Assembly (NCBI RefSeq): GCF_900109545.1
Contig: NZ_FOAP01000010.1
Span: 1 to 64,000 of the forward strand
Source of the DNA: Stigmatella aurantiaca
Lineage (GTDB): Bacteria > Myxococcota > Myxococcia > Myxococcales > Myxococcaceae
Direction: 5' to 3'
DNA: 64,000 nt
Shown here one piece after another: positions 1 through 64,000 of the stretch. The translations under genes were made by a program, and so were the position numbers. Positions within the stretch are counted from its first letter, which is position 1, and the number at the start of each line of letters is the position of its first letter. Under the pieces are notes generated by a model. The model was not told the origin of the DNA, did not search any database, and was given only the letters and a program-made list of their open reading frames with translations.

Positions 1-195
1 CACCTCGCGATGAAGGGCGTCCCGCTCAAGGTCATCCAGGAGCTGATGGGGCACGCCACGATCGACATGACGATGCGCTACGCCCACCTGAGCCCGGACA
101 CCCGGAGGCAGGCGGTCGCGGTGCTCGACGCGCCCCTTGCGCCGGCACGCAACACTGACGCAACACGGGTGGAAGGGGCTGCTAACCACCCGTGA
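1..195 (+). CDS. Tyrosine recombinase/phage integrase, C-terminal fragment (5' end outside window)
   Basis: The frame is open from base 1 and encodes the last 64 residues of a tyrosine recombinase. The end of the catalytic domain is visible: a leucine-methionine-glycine-histidine box supplies the late conserved His, and an R-Y-A-H-L box supplies the nucleophilic Tyr that joins covalently to DNA. The R-H-x-x-R part lies upstream of the window. A tRNA/tmRNA-3'-end-like sequence starts 17 bases after the stop, the usual arrangement of an integrase next to its attachment site. The gene probably belongs to the element that brought in the toxin-immunity modules that follow. Family assignment is firm; target and activity are inferred. 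Confidence 0.9.
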   Translation, partial: HLAMKGVPLKVIQELMGHATIDMTMRYAHLSPDTRRQAVAVLDAPLAPARNTDATRVEGAANHP

Positions 196-211
196 TCACA
201 GCGTAAAAATG

Positions 212-240
212 TGGAGGCGGCGGGAATCGAACCCGCCGCC
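212..240 (-). repeat. tRNA/tmRNA 3'-end-like fragment, attachment-site core 1
   Basis: Read on the minus strand this is a T-arm (GGCGGGTTCGATTCCCGCC) followed by the acceptor 3' strand GCCTCCA. No matching 5' half (GGAGGC) lies within tRNA distance, so it is not a complete tRNA. Related fragments occur at 1865 and 3381. It sits just behind the integrase, so it reads as an att core left by integration into a tRNA or tmRNA 3' end. The parent RNA gene is not in the window. Confidence 0.7.
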
Positions 241-272
241 GTCTTCGGTACGAGGGGGAGCGTCCCGTTTCG

Positions 273-1109
273 CTAGACCCAGTGAGCCACTTCGACCTCG
301 AAGCGACTGGCTTTCAGCTCCAGCAGGAGACGGTAGAGCCGGGGGGAGATCAGCAGTTGCTCCCTGGGCCGTAGTACACCCTGGCGAGCCCCGATGAGTT
401 GCCGCGTTCGGACCCAGTCGCTCCCATCATGCCCGGCACGTTTGAGCCACAGCTCCGAGAGGCGGTTGAGCCCGGCTACATGCTTTTGGGGGCAGCGATG
501 GCGCCCTCGTTCATCCAGATCAAAGGGGTCATCTCCCACGCAAGTGGGTGGCACCATGTCCACGGGCTTCGACGTGACGACGAGTTGACGCCATTGCTGC
601 GCCAGCTTCCCTGTCTGGTGCTTCACCGGCCGATAATCCGCTCCGCTGATGCCTTTCTCGAGGAGAGCCTCGGCCAGTCGGGCAGCGACAACGAGCTCCC
701 CCGCGATGGTGACAGCCAGAGCCTTCTTCTTGGGGATGCGCCGCACATCCAGGTGGAGGTCCGTCAATTGCTTGGCACCTGCACCACAATGGGGGCAGGC
801 CACTGCGTCGTCGTACTGTGTCCCGCACATCTCGCCTGGCGGCTCGAACGTCGGGCGAACGAGGAGCTGGAGCAGCTCCGCGGCCTCCAGCTCCTTTCGC
901 GTGTAGTGCCTGGAGATGTGTGAGTAGGTGAAGAACGCTCGACCTTTTTTCAGGAACTCACGGTCAAGGTCGGCAATGAACTTGACGCGAGGATCCTCCA
1001 TCGGCAGCACGATCTTCCGGACGCTGTCTCCCAGCATCGTCCCCAGTTCAGGCTCGAGGAACTGGTCCGCGTGGCTCGCGGGAACTCGAAATTCGATCGT
1101 CTCGCGCAT
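273..1109 (-). CDS. SitI6-like double-CXXCG immunity protein (copy 1)
   Basis: This 278-residue cytoplasmic protein resembles the myxobacterial double-CXXCG paralogue family, members of which are immunity proteins for SitA6 lipoprotein toxins. The cysteine core is visible: C95-G, then C105-P-H-C108-G, and a later degenerate C206-P-x-x-H in place of a second CXXCG. The ATG at 1109 was chosen over longer in-frame starts because it gives exactly the length of copy 2 (2488-3324) and lies 6 bases after the toxin stop. The second copy shares R-H-Y-T-x-R-E-L, C-G-T-Q-Y and L-I-G/L-G-A-R-Q-G motifs. It is probably co-transcribed with the upstream toxin and neutralises it in self and kin cells. Confidence 0.85.
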   Translation of the reverse strand: MRETIEFRVPASHADQFLEPELGTMLGDSVRKIVLPMEDPRVKFIADLDREFLKKGRAFFTYSHISRHYTRKELEAAELLQLLVRPTFEPPGEMCGTQYDDAVACPHCGAGAKQLTDLHLDVRRIPKKKALAVTIAGELVVAARLAEALLEKGISGADYRPVKHQTGKLAQQWRQLVVTSKPVDMVPPTCVGDDPFDLDERGRHRCPQKHVAGLNRLSELWLKRAGHDGSDWVRTRQLIGARQGVLRPREQLLISPRLYRLLLELKASRFEVEVAHWV

Positions 1110-1114
1110 GATTC

Positions 1115-1828
1115 TCAGGGGCTCATCCCGATGAGCTGAGGGATGGGGTATCTGGAGTAAACCTCGATGAGGATCTGCTGGAGTCTCTCGGGACGGGGCT
1201 GGCCCTGGCCATACCCCCATTGCCTACGGAACTCCTGGGTGATGGCCTGGTGATAGGCAGACTGAAGCGGGTACGTCACGCCGTTCCTCGGCCCACCGAG
1301 ATAAAGGGGAATGAAGTGGTGCTCCTGATGCCCGTGATGATTCGGGTAACGGGCTCTCGCCTCTGCCAATGCCTGGTGGTACCGCTCCCGAGCCTGCCGA
1401 AGCAGCAGGTACTCTTCGGTCTGACGCCTCCTCGCCGCGAGCTCTTCAGGTGTGGCCCGAGGGTTGAGCAACGGTGGTTGTGTGCGCCCGCCCAGCCCAC
1501 CACGACCGCCCCTGCGAAGCGGACGGCGCGCCATCACTGGCTCCACCTCGCCTACCGGTTCCTCCTCCACGAAGGAGACGTTCCACCCCGCCGCTTCCAA
1601 CGCTTCCTCATCCCACTGCTCCCACTCCAGCAACACCATGGGTAGGAAGACATGGGGAACTTCCGCGCGGTCTGCCTCCGAAGCCCGGAGCACCAGCACT
1701 CCCGCTGCAGGAGGGAAGGCCCTGGTAGATACTTCTTCCGTCTCCTCGGCCCCTCGAACAACCTGACTATCCGAAGTGCACCCCAGTAGGGTGAGACAGC
1801 AGGCCAGAAGGCAGAAGAGAAAGCGCAT
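1115..1828 (-). CDS. SitA6-like polymorphic toxin lipoprotein with C-terminal HNH-type nuclease motif
   Basis: This 237-residue protein has a lipoprotein signal peptide ending in the lipobox L-L-G-C17, a variable acidic middle and an Arg/Gly-rich linker (about 100-116). The C-terminal domain carries H167-x-x-H170-H171-F-I-P-L-x-L-G-G followed by a later His193, the pattern of HNH/AHH-type toxin nucleases. Known SitA proteins are outer-membrane lipoproteins moved between kin cells by TraA/TraB outer-membrane exchange; that mode is inferred here from family. The immunity gene follows with a 5-base gap. The start codon lies only 36 bases from att-like fragment 2, so its promoter must be inside or beyond that fragment. 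Apparently intact. Confidence 0.82.
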   Translation of the reverse strand: MRFLFCLLACCLTLLGCTSDSQVVRGAEETEEVSTRAFPPAAGVLVLRASEADRAEVPHVFLPMVLLEWEQWDEEALEAAGWNVSFVEEEPVGEVEPVMARRPLRRGGRGGLGGRTQPPLLNPRATPEELAARRRQTEEYLLLRQARERYHQALAEARARYPNHHGHQEHHFIPLYLGGPRNGVTYPLQSAYHQAITQEFRRQWGYGQGQPRPERLQQILIEVYSRYPIPQLIGMSP

Positions 1829-1864
1829 CAGTGGCTCACTTTGCGAAGAACCGGAGCATCATAG

Positions 1865-1889
1865 TGGAGGAGGGAATCGAACCCGCAAC
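1865..1889 (-). repeat. Degenerate tRNA/tmRNA 3'-end-like fragment, attachment-site core 2
   Basis: On the minus strand this reads GCGGGTTCGATTCCCTC then CTCCA. It has the same T-loop and acceptor end as the fragments at 212 and 3381, but one T-stem pair is lost and it is 4 bases shorter. It lies between the start of toxin module 1 and the leader of toxin module 2, as expected for a junction between two integrated cassettes. Confidence 0.6.
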
Positions 1890-1941
1890 AAGGCGAGAGC
1901 AAAACCCCAAGCAGGTCGCGCTGTTACCCGCTATCGCCTTG
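1889..1941. repeat. 12-base inverted repeat beside att-like core 2
   Basis: The arms caaggcgagagc (1889-1900) and gctatcgccttg (1930-1941) pair with one mismatch across a 29-base loop. The left arm touches the end of the tRNA-like fragment. It could be a recombinase arm site, a remnant of the RNA gene's variable region, or a terminator without a U-tract. Only the pairing is seen directly. Confidence 0.5.
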
Positions 1942-2202
1942 ATCTCACACCGGTTCGTTCCCCCGCTCCATCCCGTCTCGTCCCATCTCGTCCCGTTCAA
2001 TTCCCCGCTGGAGGGTCACACTGGGGGCACATGCGGTCCGGCGTCGTGGAGTCACTCCCGGACGCGAGTTGCCAGAGCCAGCCCCGGCCACTCGGGGCTC
2101 ACCAAGGCAGGAGAAGGCCACGCCCAAGGCGAGATAGCCCCACCTTCGAGACTTCGAGCCTGGCTCGTGGGACCATGAACTCCCTTCCTCTGGAGAGACC
2201 TG
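1942..2202 (+). other. Non-coding leader upstream of the decayed toxin of module 2
   Basis: About 310 bases between att-like core 2 and the next start codon hold no convincing gene. The stretch contains a short imperfect direct repeat of tctcgtccc (around 1976-1993) and ends with a GGAG ribosome-binding site before 2203. It most likely carries the promoter of the second toxin-immunity pair, but no sigma-70 consensus could be assigned with confidence. Confidence 0.35.
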
Positions 2203-2485
2203 ATGAAGCGGTTCCCCGTAGCGCTCATTTCCTGGATGGTGGGGTGGGCTGTGCTCCTGGCATGTGCGGGCGCGTCCGAGCCACACCCTCTGTACAGCAC
2301 TCGCTACGAGGGCGAAATCTCCGGACCGGTGGCAGGCCGCCCTCGTTTTCCCCGCGGACCAGCTCATCACCAACGAGTTCCGCAATGAGTATGCATACGG
2401 CCAGGGTGTCCCAACGCTCGATGAGCAATCGAGGATCATGAAGAAGGTGTATTCGAAGTATCCGCTGCCTGGAGTGCACTTCTGA
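2203..2485 (+). pseudogene. Decayed SitA6-like toxin: signal peptide and extreme C-terminus retained, nuclease core deleted
   Basis: The frame starting at 2203 (GGAG ribosome-binding site) encodes a lipoprotein-type N-terminus ending in L-L-A-C, then about 30 residues typical of a mature SitA start. It then loses sense and stops at 2388. The next frame, from about 2320 to 2485, encodes the end of a SitA6 protein: I-T-N-E-F-R, Y-G-Q-G and K-V-Y-S-K-Y-P-L-P align with I-T-Q-E-F-R, Y-G-Q-G and E-V-Y-S-R-Y-P-I-P of the intact copy at 1115-1828. The HxxHH nuclease core is absent. A deletion has therefore fused the two ends out of frame. The immunity gene begins 3 bases after the stop. Confidence 0.8.
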
Positions 2486-2487
2486 TC

Positions 2488-3324
2488 ATGCGCGAGTTCC
2501 TTGAACTTCGACTGTCCGCAGAAGAAGCCGCTCTGTACGTTCCCGGGTATGCCACCAAAGGCCTGGACCTGCTCGATACGGTCAGGCTGCACCTGGATGT
2601 CAACGACCCGCTGGTGGAGAAGCTACGGTCGATCGAAGCCAGGTATCAAGCGCAGGGCACGACGCTCTTCAGCATGTGTGCGGTCCGCCGCCACTACACC
2701 CCGAGAGAGCTTCAAGCAGCGGAGCATCTCAAGGTCGAGTTTTGGCCCTTCTTCATGCCCTCCGGTGAGGAGTGCGGCACTCAATATGAGGATGCGCGCG
2801 CCTGTCCCCTGTGCGGAGCGGGCGCGCCCCAGCTTGGTGAGCTGCGCCTGAACGTGGGCCGCATCCCCAAGAGCCGGGACCTGGCCGTCACCCCCGGCGC
2901 TGAGTTCGTCGTCTCCTCGCGCCTGGTCAAAGCCATGCGGGCACACCGCATCACCGGCTTCGAGCTGCGCCCTGTGCTCAGCAAGGGCGGCAAACCCACG
3001 GAGGCTTGGCACCAGCTCATCATCCCCTCGGCCACGGTGGAGGCTGCCCCTCTGGCTCGCTTTGGCAAGAGCTATCTTGCCCCAGAGCCGGATGAGACCC
3101 GCTGCCCCCGGGGCCATGTCCTGGGGCGGCGTTTGCTCTCTCCCCTCCACGTAGCTCGCTCCAGCCTGAAGGCCCTGGACTGGCAGGCCCTCCGCGGGCT
3201 GCTCGGCGCGCGGCAGGGGCTGTTCCGTCCCCACCCGCTCTTCATCATTTCCCAGCGCCTCTACCGCCTGCTCAAAAAACTCAAGGTGCGAAACCTCAAC
3301 GAGGAGGTTGCTCACGTTGTCTGA
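2488..3324 (+). CDS. SitI6-like double-CXXCG immunity protein (copy 2, orphaned)
   Basis: This intact 278-residue protein has exactly the length of copy 1 (273-1109). It keeps C96-G-T-Q-Y, C106-P-L-C109-G and C206-P-R-G-H, as well as R-R-H-Y-T-P-R-E-L near residue 67 and L-L-G-A-R-Q-G near the C-terminus. Much of the rest differs, as expected for immunity proteins matched to different toxins. The start directly follows the stop of the decayed toxin, so the pair was once translationally linked. Keeping the antidote after losing the toxin would protect against siblings that still deliver the toxin; that reading is inference. Confidence 0.85.
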   Translation: MREFLELRLSAEEAALYVPGYATKGLDLLDTVRLHLDVNDPLVEKLRSIEARYQAQGTTLFSMCAVRRHYTPRELQAAEHLKVEFWPFFMPSGEECGTQYEDARACPLCGAGAPQLGELRLNVGRIPKSRDLAVTPGAEFVVSSRLVKAMRAHRITGFELRPVLSKGGKPTEAWHQLIIPSATVEAAPLARFGKSYLAPEPDETRCPRGHVLGRRLLSPLHVARSSLKALDWQALRGLLGARQGLFRPHPLFIISQRLYRLLKKLKVRNLNEEVAHVV

Positions 3325-3380
3325 TCAACCCTCGTGTTGCAGCGGCCTTTCCAGGCCATGCAACCCCTCTGCTTGTTGTT

Positions 3381-3409
3381 TGGAGGCGGCGGGATTCGAA
3401 CCCGCGCCG
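3381..3409 (-). repeat. tRNA/tmRNA 3'-end-like fragment, attachment-site core 3
   Basis: The minus strand reads GCGGGTTCGAATCCCGC followed by CGCCTCCA, a well-formed T-arm plus acceptor 3' strand. No GGAGGCG partner is found on the 5' side, so only the 3' end is present. It is nearly the same as core 1 at 212 and closes module 2. Orientation matches the other two fragments. Confidence 0.68.
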
Positions 3410-3436
3410 GGCGGGATGAAATCTCTACGCCATCTG

Positions 3437-4152
3437 TCAGGGGGCACGGAGCGCAAGCAGCTTGATGCGCTCCGGGTGACGCAACCGCTGGAGGATTCTG
3501 ACCGCGTCGGGATAGAACGCTTCGCGCTCATCGGACAGCGTCCTACTTCAGGGCAGATTCTCCAAGTGGTCGGAGAGCAACGCCGTCAGCAGCGTGGGCC
3601 GAGCCTGGGTGAGATAGGGGACGCGAATCTCCGGTAAAGGCACCTCCGCCAGTTGAAGAGGGAAGGGTTTGTAGTCCAGCCCCCGCTCCAGGAGGCTTGC
3701 GAGGGTGGCGGCTGGCTGCCGCGCCCCACTCAAGGGCTCGACGAAGAGCTGCGGGAGCATCGCGCTCCTGCGATTCCAGAGGATCTGGGTCGTTGCATAG
3801 ACAAGGTACGAAGGCATCAACACGCTGACGGCGGCGGCAACCCGGGTGATGAATCGCCCCCTCCTGGGAGAGGCTCCTCGAAATACACGCAACAGCGAAG
3901 GCAGGACGCCATCCTCGGTTGAGTGACATCCCCTGCTTTGTGCCGTGGGAACGCTCCCTGAAGCTCATCGAGCAGCGCGTCCCACTTCGCCCAAGCCAAT
4001 GCTTGATCCCACGCCTCAGTCCAACGCTGATACTGTGGCGTGCGTTGATGAGGATGAAGCGGTTGAGAAGGGTCGTCAGTCTCTATTGGGAAGCCCTCAG
4101 GAAAGTAAGTATGGGCAACCCGAATGCACTCTTCGAGAGTGAAGTCATTCAT
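3437..4152 (-). pseudogene. Decayed probable immunity gene of module 3 (frameshift plus in-frame stop)
   Basis: The frame from the ATG at 4152 runs about 99 codons. It then loses coding character at a G5 run near 3855-3860, and the next frame continues sensibly to a TGA at 3548-3550. Adding one G would join them. Beyond that TGA the same frame stays open and coding-like for 33-37 codons to 3437, so the TGA is probably a nonsense mutation. I do not recognise the family. The product would be about 240 residues, soluble apart from a weakly hydrophobic stretch. The ATG overlaps the stop of the toxin remnant upstream (ATGA), so it is best read as the antidote partner. Confidence 0.6.
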
Positions 4153-4391
4153 GGTTTCACTTCTTCTGGGAGATCAAAATACACGATCCCGATACCTGGG
4201 GTGACACATTCCGATACTCTGGAACCAGAGACTTGGTCTCTCAACTTCCGTCCGTATTTTTCCTTGAATTCGTTACACAGCCCAAACTTTCCATGGCAAG
4301 CACGCCAACGAGGAACACCTTCTTGTATGCCCTGATGATGGTGGCTGACCGCATCCTCTCTCGCTATCTGCCCCTTTTGGCAGCCCTGCGT
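4149..4391 (-). pseudogene. C-terminal remnant of a toxin (HHH-motif), module 3
   Basis: The minus-strand frame ending at 4149 has no start codon but encodes about 80 plausible residues. They include A-V-S-H-H-H-Q-G (His codons at 4335-4343), W-R-A-C-H-G-K-F-G-L-C-N-E-F-K and a C-terminus G-I-V-Y-F-D-L-P-E-E-V-K-P. Its TGA overlaps the ATG of the next gene as ATGA, the classic coupling of toxin and immunity genes, which supports past function. Upstream of about 4365 coding sense appears in another frame (I-T-P-L-M-K-S-K-L-N-A-S), suggesting a frameshift and loss of the 5' part. Family not identified; the His cluster suggests a metal-dependent nuclease. Confidence 0.5.
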
Positions 4392-4786
4392 TCACCGCGA
4401 TGCGACGAAGCGGATTCGCGGTGAAGGCGGAGGCATTCAGCTTGGACTTCATCAGCGGTGTGATTCCAGGGAAGGACTCGGGTAACAGCTCGTCCGCACA
4501 CCGCGCACAGCCCTGGGACCCCGTCAGCCACCCTCCGCTGCCGCTCCAGGCCCCTTCCTCGCACCTACCCGTGCCCCTGTCCCGCCTATGCGTTTGTAAA
4601 ACTGTTTAAACGGCTTTTCATTGCAAGCATGGTTTCCCGGTGTCATGATTCTAGAGATCCCGGTTCAGGGGGTCCTGCCTCTGGCAGCTCGTCCGCAGCT
4701 TCTTTCCGCTCCGATGCCGGGCTCCGCTGATCGGCCTTCGCGCTCCGCGTCGCGCGCATCTCATTCCCATCCCGGGAGGTTGTCCC
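4392..4786 (+). promoter_or_regulatory. Intergenic region with AT-rich patch upstream of the GH31 gene
   Basis: This stretch holds the eroded 5' end of module 3 and then the leader of the secreted glycosidase. A short AT-rich island at 4590-4625 stands out from the GC-rich surroundings and contains the 8-base palindrome GTTTAAAC (4604-4611) inside a longer imperfect dyad. It is a candidate promoter or LacI-type operator for the glycosidase. No complete gene is seen. Confidence 0.35.
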
Positions 4787-7700
4787 ATGTTCGCATCCCA
4801 CCGCCGCCGAGCGAGGTTTCTCGCGGCAACGTTGTTCTCCACCATGGCCGGAATCGGCCTTTCGGCCCTGCCTGCGCACGCCGCACTCGGGTCGGTCACC
4901 AGTGCCTCCCTCTCGGGTGACACCCTCACCTTGATCGTCGGCGCCGACAGGCTCCTCGTCCAGGCCGTGCGTCCGGATATCGTCAAGGTGGACTACCGCC
5001 CCAATGGCGTCGTCGATCCCCCCACCGCCGTCATCGATCCCGCCAAGACGTGGGCCACGGGCAACATCACCTCTGCCGACACGGCGGCCAATCCCATCGT
5101 GCTCACCACGGCGCAGCTGACCGTGAAGATCAGCCGGAATCCCACTCGCCTCTCCGTCTTCGACGCCACGGGAGCGCTGGTGCTGAGTGAGCAGGCCGCC
5201 GAGGGCGTGTACGCGGATGGGGTGAAGTTCAACCATGGGGCCGGACAGGCGTTCTACGGCATCACCGGCAACCCGGTGTCCTGGGCCGAGAAGGATCCCA
5301 AGCAGAATCTCGCCGAGGGCATGCAGCGCAACGACGGCGGCCGGGTCAACGCCAACATGCAGGGGGACGGTGGGGCGCCGCTCGCCTTCACCAACCGGTA
5401 TGGGTTGCTGGTGGACTCCATCGATGGGGACTTCGCCATCACCGACACCACCCTGGAGTTCAGTGGCGTGTCGAATCGCAACGTCGCGTACTACGTCCTC
5501 GTCGGTCCGCCCCGGAAGGTGATGGCGGGCGTCGCGGAGATCTCCGGCAAGCCCGCCCTGTCACCCAAGTGGGCCCTGGGGTTCAACAACAGCGAGTGGG
5601 GCACCACGCAGACGGAGGTCCTCTCGATCGTCCAGGGCTACCGGGACCGGAAGATCCCCCTGGATGCCTTCACCCTGGACTTCGACTTCAAGGCCTGGGG
5701 CGAGGACGACTACGGCGAGTTCCGGTGGAATTCGACCTCCGCCAGCGGCAACGTGAACCCGAACAAGTTCCCCAGCGGGGCGGCCGGGACGTTCGCCCGG
5801 GACTTGGCGGCCAGGGGCGTCATGTTGATGGGAATCATGAAACCCCGGGTGATCGTCGGCAAGGCAGGCGGAGGTGTCACGGCGCAGGGGCAGTGGGCGC
5901 GCAACAACGGCTGCTTCTACCCGGGCCAGGCTGATTACACCGAGTACTTCTCCGGCCGGCCCGCCAACGACGTCGACTTCTCCAAGCAGACGTGCCGTGA
6001 CTGGTACTGGCAGCACTCCCGGACCCTGTTCGACTCGGGCATCGCGGGCTGGTGGAACGACGAGGCCGACGAGGCGAACGGGACGCTGTTCAACAGCCTC
6101 CAGCACTTCAACATGCAGCGGTCGCTGTATGACGGGCAGCGGGCAACCTCGGACCGGCGGGTGTTCTCGCTCAACCGCAACTTCTACCTTGGTGCCCAGC
6201 GCTACGGCTACGGCATGTGGTCCGGCGACATCGAGTCCGGGTTCGGCATCATGGCCGAGCAGCGCACCCGCATGCTCACCAGCATCAACATCGGCGAGAC
6301 CAAGTGGGGCATGGACATCGGCGGCTTCTTCGGAGATCCGTCCTCGGAGAACTACGCGCGGTGGATGCAGTTCGGCGCGTTCGTGCCCGTCTACCGGGCC
6401 CATGGCGTCGATGGCAAGCAGCGCCAGCCGTGGGTCTACGGGGCCACCGCGGAGAGCGCGGCCAAGGGGGCGCTTGAGCTGCGCAGCAGGCTGATGCCCT
6501 ACCTGTATGCCCATGAGCGGATCAACTACGAGACGGGCATCGGTCTGGTGCGGCCCCTGTTCTACGACTATCCCACCGATCCGAACGCCGCGAACCTCAC
6601 CAGCGAGTGGATGTTCGGCGAGTCGCTGCTCGTGGCACCCGTCGTCGAACCGGGGGCCGCCAGCAAGCAGGTGTACCTGCCCGCGGGGACCTGGACCGAC
6701 TACACCCGTGGCTCCGTCTACACGGGCCCCCTCACGTTCAACTACCCGGTCAACGCGTCCACCTGGCAGGACATCCCGCTGTTCGTCAAGGCGGGCGCCA
6801 TCCTCCCGACCCAGGAGGTGCTGCAGTACGTGAACGAGAAGCCCGTCAAGCAGATCGACCTCGATGTCTTCCCCACCACGGCCCAGAGCGAGTTCACCCT
6901 CTACGACGACGACGGCCTGACCCGGGCCTATGAGAACGGGGTCTTCTTCAAGCAGCGCATCACCGCGCAGCGCACGAGCACCTCCGTCACCGTGGAGACC
7001 CAGGCGAAGACCGGCAGCTTCAGCCCGGCGCTCACCCACTACATCGTGAAGGTCAACGCCACGGCGGGCACGGCGGCGCGGATCAATGGGACCATCCCCA
7101 CCCGCTACGGCAACCTCGCGGCGCTCAAGGCCGCCACGGGCGAGGGGTGGACGACGGGTGTCGATGTCTACGGTCCGTACACCGCGGTGCGCATCGCGGC
7201 GGGGGTGGCGCGGACGGTCGTGGTCGACGGCACTCCGAGCACTCCCCCCACGCCCCCCCTGACGAGAGTGCTCGAAGCGGAGGATGCGGCGCTGTCCTCG
7301 GGAGCGATCACCCTGAGCGACCACCCGGGCTACTCCGGCCGCGGGTTCGTCGCCGGGTACTGGAACTCGGGAGCGGCCACCACGTTCAGCGTGCAGGCCA
7401 GCACGGCGGGCACCTACTCCGCGACCCTGAAGTACAGCAACGGCAACGGCGCGGCCAGGACGCTCTCCATGGTGCTGAATGGCGTGCGGACCCAGATTAC
7501 CCTGCCCGCGACGGCGAACTGGGACACCTGGTCGACCTACACCGCGCAAATCCCGCTGAGCGTGGGCACCCATACCCTTGCCTACGTCTACGGCGCGGGA
7601 GACTCGGGCCACGTCAACCTTGACTCCGTGACGATCTCACCGCCTCCTCCTCCGATGCTCGTGCTCGAGGCGGAGGACGCGGCGCTGTCCTCGGGGGCGA

Positions 7701-8038
7701 TCACCCTGAGCGACCACCCGGGCTACTCCGGCCGCGGGTTCGTCGCCGGGTACTGGAACTCGGGAGCGGCCACCACGTTCAGCGTGCAGGCCAGCACGGC
7801 GGGCACCTACTCCGCGACCCTGAAGTACAGCAACGGCAACGGCGCGGCCAGGACGCTCTCCATGGTGCTGAATGGCGTGCGGACCCAGATTACCCTGCCC
7901 GCGACGGCGAACTGGGACACCTGGTCGACCTACACCGCGCAAATCCCGCTGAGCGTGGGCACCCATACCCTTGCCTACGTCTACGGCGCGGGAGACTCGG
8001 GCCACGTCAACCTCGACTCCGTGACGATCTCACCGTAG
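4787..8038 (+). CDS. Secreted GH31 family glycosidase with two C-terminal CBM6/35-like domains
   Basis: This 1083-residue exported enzyme is likely an alpha-glucosidase or alpha-xylosidase. A basic N-region, hydrophobic core and A-H-A cleavage site form a Sec signal peptide (about 1-35). The GH31 barrel spans roughly 70-700. The likely nucleophile is D425 in G-W-W-N-D-E and the acid/base D481 in M-W-S-G-D-I-E-S-G, followed by G-M-D-I-G-G-F. After a Pro/Thr linker come two 125-residue domains (828-952 and 959-1083) starting E-A-E-D-A and rich in aromatic/Gly motifs, typical of CBM6/CBM35 modules, and identical in protein sequence. GGGAGG at about 4774 gives the start. The gene faces the acetyltransferase gene convergently. 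Substrate not determinable here. Confidence 0.9.
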   Translation: MFASHRRRARFLAATLFSTMAGIGLSALPAHAALGSVTSASLSGDTLTLIVGADRLLVQAVRPDIVKVDYRPNGVVDPPTAVIDPAKTWATGNITSADTAANPIVLTTAQLTVKISRNPTRLSVFDATGALVLSEQAAEGVYADGVKFNHGAGQAFYGITGNPVSWAEKDPKQNLAEGMQRNDGGRVNANMQGDGGAPLAFTNRYGLLVDSIDGDFAITDTTLEFSGVSNRNVAYYVLVGPPRKVMAGVAEISGKPALSPKWALGFNNSEWGTTQTEVLSIVQGYRDRKIPLDAFTLDFDFKAWGEDDYGEFRWNSTSASGNVNPNKFPSGAAGTFARDLAARGVMLMGIMKPRVIVGKAGGGVTAQGQWARNNGCFYPGQADYTEYFSGRPANDVDFSKQTCRDWYWQHSRTLFDSGIAGWWNDEADEANGTLFNSLQHFNMQRSLYDGQRATSDRRVFSLNRNFYLGAQRYGYGMWSGDIESGFGIMAEQRTRMLTSINIGETKWGMDIGGFFGDPSSENYARWMQFGAFVPVYRAHGVDGKQRQPWVYGATAESAAKGALELRSRLMPYLYAHERINYETGIGLVRPLFYDYPTDPNAANLTSEWMFGESLLVAPVVEPGAASKQVYLPAGTWTDYTRGSVYTGPLTFNYPVNASTWQDIPLFVKAGAILPTQEVLQYVNEKPVKQIDLDVFPTTAQSEFTLYDDDGLTRAYENGVFFKQRITAQRTSTSVTVETQAKTGSFSPALTHYIVKVNATAGTAARINGTIPTRYGNLAALKAATGEGWTTGVDVYGPYTAVRIAAGVARTVVVDGTPSTPPTPPLTRVLEAEDAALSSGAITLSDHPGYSGRGFVAGYWNSGAATTFSVQASTAGTYSATLKYSNGNGAARTLSMVLNGVRTQITLPATANWDTWSTYTAQIPLSVGTHTLAYVYGAGDSGHVNLDSVTISPPPPPMLVLEAEDAALSSGAITLSDHPGYSGRGFVAGYWNSGAATTFSVQASTAGTYSATLKYSNGNGAARTLSMVLNGVRTQITLPATANWDTWSTYTAQIPLSVGTHTLAYVYGAGDSGHVNLDSVTISP
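7268..7642 (+). repeat. Direct repeat copy 1 (CBM-encoding)
   Basis: This 375-base unit within the GH31 gene is repeated at 7661-8035 with four differences that I can count (gaa/gag, gat/gac, gga/ggg, ctt/ctc), all synonymous third-position changes. An 18-base linker encoding Pro-rich residues separates the units. Confidence 0.92.
7661..8035 (+). repeat. Direct repeat copy 2 (CBM-encoding)
   Basis: Second copy of the 375-base carbohydrate-binding-domain unit, ending at the GH31 stop codon. Only synonymous differences from copy 1 were seen, pointing to recent duplication or ongoing gene conversion with purifying selection. Confidence 0.92.
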
Positions 8039-8052
8039 CGGACCGTGGGAGG

Positions 8053-8104
8053 CTCGTCCTCGCCCCCGCCCTGGTGACGATCAGAGCGCGAGGGCGAGGA
8101 CGAG
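8053..8104. terminator. Inverted repeat between convergent GH31 and GNAT genes
   Basis: CTCGTCCTCGCCC (8053-8065) and GGGCGAGGACGAG (8092-8104) are perfect 13-base arms around a 26-base loop. The right arm lies inside the last codons of the acetyltransferase gene. There is no T-run, so it may be a bidirectional or Rho-assisted terminator or an mRNA end-stabiliser. Confidence 0.45.
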
Positions 8105-8623
8105 ATCTCGCTGCAAGTCGGTCCCCAGCAGGAAGTGCATCTCGCCCACCTCGGTGAAGCCCCAGCGCGAGTAGAAGGCCTGTGCGCGGGCGTTGCGTTC
8201 CCACACGCCCAGCCACAGCACGTCATGCCTCCGCGTGCGCCCCTCCTCCAGACAGCGGCTCATGAGCGCGGCCCCCACCCTGGCTCCCAGGAAGGGCCGG
8301 TCCACGTACAGGCGGGCCAGGTTGAGCGGGCGCTCGGCCTGCACGCCCTGCTCGCGGGCTCCGTCGCGCAGCAGGGCGAAGCCGGCGGGGGCTCCGGAGA
8401 GCTCCGCCAGCAGGTACAGGTTGCGCGGATCCTTCAGCTCCGCTTCCTGGAGTTCCGGCCGGTAGTGCGAGGCAAGGAACGCCTCCACATTCTCGGGGGT
8501 GTTGTCGGCGGCGAAGGTGTCTCGGAACGTGCGCGCGCCGAGTCCCGTGAGGGCCGCCGCGTCCGCCAGCGTCGCGGGGCGGATCTTCACGGCGTGCGCA
8601 GGATGCGTCTCGGGGGTCGTCAT
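8081..8623 (-). CDS. GNAT family N-acetyltransferase
   Basis: This 180-residue protein has the GNAT fold. An N-terminal I-R-P-A-T-L-x-D-A strand/helix is followed by a central L-x-R-L-Y-V-D-x-x-x-x-G strand. The acetyl-CoA loop region G-A-R-V-G-A-A-L-M is followed by the late W-L-G-V-W-E-R-N-x-x-A-x-x-F-Y-x-x-W-G-F motif typical of the RimI-like branch. The ATG at 8623 was chosen because the upstream extension is Pro/Arg/Gly-rich and lacks homology to the fold. It transfers acetyl from acetyl-CoA to an amine; the substrate cannot be read. Convergent with GH31. Confidence 0.85.
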   Translation of the reverse strand: MTTPETHPAHAVKIRPATLADAAALTGLGARTFRDTFAADNTPENVEAFLASHYRPELQEAELKDPRNLYLLAELSGAPAGFALLRDGAREQGVQAERPLNLARLYVDRPFLGARVGAALMSRCLEEGRTRRHDVLWLGVWERNARAQAFYSRWGFTEVGEMHFLLGTDLQRDLVLALAL

Positions 8624-8891
8624 CGGCGCACATTCTAACCGGAGGGCCCCGCCGCCGGCGGTCTGACACCGCGCCGTTGGACCCAAGTCCCGCCCTCCTG
8701 GAAGCGGGGAATGAACGCCCGGGACTGAACGTTCCACCCTCAGCCGCCAGTCACGGGTCCGCTTTTCGCAGAGATGCAGAGCGGCTCCTGGCCAAGAGCC
8801 TGGAAACGTGACACACGGTGATGGTCGGCCCCGAACAGGGGAGCGGCCTCCGGTTCAACTCAGTGAGCCGGATGAGAAAGAAGACAAGTTT

Positions 8892-9095
8892 ATGGCAAAC
8901 GGTACCGTGAAGTGGTTCAACGACGCGAAGGGCTTCGGTTTCATCACGCAGGATGGCGCAGGTGAGGATCTCTTCTGCCATCACAGCGCGATCCAGGCCG
9001 ATGGCTTCCGTTCACTGCAGGAAGGGCAGAAGGTTCAGTTCGATGTGGCCCGCGGCCCCAAGGGTCTGCAGGCGCAGAACGTCCGCCTCGCCTAA
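8892..9095 (+). CDS. Cold-shock protein (CspA family)
   Basis: This 67-residue single cold-shock domain is an RNA chaperone that binds single-stranded nucleic acid. RNP1 (K-G-F-G-F-I) is canonical. RNP2 reads D-L-F-C-H-H-S-A-I instead of the usual D-V-F-V-H-Y-S-A-I. The N-terminal G-T-V-K-W-F-N-D-A motif and length fit the family. ATG 8892 was chosen since translation from earlier codons adds a non-conserved basic segment. A GC-rich hairpin with a T-run follows the gene. Cold or growth-phase regulation is known of the family and not shown here. Confidence 0.96.
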
Positions 9096-9121
9096 CAGCG
9101 CGTTGGCCTGGCCCTGTGCCC

Positions 9122-9154
9122 GGCCCAGTCTCCTCCGTGAGGCTGGGCCTTTTT
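9122..9154 (+). terminator. Rho-independent terminator after the cold-shock gene
   Basis: GGCCCAG (9122-9128) pairs with CTGGGCC (9143-9149) around a 14-base loop and is followed directly by five T residues. It lies 27 bases past the cold-shock stop codon. Confidence 0.85.
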
Positions 9155-9349
9155 CATTTCTCGGCGGGGTGGGCATCCGCGATCCAAGTGCTTAGCTTCG
9201 TTCGATACTCCCGAGCGGTACCGCGAAGGGTTGCCAGGGCGGCTCTGCCTCCTCGGCCTGGCGGGCCGCTTCCCGGCGCATTAGGACTGCAGGCACGGTC
9301 CCGGTCTCCAGAAGGAGCTGGGCCGCTTACTCACTCTATTTGGAGACTC

Positions 9350-9529
9350 ATGACGGTCACATTCATCAAGCGGCAGAAGGAGCGGGCTCGTCAGCAGCGC
9401 AATCAGGACAAGCAGGTCAAGCGCGAGCAACTCAAGCGCGAGAAGGCTGAGCGCCCCGCCCGCGTGAGCGGCGGAGTCGATCCGGACATCGCGCACATCA
9501 TCCCGGGGCCCCAGGCTCCGCTGGAGTAA
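9350..9529 (+). CDS. Small basic helical protein, unknown function
   Basis: This 59-residue protein is dominated by a Lys/Arg/Gln/Glu-rich segment (residues 6-38: repeated K-R-x-x-x-R and K-R-E-Q-L-K-R-E-K) that should form a charged single helix or coiled coil. A Pro/Gly tail follows, with D-P-D-I-A-H-I-I-P-G. A TGGAGA box precedes the ATG. No family function is known to me. The composition would suit nucleic-acid or ribosome binding, but that is a guess. Confidence 0.7.
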   Translation: MTVTFIKRQKERARQQRNQDKQVKREQLKREKAERPARVSGGVDPDIAHIIPGPQAPLE

Positions 9530-9579
9530 TTCTCCGGGCGAATGGGCAGAGGGACGACGGCACCCCGGGGAGGGCTTCA

Positions 9580-10410
9580 TCAAGACAGACCCGGGGACGC
9601 GTCCTCGTCGTCCTCGGGCTCATCATGGCGCGGCTCTTCCGGCCGGAAAGGCCGCGCGGGCACTGCGCCGAACGCGCGCAGCAACTCCAGCGGAATGGGC
9701 AGGATGGTGTGGTTCCCACCGCCCGTGATTTCCACCAGCGTCTGGAGGTAGCGCAGCTGGAGCGTCGCAGGGTTTCGGCTGAGCACATCCGCGGCCAGGG
9801 ACAGCTTCTCCGCAGCCTGGTGTTCGCCCTCGGCGGCGATGATCTTCGCGCGGCGCTCGCGTTCTGCCTCGGCCTGCCGCGCGATGGCCCGCTGCATCTC
9901 CAGGGGCAGGTCGATGTGCTTCACCTCCACGTTGGAGACCTTCACGCCCCAAGGGCCGGTCCGCGCGTCCAGCACCTGTTGTAGTTCCTGGTTGATGCGC
10001 TCGCGCTCGGACAAGAGCTCGTCCAGCTCCACCTGGCCCAGGATGGCGCGCAGCGTGGTCTGGGCGATCTGACTGGTGGCGTAGAGGTAGTCCTCCACCT
10101 GGAGCACGGCCTTGTCCGCCTGGATGACGCGGAAGTAGACGACGGCGTTCACCTTCACGCTGACGTTGTCCTTGGTGATGACGTCCTGCGGGGGCACGTC
10201 GCGAGCCACCGTGCGCAGGTCGATGATGACCATGCGTTCGACGAACGGGATGAGCCAGCGGAAGCCCGCGCGCTTGAGACCCACGTAGCGGCCCAGCCGG
10301 AACACGACGCCGTTCTGATACTCGCTGACGATGCGCACACCGGAGGCGAAGAGGACGAACACCAGGGCCAGGGGAAAGAGGAAACCCAGGGCACCAAACA
10401 GCTCGTTCAT
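9580..10410 (-). CDS. Slipin (stomatin/prohibitin SPFH-domain membrane protein)
   Basis: This 276-residue protein has one N-terminal membrane segment (about 5-25) followed by an SPFH domain. E-Y-Q[10 protein letters not shown] and the later [14 protein letters not shown] strand are characteristic of stomatin-like slipins. A long Ala/Glu/Arg helix (about 180-205) and a conserved L-R-Y-L-Q-T-L segment precede an acidic tail. Slipins form membrane scaffolds and are usually cleaved by an NfeD-type protease. Here the nfeD gene lies immediately upstream and overlaps by ATGA, so the two are translationally coupled and probably act together in membrane quality control. Confidence 0.93.
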
Positions 10411-11765
10411 GGCAATGCCTCCGCGACGGTGAGGGTGAGTCCTTCCACGGCGCGCACCACAACCCGAGCGCCCTCGCGGATGGGAGTGAAGGAGACGGCG
10501 CGCCAGCGCTCGCCGTGGACGAACACCTCGCCGCCCGAAGGCGTGACGGGCCCCAATGCCGTGCCTGCCTCACCCACGAGCCCCACATCGCCGCCCCGCT
10601 GTGGCAGCTTGCGAGTCTGGGCGCTGCGGTACGCGATGAGCGCGGCGGCCCCCGCGAGCACCAGCGCCGTGGGCAGCATCACGGCCCAGGACAGCCGGAA
10701 GGATGGCTCCACGAACCAGCCAGGCTCGAAGCGGTCCACCAGCAGCACACCTCCCAGAAGCATCAGCCCCACGCCCGCCGTGCCCAGGAGGCCATGGGTG
10801 ACGAACAGCTCCGCGATGATGAGCCCCATGCCCACGAGCATCAGCACCAACGCCCCTGAACGCACCGGCAACGTGGCCGAGGCCATCAACGCCAGCACCA
10901 GCGCAACGCCGCCAAGGAGTCCCGGCGCAATCGCGCCTGGGTGGGACAGTTCCACCACCAGCCCCAGCGCCGCGGCCAGGAACAGCAGGTAGACGATGGA
11001 GGGCTGCGCGAGCGCATGCACCACCCGCTGTGACAGCCCCGGCTCCAACGTCTCCACCTGGGCGCCGCGGGTGGAGAGCGTCACCGTCTTCCCCTCCGCC
11101 ACCTCCACGCGCTGTCCATCGACGGAGGAGAGGAACGCGGCCTCGGTGGGCGCGACGGACTCCACCACGCGCAGCGCGACGGCTTGGTCCGCGGGGACGC
11201 TGGCGCTGTCGCGCACGGCGGACGCGGCCCAGGCGGCATTGCGTCCCCGCTGCTGGGCAATGCTCTCCGCGAAGGCCACGGTGTCGTTTTCAATCTTCCG
11301 GGCCAGGTGTTCCCCGCCAGCGCCCTCCACGTCCTGGCCGCCGGCACTCACGGGATGCGCGGCGCCGATGTTCGTCCCAGGCGCCATGGCCGCGACGTTG
11401 GACGCGAGCGCGATGAACACGCCCGCGCTGCCCGCGTGCGCGCCGGACGGTCCCACCCAGACGAGCACGGGCACGCGCGAGCCCAGGAACGCCTGGACGA
11501 CGGAGCGCGTGGCCTCCAACGAGCCCCCGGGTGTATCCAGCCGCACGAGCAACGCCGTGGCTCCTCGGGCCTCCGCGCGTCGCACGCAGTCCGCGAGGTA
11601 CGCACCCGAGCCCGCGTCCACCACGCCCTCCAGCTCACATCGGGCGACGACGGACGACGCAACCGCGCGCGCGGGCACCAGCAGGCCGGCGAGGAAAAGA
11701 AAGGCCACGAGTCCGCCCATGAGGGCGTGACGGTTTCCGGCCTTGCTTTCGACATGCCTCCGCAT
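10407..11765 (-). CDS. NfeD family membrane-bound serine protease (ClpP-like, STOPP type)
   Basis: This 452-residue protein has a signal/anchor segment, then a ClpP-class periplasmic protease domain. L-D-T-P-G-G marks the start, and the nucleophile is Ser103 in A-G-S-A-G-V-F-I; a Lys in A-R-K-I-E-N-D-T about 45 residues later is the likely general base. Three to four membrane helices (about 255-380) and a C-terminal OB-like NfeD domain follow. The start at 11765 has a purine-rich GGGGGATG upstream; an alternative GTG at 11804 and an ATG at 11720 are possible. It overlaps the slipin gene by 4 bases and is predicted to cleave the slipin C-terminus. Confidence 0.9.
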
Positions 11766-12078
11766 CGCGACCGCATCCCCCGGGTGCTCGTTCCTCGCGC
11801 ACACGCGCTTCGAACACGATGCGCATGGAAGCCAGGGACGGCACCGGCGCGAAGTCGTGGGCCTGGAGGGCGTGCGGGCAGGAGGACGGGCGAGCGAGGC
11901 GTCCCAGGGTCTGCGGCCACCCCCTTCAGAGGGGGGCTGTCACCCAACGTTGAGTAGACGCGAGGAAGGACGGGCCCGCGACGCAGCCCCGATGGAAGTC
12001 AGGCAGACTTCGCGCAAGGCCCTGATGCGCGGGAGGGCGGCTGGGCAGTGCCCGGCCGGGGGCCTGGGGAGTCAAGCC
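11766..12078. promoter_or_regulatory. Divergent intergenic region between nfeD and hydrolase genes
   Basis: About 313 bases separate two genes transcribed away from each other, so promoters for both should lie here. I see no gene, no strong hairpin and no clear promoter consensus. The right end carries CTGGGGAG 9 bases before the hydrolase ATG as its ribosome-binding site. Confidence 0.4.
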
Positions 12079-12861
12079 ATGAAGCACAAGGAACCCAAGA
12101 TGATGACGGTCGCCGGACCCGTGGGGCGGCTGATCGCGACAGTCGAAGGCGAGGGGGGAATCCCCATCCTCTTTGTGCACGACAACGCCGGCGACCGGAC
12201 GCACTGGGCGGAGACGCAGCATGGCCTCGCGACCCGCAGCGTCGCGTTTGACCTGCGCGGGCTGGGCGAGAGCAGCGGCGGTCACGGCCCCTTTGGCGTC
12301 GAGGCGGCGGTGGAGGATGTCGCCGCCGTGGCGGACGCGTTGCTCCCCGGGAAGTTCGCCTTGGTGGGCCACGGCTTTGGGGCCGCGGTGGCCGGCGCCT
12401 TCGCCGCGTATTACCCCGAGCGGCTCGCCGGGCTCCTCTACGTCGAGGCGCCGGGAGATCTGCGCCATGGGTCGAAGGCCGATGCGGCCGCCTGGCTCGA
12501 GAACTTCAGCGCGGCGAAGTATGGCACTTTCCACGAGCACTGGCTGACGCAGCTGTTGCTGGAGGCGAAGGTGACGACACGCACGCTGGTGATGAAGACG
12601 ATGCGCACCTCGCGGCGGGAGGCCATCGCCGGATACCTGGAGTCGCTCTATGGCTACAATCCGGATGAGGCCTTCGAGAGCTTCAAGGGTCCTACCCACG
12701 CGCTGGCGGCGGCCACCGGCCCGGAGACGCTGGTGGCGCAGCGGCCTACCCTGTCTCGCACCGTGGCGCCGCACGCGAGCCACTGGCTGATGCTCGATTC
12801 GCCCCAGTGGTTCCATACGGAGCTGGTCCGGTTCCTGGGCCATTGCAAGCCCCATCCCTGA
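12079..12861 (+). CDS. Alpha/beta-hydrolase fold protein lacking the nucleophile serine
   Basis: This 260-residue protein has the alpha/beta-hydrolase plan. An I-L-F-V-H-D-N-A-G oxyanion region (about 30-38) is followed by F-D-L-R-G-L-G-E-S-S, the elbow strand F-A-L-V-G-H-G-F-G (93-101) and a late H-A-S-H-W-L-M that supplies the His. The elbow should be G-x-S-x-G, but residue 99 is Gly (ggc at 12373-12375), one base from Ser (agc). The rest of the frame is intact. It is therefore either a pseudoenzyme or binding protein or a recently inactivated hydrolase. The closest chemistry would be esterase or epoxide-hydrolase-like. Start chosen by the GGGGAG box. Confidence 0.85.
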   Translation: MKHKEPKMMTVAGPVGRLIATVEGEGGIPILFVHDNAGDRTHWAETQHGLATRSVAFDLRGLGESSGGHGPFGVEAAVEDVAAVADALLPGKFALVGHGFGAAVAGAFAAYYPERLAGLLYVEAPGDLRHGSKADAAAWLENFSAAKYGTFHEHWLTQLLLEAKVTTRTLVMKTMRTSRREAIAGYLESLYGYNPDEAFESFKGPTHALAAATGPETLVAQRPTLSRTVAPHASHWLMLDSPQWFHTELVRFLGHCKPHP

Positions 12862-12906
12862 GCCGTCCGGCCCTCCGGGCCCCTCGTGCGCCTTCGTCCG
12901 GTGCGT

Positions 12907-13404
12907 CTAGCCTTCGTAGGCGCGCTTCAAGGCGGCGAGGTCCAGCTTCTTCATCTGCAGCATGGCCCGCATGGCCCGCTGCGTCTGAGGCGAGGTGTGA
13001 TCGTCGAACAGTTCGTCCATCCCGGCGGGGATGATCTGCCAGGAGACGCCGTATTTGTCCTTCAGCCACCCGCACTGCTGTGACTTCGGATCGCCGCCCG
13101 CGGAGAGCTTCTCCCAGTAGGCGTCGGCCTCTTCCTGCGTCTCGCAGTGCACCTCGAACGAGATGGCCTCGCTGAACTTGAACGCCGGGCCGCCGTTGAG
13201 GGCGGTGAACTTCTGGCCGTTCAGTTCGAACACCACGGTCATCACGCTGCCCGGCGGGCGGCCGTGAACCTCCTGCCCTGCCTGGCTGTAGCGTTGAACC
13301 TTTTCGATCTTCGAATTCTTGAAGATAGACGTGTAGAAACTCGCCGCTTCCTCGGCTTGGCCGTCGAACCAGAGACAGGGGGCGATGGAGCGAACGCTGG
13401 GCAT
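12907..13404 (-). CDS. VOC family protein (PhnB/3-demethylubiquinone-methyltransferase-like)
   Basis: This 165-residue vicinal-oxygen-chelate-fold protein begins I-A-P-C-L-W-F-D-G-Q-A-E-E-A-A-x-F-Y and contains F-x-L-N-G-Q-x-F-x-A-L-N-G-G-P and W-x-x-L-x-A-G-G. The late C-G-W-L-K-D-K-Y-G-V-S-W-Q-I-I-P is diagnostic of the PhnB-like subgroup. These proteins are often misannotated as methyltransferases; no SAM motif is present. The metal ligand set is incomplete, so the catalytic role is unknown. It is convergent with the hydrolase gene and ends in a Lys/Leu-rich helix. Confidence 0.88.
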   Translation of the reverse strand: MPSVRSIAPCLWFDGQAEEAASFYTSIFKNSKIEKVQRYSQAGQEVHGRPPGSVMTVVFELNGQKFTALNGGPAFKFSEAISFEVHCETQEEADAYWEKLSAGGDPKSQQCGWLKDKYGVSWQIIPAGMDELFDDHTSPQTQRAMRAMLQMKKLDLAALKRAYEG

Positions 13405-13621
13405 GGAGGTTCCTCGGGGTTGGAGGAGGGCGGAAAGTGACCGGCCGCCGCGTGGGGTAACAATGCGGAGGCTCCCTGTGTGTGTGAAGGCATGACGCCT
13501 GGGTGAGGGGCTCGTCCTCCGGGCAGGACTGCCGGGTACCCCTCGGGAGGATGGGCCTCACCTGGGCGCTTCAGGGCCAGGGGGTGTCCACATTTCCCAT
13601 GGGAAACCACGGAGGACGGCC

Positions 13622-14557
13622 ATGGCGACACAAGGAAAAGACATTCTTCAAGGCTCTGGTTTGGAGCAGGGAAGCAAGCATCAAGAGCCGGTGCGGGAAG
13701 GCCGGGCTCAGCGCAGTGAATCTCGAGCGGCCCAAACCTATGCCTTCTTCCTGAGAGATTTGGAGGCGAAGGGGCTCGAGCGGAAGCTGGCGGAGCAGGC
13801 GATTCAAGCGGTCCTGTGCGTGATGGAGCGGCGGTTGATGAGCGACGAGTCGCGGCACATGGAGGCCCAGTTGCCGAGAAAGGTGGTGGCGTTGGTGAAG
13901 CGCTGTTCAGAACACCAGGACCTGCCCTATGAGAAATTCGGCCGGGAGGAATTCCTCCACAGGGTGACGGCGCACCTGGGCATTTCGGCGGACGAGGCAG
14001 AGCGCATCAGCTGCGCGGTGCTGTCCACGGTCCGGGAGCACCTCACGCCGGGCGAGGCCGAGGACGTGCTGGGACAGCTCCCCTTCGAGCTGCGGACGCT
14101 GTGGTTTCAGCCGGACCCCTCCTCGCGCCTGCGGATCTCCGAGGTGATGAAGAAAGGAGTGGAGTGGGTGGAGCCCCACGAAACGCTGAAGGCCGTGGCG
14201 GAGAAGATGCGGACCCACAACATCGGGCCCATGCCGGTGTGCGAGGGGGACCACGTGCTGGGCATCATCACCGACCGGGACATCGTCATCCGGGCGGTCT
14301 GCCAGGGGTGGGACCCCAACACGACGCCCGTTTCGGCGGCCATGACGCATCAGGTGGAGTCCATCTTCATGGACGAGGATCTGGGCGAGGCGGCCAGGCG
14401 GATGGACGCGAAGCAGATCCGCCGGCTCCTCGTGATGGACCGCCAGGGGAAGCTCGTGGGCATCCTGTCCCTGAAGGCCATCGCCGAGGCACTGGGGGAG
14501 CACACGGCAGGCAGGCCGCTGAAGGCCATCAACCGCTCCTGGCAGCCCATGCACTGA
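13622..14557 (+). CDS. DUF2267 plus tandem CBS-domain protein
   Basis: This 311-residue cytoplasmic protein has a helical DUF2267-like region (about 38-165, with F-L-R-D-L-E, L-P and a repeated L-x-x-L-P-F-E-L-R-x-L-W). A CBS pair follows (about 172-290): V-M-K-K-G-V-x-W-V-x-P-H-E-T-L, then I-G-x-M-P-V-C-E-G, G-I-I-T-D-R-D-I-V and, in the second repeat, I-R-R-L-L-V-M-D. CBS pairs bind adenine nucleotides and usually control a partner. Neighbours give no partner. GGAGGACGG precedes the ATG at a good distance. Stress or energy sensing is inferred from family. Confidence 0.88.
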   Translation: MATQGKDILQGSGLEQGSKHQEPVREGRAQRSESRAAQTYAFFLRDLEAKGLERKLAEQAIQAVLCVMERRLMSDESRHMEAQLPRKVVALVKRCSEHQDLPYEKFGREEFLHRVTAHLGISADEAERISCAVLSTVREHLTPGEAEDVLGQLPFELRTLWFQPDPSSRLRISEVMKKGVEWVEPHETLKAVAEKMRTHNIGPMPVCEGDHVLGIITDRDIVIRAVCQGWDPNTTPVSAAMTHQVESIFMDEDLGEAARRMDAKQIRRLLVMDRQGKLVGILSLKAIAEALGEHTAGRPLKAINRSWQPMH

Positions 14558-14560
14558 GGG

Positions 14561-16807
14561 TCATGGACGCCGGGTGACGCGCAGCAACTGGTAGCCATGG
14601 CCTCCAGGGCCGAACCCCTGGGCATTCTGGAGCTGGAGGATGAGCAGTCCCGAGGGCAGCTCGTAGTAGACATCCGCGCGCACCGTGGCCTCGGTGCTCA
14701 TGCGGCGATAGCTGAGCAGCTTCTCCCAGTCGAGCGTGTTGAAGCTGGCCCAGACATGGGCGCTCTCCTCTCCCTCCGGGTAGACGTCTCCGCCCGGCTC
14801 GCGCGCGCTGCCCACCACGTAGGCGCCAGCGCTCGCGGCGAAGGTCGAGTAGGAGGGGCCCGGCAGCAGCGCCAGCTCGACATACGTCCCATCCGGCTGC
14901 AACTGGACGATGTAGGGCCGCGGCGGCAGATAGACGTTGTCCTGCGCGTACAGCAGGCTGCCGTCCTCCATCACCGTCGCGTCCACGACACGCCCCAGCG
15001 CTCCCGGGGCGATGCTCTTCCACGTGAGGCCCCCATCCGTCGAGCGGAACGTGCCCGACTGGCGCAGGGTGTCTCCAAAGAAGGCCCACAGGGCGTGGCG
15101 CACCGGATCCACCGCCATCCCATGCCCGTGGCGGTGCCCGGAGAAGGTGTGGCGCACCTGCCACGTCTGGCCCCGGTCCGTGCTCGCGTACAGCCGGATG
15201 GGCGTGTCCGCTGTCGTGAAGGCCTGGTACTCGAGCACGTACAGCGTGCCGTCGAGCTCCGCGAAGCTGCGTGGGGTAAGCAGGCGGTAGTCGCCGATCG
15301 ACAGCACGTCGCTCCAGGTCGCGCCCCCATCCCCCGAGCGGGAGATGGCGTTGCGGCCCTGGCGGGCGGTGCTGGCCAGCAGCGTCCCATCGGACATCGC
15401 GGCCATGAAGCGGAACTCGGCCCCCTGCGGGTGCCGCCCCTTGAAGCTCCAGGTGCGCGCCCCATCGGTGCTCACATACAGGCGGCTCGGGGAGTCATCC
15501 AGCCGCAGCGCATACGCGCTGCCCGAGGGTGCGAGCGTGAGGAAGCGGTGGGTGGTGTTGGTGTGCACCACCTCCAGGCCGGGCCTGCTCCCGCCCCGGG
15601 GGAAGAAGGCGACGGTGGCCACTCCGGCCGCGTTCGGGTCCGGCGTCTCCGCGCTCAGGCAGGGCACGCGGGTCACCGAGGTGGGCAGGTGCTCCGGGGC
15701 CGCCAGGTAGCCCCGGAAGCGCGTCGAGCCCTCCAACACGAGGGGCGGGCTGATACTGCCGCCCGAGAGCACCTGCGCCGACAGCGTGTGGTGCGTATTC
15801 AGGGTCACGGCGGGATTGGTGAAGATGACGAGCTCCTCGCCCACCAGCGTGGTGGCGGGCTGGAGGGTCCAGTTCCCGGAGCTCACCAGGGGAGTGGGAG
15901 GACCGAACCCCGTGCCGTTGAAGGCCCGGTAGAAGAGCTGCTCCGCCGAGGACTTGTAGACCAGGTGCATGCGGCCCGGGCCCGGGGACACCGCGCTGAG
16001 GGAGAACCCATGGTAGATGCCCTCGGCGAAGGCCTGCTGTTGCGGCTCCCAGGCGCCCAGTGGCGCGCTGTCCTTGCGCACCCGGAACCAGGCGGGGCCT
16101 GTTCCCTGTTGCCCATAGAAGAACAGGAGCCGATCCCCCAGGTGCAGGAGCCGGCCGCCACCGCGCCGGGGCAGGTTGGCCAGGGACTGCTGAGGCTGGA
16201 AGGTGCTTCCCCCATCCGTGCTGACGGCCAGCACCGCGGTGTTGGAGCCATCCGGCTCGAGGCGGAAGGCATGAACCCAAAGCCGGCCCTGGGAGTCGCG
16301 GGCCAGCTCCGCGCGGCTGTAGCCGGTGGTGGAGTCCGGCGAGTCGAAGACACGCACGGCGGCCGTGGGCGTCCAGCTCTGGGTGGCCGCCTGGTAGCGC
16401 CACCACTGGAAGTACACGTCGTGCCGGGGGGAGCCAGTGAAGGTGGAGCCTTCGTAGGAGTACACCAGGGCCACATCCGAGCCCACGGAGAGCAGGTCCG
16501 CCGTGTCGTGATGGGTCCAGTCATTCTGAAGCGGGCCGACAACGCTCCACGTCTGGCCCTCGTCATTGCTGCGCCACAGGCCGAGCCCCTTGCCCTGCTG
16601 CCCTCGCTGCTGGAGCGCCACCAGCCAGGCAACGCCCCCTCCTGGAGGAGCCATTCGCACCACGTGCCGTTGAGCCGGGACCGTCAACCCCAGGCTGTCT
16701 CCAATGGGCGCCACCGGCTGCGAGGCGAAGACACGGGCCGTGAAGAGCAGGAACCCCAGAAGCAGGACTCCCCCAAGGGGAGCGCGTGGAAGCAGAGCCA
16801 ATCGCAT
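14561..16807 (-). CDS. Exported six-Asp-box (BNR) sialidase-like beta-propeller protein
   Basis: This 748-residue protein has an N-terminal signal peptide (about 1-28, ending V-F-A-S). At least six Asp-box repeats follow: S-N-D-E-G-Q-T-W, S-T-D-G-G-S-T-F, S-T-D-G-A-R-T-W, S-G-D-G-G-A-T-W, S-T-D-R-G-Q-T-W and S-T-D-G-G-L-T-W. These fold into the blades of a beta-propeller as in sialidases. I cannot identify the Arg triad with certainty, so enzymatic sialidase activity is open; many such proteins are secreted carbohydrate-binding propellers. It is convergent with the CBS gene, their stops separated by three bases. Confidence 0.85.
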   Translation of the reverse strand: MRLALLPRAPLGGVLLLGFLLFTARVFASQPVAPIGDSLGLTVPAQRHVVRMAPPGGGVAWLVALQQRGQQGKGLGLWRSNDEGQTWSVVGPLQNDWTHHDTADLLSVGSDVALVYSYEGSTFTGSPRHDVYFQWWRYQAATQSWTPTAAVRVFDSPDSTTGYSRAELARDSQGRLWVHAFRLEPDGSNTAVLAVSTDGGSTFQPQQSLANLPRRGGGRLLHLGDRLLFFYGQQGTGPAWFRVRKDSAPLGAWEPQQQAFAEGIYHGFSLSAVSPGPGRMHLVYKSSAEQLFYRAFNGTGFGPPTPLVSSGNWTLQPATTLVGEELVIFTNPAVTLNTHHTLSAQVLSGGSISPPLVLEGSTRFRGYLAAPEHLPTSVTRVPCLSAETPDPNAAGVATVAFFPRGGSRPGLEVVHTNTTHRFLTLAPSGSAYALRLDDSPSRLYVSTDGARTWSFKGRHPQGAEFRFMAAMSDGTLLASTARQGRNAISRSGDGGATWSDVLSIGDYRLLTPRSFAELDGTLYVLEYQAFTTADTPIRLYASTDRGQTWQVRHTFSGHRHGHGMAVDPVRHALWAFFGDTLRQSGTFRSTDGGLTWKSIAPGALGRVVDATVMEDGSLLYAQDNVYLPPRPYIVQLQPDGTYVELALLPGPSYSTFAASAGAYVVGSAREPGGDVYPEGEESAHVWASFNTLDWEKLLSYRRMSTEATVRADVYYELPSGLLILQLQNAQGFGPGGHGYQLLRVTRRP

Positions 16808-16996
16808 GCTGGGACCCTTTTCTGGGAGTGAAAACGGGCAGTGGAAAGGGATTGGTCACTCTGCAGCTGTAAGGCCATTGGACGAATGCACAATGGCAGG
16901 AGGTGTCCAACAGAGGGGACGACAGCTCGCATGCCAGGGAAGCGCATGGGCGCCACAGGAACGAGGTTCGAGGAGGTCTAGTCAGACCCGTTGCCG

Positions 16997-17383
16997 TCAG
17001 GGGTTGAGCTGAAGCTCGACCATTCCGGGCTTGGGCGTGCAGTGGCAGCCGTCACAGGTCCACTCCACCTCGGAGGAGGAGGACACCTTGGGTCCGGCGA
17101 TGGCGCTCAGGTGGGTTCTGCCCGGGGCGAGTGACTCATTCACCGCGCGGCTGATGCCCGTCTCGTCCGTGACGCCGGTGATGCTCTGCTCCGTCTCCAG
17201 GCTCGTCGCGGTCACCGTGGCGCCCTTGACGGGGACGCCCTCGGCCGTCACCACCTTGACGCTCAAGACGACCAGTTCGTTCTCGCAGGTGTCCTCTTCG
17301 CCCTGGTCCACGACCGGCCTGTTGTCACAGGCGGTCATGCACAGGAGGCTCAGACACACCGGAAGGGCCCTCGACCAAACCAT
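16997..17383 (-). CDS. Small lipoprotein with carboxypeptidase-regulatory-like (Ig) fold
   Basis: This 128-residue protein starts with a lipoprotein signal ending C-M-T-A-C19. A beta-rich region follows (V-V-L-S-V-K-V-V-T-A-E-G-V-P-V-K-G-A-T-V) that matches the start of carboxypeptidase-regulatory/Big-type domains. A C-terminal pair of close cysteines (C-D-G-C-x-C) could form a disulfide or bind metal. ATG 17383 was chosen because it begins the hydrophobic signal; the longer frame adds 86 unlikely residues. Function unknown. It lies downstream of the deacetylase gene on the same strand with an 86-base gap. Confidence 0.75.
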   Translation of the reverse strand: MVWSRALPVCLSLLCMTACDNRPVVDQGEEDTCENELVVLSVKVVTAEGVPVKGATVTATSLETEQSITGVTDETGISRAVNESLAPGRTHLSAIAGPKVSSSSEVEWTCDGCHCTPKPGMVELQLNP

Positions 17384-17469
17384 GGGGACCAATGTGGGAT
17401 CGGATCCTCCTGGCGGCAATCCGGGGTGTTCAGAAGTCACCGGAAGGGGTCTCCACCAGAGGGTGCGGC

Positions 17470-18252
17470 TCAGAGCCGGTCCCGCCACTCGGACTCGAAG
17501 TTGCTTCTCGCGAGGAAGACCTCTGCATGGCCGGCCTGGCCGTAATCGGCGGCTTCCTGCTGGTGGAAGGTCTCCAGCGTGGAGGCTACCTCCGCCTCTC
17601 CGCCGAACTGAAACGGAATCTGGCTCCGGTAGCAGACGCACCCGGACACCTTGCGGGACATCTCCTCCGTCACGTTCAGGGCCAGGGGCCGCAGGCCGTC
17701 GGGCAGCGAGTAGTCAGGCTTCGCCTGGGGCTGCCGCACGGCGTAGGGGGTATCCCGGTACCAGAGGATCTGCGACACCTGGATGTTCAGCGAGGGCAGC
17801 GTGCGGACAAGCTGCACGTGGTCCACGTGGCTGCCCAGGGCCTGGGGCGCGAACACCAGGTCCGGGCGCACGTCCTCCATCAGCAGGGAGAGCCGGTCCT
17901 CCAGCGTGGGGATGATGTCATCGTCCGTCCGGGGCGGGGCGAAGAGGGCCCCGGGGCTGTGGTAGCCCCGGTGGGGGGCCTCCGGCAGATCGATCCACAC
18001 CAGCTCATCCACGCCCATCCACGCCGCGAAGGAGCGGTCCTCCGCGCGGCGCAGCGCCATGTAGTCCACGTCCGGGCTCAGCCCCTTGCTCGTCTGGCAC
18101 GCCAGGGCGAAGCCGGTGGGGCGGGGCACCGAGCGGGTGAAGACGGTGGCCAGGATGATCTTCCACCGCCGCGCCTTCAGCCGGGCCAGTGTCCCACCGC
18201 ACGAGAAGGCGACGTCATCCAGGTGGGGAGAGAGGAAGAGGGCGGTGCTCAT
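17470..18252 (-). CDS. PIG-L family LmbE-like N-deacetylase
   Basis: This 260-residue zinc-dependent deacetylase carries the first metal/base motif as S-P-H-L-D-D-V-A-F-S (P-H-x-D-D) at residue 8. The second zinc box is G-S-H-V-D-H near residue 156. Family members remove acetyl from GlcNAc-inositol or GlcNAc-malate (MshB, BshB) or from lipid-linked GlcNAc. The gene overlaps the upstream GT4 gene by ATGA and is the last gene of the inositol operon, so it probably acts on the glycoside that the GT makes. The start at 18252 follows from that overlap; the longer open frame is the glycosyltransferase read out of phase. Confidence 0.9.
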   Translation of the reverse strand: MSTALFLSPHLDDVAFSCGGTLARLKARRWKIILATVFTRSVPRPTGFALACQTSKGLSPDVDYMALRRAEDRSFAAWMGVDELVWIDLPEAPHRGYHSPGALFAPPRTDDDIIPTLEDRLSLLMEDVRPDLVFAPQALGSHVDHVQLVRTLPSLNIQVSQILWYRDTPYAVRQPQAKPDYSLPDGLRPLALNVTEEMSRKVSGCVCYRSQIPFQFGGEAEVASTLETFHQQEAADYGQAGHAEVFLARSNFESEWRDRL

Positions 18253-19535
18253 AAGAGGTGGGGGGCGCTCCGGAAGCGGCAGGAGGGATCCGCGTTCACC
18301 GCGGTGGTGGCGGGGTCGTACACGTTCGTCCAGCGCGTGTCCGGCCGGGTGCCCCGCAGGTCTTTGTAGACCTGTTGAATCTGCCGGCCCACCGCCTGCC
18401 ACGAGTACAGCTCCCGCACCTCGTCCAGCGCGGTGCGCGCCAGACGGCGCCGCAGCGCCGCGTCATCCAGCATGCGGGCGATGGCATCGGCCAGTGCGTC
18501 CGCGTCCCGGGGCGGCACGAGCAGGCCGTTGCGCCCATCCTCCAGGCAGTCCAGCACCCCCACGGCCTGGGTGGAGACGATGGGCAGCCCGGCCGCCATG
18601 GCCTCGAGGATGGTGTTGGAGAAGCCCTCCGCGTACGTGGGCGAGACGAAGATGTCGCCGCGCCGGTACAGCTGGGGGGCGTCCGCATACGGGGTGTACC
18701 CGGTGAACTCCACGCTGCCCTGCAAGCCCTCGCGGGCCACCCGGGCCTTCACCGCGTCCACGTCCGGGCCGATGCCGGAGACCCGGAGCTTCAGCGTCCG
18801 GCCATCGCGCACCACCAGCCGCTTCACCGCATCCAGCAGCTCCATCACGCCTTTCCGCGCGTCCACGCGGCCGTGGTAGAGCAGCACGGGCGGCTGCCGC
18901 AGCGCCCCGAGCGCCTGCTCGTCCCGGGGGGAGAAGCGGCGGGTGTCCGTGGCGCCCGGGACGATGGTGAAGCGCTCCAGCGGGGTGCCGTGGTGGCCCT
19001 TCACCTCCTCGGCGAAGGTGCGGCTGCCGATCAACAGCGAGCCGGAGTGGCCCAGCACCGCCAGCATGGCCTGCTTGTGGGTTCCGCAGCAGGTTCCCAC
19101 CCAGTGCCCATCGCCGCCCTGGATGGACACGACGTTGGGCAGGCCCAGCCGCCGGCTTGCCTCCAGCGCCGCCAGGCCGCACGGGTAGCCGTACTGGGCG
19201 TGGATGACGTCGAAAGGGCGCTCGCGGTGCTCCTTCTCCACCGTGGCGACGATGTCCTCGACATCCTGCTCGAAGCTCGCCGGCAGGCCGTCGTTGATGC
19301 GCTGCTCGCCCTGGGACTCGCGGCCCACCACGCGGGCGCCGGGGATGCCCGGGGGCGGCCCGCCGCCGTAGACGGAGGCCCCAGCCGCGTCATTGCGGTA
19401 CTGGCTGACCATCGTCACGTCGTGGCCGCACGCTACCAGCTCCTGCACCAGGTTGAGCGCATAGACGCTCATGCCGGAGATGGCCGGGAAGAAGCGGCGG
19501 GAGATGAAGCAGACGCGCAGGGCGTTGGGGCTCAT
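18249..19535 (-). CDS. GT4 family glycosyltransferase (MshA-like position)
   Basis: This 428-residue GT-B fold retaining glycosyltransferase starts C-F-I-S-R-R-F-F-P-x-x-S-G-M-S-V-Y with a Gly-rich acceptor loop. Mid-protein it has L-L-Y-H-G-R-V-D-x-R-K-G, and the nucleotide-sugar site is P-T-Y-A-E-G-F-S-N-T-I-L-E-A-M-A (the E-x7-E motif of GT4). MshA and BshA belong here. Paired with inositol-phosphate synthase and a PIG-L deacetylase in one operon, a role in making an amino-sugar-inositol glycoside is plausible. It overlaps genes on both sides by ATGA. Donor and acceptor are inferred, not read. Confidence 0.9.
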   Translation of the reverse strand: MSPNALRVCFISRRFFPAISGMSVYALNLVQELVACGHDVTMVSQYRNDAAGASVYGGGPPPGIPGARVVGRESQGEQRINDGLPASFEQDVEDIVATVEKEHRERPFDVIHAQYGYPCGLAALEASRRLGLPNVVSIQGGDGHWVGTCCGTHKQAMLAVLGHSGSLLIGSRTFAEEVKGHHGTPLERFTIVPGATDTRRFSPRDEQALGALRQPPVLLYHGRVDARKGVMELLDAVKRLVVRDGRTLKLRVSGIGPDVDAVKARVAREGLQGSVEFTGYTPYADAPQLYRRGDIFVSPTYAEGFSNTILEAMAAGLPIVSTQAVGVLDCLEDGRNGLLVPPRDADALADAIARMLDDAALRRRLARTALDEVRELYSWQAVGRQIQQVYKDLRGTRPDTRWTNVYDPATTAVNADPSCRFRSAPHLL

Positions 19536-20401
19536 GCCGCCACCCCCGCGTCCGCGGGCAGCCGGGCCCGGAGCCACTCGATGGCCCCGGGCACCATGGT
19601 GTGCGCGCGGTGCGCGTCCCGGGATAACTCCACGCAGACGAGCTTGTCGTAGCGCGCCTGGATGAGCTCGCGGAGCACCGGGACGACGTCCAGGTCTCCC
19701 TCGCCGAAGGGCAGGTGCTCGTGCACGCCCCGCTTCATGTCCTCCAGGGCCACGGTGCCGAGCACCGGGGCGAACTCGCGCACGGCGTCCGCGGGCACGC
19801 GCTCCTGCGTCACCAGCAGGTGCCCCACGTCCAGGGCGAGCTTGAAGGGGGCCGCGCCCAGGAGCTTCACCTCCTCCTGGAGCTGGCGCCACGCATCCAC
19901 CGTCTCCACCAGCATGCCGGGCTCGGGCTCCATGGCGAGCACCACGCCCCGGGAGGCGGCGTGGTCCGACAGGTGGGCCACGCCATCCACCAGCCAGCGC
20001 CAGGTGTCCTTCAGCTCCACCTCGCCGCGCCGGGGCACGCCCGCCCAGAAGGAGACCGCCTCGCCCCGGCAGGTGGCGCAGACGTCCACCGCCCGGCGCA
20101 GGAAGTCGAGCCGCCGCGCGCGGCCCTCCGCCTCGGGGCTGATGAGGGTGGGCTCGTGCTTGGCCCGGGGATTGAGCAGGAAGCGCGCGCCGGTCTCCAC
20201 CACCAGCCCGAGCCCGAGCTGCTCCAGCAGCCCCGCCAGCATCTCGGCGCGGCAGATGAGGTTGGGGGCGAAGGGATCGAAGTGGTGGTGGTCCAGCGTG
20301 AGGGCCACGCCGTCGTAGCCGCTGTCGGCGATGAGCCGCAGCGCGTCTCCGAGACGGTGGTTGGCCACCCCGTTGGTGTTGTACGCGAAGCGCAGGGTCA
20401 C
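19532..20401 (-). CDS. TIM-barrel sugar (phosphate) isomerase/epimerase family protein
   Basis: This 289-residue AP-endonuclease-2-type barrel has A-Y-N-T-N-G at the first strand, G-Y-D-G-V-A-L-T-L-D-H-H-H, then V-V-E-T-G-A, A-M-E-P-E-P-G (metal Glu) and L-A-L-D-V-G-H (metal Asp/His). V-A-L-E-D-M-K-R-G and V-C-V-E-L-S-R-D follow. The pattern matches xylose-isomerase-like barrels including inosose isomerases (IolI/IolE). The start is the GTG at 20401, forming a GTGA overlap with the YcaO stop. Beside inositol-phosphate synthase and a dehydrogenase, an inosose or ketosugar substrate is a fair guess. Confidence 0.85.
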   Translation of the reverse strand: MTLRFAYNTNGVANHRLGDALRLIADSGYDGVALTLDHHHFDPFAPNLICRAEMLAGLLEQLGLGLVVETGARFLLNPRAKHEPTLISPEAEGRARRLDFLRRAVDVCATCRGEAVSFWAGVPRRGEVELKDTWRWLVDGVAHLSDHAASRGVVLAMEPEPGMLVETVDAWRQLQEEVKLLGAAPFKLALDVGHLLVTQERVPADAVREFAPVLGTVALEDMKRGVHEHLPFGEGDLDVVPVLRELIQARYDKLVCVELSRDAHRAHTMVPGAIEWLRARLPADAGVAA

Positions 20402-21885
20402 GACAGGCCTCCTCCAAAACGGCGGGTACGCAGCACGGTCTGCACGCTGTGGCGGCCCGGCTCCCGGTAGAGCGAGTAGAGCGAGCCCAGCCGTTGCTCG
20501 GCGAGCCGGACGTTGAACCAGGCGGGGCCGCCCAGCCGCTCCTCCGCGGCCGCCGTCAGCCGCACGCGCTGGGCGCCCTCGGGGGGCGTGCCCAGGCCCA
20601 CCAGCGGATCCTGGCGCGCCAGCAGGCGGGCCACGTTCCGCTCGCCGATGCGCGAGTAGGTCATCGTCTCCACCTCGAGCCCGGGGACGAGCGCCTTCAC
20701 CACGTGGATGGAGTGGTCCGCGGGCGACAGGTCGATGAGGAGCACGTCGAAGCCGCCCTGGTGCAACCCCTCCACCACCTGAGCGCAGCGCTTCGGGGGC
20801 GCCTCGGCGGCCGCGGCTTCGGGCAGATCCGTGAAGCGTACCGTGCGGCGGTGCTGCACCGTTGGCGCGATCAGCGCGCGCAACACGCCCACGGGCATGC
20901 TGGCCCACTCGACCATGCCCTGGAGGGCCCGGGGCTCTTCCTGGCGGAGGTTCACCTGCGGCAGGAAGCTTTCCAGGTAGCCGGGGGGCGCCACCCGGGC
21001 CACCGCCTCCAGCGGGCCGTGCATGAAGGCCTTGCGGGCCCGAGAGCCGGCATACTCCAGCAGCGCCTTGCGCAGGGCGCGGTGGCGGTCCGGATCGGCC
21101 GCCTCGCCACAGGCGGTCACCATCAGCGGCTGCTCACCGGGCGAGGGGTCCTGGGCCACCACGTACAGGTTGACGAGGCCGAAGTCCGTGCTGGCCAGCT
21201 TGGGGATGATCTCGATGCCCGCGCGGCGGTAGCGCTCCAGCAGCTCCTGGATGTCCGGGGGTAGCGGGGCGCCCTCCAGGTCCAGCACGACGCCCTGATC
21301 CATGGCCCGGAACTGCAGCCCGTTGCCGTCGCGCTGCTGCAGCTCCAGCAGGGCGTGGGCCAGGGCCTGCGGCTGGCTCAGGCCCGCCCCCTGGCCATTG
21401 GTGATGGGCAGGATGAGCGGGGCGCGTCCGCGCAGCTGGCCCGGATGGGTGGCCACGAACTCCTCGGGCACCCGGACGGGCTCCCCGGTGGAAAGCCGGG
21501 TCATCTCCAGCCAGGTCAGCGGCATGTCCGGGTGGTAGGGACTTCCCGCGGGCAGCCCCAGCGTCAGGGGATCCGCCACCCCCTGGACACCCCGCTGGCG
21601 CACCATCTCCGCATAGCTGCCGTGGAAGCGCGGCAGCTCCGCCAGGGTCTTCTCGGCGAAGACCTCCTCGGCCAGCTCCCCGATGGCGCTGACGCGAGCC
21701 TCCTCCTCCGTGGCGCCGTAGCCATGGGAGGTGATCCACGGCCCGTTCTCCATGCGCAGGCTGGAGGCGACCACGGGCACGCCCATCCGGTCGATGCCAT
21801 CGTCCCGGAACAGCAGCAGGTCTCCGGCGGGCAGGGCGCGCGTGTAGGCTTCCAGCGCCTCGGCGAGGCTGGGCAGATCCTTCAT
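20398..21885 (-). CDS. YcaO-domain protein
   Basis: This 495-residue YcaO-family protein shows the ATP-binding hallmarks: a first A-T-E-E-E-A-R-V-S-A-I-G-E-L box and a second N-G-Q-G-A-G-L-S-Q-P-Q-A-L-A-H-A-L-L-E-L-x-Q-R-D box. A late V-K-A-L-V-P-G-L-E segment is followed by R-I-G-E-R-N. YcaO enzymes use ATP to activate a carbonyl, most often a peptide backbone amide, forming azolines, thioamides or amidines. No short precursor peptide gene was recognised nearby, and the neighbours are sugar enzymes, so a non-peptide substrate is possible. It overlaps both neighbours by 4 bases. The Pro-rich C-terminus of azoline-forming YcaOs is missing. Confidence 0.87.
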   Translation of the reverse strand: MKDLPSLAEALEAYTRALPAGDLLLFRDDGIDRMGVPVVASSLRMENGPWITSHGYGATEEEARVSAIGELAEEVFAEKTLAELPRFHGSYAEMVRQRGVQGVADPLTLGLPAGSPYHPDMPLTWLEMTRLSTGEPVRVPEEFVATHPGQLRGRAPLILPITNGQGAGLSQPQALAHALLELQQRDGNGLQFRAMDQGVVLDLEGAPLPPDIQELLERYRRAGIEIIPKLASTDFGLVNLYVVAQDPSPGEQPLMVTACGEAADPDRHRALRKALLEYAGSRARKAFMHGPLEAVARVAPPGYLESFLPQVNLRQEEPRALQGMVEWASMPVGVLRALIAPTVQHRRTVRFTDLPEAAAAEAPPKRCAQVVEGLHQGGFDVLLIDLSPADHSIHVVKALVPGLEVETMTYSRIGERNVARLLARQDPLVGLGTPPEGAQRVRLTAAAEERLGGPAWFNVRLAEQRLGSLYSLYREPGRHSVQTVLRTRRFGGGLS

Positions 21886-22715
21886 GACAGCTCCCTCATG
21901 GGAATGGGTTGCGTGTGCGGCCTGCCCGCCAGCAGCCGGTCGAACAGGGCCAGCGCGTGCGCGCGGGTGACGCCCCGGGCGAACTCGAACGGCGTGAAGA
22001 CGTTCTCGAACGGCAGCTGCTCGAACACCGCGCGGTAGTGGCGCAGCTCCCCGTGGCTCATGGGGATGGCGTAGTGGAAGCCCTTGTGACACGAGAGGCC
22101 CGTGGGCTCGCCCTGGGGGCCGAGCTCCACCTTGAGCGCATCCCCGCAGAAGAGGGAGCGGGTGGCCGCGTCGTACAGCACGCACTGGCCCTCGTAGTGT
22201 CCGCCGATGGGGTGCAGCGTGAGCCCCGGCGTCACCTCGTGCACGCCGTCCACCGGCCAGCGCACCTGGAAGGCCTTGGTGTAGGGGATGGCATCGCGGT
22301 GGAGCACCAACAGCGGGTCGAACTGCTCCTGGAGCTGCCACAGCGCGCCGAACCCATGGGGGTGCGAGGCGGACAGCACCCGGATGCCCCCGAGCGAGGC
22401 GATGTGCTCCAGCGCCCCCCGCGAGTACCAGGGGGCCCCCTCGAAGGCCACGTTGCCCTCGGGCCGCCGCAGCAGCCACCCCGTGGAGCCCAGCCCGAAG
22501 GCCGGCGTGCAGTGGAAGCCGAGGATGCCGGGCAGCGCCTCGGCCCAGGACGTGGTGAGCAGCTCGCTCACCTGGCCCGCGGAACGGAAGTTCCACCCGT
22601 TTTCGGGCAGGGCGTTGCGCACGTCCATGCACGTGGGACAGCCCGGCGGGGACTCATGCGAGAACCAGGGCTGCCACGTGCCGCAGTGGGAGCAGGCGTA
22701 GCGGATCAGGGGCAT
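21882..22715 (-). CDS. Metallo-beta-lactamase-fold protein with N-terminal zinc ribbon
   Basis: This 277-residue protein begins with a zinc ribbon, C-S-H-C-G then C-P-T-C (residues 8-29). An MBL-type core follows: S-A-S-H-P-H-G-F-G-A-L in the place of H-x-H-x-D-H, then H-P-I-G-G-H-Y-E-G-Q with a conserved His, and L-F-C-G-D-A-L with the bridging Asp. The first motif lacks the Asp-His half, so the metal site is incomplete or unusual. MBL-fold partners of YcaO genes may act as hydrolases or cargo-binding proteins. It overlaps the dehydrogenase stop by 10 bases and the YcaO start by ATGA, so it belongs to the operon. Confidence 0.78.
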   Translation of the reverse strand: MPLIRYACSHCGTWQPWFSHESPPGCPTCMDVRNALPENGWNFRSAGQVSELLTTSWAEALPGILGFHCTPAFGLGSTGWLLRRPEGNVAFEGAPWYSRGALEHIASLGGIRVLSASHPHGFGALWQLQEQFDPLLVLHRDAIPYTKAFQVRWPVDGVHEVTPGLTLHPIGGHYEGQCVLYDAATRSLFCGDALKVELGPQGEPTGLSCHKGFHYAIPMSHGELRHYRAVFEQLPFENVFTPFEFARGVTRAHALALFDRLLAGRPHTQPIPMRELS

Positions 22716-23731
22716 GGCGTCTCGGGTGGGAACGGCGGGGTGGCCTGCGCCAGCAGCCGCACCAGGCGGACATCCCGCTCGGGCGAGAACGGCTGCGGCT
22801 TGCCCTCCAGGACACAGGCCGAGAAGGCCTGGATCTGGTTGAGGAAGGGAGACCGGTCCTCGGCGGGCGAAACCGGCACGGGCATCTCCTCGCCGGTCAC
22901 CGCGTCCGTGAGCGTCAGCGTGCCCCCCGGTGTCTGCCCCATGCTCTTGGAGGCGAGGGCCCGGGCCTTCGTGCCGATCAGCTCCAGGGTCCTCCGCGGG
23001 TAGGCGTCCGGGCAGTTGTAGGCCACCTGGAGGATGCCGAGGGTGCCGCTGCGGAACTGGCCCATGAGCACTGCCCCGTCATCCACCGGGTAGTCATGGA
23101 CGCGCCGCTGCAGCAGCGCCGTAAGGGAGGTCCACTCGTCCTGGAGCAGGACCTCCAGCAAGTCCAGCCCGTGGGGGGCCAGGTCAATCATGGCCCCGCC
23201 ACCGGCCTTGCGCGGATCCACGCGCCAGTTGTCGGGCGCCCAGTCGCGCGGCAGCCAGCACGCATAGTGGATGCGCGCCTGGGTGACGGTGCCCAGCAGG
23301 CCCTCCTGCACCAGGGTGCGCAGGCGGCGGTGGAGGGCGTGGTGGCGCTGATCGAAGGCGGTGGCGTAGTGGACGCCCGCCCGCCGGCACGCCTCCACCA
23401 TGCGCGTGCCGTCCTCGGGCGTGAGGGCCATGGGCTTCTCACACAGCACGTGCTTGCCCGCGGCCGCGCAGGCCTCCGTCATGGCCGCGTGCAGGTGGTT
23501 GGGCGTGGCGATGTAGACCGCCTCCACCTCGGGGTTCGCCAGCGCCTCCGGGAGCGAGGTGTACCGGAGTGCCTCGTTGCCGGAGATGCGCAGGAGCATC
23601 TCCGCGTCCGAGTCGCACAGTGCCACCAGGCGCGCGTTGTCCGCGGCCTGGAAGGCGGGGGCGACGTAGTCGCGGGCCACCCAGCCACAGCCCACGATGG
23701 CCCAGCCGAGTCTTCGCGGGAGTGTGGACAT
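22706..23731 (-). CDS. Gfo/Idh/MocA family NAD(P)-dependent oxidoreductase
   Basis: This 341-residue protein has an N-terminal Rossmann fold with W-A-I-V-G-C-G-W-V-A at residues 10-19. The family signature C-E-K-P-M-A follows, with the catalytic Lys about residue 98. A C-terminal substrate domain carries D-L-A-P-H-G-L-D-L-L (the D-x-G-x-H-x-x-D-type box). The family includes inositol 2-dehydrogenase and scyllo-inosose reductases. It starts 3 bases after the inositol-phosphate synthase stop, so an inositol or inosose substrate is the leading guess. The end of the coding sequence overlaps the MBL start. Confidence 0.9.
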   Translation of the reverse strand: MSTLPRRLGWAIVGCGWVARDYVAPAFQAADNARLVALCDSDAEMLLRISGNEALRYTSLPEALANPEVEAVYIATPNHLHAAMTEACAAAGKHVLCEKPMALTPEDGTRMVEACRRAGVHYATAFDQRHHALHRRLRTLVQEGLLGTVTQARIHYACWLPRDWAPDNWRVDPRKAGGGAMIDLAPHGLDLLEVLLQDEWTSLTALLQRRVHDYPVDDGAVLMGQFRSGTLGILQVAYNCPDAYPRRTLELIGTKARALASKSMGQTPGGTLTLTDAVTGEEMPVPVSPAEDRSPFLNQIQAFSACVLEGKPQPFSPERDVRLVRLLAQATPPFPPETPCP

Positions 23732-23734
23732 GGG

Positions 23735-24958
23735 TCAGCCCCGGATGCGCTCTTTGCCGAGGGTGGGCTGGACGCGGCCCAGGGACAGCCAGCTCATGAG
23801 GCGGCGCTGCTGCTCCGCCATGGCGTGCTCCACCTTGCCCCCGTTCTGCGTCATCGGCGCCTTGAAGAAGCAGCCCAGCGCGTCGATGACGCCCGCCTCG
23901 CCGCGGCGCTTGGCCAGGTCCAGCGTGCGCGCCAGCTCCACCACGAGCGGCGCGGCCAGGATGGAGTCCTTGCACAAGAAGTTGAGCTTCAGCTGCATGG
24001 GCTGGCCCAGGAAGCCCACCACGTCGATGTTGTCCCAGGCCTCCTTGTTGTCCCCGCGCGGCCGGTAGTACTGGATCTGGACGATGTGGTCCTGGACCTT
24101 GTAGCCGAGGATGCTGTCCAGCGCGGCGCCCTTGGTGTCGATCTTGTTGGCCTTCGAGGCCGGATCATTCAGGGCCTCCCCGTCCCGGTTGCCCAGGATG
24201 TTGGTGGAGTACCAGCCCTCGACGTGCAGCGCCCGGTCCCGGAGCACCGGGGCGATGGCCGTCTTGAGCATCGTCTGCCCCGTCTTGCCGTCCTTGCCGG
24301 CCAGGGGCGAGCCGTTGCGCTGCGCCAGCATCAGCAGCGCCGGCACGTCCGCGGCGATGCTCGGCGTGAAGTTGGCGAACGGCGTGCCGTCGGCGATGGC
24401 CGCGTAGGCGTAGAGCATCGCCGGGCCAATGTCCGGATCATCCGCGTCGAGGGCCTCCTCGAAGGCGTTGGGCGTGAGGAACTTGGGCTGCGTCAGGTCC
24501 ACCGCGCGCTCGGTGGAGGCCAGGTTGATGACCACCACGCGTTTGACCTTCTGCTCCTGGCGGAAGCGCGCCAGGTCCTCGCGGATGGCCTGCACCTGCT
24601 CGCGCAGGGTGCGCGTCGTCTTGCGGGAGGGGCCCACCACGTTCTTGCAGAAGCGCGGGTTGGACACGGCGCTCCAGGGCCGCATCTGGCTGAGCACCGG
24701 TGCCACGGCCTCGAGCTGGCTCTCGGTCAGCACCGCGTGGTTGCGCGCCGCCTGCGCCAGATCATCCTCGAACAAATCCCAGCCGCCGAACGTCAGGGCC
24801 TCGTAGTCGATGAGGCCCATGCCCCGCGCGGAGGCCAGCGGCAGCCCCTTGGTGTCGACGCGCCCGCGGCGCAGCAGCTCCAGGCCCGCGACCGCCGTCG
24901 TCGCTACCGCCCCGCCCAAACCCACAATCGCAACACCCAAGCGCTCATTCTCAGCCAT
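23735..24958 (-). CDS. Inositol-3-phosphate synthase family (Ino1-like)
   Basis: This 407-residue protein begins with the NAD-binding loop V-A-I-V-G-L-G-G-A-V-A-T-T. It also carries V-I-N-L-A-S-T, P-S-I-A-A-D-V-P-A, G-K-D-G-K-T-G-Q-T, W-Y-S-T-N-I-L-G-N-R-D-G and F-L-C-K-D-S-I-L-A-A-P-L-V, all typical of myo-inositol-1-phosphate synthases, which turn glucose 6-phosphate into inositol 3-phosphate. Length fits the prokaryotic and short eukaryotic-like forms. ATG 24958 begins the conserved N-terminus. It is the first gene of the coupled operon and supplies the cyclitol. High confidence in family. Confidence 0.92.
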   Translation of the reverse strand: MAENERLGVAIVGLGGAVATTAVAGLELLRRGRVDTKGLPLASARGMGLIDYEALTFGGWDLFEDDLAQAARNHAVLTESQLEAVAPVLSQMRPWSAVSNPRFCKNVVGPSRKTTRTLREQVQAIREDLARFRQEQKVKRVVVINLASTERAVDLTQPKFLTPNAFEEALDADDPDIGPAMLYAYAAIADGTPFANFTPSIAADVPALLMLAQRNGSPLAGKDGKTGQTMLKTAIAPVLRDRALHVEGWYSTNILGNRDGEALNDPASKANKIDTKGAALDSILGYKVQDHIVQIQYYRPRGDNKEAWDNIDVVGFLGQPMQLKLNFLCKDSILAAPLVVELARTLDLAKRRGEAGVIDALGCFFKAPMTQNGGKVEHAMAEQQRRLMSWLSLGRVQPTLGKERIRG

Positions 24959-25171
24959 GACCCTGCGACTCCTCCCCCGGACAGCACCATCCCCAACTCG
25001 CCATGGCTCCAGGTGTGCCTGGAGAGCGGCTCCCGGATGTGTGGAGCCGCTGCCGGGGGATGCTTCCAAGCGTCCGCCCGCTGCGAGTACCCCAAGAGAG
25101 TCCTCACCCAGGGGCGAGGCTTCAATACAGCCTGGAGGAAGAGGAGAGTGTCGGGTCGATGAAGCTGGGGC

Positions 25172-26689
25172 TCAGAGGCCCTGCGCCTTCCACTTTCCCT
25201 GGAGGAAGAGGGCGGCGCTCACCGCGCCCAGCGCCGCATATGTGATGGCGATGGCCAGGAAAGCGCCCTCGGGTCCTAGCCCCGCGGGGCCGGTGAGTGC
25301 GTACGCCAGGGGAATCTGTAGCCCCCAGGAGCAGGCCAGGTTGACCACGGTGGGCGTGCGCGTATCGCCGGCGCCGTTAAAGGCGTGAGGGATAATTGTG
25401 ACGAAGGCGTAGAGGATGAGGCCCCAACTGAGGATCCGCAGGCCGCGCGAGGCATGGAAGACGACGTCGGCCTCGATGGTGAAGGCGCGGATGAGCGGCT
25501 CGGAGCACGTGAGGAACACCAGGCTCACCGCGCCCAGGAAGAGCACGGTGAAGAAACTGGCGCGCCAGGTGACGCGCTCGGCGCGCTCCGCGTCCCGGGC
25601 GCCCAGGCTCTGGCCCACCAGGGTGCCCACCGCGTGGCTCATCCCCCAGGCGGGCTGCTGGGCGAAGAGGATGATCCGCATGACGAGGGTGTAGCCGGCC
25701 ATCGCCGCGCTGCCGAAGCTGGCCACGATTCGCATCAGCACCAGCCAGCTGGAGAGGCCCAGCACGGACTGGAGGATGGCGCCACCGGACAGCCGCAAGA
25801 GGGCCCCCAGGGTGGCGGGCTCGAGGCTCAGGTGGCGCCGCCCCAGGCAGAGCCGCCCCCCGCCGCGCAGCAGGCGGTAGAGCTGGTAGAGCACGCCCGT
25901 GCCGCGCCCCACGGTGGTGGCGATCGCCGCGCCCAGCACGCCCAGGCCGGGCACCGGGCCCAGGCCGAAGATGAAGAGCGGGGCGAGCACGAGGTTGACG
26001 GAGTTGGCCAGCAGCAGCGCGCGCATGGAGGTGGCTGCATCCCCCGCGCCGCGCAGGATGGCGCTGATGAGGAACAGCGGCATGACGATGACGAAGCTGC
26101 CCAGCATCACCTGGGTGTAGACGGCGCCTTGCTCCACCACGGCCGGGGAGGCCCCCAGGGCCGAGAGCAGCGGCCGGGCGAACAGCACGCCCAGCACCGA
26201 CATGGGCAGGGACAGCACGAAACCCAGCCCCAGCGTCTGCACCGCCGTGCGCGCGGCCCGCTCGGGATCCTTCTCGCCCATGCGCCGGGAGATCAGCGCC
26301 GTGGCGCCGATGGACAGCCCCAGGGGCACCGTATAGGCCAGCGTGAGCATGGACTCGGTGAGGCCCACCGTGGCCACGGCGTCCGCCCCCAGGCGCGAGA
26401 CGAAGAAGACGTCCACCAGGGCGAAGATGGACTCCATCACCATCTCCAGCACCATGGGGATGGAGAGCAGCAGCAGGGCGCGATCCACGGAGCCCGTGGA
26501 GAAGTCGTGGTGGGTGCCCCGCACCGCCTCGGCGAGCGCGGCACGCCAGCCCGGCTGGGCCAAGACGGGGGGCGAGGCCTCCGAGGTGAGCTCGGCGGAC
26601 AGGGAGGGCTGAGACATGAAGGGGGCCGTGGGGGAAGAAAAGGGAGAAACCGTTGCGCGCGAGGGAACGGCCCCTGTCCCCTCGTTCAT
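25172..26689 (-). CDS. MATE family efflux transporter
   Basis: This protein of about 505 residues has twelve predicted membrane helices after a hydrophilic N-terminus of about 70 residues. The two halves each open with a MATE-like helix, P-M-V-L-E-M-V-M-E-S and later G-G-A-I-L-Q-S-V-L-G-L-S-S. It also has G-A-T-A-L-I-S-R-R-M-G and V-G-T-L-V-G-Q-S-L-G-A, the signature R/Q-x-G-A/x loops of the family. Start choice among 26689 (AGGA upstream), 26617 and a GTG at 26704 is open. It exports organic cations or natural products using Na+ or H+. It is 213 bases upstream of the inositol operon on the same strand, so it may export that product. Confidence 0.88.
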   Translation of the reverse strand: MNEGTGAVPSRATVSPFSSPTAPFMSQPSLSAELTSEASPPVLAQPGWRAALAEAVRGTHHDFSTGSVDRALLLLSIPMVLEMVMESIFALVDVFFVSRLGADAVATVGLTESMLTLAYTVPLGLSIGATALISRRMGEKDPERAARTAVQTLGLGFVLSLPMSVLGVLFARPLLSALGASPAVVEQGAVYTQVMLGSFVIVMPLFLISAILRGAGDAATSMRALLLANSVNLVLAPLFIFGLGPVPGLGVLGAAIATTVGRGTGVLYQLYRLLRGGGRLCLGRRHLSLEPATLGALLRLSGGAILQSVLGLSSWLVLMRIVASFGSAAMAGYTLVMRIILFAQQPAWGMSHAVGTLVGQSLGARDAERAERVTWRASFFTVLFLGAVSLVFLTCSEPLIRAFTIEADVVFHASRGLRILSWGLILYAFVTIIPHAFNGAGDTRTPTVVNLACSWGLQIPLAYALTGPAGLGPEGAFLAIAITYAALGAVSAALFLQGKWKAQGL

Positions 26690-26839
26690 TTCCTGAGCGC
26701 CCACAGCCGCTCGGGGGAGGGCAGGGCTGCCAGAAGCATGAGTCCTCGCCAGGGTGAGGGCGGCGTCACTGCTCCACGGCGAGCAAGCTCACCGCGCCAC
26801 AACCCAGCAGGCGGCTCACGGTATTCCGAGGGGAGCAGC

Positions 26840-26900
26840 GCCCCAACGTTCAGAACGAGATTTTCTGTTTTAATTCGTTTTACGCCTTGAATGGGTATTC
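26840..26900 (+). promoter_or_regulatory. AT-rich patch upstream of the GH99-like lipoprotein gene
   Basis: Between the divergent MATE and GH99-like genes lies a short AT-rich tract (gattttctgttttaattcg near 26857-26875), unusual in this GC-rich window. It is a likely promoter position for the plus-strand gene. No exact -35/-10 pair is claimed. Confidence 0.3.
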
Positions 26901-26958
26901 CTGTTTCCTGGGCGCTGTGTTACCGACGCCCCCCGAGCCGACTCGAAGGAGCATTCTC

Positions 26959-28662
26959 ATGACGCGTCATCGTTTCGTGAACGGAGGAGCGGGCGTGTTC
27001 GCCGCGCTCATGTTGGTGGGCTGTGGGCAGACGGCATCCGAGCCCGAGGTGGAGGCACCGGCCGCCGCGGTCACCGCCCCGCTGGCCTCCGTGCCCAAGA
27101 GCTTCAACAAGAAGATCTACGTCCACCTCATGCCCTGGTTCGAGAGCAACACCTCCTCGGGCAATGGCTCCTGGGGCATCCACTGGACGATGGCCAACAA
27201 GAACCCCAACGTCATCGACGGCTCGGGCAAGCGGCAGATCGCCTCGTATTACTACCCGCTCATCGGGCCCTACGCGTCGGGCGACAAGGATGTCGTCGAG
27301 TACCAGCTGCTGCTCATGAAGTACGCGGGCGTGGATGGCGTCCTGATCGACTGGCCCGGGACCCTCAACTGCCTGGACTACCCCAAGAACAAGCAGAACT
27401 CCGAGGCCGTCATCAACAAGACCGCCTCGGTGGGGTTGGAGTTCGCGGTGGTCTACGAGGACAACAACTACACGCTGGCCCCCCAGAGCGGCTGCCCCGT
27501 CCCGGACAAGCTCGCCGCGGCCCGCAACGACATGGTCTACCTGCGGGACAACTACTTCTCCCGCGGCAACCACATCAAGATCAACAACGCGCCCCTGCTC
27601 CTGGACTTCGGGCCGCAGACCTTCAGCTCGCCGTCGGACTGGAGCAACATCTTCTCGCCCCTGTCCGTCAAGCCGACCTTCCTGACGCTCTGGTACGAGG
27701 GCCAGGAGGCCGGCGCCAACGCCAAGGGTGAGTACCCGTGGATCTACTCGGACTTCACGACGGGCCTTCAGAACTTCTACAACAACCGTCCGCTGGGCGT
27801 GAAGTTCGGCGTGGCCTACCCGGGCTTCAACACCTTCTACACCGCCGGCGGCTGGGGCGGCCCCGGGTGGAGCCTGGCCCACAATGGCACGAGCACCTTC
27901 GGCCAGACGTTGGACCTGGCCAAGAACAGCGGCGTGAACTGGATCCAGCTCGCCACGTGGAATGACTACGGCGAGGGCACGATGATCGAGCCGACGCGCG
28001 AGTTCGGCTACGGCTTCCTGACCACCCTGCAGCAGAAGCTGGGCGTGCCCTACAACCAGAGCCACCTGGAGCTCATCGCCAAGCTCTACGAGCAGCGCAA
28101 GCAGTACGCGAATGACTCGGCCAAGCAGGCTCAGCTCAACACCGCGTTCGATCACTTCGTGAACCTGCGGCCGGACGAGGCGGCGAAGATCCTCAACGGT
28201 GGTGGCACCACGCCGCCCACGAACAACCCCGCCGTCACCAACGCGGGCTTCGAGTCCGGCATGTCCGGCTGGAACACCTGGTCGCCCAACAACACCGCGG
28301 GGGCCGCGTTCACCGAGACTTACAACGGGGGCTACAACAGCGCCTACCACCTGACGCACTACAGCCCGGGGGCCTTCGAGACGTGGACGTACCAGACGGT
28401 GAGCGGCATCCCCAACGGCAACTACCGGGTGCGCGCCTGGGTCCGCAAGGGCGGTGACTTCGGCTTCTCGCGGCTCCAGGCGAAGACCTGCGCCTCTTGC
28501 TCGCCGGCCGCCACGAACCTCGGCACCTACAGCAGCTGGACGCAGCTGGAGACGCCCACCCTCTCTGTGACCAACGGCTACCTGGAGTTCGGCCTGCACA
28601 CCCAGGCCTTCACCGGCAGCAGCTTCGTCCACCTGGACGACGTGCAGATCATCCGCCAGTAG
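26959..28662 (+). CDS. GH99/GH71-like glycosidase lipoprotein with C-terminal carbohydrate-binding domain
   Basis: This 567-residue protein has a lipoprotein signal ending L-V-G-C22. The catalytic region (about 50-385) starts I-Y-V-H-L-M-P-W-F-E and contains Y-Y-Y-P-L-I-G-P-Y-A-S, G-V-D-G-V-L-I-D-W-P-G, V-V-Y-E-D-N and T-W-N-D-Y-G-E-G-T, matching the glycoside hydrolase family 71/99-like group (endo-acting mannanases and glucanases). A Thr/Pro linker leads to a beta-sandwich of about 150 residues (V-T-N-A-G-F-E-S-G to V-H-L-D-D-V) typical of CBM or galactose-binding folds. GGAG precedes the ATG at 26959. It is probably surface-anchored and attacks glucans or mannans; the exact substrate is unknown. 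Confidence 0.87.
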   Translation: MTRHRFVNGGAGVFAALMLVGCGQTASEPEVEAPAAAVTAPLASVPKSFNKKIYVHLMPWFESNTSSGNGSWGIHWTMANKNPNVIDGSGKRQIASYYYPLIGPYASGDKDVVEYQLLLMKYAGVDGVLIDWPGTLNCLDYPKNKQNSEAVINKTASVGLEFAVVYEDNNYTLAPQSGCPVPDKLAAARNDMVYLRDNYFSRGNHIKINNAPLLLDFGPQTFSSPSDWSNIFSPLSVKPTFLTLWYEGQEAGANAKGEYPWIYSDFTTGLQNFYNNRPLGVKFGVAYPGFNTFYTAGGWGGPGWSLAHNGTSTFGQTLDLAKNSGVNWIQLATWNDYGEGTMIEPTREFGYGFLTTLQQKLGVPYNQSHLELIAKLYEQRKQYANDSAKQAQLNTAFDHFVNLRPDEAAKILNGGGTTPPTNNPAVTNAGFESGMSGWNTWSPNNTAGAAFTETYNGGYNSAYHLTHYSPGAFETWTYQTVSGIPNGNYRVRAWVRKGGDFGFSRLQAKTCASCSPAATNLGTYSSWTQLETPTLSVTNGYLEFGLHTQAFTGSSFVHLDDVQIIRQ

Positions 28663-28699
28663 TCCCTGCGGTGTCCGGGCTCCTGCCTCGTTCCAGGCC

Positions 28700-30154
28700 T
28701 CAGGCGGTGGGGCGGGGCAGGTGCTTCTGGGCGAAGCGCGAGGCCTCCGTGTCCGGGTACCGGTGGAGGATGTAGCGGTAGAGGTTTTCGGCCCGCTCGG
28801 TGTCACGGAGGCGCTCGGCGCAGACGCGCGCCTGGAGCACGAGCGCCCGGGAGGCCAGGGGCCCTTCCGGGGCCACGTCGGCCGCGGCCTCCAGAGCCTT
28901 CACGGCCAGCGCGTACTCGCCTCGGGCAATGGCGGCCTGGCCGACGAAGAAGTGCTGCGCGGCCTCCACCTGTTTCCATTCCTGGGGCGTCTGGAGCCCG
29001 GCGTACAGCGCCAGGGCCTTCTCCGGATCCTTTGCTTCCACGGCCTGGGCCAGGGCCTGGAGCAGGCCGTCCTGGGGCAGGGGCGCCCCGGTGGGGGCCT
29101 CGGCTGCCGGCGGCGGGCCTTCCTGCAGGGCGGGCGCCACCGCGCGGGGCTGCACCGCGCCCAGCACGGGCATGAAGTAGTCCCGGGGCTCGCCATACCC
29201 CAGCGCATCCCCCCGGGTGTACAGCAGCAGGCCCAGGACATGGGCCATGAGCACCGGGGCGATGCTGGTGACGAACTCCGCCGCGAGGGGGGAGACGAGG
29301 GCCAGGTGCAGCCAGCGGAACCCCGCGGCCACGCCGTGGCCCAGCGCCATGACGCCGCACAGCAGGGCCAGCGCCCCCAGGGTGATGGCGTAGTCCTTGC
29401 CCAGGCGGGCCGCGGCCCTCAGGGCCGTCAGCGGGTTGAGCATCTGGAACACCCCGGTGCCCGCCGCCGCCAGCAGGAGCACCAGGGGCAGGTACACGGC
29501 GCCGGCGAGCAGCAGCAGCCAGAGCACGGGGTCCGTCACCACCGGCTCCCAGTCGAACGCGGGCAGCCCTCCGGTGACGTAGAAGGCGGGCTGGTTGGAC
29601 AGGTCCGTCACCGGCCCCCGGACGTCCCAGTCCTTGAAACCCAGCAGGTAGATGGCCCCGGGCAGCCACACCACGGAGGTGGCCACGAGGCCCCGGAGCG
29701 CGGGCGCCACACAGTCCTTGTAGACGTCCGAGTAGTCCGGCACGTCCAGCTCCCGCTGACCCCGGGCGGTGGAGCGGACAACGGAGAAGAAGGCGCCCCA
29801 GAAGACGCCAAGCCACATCACCGTGGGCATCCACTTGAGCAGCAGGAAGGTCTCCACCAGCGCCCAGCGCAGCACGGCCAGGACGGCGCTCAGCCCCAGC
29901 AGGAAGGGCAGGCCGGAAGAGGACATGGGATAGCGCCAGGCCTGGCGCAGCCGCACGGTGAGCGGCACGCTCGAGCGGTGCAAGAGGATGGGCTCGATGG
30001 GGCCCTGGCACCGGCCGCAGGCCAGGTACTCCGTGGACAGGGCCCGGCGCACGGTGGCGCAGTCCGGGCAGAGCCTCGCTTGGCACGCCTCACAGCTCCA
30101 GCCTGCGGCAGCCCGGGGGTGGTCACGGCAGGGCCCCGGTGAGGTGTCTGTCAT
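28700..30154 (-). CDS. B-box-type zinc finger, membrane and TPR protein
   Basis: This 484-residue protein has three parts. Residues 9-50 hold four close Cys/His pairs (C-x2-H, C-x2-C, C-x2-C, C-x2-C) of the B-box-like fingers common at the N-terminus of myxobacterial membrane proteins. Residues 75-330 hold five or six hydrophobic helices. Residues 350-480 form TPR-like helical repeats (E-A-K-D-P-E-K-A-L-A-L-Y, R-G-E-Y-A-L-A-V-K-A-L-E-A-A, R-D-T-E-R-A-E-N-L-Y). Function is unknown; a scaffold at the inner membrane is likely. It starts 24 bases after the M61 peptidase stop and may share its transcript. Confidence 0.75.
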   Translation of the reverse strand: MTDTSPGPCRDHPRAAAGWSCEACQARLCPDCATVRRALSTEYLACGRCQGPIEPILLHRSSVPLTVRLRQAWRYPMSSSGLPFLLGLSAVLAVLRWALVETFLLLKWMPTVMWLGVFWGAFFSVVRSTARGQRELDVPDYSDVYKDCVAPALRGLVATSVVWLPGAIYLLGFKDWDVRGPVTDLSNQPAFYVTGGLPAFDWEPVVTDPVLWLLLLAGAVYLPLVLLLAAAGTGVFQMLNPLTALRAAARLGKDYAITLGALALLCGVMALGHGVAAGFRWLHLALVSPLAAEFVTSIAPVLMAHVLGLLLYTRGDALGYGEPRDYFMPVLGAVQPRAVAPALQEGPPPAAEAPTGAPLPQDGLLQALAQAVEAKDPEKALALYAGLQTPQEWKQVEAAQHFFVGQAAIARGEYALAVKALEAAADVAPEGPLASRALVLQARVCAERLRDTERAENLYRYILHRYPDTEASRFAQKHLPRPTA

Positions 30155-30178
30155 ACGCTTCCCCTTCAGGGGGGAAGG

Positions 30179-31948
30179 CTAGCTCAGGGTCTCTTCCCAA
30201 GTCGCTCCCAGCCAGGCCTGGAAGGCGGCTTTCTGGGCGTCCGACGGTTTGTCCACCCGGCTGAGGTAGATCGCGTCCGCGGGCTTCTGGCCCAGGACGA
30301 CGGAGAGCTCCATCAGCTTGTCCCGGCGGAACACCGTGAGGCGCACCGTGTCGCCGGGGCGCTTGTCCTCGCACCGGCTCAGCAGGTTGGCCGCGTCCAC
30401 CTTGTAGCCGTCCAGCGCCACCAGCTCGTCCTCGGGGCACAGCCCGGCTTCCATGGCCGGGGAGTCCTCCGCCACGGTGGCCAGCGTGCCGCTGCCCTTG
30501 GTGGTCAGCCCCAGCCAGCCCCGGGGCTTCATCTCGGTGGACTTGCGCGGCGGCGGCGTGCCGCCCTTGTCGCTGGTGGACTCGCGCACCCGGAACTCCG
30601 CCTGCAGGCCCACGTGCGAGAGGACCGAGTAGTCCAGCTCGCGCGTGGAGCGCACCGCCAGGTCGAAGAAGGCGGTGAAGTCCTGGCCGGAGACTTCCCG
30701 CACCGCGGCCTCCATGCCGTCCTCGGGCATCCCCGAGCCATCGCCGTAGCGCTCCCACAGCAGGCGCAGCACGTCGTCCAGGCCCTTGGTGTCCTGTGTG
30801 GCGCGGCGGATCTCCAGGTCCAGCAGCACGCACACCACCTCGCCCTTGAGGTAGTAGGAGATGGCGCTGTTGGGCGAGTTCTCGTCGGGGCGGTAGTGTT
30901 TGATCCAGCTCAGCAGCGAGGCCTCCGCCAGCGTCTGCGTGCGCCGGCCCGGGGTGCCGTGGAGCAGGGTGAACGTCTCCCCCAGGCGGGTCAGGTAGCG
31001 CTGGGCGGACATGAGCCCCGCGCGGCGCAGGAAGAGGTTGTCGTAGTAGGACGTCATCCCCTCGAAGGCCCACAGCAGCGTGGTGTAGTTCTCCTGCGAG
31101 TAGTCGAAGGGCACGAACGAGCGCGGCTTGATGCGCTTGATGTTCCACAGGTGGAAGTACTCGTGCGCCGCCAGCGTGAGGAAGTCCTCCCAGCCGCGCA
31201 CGCTGTGCAGTCCCGCCCGGGGGAACAGCAGCGCCGTGGAGTTCTTGTGCTCCAGGCCGCCCCGGCCCTTGTCCGTGAGGTAGACGAGGAACAGGTAGCG
31301 CGTCATGGGCAGCCCGCTGAACAGCCGGGCCTGGGCCTCACAGATGCGCTGCAGGTCCGCGGTCAGCTTCTCCGCGTCCGGGACGGTGTCACCCCAAACC
31401 ACGACTTCGTGGGGCACGCCCGCGGCGGTGAAGGACAGGGGCGTGTGGGGGCCCACCTCGAAGGGGCTGTCCACCAACTCGTCATAGTCCGGGGCGAGGA
31501 AGGTCTCGCCCTGGCGCTCCAGCGCGCAGAAGGTCTGCCACCCCTCGGGGGCCGCCACGGTGACGTGGTGCGGCTGGTGGCGCGTGGCCTCCGTGTAGAG
31601 AAAGAGCGTGGCCCCGTTGAAGTAGCCGTGGGAGCCGTCCAGGTGGCTGGTGCGCACCGTCAGCTCGTTGGCGTAGACGCGGTAGCGCAGCGTCACCGCC
31701 TGGCCTCCCGCCGTCACGCGGAAGGTGCGCTTGTCCACGCGTTGCAGGGGCAGCGTCTCACCCCCGGGGCCCTCGGCCGTCACATCCTGGAGGTGGCGCG
31801 CGTACTCGCGCACCAGGTAGCTGCCCGGCGTCCACACCGGCAGGACCGCGTCGAGCACAGCCTGTCCTGCCGGGAAGCGCGCCTCCACCTCGAACAGGTG
31901 CGAGTGCGGACGGGACATGGAGACGCGATAGTGGACCGCTTCCTTCAT
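30179..31948 (-). CDS. M61 family glycyl aminopeptidase with C-terminal PDZ domain
   Basis: This 589-residue protein starts with a beta-rich M61 N-terminal domain (P-V-W-T-P-G-S-Y-L-V-R-E-Y). The gluzincin catalytic site is A-A-H-E-Y-F-H-L-W-N (HExxH, about residue 267), and G-L-E-H-K-N-S-T precedes it. The third ligand is in F-E-G-M-T-S-Y-Y-D. A PDZ domain (about 490-570) has P-R-G-W-L-G-L-T-T and V-A-E-D-S-P-A-M-E-A-G-L. Family members cleave N-terminal Gly or Ala. No signal peptide is evident. It is 38 bases downstream of the RsmB-like gene on the same strand. Confidence 0.92.
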   Translation of the reverse strand: MKEAVHYRVSMSRPHSHLFEVEARFPAGQAVLDAVLPVWTPGSYLVREYARHLQDVTAEGPGGETLPLQRVDKRTFRVTAGGQAVTLRYRVYANELTVRTSHLDGSHGYFNGATLFLYTEATRHQPHHVTVAAPEGWQTFCALERQGETFLAPDYDELVDSPFEVGPHTPLSFTAAGVPHEVVVWGDTVPDAEKLTADLQRICEAQARLFSGLPMTRYLFLVYLTDKGRGGLEHKNSTALLFPRAGLHSVRGWEDFLTLAAHEYFHLWNIKRIKPRSFVPFDYSQENYTTLLWAFEGMTSYYDNLFLRRAGLMSAQRYLTRLGETFTLLHGTPGRRTQTLAEASLLSWIKHYRPDENSPNSAISYYLKGEVVCVLLDLEIRRATQDTKGLDDVLRLLWERYGDGSGMPEDGMEAAVREVSGQDFTAFFDLAVRSTRELDYSVLSHVGLQAEFRVRESTSDKGGTPPPRKSTEMKPRGWLGLTTKGSGTLATVAEDSPAMEAGLCPEDELVALDGYKVDAANLLSRCEDKRPGDTVRLTVFRRDKLMELSVVLGQKPADAIYLSRVDKPSDAQKAAFQAWLGATWEETLS

Positions 31949-31986
31949 GGCCAGGGTTCTCCGTGGCGGGGTCGTCTCCCGGGAGC

Positions 31987-33447
31987 CTACTTCGCCCGGA
32001 CGAGGATGGCTCCGAAGAAGCCATCCGTGTTGTGCGTATGCGGGGCCAGGCGCAGGTAGGGGCCCCGGCTGACCTTCTCCCCCAGCTCCGGGCCCAGCTC
32101 CTGCGAGACGGGACGCACGGAGAACTCCGGGTGGCGCGCGAGGAAGTCCTCGATGACCGCCTCGTTCTCCTCCCGCAGCACGCTGCACGTGCCGTAGATG
32201 AGCCGGCCTCCGGGCTTCACCATCGTGGAGAACCGCTCCAGCAGCGCCTTCTGCCGGTCCGCGTGCGCCTTCAGGTCCTCCGGCGTGAGCCGGTAGCGCC
32301 CGTCCGGCTTGCGGCGGTAGGTGCCCGTGCCGCTGCACGGCGCGTCCACCATCACCCGGTCCGCCTTGTCCTTCAGGGCCACCAGGGCCTCGGCCGCGGC
32401 GGGGTCCTCGGCGGGGATGACCTGGGTGCGCACGTTGTGCACCCCCGCGCGGCGGGCCCGCTTGCGCAGCTCCTCGATGCGGACCTCGTCCACGTCCAGG
32501 GCGTGCAGGTCCCCCCGGTTCTTCATCTGCCCGGCGAGCTGGAGGGTTTTGCCGCCCGCCCCCGCGCACGCATCCACCACCCGCGTGGGCGGCGAGTCCA
32601 CGAGCATGCCCAGGAGCTGGCTGCCCTCATCCTGCAGCTCCAGCAGCCCGTCCTTGAAGCTCTGCAGGGAGAAGACGTTGATGCGCGTCTCCAGCCACAG
32701 CCCCAGGGGAGACAGGGGCGTGGGCGTGCTCTCCACGCCCTCGGCGGCCAGCCGCCGCTGGAGCTCCTCCCGGCTGCCCTTGAGCAGGTTGACGCGCGCG
32801 GTGAGCGGGGCGCGCTCGTTCATGGCCTCCGCGGCCGCGTTGGCGTCCGCGCCAAACGTCTCCAGGAACTTCTCCGCGAGGAAGTCCGGCAGCGAGGCGG
32901 CGATGGGGTAGCGCTTGGCCTGGGGCAGCGCGTCCAGCGCCGCGGCCGCGTCCGGGAGCGTGCGCAGGGCGGCGCCGTCCTCGGCGGGCAGGGAGGAGGA
33001 GTGCACCACCTGCTCCAGGGGCTCCCCGTGGAGGATGCGGGAGGCCGCCAGGCGCATCACGTCCTGGCGCGTGGTCTCCAGCCGGTCGAAGCCGGGCCGC
33101 GCGCGCGCCAGGAGCCAGTCCACCGTGCGCTGGCGGCGCAGCAGGGCGTAGACCCGCTCGGCCACGGCCCGGCGCTCGGTGGAGTACAGGTGCGCCTTGC
33201 GGCGCAGGGTGAAGTCGAGGGCCCGGTCGGACAGGCGGCCCTCATGGCGCACCGAGCCGTAGGCCTCCAGGCAGGCCTGGAGCACCAGGTCCTCCCGCAG
33301 CGGCCGGGCGGCACGCTCGGAGGGGGCGCCGCGGGCATCGTCGCGGGAGGCCGGGCCGGTGCGCTTCGCGCCCCTCGAGGAGGGCTTCTTCGAGGGGGCC
33401 TGCTTCGCGCCCTGCTTCTTCGGTTCCGGACGGTGGGATCGTTTCAT
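31987..33447 (-). CDS. RsmB/NOL1/NOP2/sun family rRNA cytosine-C5 methyltransferase
   Basis: This 486-residue protein opens with a Lys/Arg/Ser-rich tail (about 1-45), then a NusB-like helical domain. The class I SAM domain has V-V-D-A-C-A-G-A-G-G-K-T (SAM loop), A-L-D-V-D, V-D-A-P-C-S-G-T-G-T-Y-R-R (motif IV Cys) and Y-G-T-C-S-V-L (motif VI Cys nucleophile). Both Cys residues of the dual-Cys mechanism are present. The likely role is 5-methylcytosine formation in 16S rRNA. ATG 33447 was chosen since the longer reading begins in non-conserved sequence. Confidence 0.92.
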   Translation of the reverse strand: MKRSHRPEPKKQGAKQAPSKKPSSRGAKRTGPASRDDARGAPSERAARPLREDLVLQACLEAYGSVRHEGRLSDRALDFTLRRKAHLYSTERRAVAERVYALLRRQRTVDWLLARARPGFDRLETTRQDVMRLAASRILHGEPLEQVVHSSSLPAEDGAALRTLPDAAAALDALPQAKRYPIAASLPDFLAEKFLETFGADANAAAEAMNERAPLTARVNLLKGSREELQRRLAAEGVESTPTPLSPLGLWLETRINVFSLQSFKDGLLELQDEGSQLLGMLVDSPPTRVVDACAGAGGKTLQLAGQMKNRGDLHALDVDEVRIEELRKRARRAGVHNVRTQVIPAEDPAAAEALVALKDKADRVMVDAPCSGTGTYRRKPDGRYRLTPEDLKAHADRQKALLERFSTMVKPGGRLIYGTCSVLREENEAVIEDFLARHPEFSVRPVSQELGPELGEKVSRGPYLRLAPHTHNTDGFFGAILVRAK

Positions 33448-33548
33448 GGCGAGCTCCAGGGCCCAGGAGGGAAGGAACCTGCGGCGCAGGCGCCCATCGC
33501 ATCCCGGACGCCTGGTGGCAAGCACGGAAGCAGAACCGGGCGGGCCGC

Positions 33549-35162
33549 CTACCGCGAACGGCGGCGCCAGAGCCCGGCGAGGGCCAGCGCTCCCAGGGGG
33601 AACAGGGCACCCAGGGGGGCCGTGGCGCACCCGCCGGCCGCCGCCGCGTCATCGTCTCCCGGCATCCCCGGGCTTGGCACCCCGATGGACGGCCCCGAGG
33701 GGGGGAACTGAGGGGTGCCCGGAGAGGGCAGGCTCGTGCCCGGGGGGGCGACGGACACCTGAGCCGTGGCGGTCTGCTGGGCCGAGCCCGCGCGGGCCGT
33801 CGCCGTCACCGTGTACTCGCCTTCCTTCTCATAGACGTGGGACAGCTGGGTGCCTTCGCCCGTCTGCCCATCCCCGAAGTCCCACTCCACCGAGGCGCCG
33901 CGCAGGGAGGGCTCCGCGCGGAAGAGGGCCTGGTGGGGGGCCACCCCGCGCTCCCCCTCGACGATGAGGGCCAGCGCATCCGGGGAGGGCGTCTCCTCGG
34001 GGGGCAGTGCCTTGGTCAGCACCAGGGTGTCCGCGGCGCTGCCCGAGGACGTCATGAGCTTCGCGGTGAGGGTGCCCCCGACGACCTCGACGTCCAGGAA
34101 GCCATAGTCCGTGTTGTTCCGCGCGGCGCTCCAGGAGGGCTTCGAGTTGGCGAACTCCCGCAGGTTGGCGCCGCCGCTGCCCACCACGAGGTAGGGGATG
34201 CCTGTGCCCGAGGCCATGGCGTCGCCCTTCATCGCGTAGGTGCGCTCGTAGTGGTGGTCGTGCCCGGTGAGCACCAGGTCCACGCCGTACTTCTCGAACA
34301 GCGGGCTGAACTCCCGGCGCATGAGGAGCTGGGAGCCGTGGTCACCGCTGGACCAGGGCGGGTGGTGGAAGAAAGCGACCTTCCACGCGGCCTTGCTCTG
34401 CGCGAGATCCTGCTCCAGCCAGGCCTTCTGCGCCGCCAGGGTGCAGCGGTCCTTCGAGGCCAAGCCGATGGCGCAGTTCGAGTCGATGCCCACGAAGTGC
34501 ACGTGTCCCCAGTCAAAGGAGTAGTAGCGCTCGCCGCCGCTGGAGCTGGTGGGCAGGTAGAGGTTGTCCAGGTAGGGCTGGGCCTGGTTGGTGACGTACT
34601 CGTGGTTGCCGGCCACCGCGAAGAAGGGCACCTCCATCAGGAGGTCCTTCATGGGGGCGAACATGTTGTTCTGGATCTGCTCCTCGGTGCCGGACTCGTA
34701 GGCGACATCCCCCATGCCGATGAACAGCTCGGGCCGGTGCGAGAGCATGCTGGCCGCCACCTGCTTCTGGCGGGAGCCGCCCGTGCCGAAGTCCCCCATG
34801 GCGGCGAAGTGCACCCGGCGCGTACCAGGCACGGGCGCGGTGCGGAAGCGCTTGGGGGGCGTGTTCGCCCCGCAGGCCTCCACCACATAGGTGTACTCGG
34901 CCCCAGGGGCCAGGCCGTTGATCTCCACGGCGTGGATGCGGGCGCTGTCCGCCGAGCGGGCCGTCTGGTCCGTCGTGCCCCCGGTGCCGTAGCGCACCTG
35001 GGCGGCGCAGTTCGAGTCCACACGGAAGGCGATGGTGGCTGTGTCGGGACCCACCCGTTGCAGGTACGGGGAGCGGGTCAGTGAGGCCGCGTGGGCCACC
35101 CCGGTGGTCATCACCAGGACAGCAACCAGGGCGCCGAGCGCAGGGACCTTCGCTAAATGCAT
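33549..35162 (-). CDS. Purple-acid-type metallophosphatase with PKD domain and MYXO-CTERM tail
   Basis: This 537-residue exported protein has a signal peptide (about 1-26), then a fibronectin-III/purple acid phosphatase N-terminal domain (R-S-P-Y-L-Q-R-V-G-P-D, Y-T-Y-V-V-E-A-C-G). The calcineurin-like phosphoesterase core shows A-M-G-D-F-G-T-G, I-G-M-G-D-V-A-Y, A-G-N-H-E-Y, F-F-H-H-P-P-W and T-G-H-D-H-H-Y-E-R, giving all metal-ligand motifs. A PKD domain (about 405-475; W-D-F-G-D-G) follows. The tail is Pro/Ser linker, G-G-C-A-T, hydrophobic helix, then R-R-R, the MYXO-CTERM surface-sorting pattern. It releases phosphate from esters outside the cell. It lies downstream of the polyphosphate-type operon, 132 bases away. 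Confidence 0.92.
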   Translation of the reverse strand: MHLAKVPALGALVAVLVMTTGVAHAASLTRSPYLQRVGPDTATIAFRVDSNCAAQVRYGTGGTTDQTARSADSARIHAVEINGLAPGAEYTYVVEACGANTPPKRFRTAPVPGTRRVHFAAMGDFGTGGSRQKQVAASMLSHRPELFIGMGDVAYESGTEEQIQNNMFAPMKDLLMEVPFFAVAGNHEYVTNQAQPYLDNLYLPTSSSGGERYYSFDWGHVHFVGIDSNCAIGLASKDRCTLAAQKAWLEQDLAQSKAAWKVAFFHHPPWSSGDHGSQLLMRREFSPLFEKYGVDLVLTGHDHHYERTYAMKGDAMASGTGIPYLVVGSGGANLREFANSKPSWSAARNNTDYGFLDVEVVGGTLTAKLMTSSGSAADTLVLTKALPPEETPSPDALALIVEGERGVAPHQALFRAEPSLRGASVEWDFGDGQTGEGTQLSHVYEKEGEYTVTATARAGSAQQTATAQVSVAPPGTSLPSPGTPQFPPSGPSIGVPSPGMPGDDDAAAAGGCATAPLGALFPLGALALAGLWRRRSR

Positions 35163-35294
35163 GAAGCCTCCGGCCCCGGGGGATTCCGGGGACGGAGGTT
35201 CAACCTTCTGGGCGCGCACCCCCCATCCTCCCCGTGTCGAATTCCCACGGGCGAGCAGGGGAGCGCTTCAGGGGCAGGCGGCCCCTGGGCCGGT

Positions 35295-36026
35295 CTACTT
35301 CGCGATGGTGTAGGAGGAGAGCTCCTCGAGCCGCTCGCCGTCCTCCTTCACCTTGCCGACGCCGGGAACGAGCCAGTACACGCGCTCCTTGCCTTCCTTG
35401 TCCGGGCGGTCCCGGAGGACCTTGATGGCGTTGGTGAAGGTGCCGGCCGGGACGGTGACGGTCTCGTTCACGGCCACCACGCGCCAGGTGTACGTGCGCT
35501 CCTTCTCCTCCTGGGTGCCATCGCTCAGCTGCGTCTTCTCGCGGATGGTGGACGCGGTGCTCCAGTTGAGCGCCTGCGGCCGGGACAGCGACTTCACCGT
35601 GGCCGGGGACCAGGTGGTGACCCGGGCGACGGTGCCCGCCTTGCGGTCCTCCTCGCGCAGGCGCACCACCGTGCCGTCACTGAGCTCCACCTGCCAGGAC
35701 AGCTCCTCCAGGTGCGGCTGGATGCTGCGCATCGCGGTGGCCGTCTGGTTCGTGTCCGGCACCGTCTCCAGGCCCAGCGCCTCCACCGTCTTGTCGAACG
35801 TGCCGCGCACGGGATCCGTGATGCGGTAGGTCCACGTGGAGCCCGTGGTGAGCGGCCACAGGCTCTGGCCCGTGGCCGGGTTGCCCGGGCCTCCCGGGTC
35901 AGGGTTCACGGGGTCGCCAGGCAGGCCCCCCGAAGGGTTGTTCGGGTCCGTGGGAAGACCGCCCGCACCGCCACAACCCACCAGCCATGCTCCGGCCACC
36001 AGGGCCGCCACCACACTCCGTCTCAT
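35295..36026 (-). CDS. Lipoprotein of unknown function (polyphosphate-type operon)
   Basis: This 243-residue protein has a lipoprotein signal with lipobox L-V-G-C18, then a Gly/Pro/Asn-rich spacer (20-52) and a compact beta-rich domain. That domain begins W-P-L-T-T-G-S-T-W-T-Y and carries V-P-A-G-T-F-T-N-A-I-K-V and Y-W-L-V-P-G-V-G-K-V-K, a pattern shared by many periplasmic lipoproteins of unknown role. Its ATG overlaps the stop of the DUF4956-like gene as ATGA, so it is coupled to that operon. No enzyme motif was seen. Confidence 0.8.
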   Translation of the reverse strand: MRRSVVAALVAGAWLVGCGGAGGLPTDPNNPSGGLPGDPVNPDPGGPGNPATGQSLWPLTTGSTWTYRITDPVRGTFDKTVEALGLETVPDTNQTATAMRSIQPHLEELSWQVELSDGTVVRLREEDRKAGTVARVTTWSPATVKSLSRPQALNWSTASTIREKTQLSDGTQEEKERTYTWRVVAVNETVTVPAGTFTNAIKVLRDRPDKEGKERVYWLVPGVGKVKEDGERLEELSSYTIAK

Positions 36027-36724
36027 ACCTGCTCCTCCCGTGTTCCCTTGGGGCTCAACGCCGCCCATCGCAATCCCCGGAGGGTGGATCCCTGCGTCTG
36101 GCTCAGCGCCGCGACGAGGGCCCCCGGATCCTTCTCCTCGACTTCCATCTCCAACCGGCGCCCGTCGAAATCGAGCGCGCAGGACTTCACCATCACATTC
36201 CGCGAGCCCAGCGCCTGGCGCAGCGAGGCCTCCGCGTTGACCAGGTCATCCGACTGGGCCGACACCATCATCCGCTGCTTGGGCGCCTTCTCCTCCTTGG
36301 AGACCAGGTCCAGCACCATCAGCAGCCCCGCGACGAACAGCGTGCCCATGCCCGCGAGCCCCAGGCTGCCGTGGCCGCACGCCATGCCCAGGCCGATCAT
36401 CAGGAAGAGGATGGCCGCGTCGCGCGGATCCTTGAGCCCCGAGCGGAAGCGCACGAAGCCGCCCAGGCCCACGAGGCCAAAGGCCTTGGCCACGCTGTCG
36501 CCGATGACCGCGGTGATGACCGCTGCGGCGGTGCACAGCAGCACCTGCGCATGCACCATCTCCGCCTTGGGCAGCGCGCGCCCCATCATCAACCGCCAGG
36601 GGCGCAGGGACAGCAGGGCGCCGATGAGCACCGCGGCCATCATCCGGGGAATGATGGCGGCCATGGGAATCGAGGAGAGCTCTTTGCCCAGGTCGCTGAA
36701 GACCGCCGTGAAGGTAGGTTCCAT
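36023..36724 (-). CDS. DUF4956/MgtC-like membrane protein
   Basis: This 233-residue protein has an N-terminal membrane part of four or five helices (about 25-145). R-M-M-A-A-V-L-I-G-A-L-L-S and a G-D-S-V-A-K-A-F-G-L-V-G-L-G-G-F-V-R-F-R-S-G-L-type loop recall DUF4956 and MgtC/SapB proteins. A soluble C-terminal ferredoxin-like domain follows (about 150-225). DUF4956 genes are commonly adjacent to VTC-domain polyphosphate polymerase genes, as here with one gene between. It starts 11 bases after the kinase-like gene. Transport or channel role for (poly)phosphate or its counter-ion is inferred. Confidence 0.78.
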   Translation of the reverse strand: MEPTFTAVFSDLGKELSSIPMAAIIPRMMAAVLIGALLSLRPWRLMMGRALPKAEMVHAQVLLCTAAAVITAVIGDSVAKAFGLVGLGGFVRFRSGLKDPRDAAILFLMIGLGMACGHGSLGLAGMGTLFVAGLLMVLDLVSKEEKAPKQRMMVSAQSDDLVNAEASLRQALGSRNVMVKSCALDFDGRRLEMEVEEKDPGALVAALSQTQGSTLRGLRWAALSPKGTREEQV

Positions 36725-36735
36725 GAGGGTCTCTT

Positions 36736-38442
36736 TCAGAGGCTGGCGCGCGCTGCGTCGGAATCGGAGGCGGCGGCCGGACGCACCACCCGGTCCAGGG
36801 CCGTCTCATGCGCGGTGGCGACGACGCAGTAGGCGTTGCGCAAGAGCGGCAGCCGCCCCGGGCTGGCGTTCAGCACGCGGCCGATGAGCGCCTCGGCGCG
36901 CTCCGTGAGCGGCAGCCCCCGGAGCGAGGAGAGGACGGTGGCCGGCCAGCGCGAGGCGAACAGCTCGCGCAGCCGCCACGCCCGCGGGTCATCCATGCCG
37001 TCGATCGAGTCGAGGGCCTCCTTGGTGAGCTGCGCCCCCTGCTCGCGCAGGGCGAAGGCCTCGGCGGTGGTGAGCCCCGTGAGCGAGCGCAGCACCAGCT
37101 TCAGCGCCTTGCCGGCGAGCTGCTCGCGCAGGCCCGTGGCGAACGGCGAGTCCAGGCCGGTGACGCTGCGCAGCACCGCGAGCCGGTCGTGCGGCAGGAG
37201 CGACTCCCGGAGCGCATCCGCGCGCTCGCCCTTGAGCCCCGTGAGGCTGCGCGCCACCTCCGAGTGCAGCTTCTTCTGGACGCCCAGCTCGCGCACGGAC
37301 CAGGCCGCCTCACCGTCCACGCCGGCCAGGCCCAGCAGCACCTCGCCGAGGTGCCGGTCGTGCAGCGCGCGCTCGCGCAGGTTCCACGCCTCGGTGCTGT
37401 CGTTGCGCTTGAGCCCCATCACCACCTCGCGCGGGGCGAGCGGATAGAGCTGGGTGTTGAGCGCCATGGCGCGCGGGGACGTGCTGCCGTTGAGGCTGGC
37501 GGCGACATCGGCCGGCACCACCTTGGCCAGCAGCTCGCGCAGGGACCAGGAGGCCTCGTCCTCCAGCCCCAGGAGGCTGCGCACGGACAGGCCCGGGAAG
37601 CGCTCCACGGAGGCCAGGCGCCGCTGGTGGGGGGCCAGGCCGGGCACGCCGCCCAGCAGCCACACCGCCAGGGCCGGCTCGCGCACCTCCAGCGCGTCCA
37701 GCGCATGGAAGAAGCGCTCCTCCACGTTCTCCACCGTCACCGGGCCCGTGGGCGCCGCGGCCACCTCGGGGCTGATGCGCTGGATCTGCGGCTCACGCCC
37801 CTCCAGCCGGGCGAGCACCGCGTCGACGATGCGCTGCTCCAGCGCCCACAGGGGCTGGTCGTTGTTCTCGATGACGAGCCAGCGCGACGGATCCTTGCGC
37901 GCCATCTCCAGGAAGGCCTCGCGCACGCGCACGGCCAGCCCCGCGCCCGCGAGCCCCTTGCGGCTGTCGCCGTCCGTGCTCCGGCCCTCCTTGATCTTCC
38001 CCAGCCGCTTGCGCAGCCGCGCCAGGTCCGGCTCCACGTCCACCAGGATGACCAGGTCCGGCCAGATGCCCTTGGAGGCCAGCTCGCACGCGGGGGCCAG
38101 CTCCTGCTGGGACAGGCCCCGGCCGCCGCCGCTCAGCGCCAGCTGCGAGTAGAGGTAGCGGTCGCTGATGCACACCTCGCCGCGGCCGAGCGCCGGGGCG
38201 ATGACCTCCTCGAGCTGCTGCGCGTCGCGCGCCAGGTTGAGGAAGAACTCGGTGCGCGCGCCCATCTCCAAGAGCTTGGAGTCGCGCGTCAAATCCCGCA
38301 CGCGCCGGGCGATGGGCGATTGCAGCTCGCCACCCTCCCGGGCGTGAGCCACCTTGTACCCCTGGCGCCGCAACCGCGCGGCCAGGAGATTGGAGAGCGT
38401 TGTCTTGCCGCTGCCGTCGATGCCTTCGAAGTCGATGAACAC
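36736..38442 (-). CDS. Thymidylate-kinase-like P-loop protein with nine C-terminal 27-residue repeats
   Basis: Of 568 residues, 1-215 are a dTMP-kinase-like domain: Walker A G-I-D-G-S-G-K-T-T (7-15), S-D-R-Y (93-96), V-I-L-V-D-V-E-P and an Arg/Lys-rich lid (about 144-165). A linker leads to about nine tandem 27-residue units from 289 to 535, preceded by a weaker one at 262. Each is roughly S-L-x-G-L-x4-A-x2-L-R-E-x10-V-L. They would form a helical solenoid. Ordinary dTMP kinases are about 210 residues and lack this. The gene lies in an operon with a VTC-domain protein and a porin, so nucleotide or phosphate-polymer phosphorylation with scaffold function is possible. Whether it phosphorylates dTMP is open. 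Confidence 0.83.
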   Translation of the reverse strand: MFIDFEGIDGSGKTTLSNLLAARLRRQGYKVAHAREGGELQSPIARRVRDLTRDSKLLEMGARTEFFLNLARDAQQLEEVIAPALGRGEVCISDRYLYSQLALSGGGRGLSQQELAPACELASKGIWPDLVILVDVEPDLARLRKRLGKIKEGRSTDGDSRKGLAGAGLAVRVREAFLEMARKDPSRWLVIENNDQPLWALEQRIVDAVLARLEGREPQIQRISPEVAAAPTGPVTVENVEERFFHALDALEVREPALAVWLLGGVPGLAPHQRRLASVERFPGLSVRSLLGLEDEASWSLRELLAKVVPADVAASLNGSTSPRAMALNTQLYPLAPREVVMGLKRNDSTEAWNLRERALHDRHLGEVLLGLAGVDGEAAWSVRELGVQKKLHSEVARSLTGLKGERADALRESLLPHDRLAVLRSVTGLDSPFATGLREQLAGKALKLVLRSLTGLTTAEAFALREQGAQLTKEALDSIDGMDDPRAWRLRELFASRWPATVLSSLRGLPLTERAEALIGRVLNASPGRLPLLRNAYCVVATAHETALDRVVRPAAASDSDAARASL

Positions 38443-38448
38443 GGTGCC

Positions 38449-39165
38449 CTAACCCCCAAGAACCCCATCCGCGGCGAAGGAGTGAATCCTCGCCATCCCC
38501 TCGGCGAACTTGCTGTACGCCGGCTTCCTGCCTCCCGGGTGCAGCGCCGCCAGCCACTCTGGCAGCTCCTGTCCCAGGTGCTTCACTTCCACCACCACGC
38601 GGCTGTCCAGGTGCAGCGGCGGTCCCAGCCGCTCCACCGTCAGCGCCGACTCCGACAGGGCCAGGCCCGGCGGAATCGAGTGGTAGCCAATCTCCCGGTC
38701 CACCGTCACCCGCCAGGTGTGCGAGGCCTGGTACACGTGGCGCTGGTACGTCACCCCGAGCACGGGGATCAGCCCGCCCCCGGCGATGAGCGGCAGCAGC
38801 CCTGTGCTGCCGCGCAGCACGCTCTTGAGCCGCCAGCGCGGCACCCACACCCGGCGCTTCTGGGTGACGCCGTTGCGCTCGCGCTTGGCCTCGAGCACCA
38901 CGCGCTCCACGCCCTCGGCGCCCAGGTCCGGCGAGTACTCCTTGGTGCGCACCTTCATGCAGTCGTTCGGGGTGTTCACCGCGCGCTGGGTCAGCGGGTA
39001 GCCCGGCTTGTCGAAGTAGATGGAGACGATGCGCGTGGGGGGCGGCAGGTGGCCGTCCAGCTCCAGGCACAGCCGCGAGCTGAGCGCGGCGGCGGCGGCG
39101 GGTTCCAGCACCAGCTTGAACTCGCGGCGCAGTTTGGTGACTTCGCCTTCGGCGAACGAGATCAT
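38449..39165 (-). CDS. VTC-domain protein (polyphosphate polymerase-like)
   Basis: This 238-residue single VTC tunnel domain has the basic and acidic residues of the family in order: R-R-E-F-K-L-V-L, S-I-Y-F-D, R-T-K-E-Y, V-L-E-A-K-R-E-R-N-G, Y-Q-R-H-V-Y, V-D-R-E-I, V-V-E-V-K-H and the final Y-S-K-F-A-E-G-M. In yeast Vtc4 this fold builds polyphosphate from ATP inside a positively charged tunnel. Bacterial homologues are often next to DUF4956 genes. It is 16 bases after the porin gene and 6 before the kinase-like gene. Polymerase activity is inferred from family. Confidence 0.88.
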   Translation of the reverse strand: MISFAEGEVTKLRREFKLVLEPAAAAALSSRLCLELDGHLPPPTRIVSIYFDKPGYPLTQRAVNTPNDCMKVRTKEYSPDLGAEGVERVVLEAKRERNGVTQKRRVWVPRWRLKSVLRGSTGLLPLIAGGGLIPVLGVTYQRHVYQASHTWRVTVDREIGYHSIPPGLALSESALTVERLGPPLHLDSRVVVEVKHLGQELPEWLAALHPGGRKPAYSKFAEGMARIHSFAADGVLGG

Positions 39166-39181
39166 GATCGAATCTCCGTTC

Positions 39182-40342
39182 CTAGAAGCGGGTGGCCAGC
39201 TGCAGGGAAAATTCAGTGCCGGGCACTTCGTCTCCGGGACGAATGCCGCGCTCGGCCTGCACCTGCGCCTTGAAGAAATCGGAGAAGAGGATGTTGACGC
39301 CCCCCACGGTTGTCCAGCCGCGTCCCGTCACTTCTCCGCGGAGCTGCAGCGCCTCGGCGCCCACCACGGGCTGCAGCGCCCAGTCGTTCGAGAGGGGCAG
39401 CGTGTAGGTGAGCAGACCGAGCTGCGCGGTGAAGGGGCCCAGGCCGAGCCGCCCGCGGACGAACTCCCCGGAGACGCTCAGCGCGCCCAGCCGCAGGAGG
39501 GCATCGGCCGCCATCGCGTTCCGGGGCATGCCCTCCATCACCTCGGCCATGTAGCCGCTGACGCCCACGGTGAGCGCCTTGAAGGGGCGGATGCTCACGC
39601 GCGCGGCCGCGTCCTCGCTGGTGCGCACGCCCAGCTCGTCCTTGGAGCCCTCGAAGAGGCCGCCGGAGACCTTCAGCTTCCAGGCCCCCTTGAGCCGCAC
39701 CTCGCCCATGAGCCCCAGGCGCCGGCCGCCCATCGTGTGCGTCTCGGTGAGGTAGTCCTCGACGAAGCCCCGGCCCACCAGCGGCAAGTCCCAGCTCGAC
39801 TCCAGCGCGCGCTCCAGGAAGGGCGCCTTGAACTGGCCCGCGTAGAGGCGAAGGCTCTTCGACTCGTTCGCCAGCCGCACGAACGCATCCTTCAGGATGT
39901 TCTTCGAGGACAGGTCGCCGGTCACCTCCGCCTCGAGGTGCTTGAAGGACGCGCTGACGCCCACGCGCGCGGACTGGATGGACAGGTTGCGCGCGTAGTC
40001 CGTGCGCTCATCGGCCCGGGCCCGGGCGAAGACGCGCCCGAAGACGCGCACCTCGCGATCCGTGGGCTTCTCCTCCATCGCGCTCAGGCTCTCGCCCAGC
40101 GGCTCCACCTTGGGCTTGGGCGCTTCGCCCGGCGCGCTGGGGGCCTCCGGGGCCGTGGGGGCGCTGGGCCGCTGCACCGAGCCCGCGTTCACCGGCATGG
40201 CCTCGGCGACGAGGGTGGGCTCGGCGGGGGAGGCGGGGGCTTCCGCGGAGGTCTTCTCCTGTGCCCACGCCGGCGCACTCACCAGGAGCGCGGCCAGAAG
40301 GCTCCGCCCCACCGATTGAACCCCGACCCGCCGCCCGCTCAT
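39182..40342 (-). CDS. OprO/OprP-like phosphate-selective porin
   Basis: This 386-residue outer-membrane protein has a signal peptide (to about A-W-A-Q28) and a Pro/Ala-rich spacer. The 16-strand-type barrel contains a region like Y-A-G-Q-F-K-A-P-F preceded by an F-V-R-L strand and followed by G-R-G-F-V-E-D-Y-L, the conserved core of phosphate-selective porins O and P. The chain ends in Phe (A-T-R-F), as expected for a Bam substrate. OprO favours pyro- and polyphosphate. Being first in an operon with a VTC-domain protein strengthens a polyphosphate role. Upstream leader holds three stem-loops. Confidence 0.85.
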   Translation of the reverse strand: MSGRRVGVQSVGRSLLAALLVSAPAWAQEKTSAEAPASPAEPTLVAEAMPVNAGSVQRPSAPTAPEAPSAPGEAPKPKVEPLGESLSAMEEKPTDREVRVFGRVFARARADERTDYARNLSIQSARVGVSASFKHLEAEVTGDLSSKNILKDAFVRLANESKSLRLYAGQFKAPFLERALESSWDLPLVGRGFVEDYLTETHTMGGRRLGLMGEVRLKGAWKLKVSGGLFEGSKDELGVRTSEDAAARVSIRPFKALTVGVSGYMAEVMEGMPRNAMAADALLRLGALSVSGEFVRGRLGLGPFTAQLGLLTYTLPLSNDWALQPVVGAEALQLRGEVTGRGWTTVGGVNILFSDFFKAQVQAERGIRPGDEVPGTEFSLQLATRF

Positions 40343-40440
40343 GTGTCCCGCCTCCGTGCCTCGACCGTCGAGCTTCCCTGCAACACGGGTGCCCGGGCGG
40401 TGCTCTGTCAGGAAGGGGACGGACGCGCGGCGATCAGCGC

Positions 40441-40517
40441 GGGAAAAAGGGGGCTTCGGCGGTTTTTCCCCGCCCGAAAGGGAAAGAAAGTTCCCTCGGT
40501 GGGAAAAAGGGCTTCCC
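40441..40517 (-). promoter_or_regulatory. Three GGGAA/TTCCC stem-loops between a hypothetical gene and the porin operon
   Basis: Three inverted repeats stand in a row: GGGAAAAA/TTTTTCCC (40441-40448 with 40463-40470), AGGGAA/TTCCCT (40479-40484 with 40491-40496) and GGGAA/TTCCC (40501-40505 with 40513-40517). The third is 6 bases past the stop of the upstream minus-strand gene, and the porin start is about 98 bases further. They may be terminators for the upstream gene, regulator sites for the operon, or both. The pairing is seen; the role is inferred. Confidence 0.6.
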
Positions 40518-40523
40518 GCGAAG

Positions 40524-41165
40524 TTACAGGGAGGACGGTTCGTCCGGCCCCGGGGCAGAAGAAATTCCGGTCTCCGGGGCGGGAGATCCGGACGGTTTTT
40601 CCTTCTGGAGCAGGCGCAGCCCCCCCAGGAGCGCCAGGAGCACGCCCAGGCCCAACCCTCCCCAGAGCAGCAGGTGGGGCAGCCGGGGCGCGCCCACGTC
40701 GAGCTCCGCGTGGAGCACCTTGATCCGGGTGGTCCGGAAGCTCACATCGAGCTGGTGCACGGCGGCGCGCTCCGGCACGAACTCCGCGTGCCAGTTCACG
40801 GCGCCCTTCGGGACGGTCAACACCTGGCCGTGGGTCGCGCCCCGCTCCCGGAGCGAGACGGTGAGGGGGCCCTCGAAGGGGGCGCCCTGGAAGCTGCCGA
40901 CGTGGAGGGTGACCTTCAGGGGCTCCCCGGCGCGGGGGGCCAGGGGCTGGATCGAACCTTGAAGCCGCTCCTCCGAGTCCGACCAGGCCAGCTCCAGCAC
41001 GCCGCCGCGCCGGTCCACGGTGATGCGGTCCGGCTGCGGGGGGGCGGCGGCGGCCAGGGTGGCGAGCAGCAGACAGGCGCTCCAGACCCCCCGGCCGGAC
41101 GTGGTAAGACGGTTTTGCCTCCACCCGCCCTGTCGTCTAAGATGCCCTGTCTCCACACCACCCAC
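40524..41165 (-). CDS. Membrane-anchored periplasmic protein, unknown
   Basis: This 213-residue protein has an N-terminal hydrophobic signal (about 27-42), a beta-sandwich-like middle (V-L-E-L-A-W-S-D, V-T-L-H-V-G-S-F-Q-G-A-P-F, W-H-A-E-F-V) and one membrane helix near the C-terminus (about 165-187, L-L-L-W-G-G-L-G-L-G-V-L-L-A-L-L) before a Pro/Ser-rich tail. That resembles CopC/YtkA-like periplasmic domains tethered by the C-terminus, but I see no metal motif. The start may lie at a later codon. It is divergent from the Ser/Thr kinase gene at 41198 with only 32 bases between. Confidence 0.65.
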   Translation of the reverse strand: MGGVETGHLRRQGGWRQNRLTTSGRGVWSACLLLATLAAAAPPQPDRITVDRRGGVLELAWSDSEERLQGSIQPLAPRAGEPLKVTLHVGSFQGAPFEGPLTVSLRERGATHGQVLTVPKGAVNWHAEFVPERAAVHQLDVSFRTTRIKVLHAELDVGAPRLPHLLLWGGLGLGVLLALLGGLRLLQKEKPSGSPAPETGISSAPGPDEPSSL

Positions 41166-41197
41166 TTCCGCTTGCTCCCCCCGGCGAGCCCACCGGG

Positions 41198-43528
41198 ATG
41201 ACTCCTCAGCCTTTCGGGAAATACCAGCTTCTGAAGAAGCTCGCCACGGGCGGCATGGCCGAGGTCTGGCTTGCGCGCCAGACGGGGATCGAGGGCTTCG
41301 CCAAGAACCTGGTCGTCAAACGCATCCTCCCGCACTTGGCGGAGGACCACGAGTTCGTGGAGATGTTCCGGAACGAGGCGCTGATCGCCGCGCGCTTCAC
41401 CCACCCGAACATCGCCCAGGTGTACGAGTTCGGCGAGGCCAACGGCACCTATTACATCGCCATGGAGTTCGTCCACGGCGAGGACCTGGGCCGGGTGATG
41501 CGCAAGGCCTACGGCAAGGACCAGTGGATTGCCCGTCCGCTGGCCATCCGCATCGTCGCCGCCGCGTGCGAGGGGCTGTATTACGCGCACACCCGCACGG
41601 ATGACGCGGGCCGCCCCCTCAAGGTGGTGCACCGGGACATCTCCCCGCAGAACATCCTCATCAGCTTCGACGGCTCGGTGAAGCTGGTGGACTTCGGCAT
41701 CGCCAAGGCCGCCGACCAGGTGGGGCTCACGAAGTCCGGCGCCATCAAGGGCAAGTTCGCCTACATGGCCCCGGAGCAGGCCTCGGGCAAGGCGCTGGAT
41801 CACCGCGCGGACATCTTCGCCATCGGGCTGGTGCTCTACGAACTGCTCACGTGCAACCGCCCGCTCAAGCGCGAGACGGAGCTGGCCACGCTCCAGGCCG
41901 CGCTCGAGTGCAGCATCCAGCCGCCCTCCCAGGTGGCCGATGTGCCCCCGGGCATGGACGAGGTGGTGATGCGGGCGCTGTCCAAGGCGGCGGATGACCG
42001 CTACCGCGACGCGCGCCAGTTCCAGCTCGCCCTGGAGGAGGCCCTCGTGCGCGAGCAGGCGGTGGCCAGCTCCGTGCAGATCTCCGAGCTGATGGAGACG
42101 CTCTTCGCGGACCGCCTCCAGGAGGAGAAGAAGTCCGGCAACCCCGAGCCCAACGGAGAGGACTCCAGCAGCTCGGCCAACCTGGCCCCCCCGGCGCCGC
42201 CCGCGGAGCCCGCGCCCGCCCGGCCGTCGCGGACCCCGCCGTCCGCCGTGGCGGACATGCGCTGGGAGGCCCCTCCGGGCGAGAGCTCCCAGCGTCACGA
42301 CCGGCCCCGCACCTCCACGGGCATCCGGCCCGCCACGCGCACCTCCCAGCCGCCCTCGCTGCACGAGGAGATGAACGAGTACCTGGCGCCGCAGGGCACC
42401 CAGGTGGCGCCGGTGCCCCGGCGCTCGGGGGAGACGCCCCGCCGGGCCACGGGCGCCGGACAGACGGCCGTCGGGCGCATGCCCTCGCGCCCGGAGATGA
42501 GGGCTCCCACCGAGGACGCGGCGCCCGTGCGGCGCAGTGCCTCCCGGCAGGTGCCGCTCTCCGAGGAGGAGGCGCGCCCCGCGCCCCGGCCTTCCCGCGC
42601 GGCGCTTGCCCTGGAGGCCCGGGCACGGCGCCAGGAGGAAGAGGACCCCTACGAGGACTCCGAGCGCACCCAGTTGCCGGAGCCGGAGCCGGAGACGCAG
42701 CCCACCCCGTCTCCCGCGCCCCCGCCCCGGCGCCGGACCACGGGCCATGTGAGCCAGGTGCGGCCCTCGGGCGAGCATTCCCAGCCCCCGCGCCGGCGCA
42801 CGGGCGTTGTCCCCAAGAGCAGCGTGGAGATGCGGGAGGCGCCCGTACGCAAGCCGGTGGTGGTGGAGGACGATGAGCCCTCCTCGCCCTCGGCCCCCGC
42901 GGCGCCCAAGCCGAAGAGGCCCGTGCTGCGCAACCCGGGCGAGGTGCTCAAGAAGGTCCTTGCCGGGGTGGCCCTCCTGGGGGTGGCAGGGCTCATCTTC
43001 GCCTTCCGGGACAAGCTCAACATCAAGGGCATCGACGGCCAGGGCATCCTGGTGTCGGTGGACACGTCCCCGAAGACCCACGTGACGGTGCGCCACAGCG
43101 ACCGGTGCGGCAGCTCGGATCCCCTGACCGAGCTGGGCGAGACGCCCCTCAAGGGGGTGGCGGGCGCCCACATCCAGGACACGCTCATCCTGGAGAACCG
43201 TCAGCAGGGCATCTACGCCGAGGAGGAGCTGCCCTACGGCGAGCCCGGCGAGATCAAGGTCATCAAGCGCGAGTTCAAGATGGGCTCCGTCCAGCTCAAG
43301 GTCAGCCCCCGCAACCCGGGGAAGATCACCATCCGGGAGCGGGGCCAGGACATCTACGACTTCACCCCGGGCATCCCGTTCGATCTGATGGAGGGCCCGC
43401 ACGTGCTGGAGCTTCACAGCGAGAAGCTCGAGAAGCCCCTCACGGTGGAGGTCCAGGTGAGGCGGGGCGCCACCACCACGGTGTCGGCGGACCTGAACGC
43501 CCAGACCGTCAAGGAAGTGCTGCCCTAG
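41198..43528 (+). CDS. Eukaryotic-like Ser/Thr protein kinase with PEGA-like C-terminus (copy A)
   Basis: This 776-residue kinase has a catalytic domain spanning 8-275. The Gly-loop is A-T-G-G-M-A-E-V, the catalytic loop H145-R-D-I-S-P-Q-N, the Mg loop D-F-G, then A-P-E-Q. A long Pro/Arg/Glu-rich disordered linker (about 310-580) leads to a membrane helix (about 588-605) and an extracytoplasmic domain of about 170 residues. Its K-I-T-I-R-E-R-G and final repeat look like PEGA-type sandwich folds. It phosphorylates Ser/Thr of partners in development or stress pathways; targets are unknown. Its stop overlaps that of the convergent rhodanese gene. Confidence 0.92.
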   Translation: MTPQPFGKYQLLKKLATGGMAEVWLARQTGIEGFAKNLVVKRILPHLAEDHEFVEMFRNEALIAARFTHPNIAQVYEFGEANGTYYIAMEFVHGEDLGRVMRKAYGKDQWIARPLAIRIVAAACEGLYYAHTRTDDAGRPLKVVHRDISPQNILISFDGSVKLVDFGIAKAADQVGLTKSGAIKGKFAYMAPEQASGKALDHRADIFAIGLVLYELLTCNRPLKRETELATLQAALECSIQPPSQVADVPPGMDEVVMRALSKAADDRYRDARQFQLALEEALVREQAVASSVQISELMETLFADRLQEEKKSGNPEPNGEDSSSSANLAPPAPPAEPAPARPSRTPPSAVADMRWEAPPGESSQRHDRPRTSTGIRPATRTSQPPSLHEEMNEYLAPQGTQVAPVPRRSGETPRRATGAGQTAVGRMPSRPEMRAPTEDAAPVRRSASRQVPLSEEEARPAPRPSRAALALEARARRQEEEDPYEDSERTQLPEPEPETQPTPSPAPPPRRRTTGHVSQVRPSGEHSQPPRRRTGVVPKSSVEMREAPVRKPVVVEDDEPSSPSAPAAPKPKRPVLRNPGEVLKKVLAGVALLGVAGLIFAFRDKLNIKGIDGQGILVSVDTSPKTHVTVRHSDRCGSSDPLTELGETPLKGVAGAHIQDTLILENRQQGIYAEEELPYGEPGEIKVIKREFKMGSVQLKVSPRNPGKITIRERGQDIYDFTPGIPFDLMEGPHVLELHSEKLEKPLTVEVQVRRGATTTVSADLNAQTVKEVLP

Positions 43529-43857
43529 TAGCGCGGCAGGCGCGGCTCCACCGCGCGCGCGTACAGGTCGATGCCGCCCCGGAGCGAGACGGCCTCCAGG
43601 CCCAGCGCCCGCAGGTAGGCCGCGCCATCCAGGCTGCGGACGCCGTGGTGGCAGTAGACGACCACGGGGCGGCCCCGGAAGCCCTCCAGCTCCTGGGCGC
43701 GCTCCTCCAGCTCGGGCAGGGGAATGAGCACCGAGCCGGGCAGGGCCACGTACTCGTGCTCCTCGGGGAAGCGCACGTCCAGGAGGACGGGCCGTTGCTC
43801 GGCGGGCCCCTCCAGGCGGGCGGCCAGTTCAGTGGGGGAGATCTCCGGAATGGGCAT
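43525..43857 (-). CDS. Single-domain rhodanese (sulfurtransferase)
   Basis: This 110-residue domain starts I-S-P-T-E-L-A-A-R-L, continues L-L-D-V-R-F-P-E-E-H-E and P-G-S-V-L-I-P-L, and ends with the active-site loop V-V-Y-C-H-H-G-V-R-S. The Cys can carry a persulfide. ATG 43857 was chosen; earlier codons give a non-conserved Ser/Arg-rich extension. It is divergent from the IscA-like gene with 92 bases between, so a link to sulfur or Fe-S supply is plausible. Confidence 0.93.
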   Translation of the reverse strand: MPIPEISPTELAARLEGPAEQRPVLLDVRFPEEHEYVALPGSVLIPLPELEERAQELEGFRGRPVVVYCHHGVRSLDGAAYLRALGLEAVSLRGGIDLYARAVEPRLPRY

Positions 43858-43949
43858 GTAGGAGAGGGTATAACCTGGGTTTCCACTGCAGGACGGATGG
43901 CTTTCCCGACGCCTGGCGTTATAAGGCGCAGGCAAGGAGACTGACGAAC

Positions 43950-44333
43950 ATGGATACGACGACCACCCCTGCTCCTGCTTCGCTGGATGTGCAGGCCACC
44001 CCTCTCAACCCGGTGCGGCTCAGCGTGGCCGCGGTGACCCAGGTGAAAGAGGTCATCAAGGCCCAGGGGTTCGAGGGCTACTTCTTCTCCATCCGCGTGG
44101 TGCCGGCGGGCTGCAGCGGCCTGGGCTACGATCTCAACCTGGTCAAGGAAGCCAAGCCGAACGACCACGTCTGGGAGCAGGACGGCGTGCGGATCACCAC
44201 CGACGCGCTGAGCAGCAAGTACCTGCTGGGCACCGTGGTGGACTTCGTCACGTCCGTGACGGGCGCGGGCTTCAAGTTCGAGAACCCGAACGCCAAGTCC
44301 TCCTGCGGTTGCGGCACCTCCTTCACCACCTGA
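43950..44333 (+). CDS. IscA/ErpA-type Fe-S cluster assembly protein
   Basis: This 127-residue A-type carrier has the three conserved cysteines: one in V-P-A-G-C-S-G-L-G-Y and two in S-C-G-C-G-T-S-F near the C-terminus. V-D-F-V-T-S and G-F-K-F-E-N-P-N-A precede the C-terminal pair as in HesB/IscA proteins. It receives and hands on [2Fe-2S] or [4Fe-4S] clusters. Neighbouring rhodanese is divergent. No other isc or suf gene is in the window. A long N-terminal Thr/Ala-rich tail (about 20 residues) is slightly unusual. Confidence 0.94.
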   Translation: MDTTTTPAPASLDVQATPLNPVRLSVAAVTQVKEVIKAQGFEGYFFSIRVVPAGCSGLGYDLNLVKEAKPNDHVWEQDGVRITTDALSSKYLLGTVVDFVTSVTGAGFKFENPNAKSSCGCGTSFTT

Positions 44334-44348
44334 TGCCGGTGGCTGCGC

Positions 44349-44377
44349 GCCCTCTTCCCCGCTGAGCGGAAGAGGGC
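44349..44377. terminator. Bidirectional terminator-like hairpin between convergent genes
   Basis: GCCCTCTTCC (44349-44358) and GGAAGAGGGC (44368-44377) pair perfectly over 10 bases with a 9-base loop. It lies between the Fe-S carrier and thioesterase genes, which converge. No T-run follows. Confidence 0.65.
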
Positions 44378-44399
44378 GGGCGCACAGGGGCCGGGGCGC

Positions 44400-44957
44400 T
44401 CAGCCCCCTTGCGAGGGCACCATCACCCTCAGCCAGGCCTGCGTTTCCTTCCTGCGAGCGAGGCGCTGGGTGCGCCGCTCCTCGGCCTGCTGAAACGCCA
44501 CGCGCTCCTCCTCCGTCGTGAGTTGCAGGGGCGGCACCTGGGCGCGGCTTCCGTCCTTGTTGAGGGCGACGAAGGTCATCAGCGCGCTGGTGGTGAGGGT
44601 GCGCTCGCCGGTGAGCGGGTTCTCCGCGTGCACGGTGACGCCCACCTCCATGGAGCTGTGGAAGGCGGCGAGCACGCGCGAGCGCAGCAGGGCAATCCAG
44701 CCCACACGAATGGAGGCATGGAAGTGCAGATCGTCCATGGAGGCGGTCACCACCACCTGCCTGCAGTGGCGCTGGGCCGCGATGGCCCCGCAGATGTCAA
44801 TCCATTGCATGACCTTGCCGCCGAACGCCGCGTTCAGGTTGTTGGCATCCGGGGGAAGGATCATCTGCGTCATCAGCACTTCGGAGTCGCGTGGACTCTT
44901 GGCCGTAAGGTCTTGCACAGGGGCTCCTCGGGAGTTCGGTGGCGGCATCAGCGGCAT
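44400..44957 (-). CDS. Acyl-CoA thioesterase (hotdog fold, YciA/BACH-like)
   Basis: This protein of about 185 residues has a hotdog domain that starts V-L-M-T-Q-M-I-L-P-P-D-A-N-N-L-N-A-A-F-G-G-K-V-M, the active Asn/Asp-Gly-helix motif of hexameric acyl-CoA thioesterases. A-S-M-D-D-L-H-F and V-T-V-H-A-E-N-P-L-T-G-E follow. It hydrolyses acyl-CoA to free acid and CoA. The C-terminus is a charged helix. The start is uncertain: neither 44957 nor the next ATG at 44948 has a good ribosome-binding site. Confidence 0.9.
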   Translation of the reverse strand: MPLMPPPNSRGAPVQDLTAKSPRDSEVLMTQMILPPDANNLNAAFGGKVMQWIDICGAIAAQRHCRQVVVTASMDDLHFHASIRVGWIALLRSRVLAAFHSSMEVGVTVHAENPLTGERTLTTSALMTFVALNKDGSRAQVPPLQLTTEEERVAFQQAEERRTQRLARRKETQAWLRVMVPSQGG

Positions 44958-45077
44958 GTTGCACGGTGAATGATTGGGTGGGACTCCCGTACAAGAATTC
45001 ACGGCGCTCGTTGCTCTTCAGGGCAAGGCTCTCTATCAAGTTGAACATCTCGCCGCCCCCTCCCCAAGGACACAGCC

Positions 45078-45509
45078 ATGGCGCTCCCTGCGACCTTGAA
45101 TCCCTTGCCCCATGCCTCGAAGTCAGACGCGGATGATCTGCTGAGGCAGGCGGACAACCTGTCCGCGGCCGAGCTGGACACCTTGCCCTTCGGGCTCATC
45201 CAGCTGGACCGCACCGGCCGCATTCTCAAGTTCAATCAGACCGAGGCGAAGCTGGCGCGCATCAACCGCGACCGGCAGATCAACCGGAACTTCTTCGATG
45301 AAGTGGCCCCCTGCACCAAGGTGCGGGAGTTCTACGGCCGGTTCTTGCACGGGCTGAACCAGCGCTCGCTGTACGAGACGTTTGGCTTCGTCTTCAAGTT
45401 CGACCATGGCTGGCGCAACGTGGCCATCACCATGTTCTACAGCGAGAAGACCGACTCGGTGTGGGTGCTCATCTCCCAGACGTCCGTCACCCCGCCCCCG
45501 GGGCGCTGA
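45078..45509 (+). CDS. Photoactive yellow protein (PYP)-like PAS protein
   Basis: This 143-residue small PAS-domain protein is collinear with Halorhodospira PYP over its core without gaps. The chromophore Cys69 region is kept as N-F-F-D-E-V-A-P-C79-T. Glu46, which hydrogen-bonds the p-coumaric chromophore, is Glu56. Tyr42 is Phe52, Thr50 is Ala60 and Arg52 is Ile62, so the binding pocket is altered. The start of the domain (F-G-L-I-Q-L-D) and end (S-V-W-V-L-I-S) fit. AAGGA precedes the ATG. It could be a blue-light sensor or a PYP-fold protein with a tuned or lost pigment. No tyrosine ammonia-lyase or coumaryl-CoA ligase gene is seen in the window. Confidence 0.85.
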   Translation: MALPATLNPLPHASKSDADDLLRQADNLSAAELDTLPFGLIQLDRTGRILKFNQTEAKLARINRDRQINRNFFDEVAPCTKVREFYGRFLHGLNQRSLYETFGFVFKFDHGWRNVAITMFYSEKTDSVWVLISQTSVTPPPGR

Positions 45510-45524
45510 GCCGCGGGAGGCCGC

Positions 45525-46277
45525 TCAGGCCAGGAAGCTGGAGACGCGATCCAGGAACTCCTCGCGGCCCTGGCCCCGGCGGATGTCCCGCGAGGAGACA
45601 TCCAGCACCAGGCAGTCCACGCCGTACTTCTTCTGGAGCACCTGCGGGAACGTGGCGTAGTAGCTGTTGAGGCCTCGCAGGAACTGCTCCTGGATGCCCT
45701 TCTCCTCCTCGCGGCCCCGGGTGCGGATGCGCTCCAGCAGCACATCCACCGTGCCCACCTCGAAGCAGATGACCCGGTCGGGCGGCAGGATGCTGCGCGA
45801 CAGGCGCTGGAAGTACTCGTAGTAGAGATCCAGCTCCGCGTTCGTCAGGTGCCCCAGCCCGTGCAGGTACTTGGCGAAGATCTCCGGGTCCTCGTAGAGC
45901 GTGCGGTCCTGCACGCAGCTCTTGCGCACCGAGTGGATGAGCTCGTGGTGCTCCACGCGCCGGATGAGGAACTCCAGCTGGAGGGTGAAGCTCCAGCGGC
46001 GCATGTCGGCGTAGTAGTCCTTGAGGAACCGGTTATCGATGACCGGCTCGTCGAACAGCTCGAAGCCGAAGGACTGGCTGATCATCTTGGCGGCCGTCGT
46101 CTTGCCGGCCCCGATGTTGCCGGCCAGGGCCAGGAAGCGCCGGGCCTTGGGCGGCTTGGCCCGGAGCGTGTTGCGCGTGCGCGGCGCGGGGGCCGGGGCA
46201 GGGGAGGCCACGGCGGGAGCCGGCTCCGGGGCTGGAGCGGCGGGGGGGGAGCGCTTGCGGGAGACGGGGCGGGCCAT
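45525..46277 (-). CDS. Deoxynucleoside kinase family protein
   Basis: This 250-residue protein has a Pro/Ala-rich tail (about 1-45) before a P-loop kinase fold. Walker A is A-G-N-I-G-A-G-K-T-T, followed by F-D-E-P-V-I-D-N-R-F-L with the base Glu. C-V-Q-D-R-T-L-Y-E-D (DR motif) comes next and an Arg-rich lid (I-R-T-R-G-R-E-E-E-K) later. It phosphorylates deoxynucleosides using ATP or GTP; base preference is unknown. It is convergent with the PYP-like gene. The same window holds a second nucleotide-kinase-like gene at 36736. Confidence 0.9.
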   Translation of the reverse strand: MARPVSRKRSPPAAPAPEPAPAVASPAPAPAPRTRNTLRAKPPKARRFLALAGNIGAGKTTAAKMISQSFGFELFDEPVIDNRFLKDYYADMRRWSFTLQLEFLIRRVEHHELIHSVRKSCVQDRTLYEDPEIFAKYLHGLGHLTNAELDLYYEYFQRLSRSILPPDRVICFEVGTVDVLLERIRTRGREEEKGIQEQFLRGLNSYYATFPQVLQKKYGVDCLVLDVSSRDIRRGQGREEFLDRVSSFLA

Positions 46278-46286
46278 GGTGCCGGC

Positions 46287-47108
46287 TTACTGCGCTTGCG
46301 TGGGAGCGTCCAAAATCTGACGGAGCGTATCCGGACGGTCCGTCATGATGCCGCCCACGCCCTCGGCCACCAGGCGCCGCATCTCCCCGGCGTCATCCAC
46401 CGTCCACACATTGACCCACTTTCCCTGGGCGGCGGTGGTGCGCAGGAACGCGGCGTCCACGAGCCGCACCTCGCCGAAGTACAGGGGCATGTCGAGCACG
46501 GTGTAGCGCGGATCCTCGGGGGGCGTCGCCCCGTTGCGCGCGGTGATGACGTAGGTGGCCAGGGCCTCGCGCGGGTAGAAGTGGCAGGCCTCGGGCATGC
46601 AGGCCACCAGCCGTTCGGCCACGGCGTCGTGCTCGCTGCCCAGGCACACCCGCTCCAGGGCGCCTTCCTCGCGGAGCACCTCGCGCAGGACGAGCTCGGA
46701 GCCGGGGGCGTCCGGCTTCAGCTCCAGGTTGATGCGCAGGCCGGGAAACGCCCGGAGCACCTCGCGCAGGGTGGGGATGCGGATGCCCTGGCGCCGGAAG
46801 GAGAAGGTCCGGCCCCCGTCCGGGGTGAAGCGGAAGCCGGCATCCAGGCGCTGCAACTCCGCCAGGGAGCATGCGGCCAGGGGGCCTGCGCCGTCGGTGC
46901 AGCGCTCCAGCGTGGCGTCGTGCGCCACCACCACCTCCCCGTCGCGGGTGAGGTGGACATCCAGCTCCAGCATCTGCGTGCGGTAGCGCTCCACCGCCAT
47001 CTGGAAGGCGCACAGGGTGTTTTCCGGCGCGAGCAGGGCCCCCCCGCGGTGGGAGATGTGGAGGGTCGGCTTCAGGCCTTGAAGGAACGGGGGCAGGGGG
47101 CGGGACAT
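46287..47108 (-). CDS. Glycerophosphodiester phosphodiesterase
   Basis: This 273-residue TIM-barrel GDPD starts I-S-H-R-G-G-A-L-L-A-P-E-N-T (the H-R-G and E-N-T metal/catalytic box). L-E-L-D-V-H-L-T-R-D-G-E-V-V-V-A-H-D follows, with the second metal site and His, and later I-N-L-E-L-K and a C-terminal W-T-V-D-D. It splits glycerophosphodiesters to glycerol 3-phosphate and alcohol. No signal peptide is evident. It precedes the deoxynucleoside kinase gene by 9 bases on the same strand. Confidence 0.94.
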   Translation of the reverse strand: MSRPLPPFLQGLKPTLHISHRGGALLAPENTLCAFQMAVERYRTQMLELDVHLTRDGEVVVAHDATLERCTDGAGPLAACSLAELQRLDAGFRFTPDGGRTFSFRRQGIRIPTLREVLRAFPGLRINLELKPDAPGSELVLREVLREEGALERVCLGSEHDAVAERLVACMPEACHFYPREALATYVITARNGATPPEDPRYTVLDMPLYFGEVRLVDAAFLRTTAAQGKWVNVWTVDDAGEMRRLVAEGVGGIMTDRPDTLRQILDAPTQAQ

Positions 47109-47164
47109 GGGGTCGAGGGTCCGGGCATTTCAGGGCTTGCGGTGCTCGCGGCCCTTGCCGCGAA

Positions 47165-49711
47165 GTGTCGCAGACGTGTTGCCAGGGTGTCACGTCCGCG
47201 GTGGGGGGCCGGTCCGCCTGGCCTGTTGCTCCCCGAAGCGCGCCTTTGCGGGTAAGCTCCCTGGCAGGTCCAAGACGGCCGGACCTTCTTTACGGCGGGG
47301 CCACCATTCCTTCCTCTTCTCCCCAGACCGCCATCCCCTTTGGCAAGTACGTCCTCATCAAGCGGCTCGCGGTGGGGGGAATGGCGGAGCTCTTTCTCGC
47401 GCAGGAACCGCCCAAGCCGGACTTGGTGGTCCTCAAGCGCATCCTTCCCTACCTCTCCGAGGAGCCGGAGTTCGTCCAGATGTTCCTGGACGAGGCGCGC
47501 ATCGCGGCGCAGCTGCACCACCCGAACATCGTCCAGGTGTCGGAGCTGGGGCGGCTGGAGAACACCATCTTCATCGCGATGGAGTTCGTCGAGGGCATCG
47601 ACCTGCGGCGCGTCATGCAGGAGGAGGGGAAGTTCGGCGCCAACGTGCCCTATGGCGTCGCAGCGGCCGTCTGCGCGCAGGTGGCCTCGGGGCTCGACTA
47701 CGCCCACCATTCCATCGGCGTGGATGGCCGGCCGCTGCAGCTCATCCACCGGGACGTCAGCCCCCAGAACGTGATGCTCGCCTATGACGGGCGGGTGAAG
47801 CTCGTGGACTTCGGCATCGCCAAGGCCGGCGCGTTCGTCGAGCGCAGCAAGCCGGGCGTCATCAAGGGCAAGTTCCTCTACCTGTCGCCGGAGCAGGTGG
47901 CCCAGGACAAGTTGGATCACCGGGCGGACATCTTCGCGCTCGGCACCATGCTGTACGAAATCACCACCGGCAAGAGCCCCTTCGCCAAGCCCACCACGGA
48001 AGGGATTCTCTTCGCCATCCGCTCCGAGGATCCGCCGCCCCCGCACCTCATCAAGGACGACTACCCCACGGAGCTGTCGCGCATCATCATGCGCTGCCTG
48101 CTGAAGGACCGGAACGTGCGCTACCAGCGCGCCTCGGAGGTGCAGAAGGACCTGGAGACGTTCCTCACCTCGGGCACCCTCAAGCAGAGCACGGACGTGG
48201 CCGACTACATCGCCCGGCTCATGGGCGAGGAGGAAGAGCGCACCGTCTTGCACATTCCCATCGCCGCCCCGGCGGGCCGCAAGGACGCGACCATGCCCAT
48301 GCCCATGGGGCTCTCGGCGCGTCCCAACCGCAAGCCCCTGGGCGAGAAGGCCGCCCCGCCGGCGTACGCCTCCGAGCCGGAGATGCCGACGCAGATGTCG
48401 CGCCCCCCGCCGCCCCCCGCGCCCAGCAAGGCCGAGGTGGACGAAGAGGTGGATGAAGCGGTGGACGAAGCGGCGGACGGCGAGGCGCATCGCGAGCCGG
48501 ACGACACCCTGGACCCCTATGAGGAGCGGGCGGCGGGGCCCCAGGCGCCGGACGAGGAGGACGAGGAAGACGAGCGGACCGCGGTGGGCACGCACCCCAT
48601 CCGGGCCTGGTCCGCCAACAACGACGGCGAGTTCACCGTGCCGGATCGCGGGCGCGCCAGCCGCCCGGGCATGGCCGCCGTGCCGTCCGCGCGCCGGCCC
48701 TCCCTGGCCATCGAGCCGAACACGGAGCCGCGCGCGCGCCGGCCCGCGGCTCCCCCCTCGCGCCGGCCGCTCGCCGAGGAGGAGGACGATGACGAGGACT
48801 CGCAGTCCATCTCCCTGACGCAGCCCACGGTGAACCAGCGGCTGCGGCCCGGGGCGGACGACGAGTCCTCCCGGTCCTTCTCCCAGACGCAGCCCACGCC
48901 CGCCCCGCGCGGCTCCCGTCCGTCCGCGCGGATGGTGCCCTGGGACGACGAGGCCCCCGCGGCCACGGACTCGGACCTGTCCGAAGAGGAGCTCTCCCGG
49001 TCGTTGCCCGGCGAGATGCTGCCCGAGGAGGAGGAGGCCACCGGCGGGTATGGGCCGGTGTCCGGGCCCCCCGCGAGGCGGGGCCGGGGCCTGCTGATCG
49101 CCGCGGTGGCGTTGCTGGCCGTGTTCGCCGGAGGTCTCTTCTGGGCCCTGAGCCCCAGCTCCAGCTCCGAGGATGCGTTCGGCGAGGATTCCTTGCAGCC
49201 CGTGCCGCTGCGGCGCACGGGGGGCCCGGTCCAGGCGCCCCCGGCCCGGCCCGAGGCGCCGCCGCCTGGGATGGATCCGGAAGAGGGAACGGGCCTCGCG
49301 GGGGCAAACGCCGGCCCGGCGCAGGCCCCCGCCGCCGGGGACAACCCATCAGGTTCTCCGGCCGGTACCGGGGAGCCGCCGCCGGAGCCGCCGCCCCTCG
49401 TGGCGGACAGTGCCCCGGTGGTTCCTCAGGCCCCCACGGCGGTGGAGGCCGCCACGCCCGGCGGCAAGAGCGCCCCGGCGAAGCTGGTGGCCGTGAAGTT
49501 CACCACCTCGTCGCGCACCGTGGTCATCTCGGTCGACGGCAAGCGGATTGAACCCAACAAGGTCGTCTCCTTGCCGGCCGGCCAAGTCAAGGTGAAGTAC
49601 GCCTGCTCCTCCGCCCGGAAGCCGACCCGGGGCAGCTTCAAGCAGATCCTCAAGCCGGACGACCGGGGAGCGATCGAGCTGCTCATCCCCTGCAGAAAAG
49701 GCCAAAAATAA
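47165..49711 (+). CDS. Eukaryotic-like Ser/Thr protein kinase (copy B)
   Basis: This kinase of up to 848 residues has its catalytic domain begin F-G-K-Y-V-L near residue 59. Motifs are A-V-G-G-M-A-E-L, L-K-R, H195-R-D-V-S-P-Q-N, D-F-G and S-P-E-Q. An acidic, Pro/Arg-rich linker (about 370-635) leads to a membrane helix (640-663) and a Pro-rich extracytoplasmic part ending in a small domain with C-S-S and C-R-K, perhaps disulfide-linked. The GTG at 47165 is the first in-frame start but has no ribosome-binding site, and the next 55 codons hold no ATG or GTG, so the true start is unsure. It is a paralogue of copy A (41198). Confidence 0.9.
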   Translation: MSQTCCQGVTSAVGGRSAWPVAPRSAPLRVSSLAGPRRPDLLYGGATIPSSSPQTAIPFGKYVLIKRLAVGGMAELFLAQEPPKPDLVVLKRILPYLSEEPEFVQMFLDEARIAAQLHHPNIVQVSELGRLENTIFIAMEFVEGIDLRRVMQEEGKFGANVPYGVAAAVCAQVASGLDYAHHSIGVDGRPLQLIHRDVSPQNVMLAYDGRVKLVDFGIAKAGAFVERSKPGVIKGKFLYLSPEQVAQDKLDHRADIFALGTMLYEITTGKSPFAKPTTEGILFAIRSEDPPPPHLIKDDYPTELSRIIMRCLLKDRNVRYQRASEVQKDLETFLTSGTLKQSTDVADYIARLMGEEEERTVLHIPIAAPAGRKDATMPMPMGLSARPNRKPLGEKAAPPAYASEPEMPTQMSRPPPPPAPSKAEVDEEVDEAVDEAADGEAHREPDDTLDPYEERAAGPQAPDEEDEEDERTAVGTHPIRAWSANNDGEFTVPDRGRASRPGMAAVPSARRPSLAIEPNTEPRARRPAAPPSRRPLAEEEDDDEDSQSISLTQPTVNQRLRPGADDESSRSFSQTQPTPAPRGSRPSARMVPWDDEAPAATDSDLSEEELSRSLPGEMLPEEEEATGGYGPVSGPPARRGRGLLIAAVALLAVFAGGLFWALSPSSSSEDAFGEDSLQPVPLRRTGGPVQAPPARPEAPPPGMDPEEGTGLAGANAGPAQAPAAGDNPSGSPAGTGEPPPEPPPLVADSAPVVPQAPTAVEAATPGGKSAPAKLVAVKFTTSSRTVVISVDGKRIEPNKVVSLPAGQVKVKYACSSARKPTRGSFKQILKPDDRGAIELLIPCRKGQK

Positions 49712-49869
49712 CAGGCACTTGGCGGGGTATATGGTGCACACCCCTAGGGGCGGACAAGTGGGCCTGAGTACGCTTGAGTGCCCTTAAGTCGTTGGAATCC
49801 CTAGGTTTTTGGCTTCCAGAGTTGCGTTTACACGTGTCAGAGGGGCTCTTAGAATCCCGCCCCGACACC

Positions 49870-50676
49870 ATGGCACGCCAGACGAAGCAGAAAAACATAG
49901 TGAGAAAGCGGAGTTACCCCGCCGCACGGCTTGCCCGGCAGCAGCAACCGTTGGCGCCGGAACCCAATCGGCTCGTGAAGGTGTGGCGGCGCGTTCTCGA
50001 GCGCCGGCTGCGCACGCGGCTGCGCGCGAAAGTGGCCATCGAGATCCACGACAACACGCACACGATGCTCACGTTCCAGCGGCAGCGCGCGTTGTGGCGG
50101 CTGCGGCTGCACCACATGTTCCTCGCCGCGCCGGACGATGTGCTCCAGGCGCTGGCGGAGTTCGTGAGGGAAGGGGACGCGGAGGCCAGCCTGCGCCTGG
50201 ATCGCTTCATCGAGCGCAACAAGGCCTACATCCGGCGGGTGTCTCCGGCGCAGATGCGCAAACGCCTGAGGTTGGATCCGGTGGGCCGCCACCATGATCT
50301 CGGCCGTATCTTCGAGCGGCTCAACGAGCGGTACTTCGAGAGCCGGATCAGCGCGGCCATCACCTACGGGCCGGCGCCCCGGGTGAAGGGCCCGCGCAAG
50401 AGCATCAAGATGGGCTCTTACTCGGCGGACTCGAAGGTGATTCGCATCCACCCCGCGCTGGATCAGCCGGTGGTGCCCCGGTACTTCGTCGAGTGGATCG
50501 TCTTCCACGAGATGCTGCACCACGTGTACCGGGCGCGCCGGGGCGAGGATGGGCGCCGGTGCGTCCACCCGCCGGAGTTCATGGAGCACGAGCGGCGCTT
50601 CCACGACTTCAAGCGGGCCCAGGCCTGGGAGCTGGAGAACCTGGACCTGCTGCTGCGCGCCCGTATCGGGGACTGA
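49870..50676 (+). CDS. SprT-like zinc metallopeptidase-domain protein
   Basis: This 268-residue protein has a basic N-terminus and a long helical region, then a SprT-like zinc site: I-V-F-H-E-M-L-H-H-V-Y (HExxH) with a third His in F-M-E-H-E-R-R-F-H-D-F. The preceding G-S-Y-S-A-D-S-K-V-I-R-I-H-P-A-L-D strand is typical of the SprT/Spartan group. ATG 49870 was chosen; a start at 49774 would add a less likely segment. DNA-protein crosslink repair is a family idea only. Confidence 0.85.
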   Translation: MARQTKQKNIVRKRSYPAARLARQQQPLAPEPNRLVKVWRRVLERRLRTRLRAKVAIEIHDNTHTMLTFQRQRALWRLRLHHMFLAAPDDVLQALAEFVREGDAEASLRLDRFIERNKAYIRRVSPAQMRKRLRLDPVGRHHDLGRIFERLNERYFESRISAAITYGPAPRVKGPRKSIKMGSYSADSKVIRIHPALDQPVVPRYFVEWIVFHEMLHHVYRARRGEDGRRCVHPPEFMEHERRFHDFKRAQAWELENLDLLLRARIGD

Positions 50677-50705
50677 GGCTGCGCGCGGCGTTCACCCCCC
50701 CTCGC

Positions 50706-51893
50706 TCACGGCAGGATGAGGCCCCCCGGGCTTCGCTTGCCGGGGGAGGGGGCCGGGGGCTGGGGCGCGCCCACGGGAGGCAGGGCGCCCATCTGCGGCC
50801 CCGCGAGCTGGAGCAGCTTCTCGAAGAGGCGCTCCGCGAAGCGGGAGAAGGGCTCCTCGGGACCATGGAAGAGCCTGCGGGCCTCGGCCCGGGCCACCTG
50901 GGCCACCGGAGCCCTGCCACCGCGCTCGAAGAAGTCCGCCATCCGCCACAGCCGCAGGCCGTAGAGCCGCCGCATCCCGGGGGTGAAGAAGGCCCTCGCC
51001 AGGGCGCGCGCCGCCTGCAGGGTCTGCTCCTCACGCTGGGGGCCGGAGAGCGCGAGCGGGCTGGCGGCAATCTCATCCACCTTCTGCACCACCTTGCGCA
51101 GCTCCTCCTCGGGGGGCAGCCACTGGGAGATCTCCGGCGTCTCGTGCAGGGTGTGGCCCTCCAGCACGCCCCGCACATCCTCGGGCTCGGGGGCGGGCAC
51201 GGTGGGCTCGGCGGTGGCGGGCTGGACGCCGTGGTGCCGCAGGGCGAGCTCCAAGTCCGTGGGGAAGGGCGTGCGCGAGCGCAGGTTGAGGGCCGCGGCC
51301 TCGGCGAGCCGCGCGGCGCCTTCCTCCTGGGAGAGCTCCACCGCGAGCCCCTCGTCGCGCGTCTCCTTGACGCGCCGGCGGTAGCTGCCCCGGGTGATGT
51401 CCACGAGCGACAGCTCCAGCACCCCCAGCTCATCCGAGAGCACGGCCTGCGTGCATTCGATGCCGCCGCCCCGGAGGTACCGGCCGAGCAGCAGCGCGCG
51501 CTGGCCCTCGCCGGTGATGCCGGTGATGAGCGCGGGGAGGGGCTCGGGGGGCTCGGCCGCGCGGGGCGGCTCCGCGGGCGGGCGAGGCGCCTCGGCGACG
51601 GCGATGCCCCGGGAGCGCAGGCGGTAGAGGGCCTTCTTCGCCGCCTTGGCCACGGGCTTCACGCCCGACTGGGACAGGGCCTCGGCCAGCGCGGGGCTTC
51701 CGGCCAGAACCGAGCCCTCCAGCAGGGCCTCCACGAGCGGGGCGGGCAGGGCTTCCACGGCGGAGGCGGGGGCGCCCGCCACGTCCTGCGCCAGGGCTCG
51801 GGCCTGCGTCACGGCTTCGGCGGGAAAGTCCGGCAGGGCGGCACCGGTTCGGAGCGCCTCGAACAGGGCGCGGGGCTCGGCGGGGGTCGGCAT
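50706..51893 (-). CDS. Conserved hypothetical protein, Ala/Glu-rich helical
   Basis: This 395-residue cytoplasmic protein is Ala/Leu/Glu/Pro-rich. It has a short N-terminal helical domain (1-90), a Pro-rich linker (95-115) and a beta-containing middle (A-L-I-T-G-I-T-G-E-G-Q-R-A-L-L-L-G-R-Y, V-L-E-L-S-L-V-D-I-T-R-G). A helical C-terminal half (300-370) ends in a Pro tail. I do not recognise the family. It converges with the SprT-like gene. Third-position GC agrees with its neighbours, so it is a real gene. Confidence 0.72.
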   Translation of the reverse strand: MPTPAEPRALFEALRTGAALPDFPAEAVTQARALAQDVAGAPASAVEALPAPLVEALLEGSVLAGSPALAEALSQSGVKPVAKAAKKALYRLRSRGIAVAEAPRPPAEPPRAAEPPEPLPALITGITGEGQRALLLGRYLRGGGIECTQAVLSDELGVLELSLVDITRGSYRRRVKETRDEGLAVELSQEEGAARLAEAAALNLRSRTPFPTDLELALRHHGVQPATAEPTVPAPEPEDVRGVLEGHTLHETPEISQWLPPEEELRKVVQKVDEIAASPLALSGPQREEQTLQAARALARAFFTPGMRRLYGLRLWRMADFFERGGRAPVAQVARAEARRLFHGPEEPFSRFAERLFEKLLQLAGPQMGALPPVGAPQPPAPSPGKRSPGGLILP

Positions 51894-52043
51894 GGAAGCG
51901 CCTTCTACTCCCCCTCTATCAGGAGGGGCCAGGGGTGGGCGGAAGTAAGACAGTCACCTTGGCAGCCGGGAAGGGCTGGGGTATAGGCGCTTCACGGGCC
52001 GGGAGTGTGCTGGCGGGGCCCGTGGCTTGTTGGGAGGAGACGC

Positions 52044-52382
52044 ATGAAGCGCATGGGCATGGCGATGGCGGTCCTGGGGCTGACGGGTGGCGTGCTGTTC
52101 GCCCCGGGCGTGGGACACGCCTGCGAGGGCCACGCGAAGGCCGTTCCGGAGCCTGCCGAGGCGAAGCCCGGGAAGGTCCAGCCGCTCCAGGAGGTGGACG
52201 AGCTGCTGAGCGCCAAGTGCCAGTGCAGCAGCAAGGCGGACTGCACCTGCAAGAAGGGCGCGTGTGAGTGCGCCCGGTGCAAGGGGGGCCGCCGCCACGT
52301 GATGGATGCGCTGCGAGATCAGGACACGGGGCTGAAGCTGGAGGACGCGCGCCGTGACGCGTCCGCCGGCATCTTCATCTGA
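52044..52382 (+). CDS. Cys-rich exported small protein (metallothionein-like tail)
   Basis: This 112-residue protein has a signal peptide (M-K-R-M-G-M-A-M-A to G-V-G-H-A, cleavage near residue 26) and a Pro/Ala/Lys spacer. A dense cysteine segment follows (about 57-80): C-Q-C, then C-x-C, C-E-C and C-x-x-C within 24 residues, with lysines between. That recalls metallothioneins and copper-binding peptides. GGAGGA precedes the ATG. It could bind Cu, Zn or Cd outside the inner membrane. No metal regulator or pump gene is adjacent. Confidence 0.78.
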   Translation: MKRMGMAMAVLGLTGGVLFAPGVGHACEGHAKAVPEPAEAKPGKVQPLQEVDELLSAKCQCSSKADCTCKKGACECARCKGGRRHVMDALRDQDTGLKLEDARRDASAGIFI

Positions 52383-52388
52383 CCGGCG

Positions 52389-53003
52389 TTACTGCCGGAC
52401 CGAATCGCCACCCGCCGCCGCGGCGCCGGGCCGCTCGCCCTCGGAGACCAGCACGGGCCAGCCGCGCGCCATCGCCTCGCGGAAGAAGACGGCCAGCTCC
52501 CGGCGGCAGGTGTTCACCACGCCCAGGAACGGATCAATGAGCGACTCCTCGCCCAGGCTGTGCGGGGCGCTCAGCTCCACGGGCGTGCCGCAGCGCTCGC
52601 AGCGGATGGACACGGGCCGCACCAGCGACACGGGCACCGCGTAGCGGGCGTTGCAGCTGGCGCACTTCCACACCAGCGCGCGCTCGCCGGCCTCGCGGCG
52701 GGCCAGCTGCTCCAGCTCATCGGCCAGGCGCAGCAGGGCGGGCAAGTCGTGCGGCGGCTGGGCGAACACGGCCGAGGGGCCAAAGCCCTCGCCCGGAGAG
52801 CCCAGCCGGGGCGGCAAGTCGCTCTGGAGCAGCGAGCGCAGCCGGTCCCGGGCGCGGATGTCCCGGAACTCGGCGCTGGCCAGCGCGCGCTCGACGGCCT
52901 CCGGCACGGGGGGGAGCTGCGGCTCGAGACGGTCTTCATCCGGCAGGGACTGAGGATGATCGACCAGACGGAAAGCAGGGACGGAAAGGAATCGGAAACC
53001 CAC
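52389..53003 (-). CDS. Zinc-ribbon protein of unknown function
   Basis: This 204-residue protein has an acidic/Pro-rich N-terminal half, then a CxxC zinc ribbon (W-K-C-A-S-C and I-R-C-E-R-C-G, residues about 113-139). A final helical part with C-R-R-E-L-A-V-F-F-R-E-A-M follows. Myxobacteria have many such MJ0042-like ribbons in signalling proteins. No catalytic motif is visible. It starts 69 bases before the nadA stop on the same strand and is convergent with the Cys-rich gene. Confidence 0.7.
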   Translation of the reverse strand: MGFRFLSVPAFRLVDHPQSLPDEDRLEPQLPPVPEAVERALASAEFRDIRARDRLRSLLQSDLPPRLGSPGEGFGPSAVFAQPPHDLPALLRLADELEQLARREAGERALVWKCASCNARYAVPVSLVRPVSIRCERCGTPVELSAPHSLGEESLIDPFLGVVNTCRRELAVFFREAMARGWPVLVSEGERPGAAAAGGDSVRQ

Positions 53004-53072
53004 GCCGGATCCATCGCACCCCCGCCCCTCCGGCGCAAGGTGCGTGTTTGGAGCTTGCGCCGACGCTGTGCG

Positions 53073-54014
53073 TCAGGACCACTCGAGCATGCGCTGCAAG
53101 GGGGCCCGGGCGGCGGTCTGCAAGTGTTCGGGAAGGATCAGCTCCGGGGTCCGGTCCCGCATGCACTGGTAGAGCTTCTCCAGGGTGTTGAGCCGCATGT
53201 ACGGGCACTCGTTGCACGCACAGCCGTTGTCGGGCGGGGCGGGGATATAGGTCTTCTGCGGGGCCTTGAGCTTCATCTGGTGGAGGATGCCGGCCTCCGT
53301 CACGACGATGAACTTCTGCTTCGGGCTGGCCACCACGTAATCGAGGATGCCCTTGGTGGAGCCGATGAAGTCCGCGTGCCGCAGCACCGGCTGCTCGCAC
53401 TCCGGGTGGGCCACCACCTCGGCGTCCGGATGCTCGACCTTGAGCTGGACGAGCTTCTTCTCGCTGAAGATTTCGTGGACGATGCAGCTGCCCGGCCACA
53501 GCACCATGTCCCGGCCCGTCTGCTTCATCACGTGCCTGCCCAGGTGTTGATCCGGCGCGAAGAGGATCTGCCGGTCCTTGGGCACCTGGTGGACGATCTT
53601 CACCGCGTTGGAGGACGTGCAGATGACGTCGCTCATCGCCTTCACCGCCGCGGAGCTGTTCACGTAGCTCACCACGAACGCGTCCGGATGTTTGGCTTTG
53701 AACGCTTGGAAGGCCGCGGGGGGGCACCGGTCCGACAAGGAGCAGCCCGCCTTCAAGTCAGGCAGCAACACCTGCTTGGTGGGGTTCAGAATCTTCGCCG
53801 TCTCCGCCATGAAGTGCACACCGCAGAAGACGATGACGTCCGCGTCCGTCTTCGCCGCCGCCTGCGCCAGGGCCAGACTGTCTCCCACGAAGTCCGCTAC
53901 ATCCTGGATTTCACTCTCCTGGTAATAGTGTGCCAGGACAACCGCGTTGAGAGACTTCTTCAGCGCGTTGATCTTCGACTCAAGGTCCACGTCGGTGTCC
54001 GCTTCGAGGCTCAT
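53073..54014 (-). CDS. nadA: Quinolinate synthase
   Basis: This 313-residue protein makes quinolinate from iminoaspartate and dihydroxyacetone phosphate with a [4Fe-4S] cluster. Three-fold pseudosymmetry is visible. It has A-H-Y-Y-Q and G-D-S-L near the start, the first Cys ligand in K-A-G-C-S-L-S-D, the second in A-H-P-E-C-E-Q-P and the third in [19 protein letters not shown] and Y-V-N-S-S-A-A-V-K agree with NadA. ATG 54014 follows from the conserved start. nadB and nadC are not in the window. Its leader holds a small hairpin. Confidence 0.95.
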
Positions 54015-54348
54015 CCATCCTCCGTCAGGGAGGGATTTAACTGGGCCTCCCGCTGGGGGCCAGCCCCGGGAGGACGGCTGCAACACTTCACCGTTCTTCC
54101 GGGGAAACAGGAAAGCTTCATCCTGATCAGAACGGCTAAGGGGGCAGGGTTCTTTCCGGTGAGGGGTGAAACCGGAGGGGCCTCCTTCTTTTCAGCCTCG
54201 AAAGCGGTTACGGTTTTGCTTTGCTGGCTTCGCCCCCTGGGTCGTGCCGTTGACGGCAAGCCGGGTGCTCCCTGGCGCGCATGGTGATGGGAAGCGGTTC
54301 CCTCCATGGTGCCATGGCGCATCCCATAGGCGCGTGGCTCGGAGGTAG
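54015..54348. promoter_or_regulatory. Divergent intergenic region nadA / receiver-PilZ gene
   Basis: This 334-base stretch between divergent genes carries a 7-base stem (CCTCCCG 54046-54052 with CGGGAGG 54067-54073) in the nadA leader. A second hairpin (ccggt/accgg, 54156-54175) lies nearer the middle. No gene is seen. Promoters for both directions are expected here. The known NAD riboswitch of acidobacterial nadA leaders was not recognised. Confidence 0.4.
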
Positions 54349-56766
54349 GTGTTGATGGTCTCGCACGAGCAGTCGGTGTTGATCGTCCACCCGGATCCGG
54401 TGTTACGGGCTGGGCTGGTGTCCGCGTTGGCCCCCCGGAAAATCATCGCGGTGTCGTCGCGGGATGACGCGGCGCGCACCCTGGCCGAACGGGTGCCGGA
54501 CGTGGTGCTGGCGGACGTGGTGGAGGCCCGCCGCTTCATCCGGGACCTGGACCGGCTGGCGCCCGCGGCCATGCGGGTGTTCCTCTGTCCCCAGTCCCAG
54601 TCGCAGGAGCTGCGCGAGCTGGTGGACGTGGCGGCCGAGGGGCATGAGTTCCACACGGTGGACCCCACGGTGCCGGTGGAGGAGATGGCGCGCAGCCTGC
54701 GCGAGCTGATGCGCCAGCGCGCCTCCGTGCGCGTGCCCACCCTGGGGCTGGAGGCCGTCTTCCTGGTGGAGGGCCAGCCGCTGCGCGCCCAGTGCTTGAA
54801 CGTGGGCAACGAGGGCGTGCTGCTGAAGCTGCCCGTGGACGCTCCCATCGAGCAGCTGCCGCCGGGCACGCGCATCTTCGACTTGCGCCTGGAGCGCGCC
54901 GGGCAGGTGATGCTGCGCACCAACGGCTTCGTGCGGCACCTGGGGCTGGAGCGCGCCCCGGGGGATGCCTGGTTCCGCGTGGGCATCCAGCTGGAGCGCA
55001 CGGGCACCGGCATCGGCCACGTGGAGCTGGCCACGCTCAACGACATGGTGCGGGTGCTGGCGGTGCTGCGGCGCGCGCTGCGGCGCAGCGGCACGCTCCA
55101 GTGCACGCTGGTGCAGGGGGTGCGCCGCCGGGAGGAGCTGCAGGCCTCGCTCGTCGAGGAGACGGCCGAGGGGCCCGCCGTGCTGCGCTGCGCGCTGCCG
55201 CTGCGCTGGACCGTGGCGGTGGGGGACGTCGTCCAGCTCGTCTTCGACCTGAGCGGCAAGAGCTACCACGGCTGGGCCGCGGTGGTGCGCACCGAGGCCG
55301 ACGGCTTCATCCTGTCGATGCCGCGCAGCCTGTCCATGTACCACCGGCGCAGCAGCATGCGCTTCACGGCCGGGGAGGAGCAGACCTTCTCGGTCGCCTA
55401 CGTGTCGCCGCTGACGGGCGAGCGCATGGAGTACCCGGTGATGGACCTGCACCCGCTGGGCCTGTCGTTCGCCTACGACGCGGCCCGTGACGTGCTGCCC
55501 GTGGGGCTCATCATCGACAACTTCACCCTGGTGCTGCCGGATGGCACCCGGGCCCCGTGCAGCGCGGAGGTGCGCGACAGCTCCCCGCTGCTCAGCCACG
55601 CGGTGGGCGGCATGGCCCGGCCCTTCCGCTGCGGCATGCGCCTGCTCAACGTGCAGCCCGAGGCGCGCCAGGTGGTGATGGACGCCTTCGTCCAGGCGCG
55701 CTGCCCCCAGGTGCGCGATGGCCGCACGGAGCCGTTCCAGAACGTGTGGGAGCTGGCCCGGGCCGTGCACCTCTTCCACCCGGACTACCCCTTCGAGGAG
55801 GGGCCTCACCTGGCCACGCTGGAGGACACGCACCGCAAGCTGGCGGGCGTGCCCGAGGGGCTCTTCCGCACCTTCCTGTACTGCGAGGGCGACCAGCTCC
55901 TGGGCCACGTGTCCGGGGTGCGCACGCACTCGCGCACGTGGATGGTGCAGCACCTGATGGTGATGCCCACGGTGCGCCGGGGCGAGAACATCTCCCGCGA
56001 GCTGCCCGCCCTCAACGTGGACTACGCCGAGGCGCTGGAGGATGTGCACTACATGCGCATCTTCTGGCGCTTGCAGAACAAGTGGCCCGACCGCGTCTTC
56101 GGGTGGATTGCCCGCACCATGCACATCGAGGGGCTCACCGAGCTCCAGACGATGAACTACACGCGGGTGCCCCTCACCCAGCCCCTGCGCACGCGGCGCG
56201 GCCTGCCCACGGTGCGGCCCGCGACGCCGGCGGACCTGAAGTGGCTGGAGGGCCACCTGCGCGAGCGCGGGGAAGTCGTGCGGCTGATGGCCGATGACCT
56301 GCTGGCCCCCGAGGCGCGGATGCCCACGCTGGCCGCGCGCTACGCCCCGCACGGCATCCACCGGGGCCGCTCCCTCTTCGTGGTGGAAGGGGAGAACGCG
56401 CCGCTCGCCCTGGCCCTGGCCGAAGAGGCCACGCCGGGGCTGAGCTGGGCGGAGATGACGTCGGCCTTCTCCTTTGTCGTGCCCGAGGCGCACCACCCCC
56501 GGGCCGCCGAGGCGCGCGAGGCGCTCGCGGCCCACTGCGTGGAGCACTACCGGCAGCAGGGCAAACGCTCCGCGCTGGCCCTGGTCCAGGACGACGAGGT
56601 GGAGGGGCTGGTGGCCATGGGGTTCCAGTGGAGCTGCCGGGTGGCCAAGTGGACCTTCCACCGGAGCACGGCGCGCACCTGGCACATGCTCATGGCCGCC
56701 GTCTTCGAGCGGCTCCGGGCCCGGTCTCCCCGGGTGCTGGGACAGGACGAGGAGCGGACGGATTGA
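54349..56766 (+). CDS. Receiver-like, PilZ and GNAT-like multidomain protein
   Basis: In this 805-residue protein, residues 8-110 look like a receiver domain (V-L-I-V-H-P-D-P, V-V-L-A-D-V-V with the acceptor-like Asp). Residues about 125-235 form a beta-rich PilZ-like unit and 325-440 a second one with Y-H-R-R-S-S-M-R (R-x3-R-type motif) and a G-L-S-F turn. The C-terminal half (about 460-790) has GNAT-like strands such as T-V-R-P-A-T-P-A-D-L and L-M-V-M-P-T-V-R-R-G-E. It probably links c-di-GMP to an acyltransferase-like output. It starts a three-gene coupled unit: its TGA overlaps the next TTG start. Confidence 0.8.
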   Translation: MLMVSHEQSVLIVHPDPVLRAGLVSALAPRKIIAVSSRDDAARTLAERVPDVVLADVVEARRFIRDLDRLAPAAMRVFLCPQSQSQELRELVDVAAEGHEFHTVDPTVPVEEMARSLRELMRQRASVRVPTLGLEAVFLVEGQPLRAQCLNVGNEGVLLKLPVDAPIEQLPPGTRIFDLRLERAGQVMLRTNGFVRHLGLERAPGDAWFRVGIQLERTGTGIGHVELATLNDMVRVLAVLRRALRRSGTLQCTLVQGVRRREELQASLVEETAEGPAVLRCALPLRWTVAVGDVVQLVFDLSGKSYHGWAAVVRTEADGFILSMPRSLSMYHRRSSMRFTAGEEQTFSVAYVSPLTGERMEYPVMDLHPLGLSFAYDAARDVLPVGLIIDNFTLVLPDGTRAPCSAEVRDSSPLLSHAVGGMARPFRCGMRLLNVQPEARQVVMDAFVQARCPQVRDGRTEPFQNVWELARAVHLFHPDYPFEEGPHLATLEDTHRKLAGVPEGLFRTFLYCEGDQLLGHVSGVRTHSRTWMVQHLMVMPTVRRGENISRELPALNVDYAEALEDVHYMRIFWRLQNKWPDRVFGWIARTMHIEGLTELQTMNYTRVPLTQPLRTRRGLPTVRPATPADLKWLEGHLRERGEVVRLMADDLLAPEARMPTLAARYAPHGIHRGRSLFVVEGENAPLALALAEEATPGLSWAEMTSAFSFVVPEAHHPRAAEAREALAAHCVEHYRQQGKRSALALVQDDEVEGLVAMGFQWSCRVAKWTFHRSTARTWHMLMAAVFERLRARSPRVLGQDEERTD

Positions 56767-57550
56767 GCAGCTATTTGATGGAGTCGGAGGCGGAGGCCCG
56801 GAGGCTCATCGAGCAGGCGCGGGCGCTTCCCGTGCGGCCCCACCTGCTGTCCACCGGGTTGCAGCCGGGCATGCGGGTGCTGGACGCGGGGTGTGGCCCG
56901 GGCGTGGTGACGTCCATCCTGGCGGAGCTGGTGGGGCCCACGGGCAAGGTGACGGGGGTGGACCTCCACGCCCCACGGCTCGCCGAGGCCCGCGCCACCT
57001 GTGCCGCGCTCTCCCAGTGCCACTTCCTCCAGGCGGACATCCGCTCGACGGATCTCCCGGGGGACACCTTTGACTACGTCTGGTGCCAGTACGTGCTGGA
57101 GTACCTGCCGGACCCGGAGCGGGCGCTCGCCGAGTTCCTCCGGGTGGCCAAGCCCGGGGGGCGCGTGGTGGTGGCGGACGTGGATGGGCTGGGGCACCTG
57201 AACTGGCCCTGCCCGCCGGAGCTGGAGGAGGGGATGCGGACCTTCCACCGGGCGGTGAAGGACGCGGGGGTGGACCTGCACATCGGCCGCAAGCTGTTCC
57301 ACCTGTTCCGGCAGGCCGGGCTGCAGGAGGTGCGCGTGCATCTGGCGCCCCTGTGGATGGTGGCGGGGGCGGCGGATGCCCGGCTGCTGAGCGACTGGCG
57401 GCAGCGCTTCGAGACCTTGGAGCCCGCGCTGGCGCCCGCCTATGGCGGAGCGGCCGCCTACCAGGCCTTCTGTGAGGGCTATCTGCGTCTGCTGTCGGAC
57501 CCGGATGCTTTGAAGTATTCTGTTCTTTTGATCACGGAGGGACAGAAGCG

Positions 57551-57554
<4 letters not shown>
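56763..57554 (+). CDS. Class I SAM-dependent methyltransferase
   Basis: This 263-residue methyltransferase has the SAM loop V-L-D-A-G-C-G-P-G-V-V-T, then V-D-L-H-A acidic loop and Y-V-W-C-Q-Y-V-L-E-Y-L-P-D and L-R-V-A-K-P-G-G-R-V-V-V-A-D-V-D of class I enzymes. A TTG start at 56763 is preferred: it forms TTGA with the upstream stop and has AGGAG 8 bases upstream. ATG 56778 is the alternative. It overlaps the sensor kinase gene by TTGA too. Substrate unknown; its place suggests a signalling role. Confidence 0.88.
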
Positions 57555-60472
<2,918 letters not shown>

Positions 60473-60493
60473 CGGCGGCCGGGCGGTACCGCG

Positions 60494-62506
<2,013 letters not shown>

Positions 62507-62583
62507 TCAGCTCAGGATCGAACCGATCAGGTCACACCTTTGTCAAGCGCCCTCCCCACCAGACACGCTCTGCGTGCGGGCCC

Positions 62584-64000
62584 TCAGGGGCCCTTGCCGT
62601 TCAGACTCGGTGCGGCATGCTCGCCCACGGGGATGGGGGCGGCCTGCTGGTAGTAGTCGCGGACCTTGTACTTGCGCGCCATGAGGGCCATGCCCACCCC
62701 GGCCAGGATGGCCAGGGCCGAGTAGAAGAAGAACTGGCCCGAGCCCTGGAAGATGTTGAGCGAGGAGGCGATGGCCACCGCGATGTTGGCCAGGGTGGTG
62801 TTGACCAGCCACAGGCTCTGCACCACGCCCTTCATCTCGCGGGGGGCCTGGGTGTAGGCGAACTCCAGGCCCGTGGTGGACACCAGGATTTCCGCCAGCG
62901 TGAGCACGATGTACGGGAGGATTTGCCAGGCGATGTTCAGCTTGGAGCCCCCCTCGATGAGCACCTGGTAGTAGCCCGCGATGATGTAGGAGAACGCGCC
63001 GATGATGAGCCCCAGCGGCATGCGGCGCAGCGGGGTGAGCTCGAAGCGGGTCTTCTGGAGCGCCGGGTAGATGACGCCCGCCAGCACGGGGATGAGGATC
63101 ATCACCAGCGCGGGGTTGATGAACTGCATCTGGCTGGGCTGGAAGGTGAACGAGCCCACCTGGGGGTCCATGCCGCGCGCCTGCACCACCCAGGTGGAGG
63201 CCTTCTGGTCGAAGAGCATCCAGAAGAAGGGCACGGTGGGCATGAGCAGCAGGTTGATGCGGAACACGGCCCGCACGCCCTCGATGGCCTCCTCGGGGTG
63301 CGCCTTCCGGGCGCCCGACAGCCAGTCGCCCCCGGCGGGGCGGTGCTGGCGGTTGCCCAGGGCCGAGAAGAGGATGCGCAGGAACGAGTGCGGGTTGTGC
63401 CCGGTGGGCGGCACGACGACGTAGTGGCGGCGGCCCAGCCAGTAGATGGCGGTGGCCAGGAACATGAGGATGCCGGGGATGCCGAAGGCCACCGCGGGCC
63501 CCAGGTGCTTGAGGGCCAGGGGGATGAAGAGCGAGGCGAAGAACGAGCCGAAGTTGATGGTCCAGTAGAAGATGGCGAAGACCTTCTTCACCAGGTGCTT
63601 GTTCTCCTCGGTGAACTGGTCGCCCACCATGGCGGACACGCACGGTTTGATGCCGCCCGAGCCCAGGGCGATGAGGAACAGGCCCGTGTAGAAGCCCGCG
63701 GGGCTGTTCTCGAAAATGGCCAGACACGCGTGGCCCACGCAGTACAGCAGGCTCAGCCAGAGGATGACGCGGTACTTGCCGAGGAACCGGTCCGCCAGGT
63801 ACCCGCCGAACAGCGGGAAGAAGTAGACCCCGGACATGAACAGGTGGAAGTGCGACTTGGCCATCGCCTCCCGGGCCGCCGGGTCCGGGTTCGCGTTCAC
63901 CAGCAGGTAGTCGATGAGGAACACCGTGAGGATGTTCCGCATCCCGTAGAAGCTGAAGCGCTCACAGGCCTCGTTGCCGATGATGTAGGGGATTTGCGGC
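62584..64000 (-). CDS. POT/PTR family peptide transporter (copy 2, 5' end outside window)
   Basis: The frame stays open to the window edge. Upstream of the first ATG (63942) it reads Y-I-I-G-N-E-A-C-E-R-F-S-F-Y-G-M-R, the POT signature, so the true start is beyond 64000. About 470 residues are present: G-Y-L-A-D-R-F-L-G-K-Y, G-S-G-G-I-K-P-C-V, and F-Y-W-T-I-N-F-G-S. It lacks the large insert of copy 1. The last 15 residues are polar. Probably a tandem paralogue and perhaps co-transcribed. Confidence 0.93.
   Translation of the reverse strand, partial: PQIPYIIGNEACERFSFYGMRNILTVFLIDYLLVNANPDPAAREAMAKSHFHLFMSGVYFFPLFGGYLADRFLGKYRVILWLSLLYCVGHACLAIFENSPAGFYTGLFLIALGSGGIKPCVSAMVGDQFTEENKHLVKKVFAIFYWTINFGSFFASLFIPLALKHLGPAVAFGIPGILMFLATAIYWLGRRHYVVVPPTGHNPHSFLRILFSALGNRQHRPAGGDWLSGARKAHPEEAIEGVRAVFRINLLLMPTVPFFWMLFDQKASTWVVQARGMDPQVGSFTFQPSQMQFINPALVMILIPVLAGVIYPALQKTRFELTPLRRMPLGLIIGAFSYIIAGYYQVLIEGGSKLNIAWQILPYIVLTLAEILVSTTGLEFAYTQAPREMKGVVQSLWLVNTTLANIAVAIASSLNIFQGSGQFFFYSALAILAGVGMALMARKYKVRDYYQQAAPIPVGEHAAPSLNGKGP

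Follow-up and report, generated by a model that had tools for sequence, protein, structure and literature searches.

A PYP-family gene in the window

The window analysed here, 64,000 nucleotides from one end of a contig of Stigmatella aurantiaca, contains a single-domain gene of the photoactive yellow protein (PYP) family, flanked on the other strand by genes of the 4HBT thioesterase and deoxynucleoside kinase (dNK) families (Table 1). The PYP reading frame comprises 143 codons plus the stop, with an ATG start, a TGA stop and a GC3 of 0.92, and is preceded by a ribosome-binding-like stretch, AAGGA, at 45066-45070. Eukaryote-type protein kinase genes (PF00069), which are common in myxobacteria, lie nearby at 41198-43528 and 47165-49711.

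Table 1 Features of the PYP locus and of the second PYP in the same genome. Residue numbers in brackets are those of Halorhodospira halophila (Hh) PYP.
Feature	Coordinates	Strand	Basis or remark
4HBT thioesterase-family gene	44400..44957	-	PF03061; start codon chosen by hand
Promoter-like element TTGCTC-17-TATCAA	45011..45039	+	recurs in orthologue upstream regions
PYP-family single-domain gene, 143 aa	45078..45509	+	profiles, PDB matches, AlphaFold model
Phe52 codon (Y42F)	45231..45233	+	tyrosine hydrogen bond lost; fixed in 24/24
Glu56 codon (E46)	45243..45245	+	predicted phenolate hydrogen-bond partner and proton donor; invariant in 24/24
Codons 60-62: Ala60 (T50A), Arg61, Ile62 (R52I)	45255..45263	+	alignment
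Cys79 codon (C69)	45312..45314	+	predicted chromophore thioester site; invariant in 24/24 of the clade
dNK-family gene	45525..46277	-	PF01712
Second PYP	C26:87560-87886 (L002 1462-1866)		37% identical to the PYP of the window

The initial annotation, made from the sequence alone, had proposed a PYP-like gene at this position, and profile as well as pairwise comparisons bear this out. The NCBIfam model photo_yellow (TIGR02373) matches the product with an E value of 8.4e-28 (97 bits) and the Pfam PAS model with 38.7 bits (cut-off 22.6), whereas the closest solved sequence is the PYP domain of Rhodospirillum centenum Ppr (1mzu; E 2.6e-21), followed by H. halophila PYP (E about 1e-17). Judged by these values, the match to PYP is far beyond chance. 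The score of 97 bits is below the curated equivalog cut-off of TIGR02373 (143.05 bits), so that the protein is not filed as an equivalog; seven of eight other homologues scanned also fall under this cut-off (L167 with 141.9 bits), only L213 passing it (185.9), and one published survey states that, of the PYP homologues which BLAST detects, the model picks up only about 20% (PMC9664959).

An AlphaFold model, built from an alignment of the protein with 61 homologues, had a mean pLDDT of 82.2 and a pTM of 0.76. The best 40 matches listed by a Foldseek search of the PDB were all PYP or PYP-derived proteins. With VIA-align, full-length PYP chains were superposed on the model with Z scores of 15.5-16.8, shortened PYP and nanoFAST constructs with 10.4-14.5, and the best non-PYP PAS domain with 11.3. 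The R. centenum domain (1mzu) gave Z 16.2 and an rmsd of 1.5 over 108 residues, and the Y42F mutant of H. halophila PYP (1f9i) Z 16.4 and an rmsd of 1.8 over 114 residues.

The predicted chromophore pocket

The pocket aligns with that of PYP without gaps, and each residue named in the initial annotation is correct in the alignment: Cys79 and Glu56 are kept, and Tyr42, Thr50 and Arg52 are replaced by Phe52, Ala60 and Ile62. His110 takes the place of M100 (H. halophila numbering, used for alignment positions below), and Cys79 is the sole cysteine of the protein. PYP homologues with Cys69 have been classed as PAS_PYP (PMC9664959), and the window protein combines the PYP-type PAS fold and Cys69 with Glu at position 46 (Glu56), where Gln is also admitted, and Phe (Phe52) at position 42, where Tyr or Phe is admitted. 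The same survey reports that in PYPs with Cys69 positions 42 and 46 are never both replaced.

Two characterised proteins are instructive for comparison. R. centenum Ppr shares with the window protein Cys69, Glu46, F96 and a pocket free of gaps, but has Y42/S50/R52 where the latter has F/A/I, and is fused to a phytochrome and a kinase (PMC9664959), whereas the window protein has a single domain. H. halophila PYP is likewise a single domain; in it Tyr42 and Glu46 hold the phenolate, and in Y42F Thr50 takes over (PMC9664959). The mutant 1f9i thus shares Phe42 with the window protein but retains Thr50, whereas Ala at this position leaves Glu46 alone in the latter.

The initial annotation had further considered that the changed pocket might shift the colour or abolish pigment binding. 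That the replacements mark a failing pocket is not supported, because Ala50 and Leu52 are the consensus of 984 PYPs and Phe42 occurs in 8.9% of them (PMC12826048); they do not indicate that the pigment has been lost. The F42/A50 pair was found in 33 of 124 aligned rows, nine of them outside the clade described below, and is also present in PYPs of Gemmatimonadota and Acidobacteriota; together with the published consensus, this led us to reject the pocket as a sign of decay. Phe42 as such occurs in 40 of the 124 rows, a distribution for which the tree demands no fewer than 11 changes, six of them forced by the starred branches; exchange between Tyr and Phe is therefore recurrent.

Conservation and taxonomic distribution

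In a quick tree of 102 columns, the PYP of the window and 23 further sequences from myxobacteria form a clade (SH-aLRT 92). This tree omits 15 rows, of which 11 were presumed duplicates and four were fragments or disturbed; it has few columns and leaves 52 of 118 inner branches open. F42, E46, A50, I52, C69 and H100 are fixed in all 24 clade members, and the nine published pocket positions (31, 42, 46, 62, 66, 67, 68, 69 and 96) are all invariant. Overall, 54 of 100 columns are invariant over residues 34-133, a domain range chosen after the columns had been seen, and the pocket is enriched among them with a hypergeometric probability of 0.003; this value alone is no proof of a pigment, because buried residues of a PAS pocket are expected to be conserved anyway. 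The dN/dS ratio was 0.12-0.35 across ten sequence pairs, internal stops were found in none of the 24 members, and the gene is, on this sequence evidence, under purifying selection.

Across the phylum, the similarity search returned 58 matches to the window protein; without a 31-aa fragment (G067), Glu46 is present in all 57 and Cys69 in 56, and the sole row lacking Cys69 (L059) looks frame-disturbed. A pattern search, one pattern of which contains VAPCT, kept 80 of 394 relatives, and its 80 of 80 Cys are no conservation count. At E <= 1e-5, a PYP match was found in 42 of 195 genomes of the phylum or, if the better assemblies alone are counted, in 34 of 149; the 153 genomes without a match at this threshold include one of the same genus. 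The product of 45078-45509 is thus a real and conserved PYP that looks functional and adds one more member to a known family of blue-light sensors, and its gene is conserved among myxobacteria related to Stigmatella: a real and largely ordinary find.

Three Gemmatimonadota PYPs (L146, L149 and L153, one labelled Longimicrobium) carry F42/A50, are 51-55% identical to the window protein and are closer to it than PYPs of myxobacteria that fall outside the clade, barring single cases at about 50-59% (L028, L151); this similarity may reflect transfer between phyla. In nine other sequences (L036 at 3372-4421, L030-L033, L035, L040, L046 and L051), the PYP domain is followed by about 215-240 residues, which in L036, the one scanned, contain a V4R domain (PF02830, 39.1 over 31); PYP-V4R fusions are already in print (PMC12826048).

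Genomic context

An element of the form TTGC-N19-TATCA precedes nine of 11 orthologues, several of which are close relatives, at 61-88 nt before the start used; these distances depend on the choice of start codons, several of which were set by hand. By mononucleotide shuffles, the chance of the element is 0.0005 per sequence. A scan for the sigma-70 consensus upstream of the PYP gene found nothing.

In 11 of the 24 clade genomes, the PYP gene adjoins the 4HBT thioesterase gene, with dNK on the opposite side in ten and GDPD instead in one (G060), and in the other 13 none of these three neighbours is found in the stretch around PYP examined. The dNK and thioesterase genes also lie together on one strand, within 200 nt and with no PYP between them, in 30 of 30 loci from as many genomes, 28 of which lack a PYP of this clade and two of which (G077 and G088) have one elsewhere. 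The two flanking genes therefore imply no partner, and their role as functional, CoA-thioester-related partners of PYP was rejected. No conserved operon partner was found across the loci of the 24 clade genomes. Judged by these arrangements, the PYP gene is an orphan, inserted or lost as a single unit.

A second PYP and other photoreceptors

The genome to which the window belongs (9.37 Mb, 99.99% complete) encodes a second PYP (Table 1). It shares Cys69 and Glu46 with the PYP of the window, but has Y42/S50/R52/W100 and falls into a separate group of the tree. Its gene follows a conserved upstream gene and ends about 100 nt before ftsE. PYP occupies the place between these two genes in eight genomes, in four of which the gap between PYP and ftsE is 1.6-2 kb. 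A match to the conserved upstream gene was found in 91 genomes; among the 30 loci examined, ftsE is within reach in 22, 18 of which have no PYP in between, and the other eight lack ftsE within the 1.5 kb examined. A functional link to ftsE was accordingly rejected, the locus being better described as an insertion site, and we found no open-access literature on PYP with FtsE. In one genus group (L043/G074 and L044/G073), the ftsE-side PYP carries Phe42, apparently independently of the clade of the window.

Another genome, G096, also holds both PYPs. The PYP described for S. aurantiaca (PMC6126659, PMC11832031) is probably an orthologue of the PYP of the window or of its paralogue; as presented in the available passages of PMC11832031, S. 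aurantiaca has a single PYP, whereas the window genome and G096 each show two. In the survey of PMC12826048, more than one PYP is reported for 16% of genomes, and Myxococcota account for 9.7% of PYP homologues.

Among other photoreceptors, the window genome has two phytochrome PHY domains. A BLUF profile search of it gave no match, an E. coli control being positive, and the exact LOV motif NCRFLQ does not occur in it; these searches thus revealed no classical blue-light protein receptor besides the two PYPs. Myxobacterial light responses of the CarH type, or those based on porphyrin or singlet oxygen, offer other possible candidates.

Pigment supply

The initial annotation regarded a lack of precursor genes as evidence against a pigment. 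Indeed, neither a recognised tyrosine ammonia-lyase (TAL) nor a close relative of one candidate coumarate ligase from Chromatiaceae was found, but the power of this result to refute pigment binding is weak. The window genome encodes two PF00221 proteins, HutH, which scores 690 bits against a cut-off of 539, and a HAL-like protein that reaches none of the cut-offs; neither exceeds a TAL cut-off, a test that TAL types without a model could escape. As ligase query, we used the ligase-like gene just upstream of a PYP gene of Allochromatium (L206), a candidate pCL by its position and adenylation motif. Relatives of the query score 583 bits in one and 458 bits in another of two further Chromatiaceae genomes, and its best match in the window genome reaches 30.7 bits (E 7.3e-7). 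Among the nine genomes searched, only the two Chromatiaceae gave a strong match, so that the lack of one does not set the window genome apart. Nor does a coumarate ligase lie beside pyp: no adenylation motif was found in the frames of at least 150 aa of the 3.4-kb locus (L001).

A PF00221 match is missing from five of ten further genomes with PYP, taken from named records, a soft count given that completeness figures are lacking. All five lyases from these ten genomes have Ser-His at the selectivity site, which we take to denote histidine ammonia-lyase; TALs of the Rhodobacter type have His-Leu there. The three Chromatiaceae genomes of the ligase comparison are devoid of a PF00221 match, so that the absence of a lyase is no strong argument against a pigment. 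In view of the five genomes out of ten and of published pyp operons, about 5% of which contain TAL (PMC12826048), we rejected the absence of TAL as a refutation.

Of the 41 other genomes with a PYP match, 30 were included in a wider lyase survey along with the window genome, and a lyase with Ser-His was found in all 31. Second lyases, where readable, have Ala-His, Ser-His, Tyr-His or Phe-His; the site was left unread in L106, L111, L112, L118-L120, L123 and L131, whereas L121, L122 and L132 yielded no lyase frame containing an ASG motif. None of ten second lyases scanned passes a TAL cut-off. One of them, L104, passes that of tyrosine aminomutase (810 over 501) and, we presume, could supply coumarate in its genome. 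Another source is conceivable in G088, a genome that we assign to the Corallococcus genus group and that carries a member of the clade: L107 (651-8870) contains an aryl-polyene-like cluster with an AMP-binding/ApeI fusion, a glycosyltransferase, an MIO lyase, LolA and MMPL, and the lyase could yield coumarate. Neither lyase of the window genome is of this type.

Proposed function

We consider it probable that the gene encodes a small blue/violet PYP photoreceptor with a p-coumaroyl-type thioester on Cys79, Glu56 as sole hydrogen-bond donor to the pigment, an unlinked partner and, likely, fruiting as its setting. By analogy with the family, we infer pigment binding, a photocycle, proton transfer and unfolding. 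Cys79 would hold the chromophore as a thioester, and the phenolate would be hydrogen-bonded by Glu56 alone, because Tyr42 and Thr50 are Phe and Ala here; light would isomerise the chromophore, whereupon Glu56 would hand over a proton, and partial unfolding would make or break contact with the unlinked partner. More tentatively, the same analogy suggests a two-band spectrum with a band at about 450 nm and a 360-400 nm form, a mixed dark state being predicted because H. halophila Y42F alone equilibrates between 446 and 400 nm (PMC12826048). For this mutant, the literature also reports a red shift (PMC9664959), and PYPs with Ala50 are in print with values from 435 to 465 nm (PMC12826048).

The physiological setting would be the blue-light control of fruiting. 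S. aurantiaca is reported to fruit under light of 450 nm and 750 nm, and PYP has been named as a candidate receptor (PMC6126659); that the organism of the window fruits is presumed from its genus group. With this physiology, and since no other classical blue-light proteins were found, a role in development or fruiting is suggested, though less strongly than the photochemistry. The proposal of the initial annotation that the gene points to blue-light control agrees with the family, with the retained Cys and Glu and with fruiting of Stigmatella at 450 nm (PMC6126659), but is not new, as this idea is already in print.

In favour of the photoreceptor we counted the PYP-specific profile and structure matches, the invariant pocket, the dN/dS values and the retention of Glu46 and Cys69, as well as blue-light fruiting and the standing of the two PYPs as the only classical blue-light receptors found. 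Against it we counted the missing TAL and ligase, the TIGR02373 score below cut-off, the lack of an operon partner and the patchy presence.

Some of these points would suit a PYP-derived PAS domain that no longer binds p-coumarate, has lost its light function and senses, for example, the redox state by way of Cys79 or an aromatic ligand bound non-covalently. The window genome shows no TAL or dedicated ligase, both Tyr42 and Thr50 are replaced, and published PYPs without Cys69 demonstrate that the fold can be repurposed (PMC9664959). We nevertheless hold this to be unlikely: published candidates for new functions lose Cys69, whereas all 24 members of the clade retain both this residue and Glu46; F42/A50 recurs in PYPs of Gemmatimonadota and Acidobacteriota; and a redox sensor would have Cys79 only, with no second Cys available.

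It is improbable, in our estimate, that the protein loads an external phenylpropanoid (p-coumarate, caffeate or ferulate from plant litter) by means of a general acyl-CoA ligase and so reports light only when plant material is at hand. No synthesis genes were recognised in a nearly complete genome, and uptake of the pigment has been floated for PYP bacteria without TAL (PMC12826048), but no uptake or ligase gene is known, the search consisting of one ligase query; histidine or phenylalanine ammonia-lyase has been proposed as an alternative source (PMC9664959), and the aryl-polyene-cluster lyase of the Corallococcus group could supply coumarate. A bolder variant, which we rate as quite improbable, is that the clade represents a natural single-hydrogen-bond PYP (F42 plus A50) in predators of rotting wood and soil that make no precursor of their own; it would be charged with litter phenylpropanoids and form an AND gate of light and decaying plant matter that cues fruiting in a suitable place. 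That the gene is decaying and has no present function, as its presence in only 42 of 195 genomes might suggest, is highly improbable given the low dN/dS in ten pairs, the absence of internal stops in 24 members and the upstream element common to nine of 11 orthologues.

Implications

That Stigmatella and other Myxococcota possess PYP is already published, and an origin of PYP in this phylum has been proposed as likely (PMC9664959); relatives of the gene of the window are probably contained in the supplementary data sets of published PYP surveys. Relative to the open-access literature consulted, the separate group of ftsE-side PYPs, the fixed F42/A50/I52/H100 set and the analysis of insertion sites appear to be new.

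The photoreceptor reading, which we favour, bears on the organism and on the family. PYP is the proposed receptor for the blue-light trigger of fruiting in Stigmatella, and the window offers a defined, deletable gene with one paralogue. As no pigment pathway was recognised, it may be asked from what source non-phototrophs obtain p-coumarate. Finally, the natural F42/A50 pair provides a test of how far the tuning of PYP rests on Glu46 alone.
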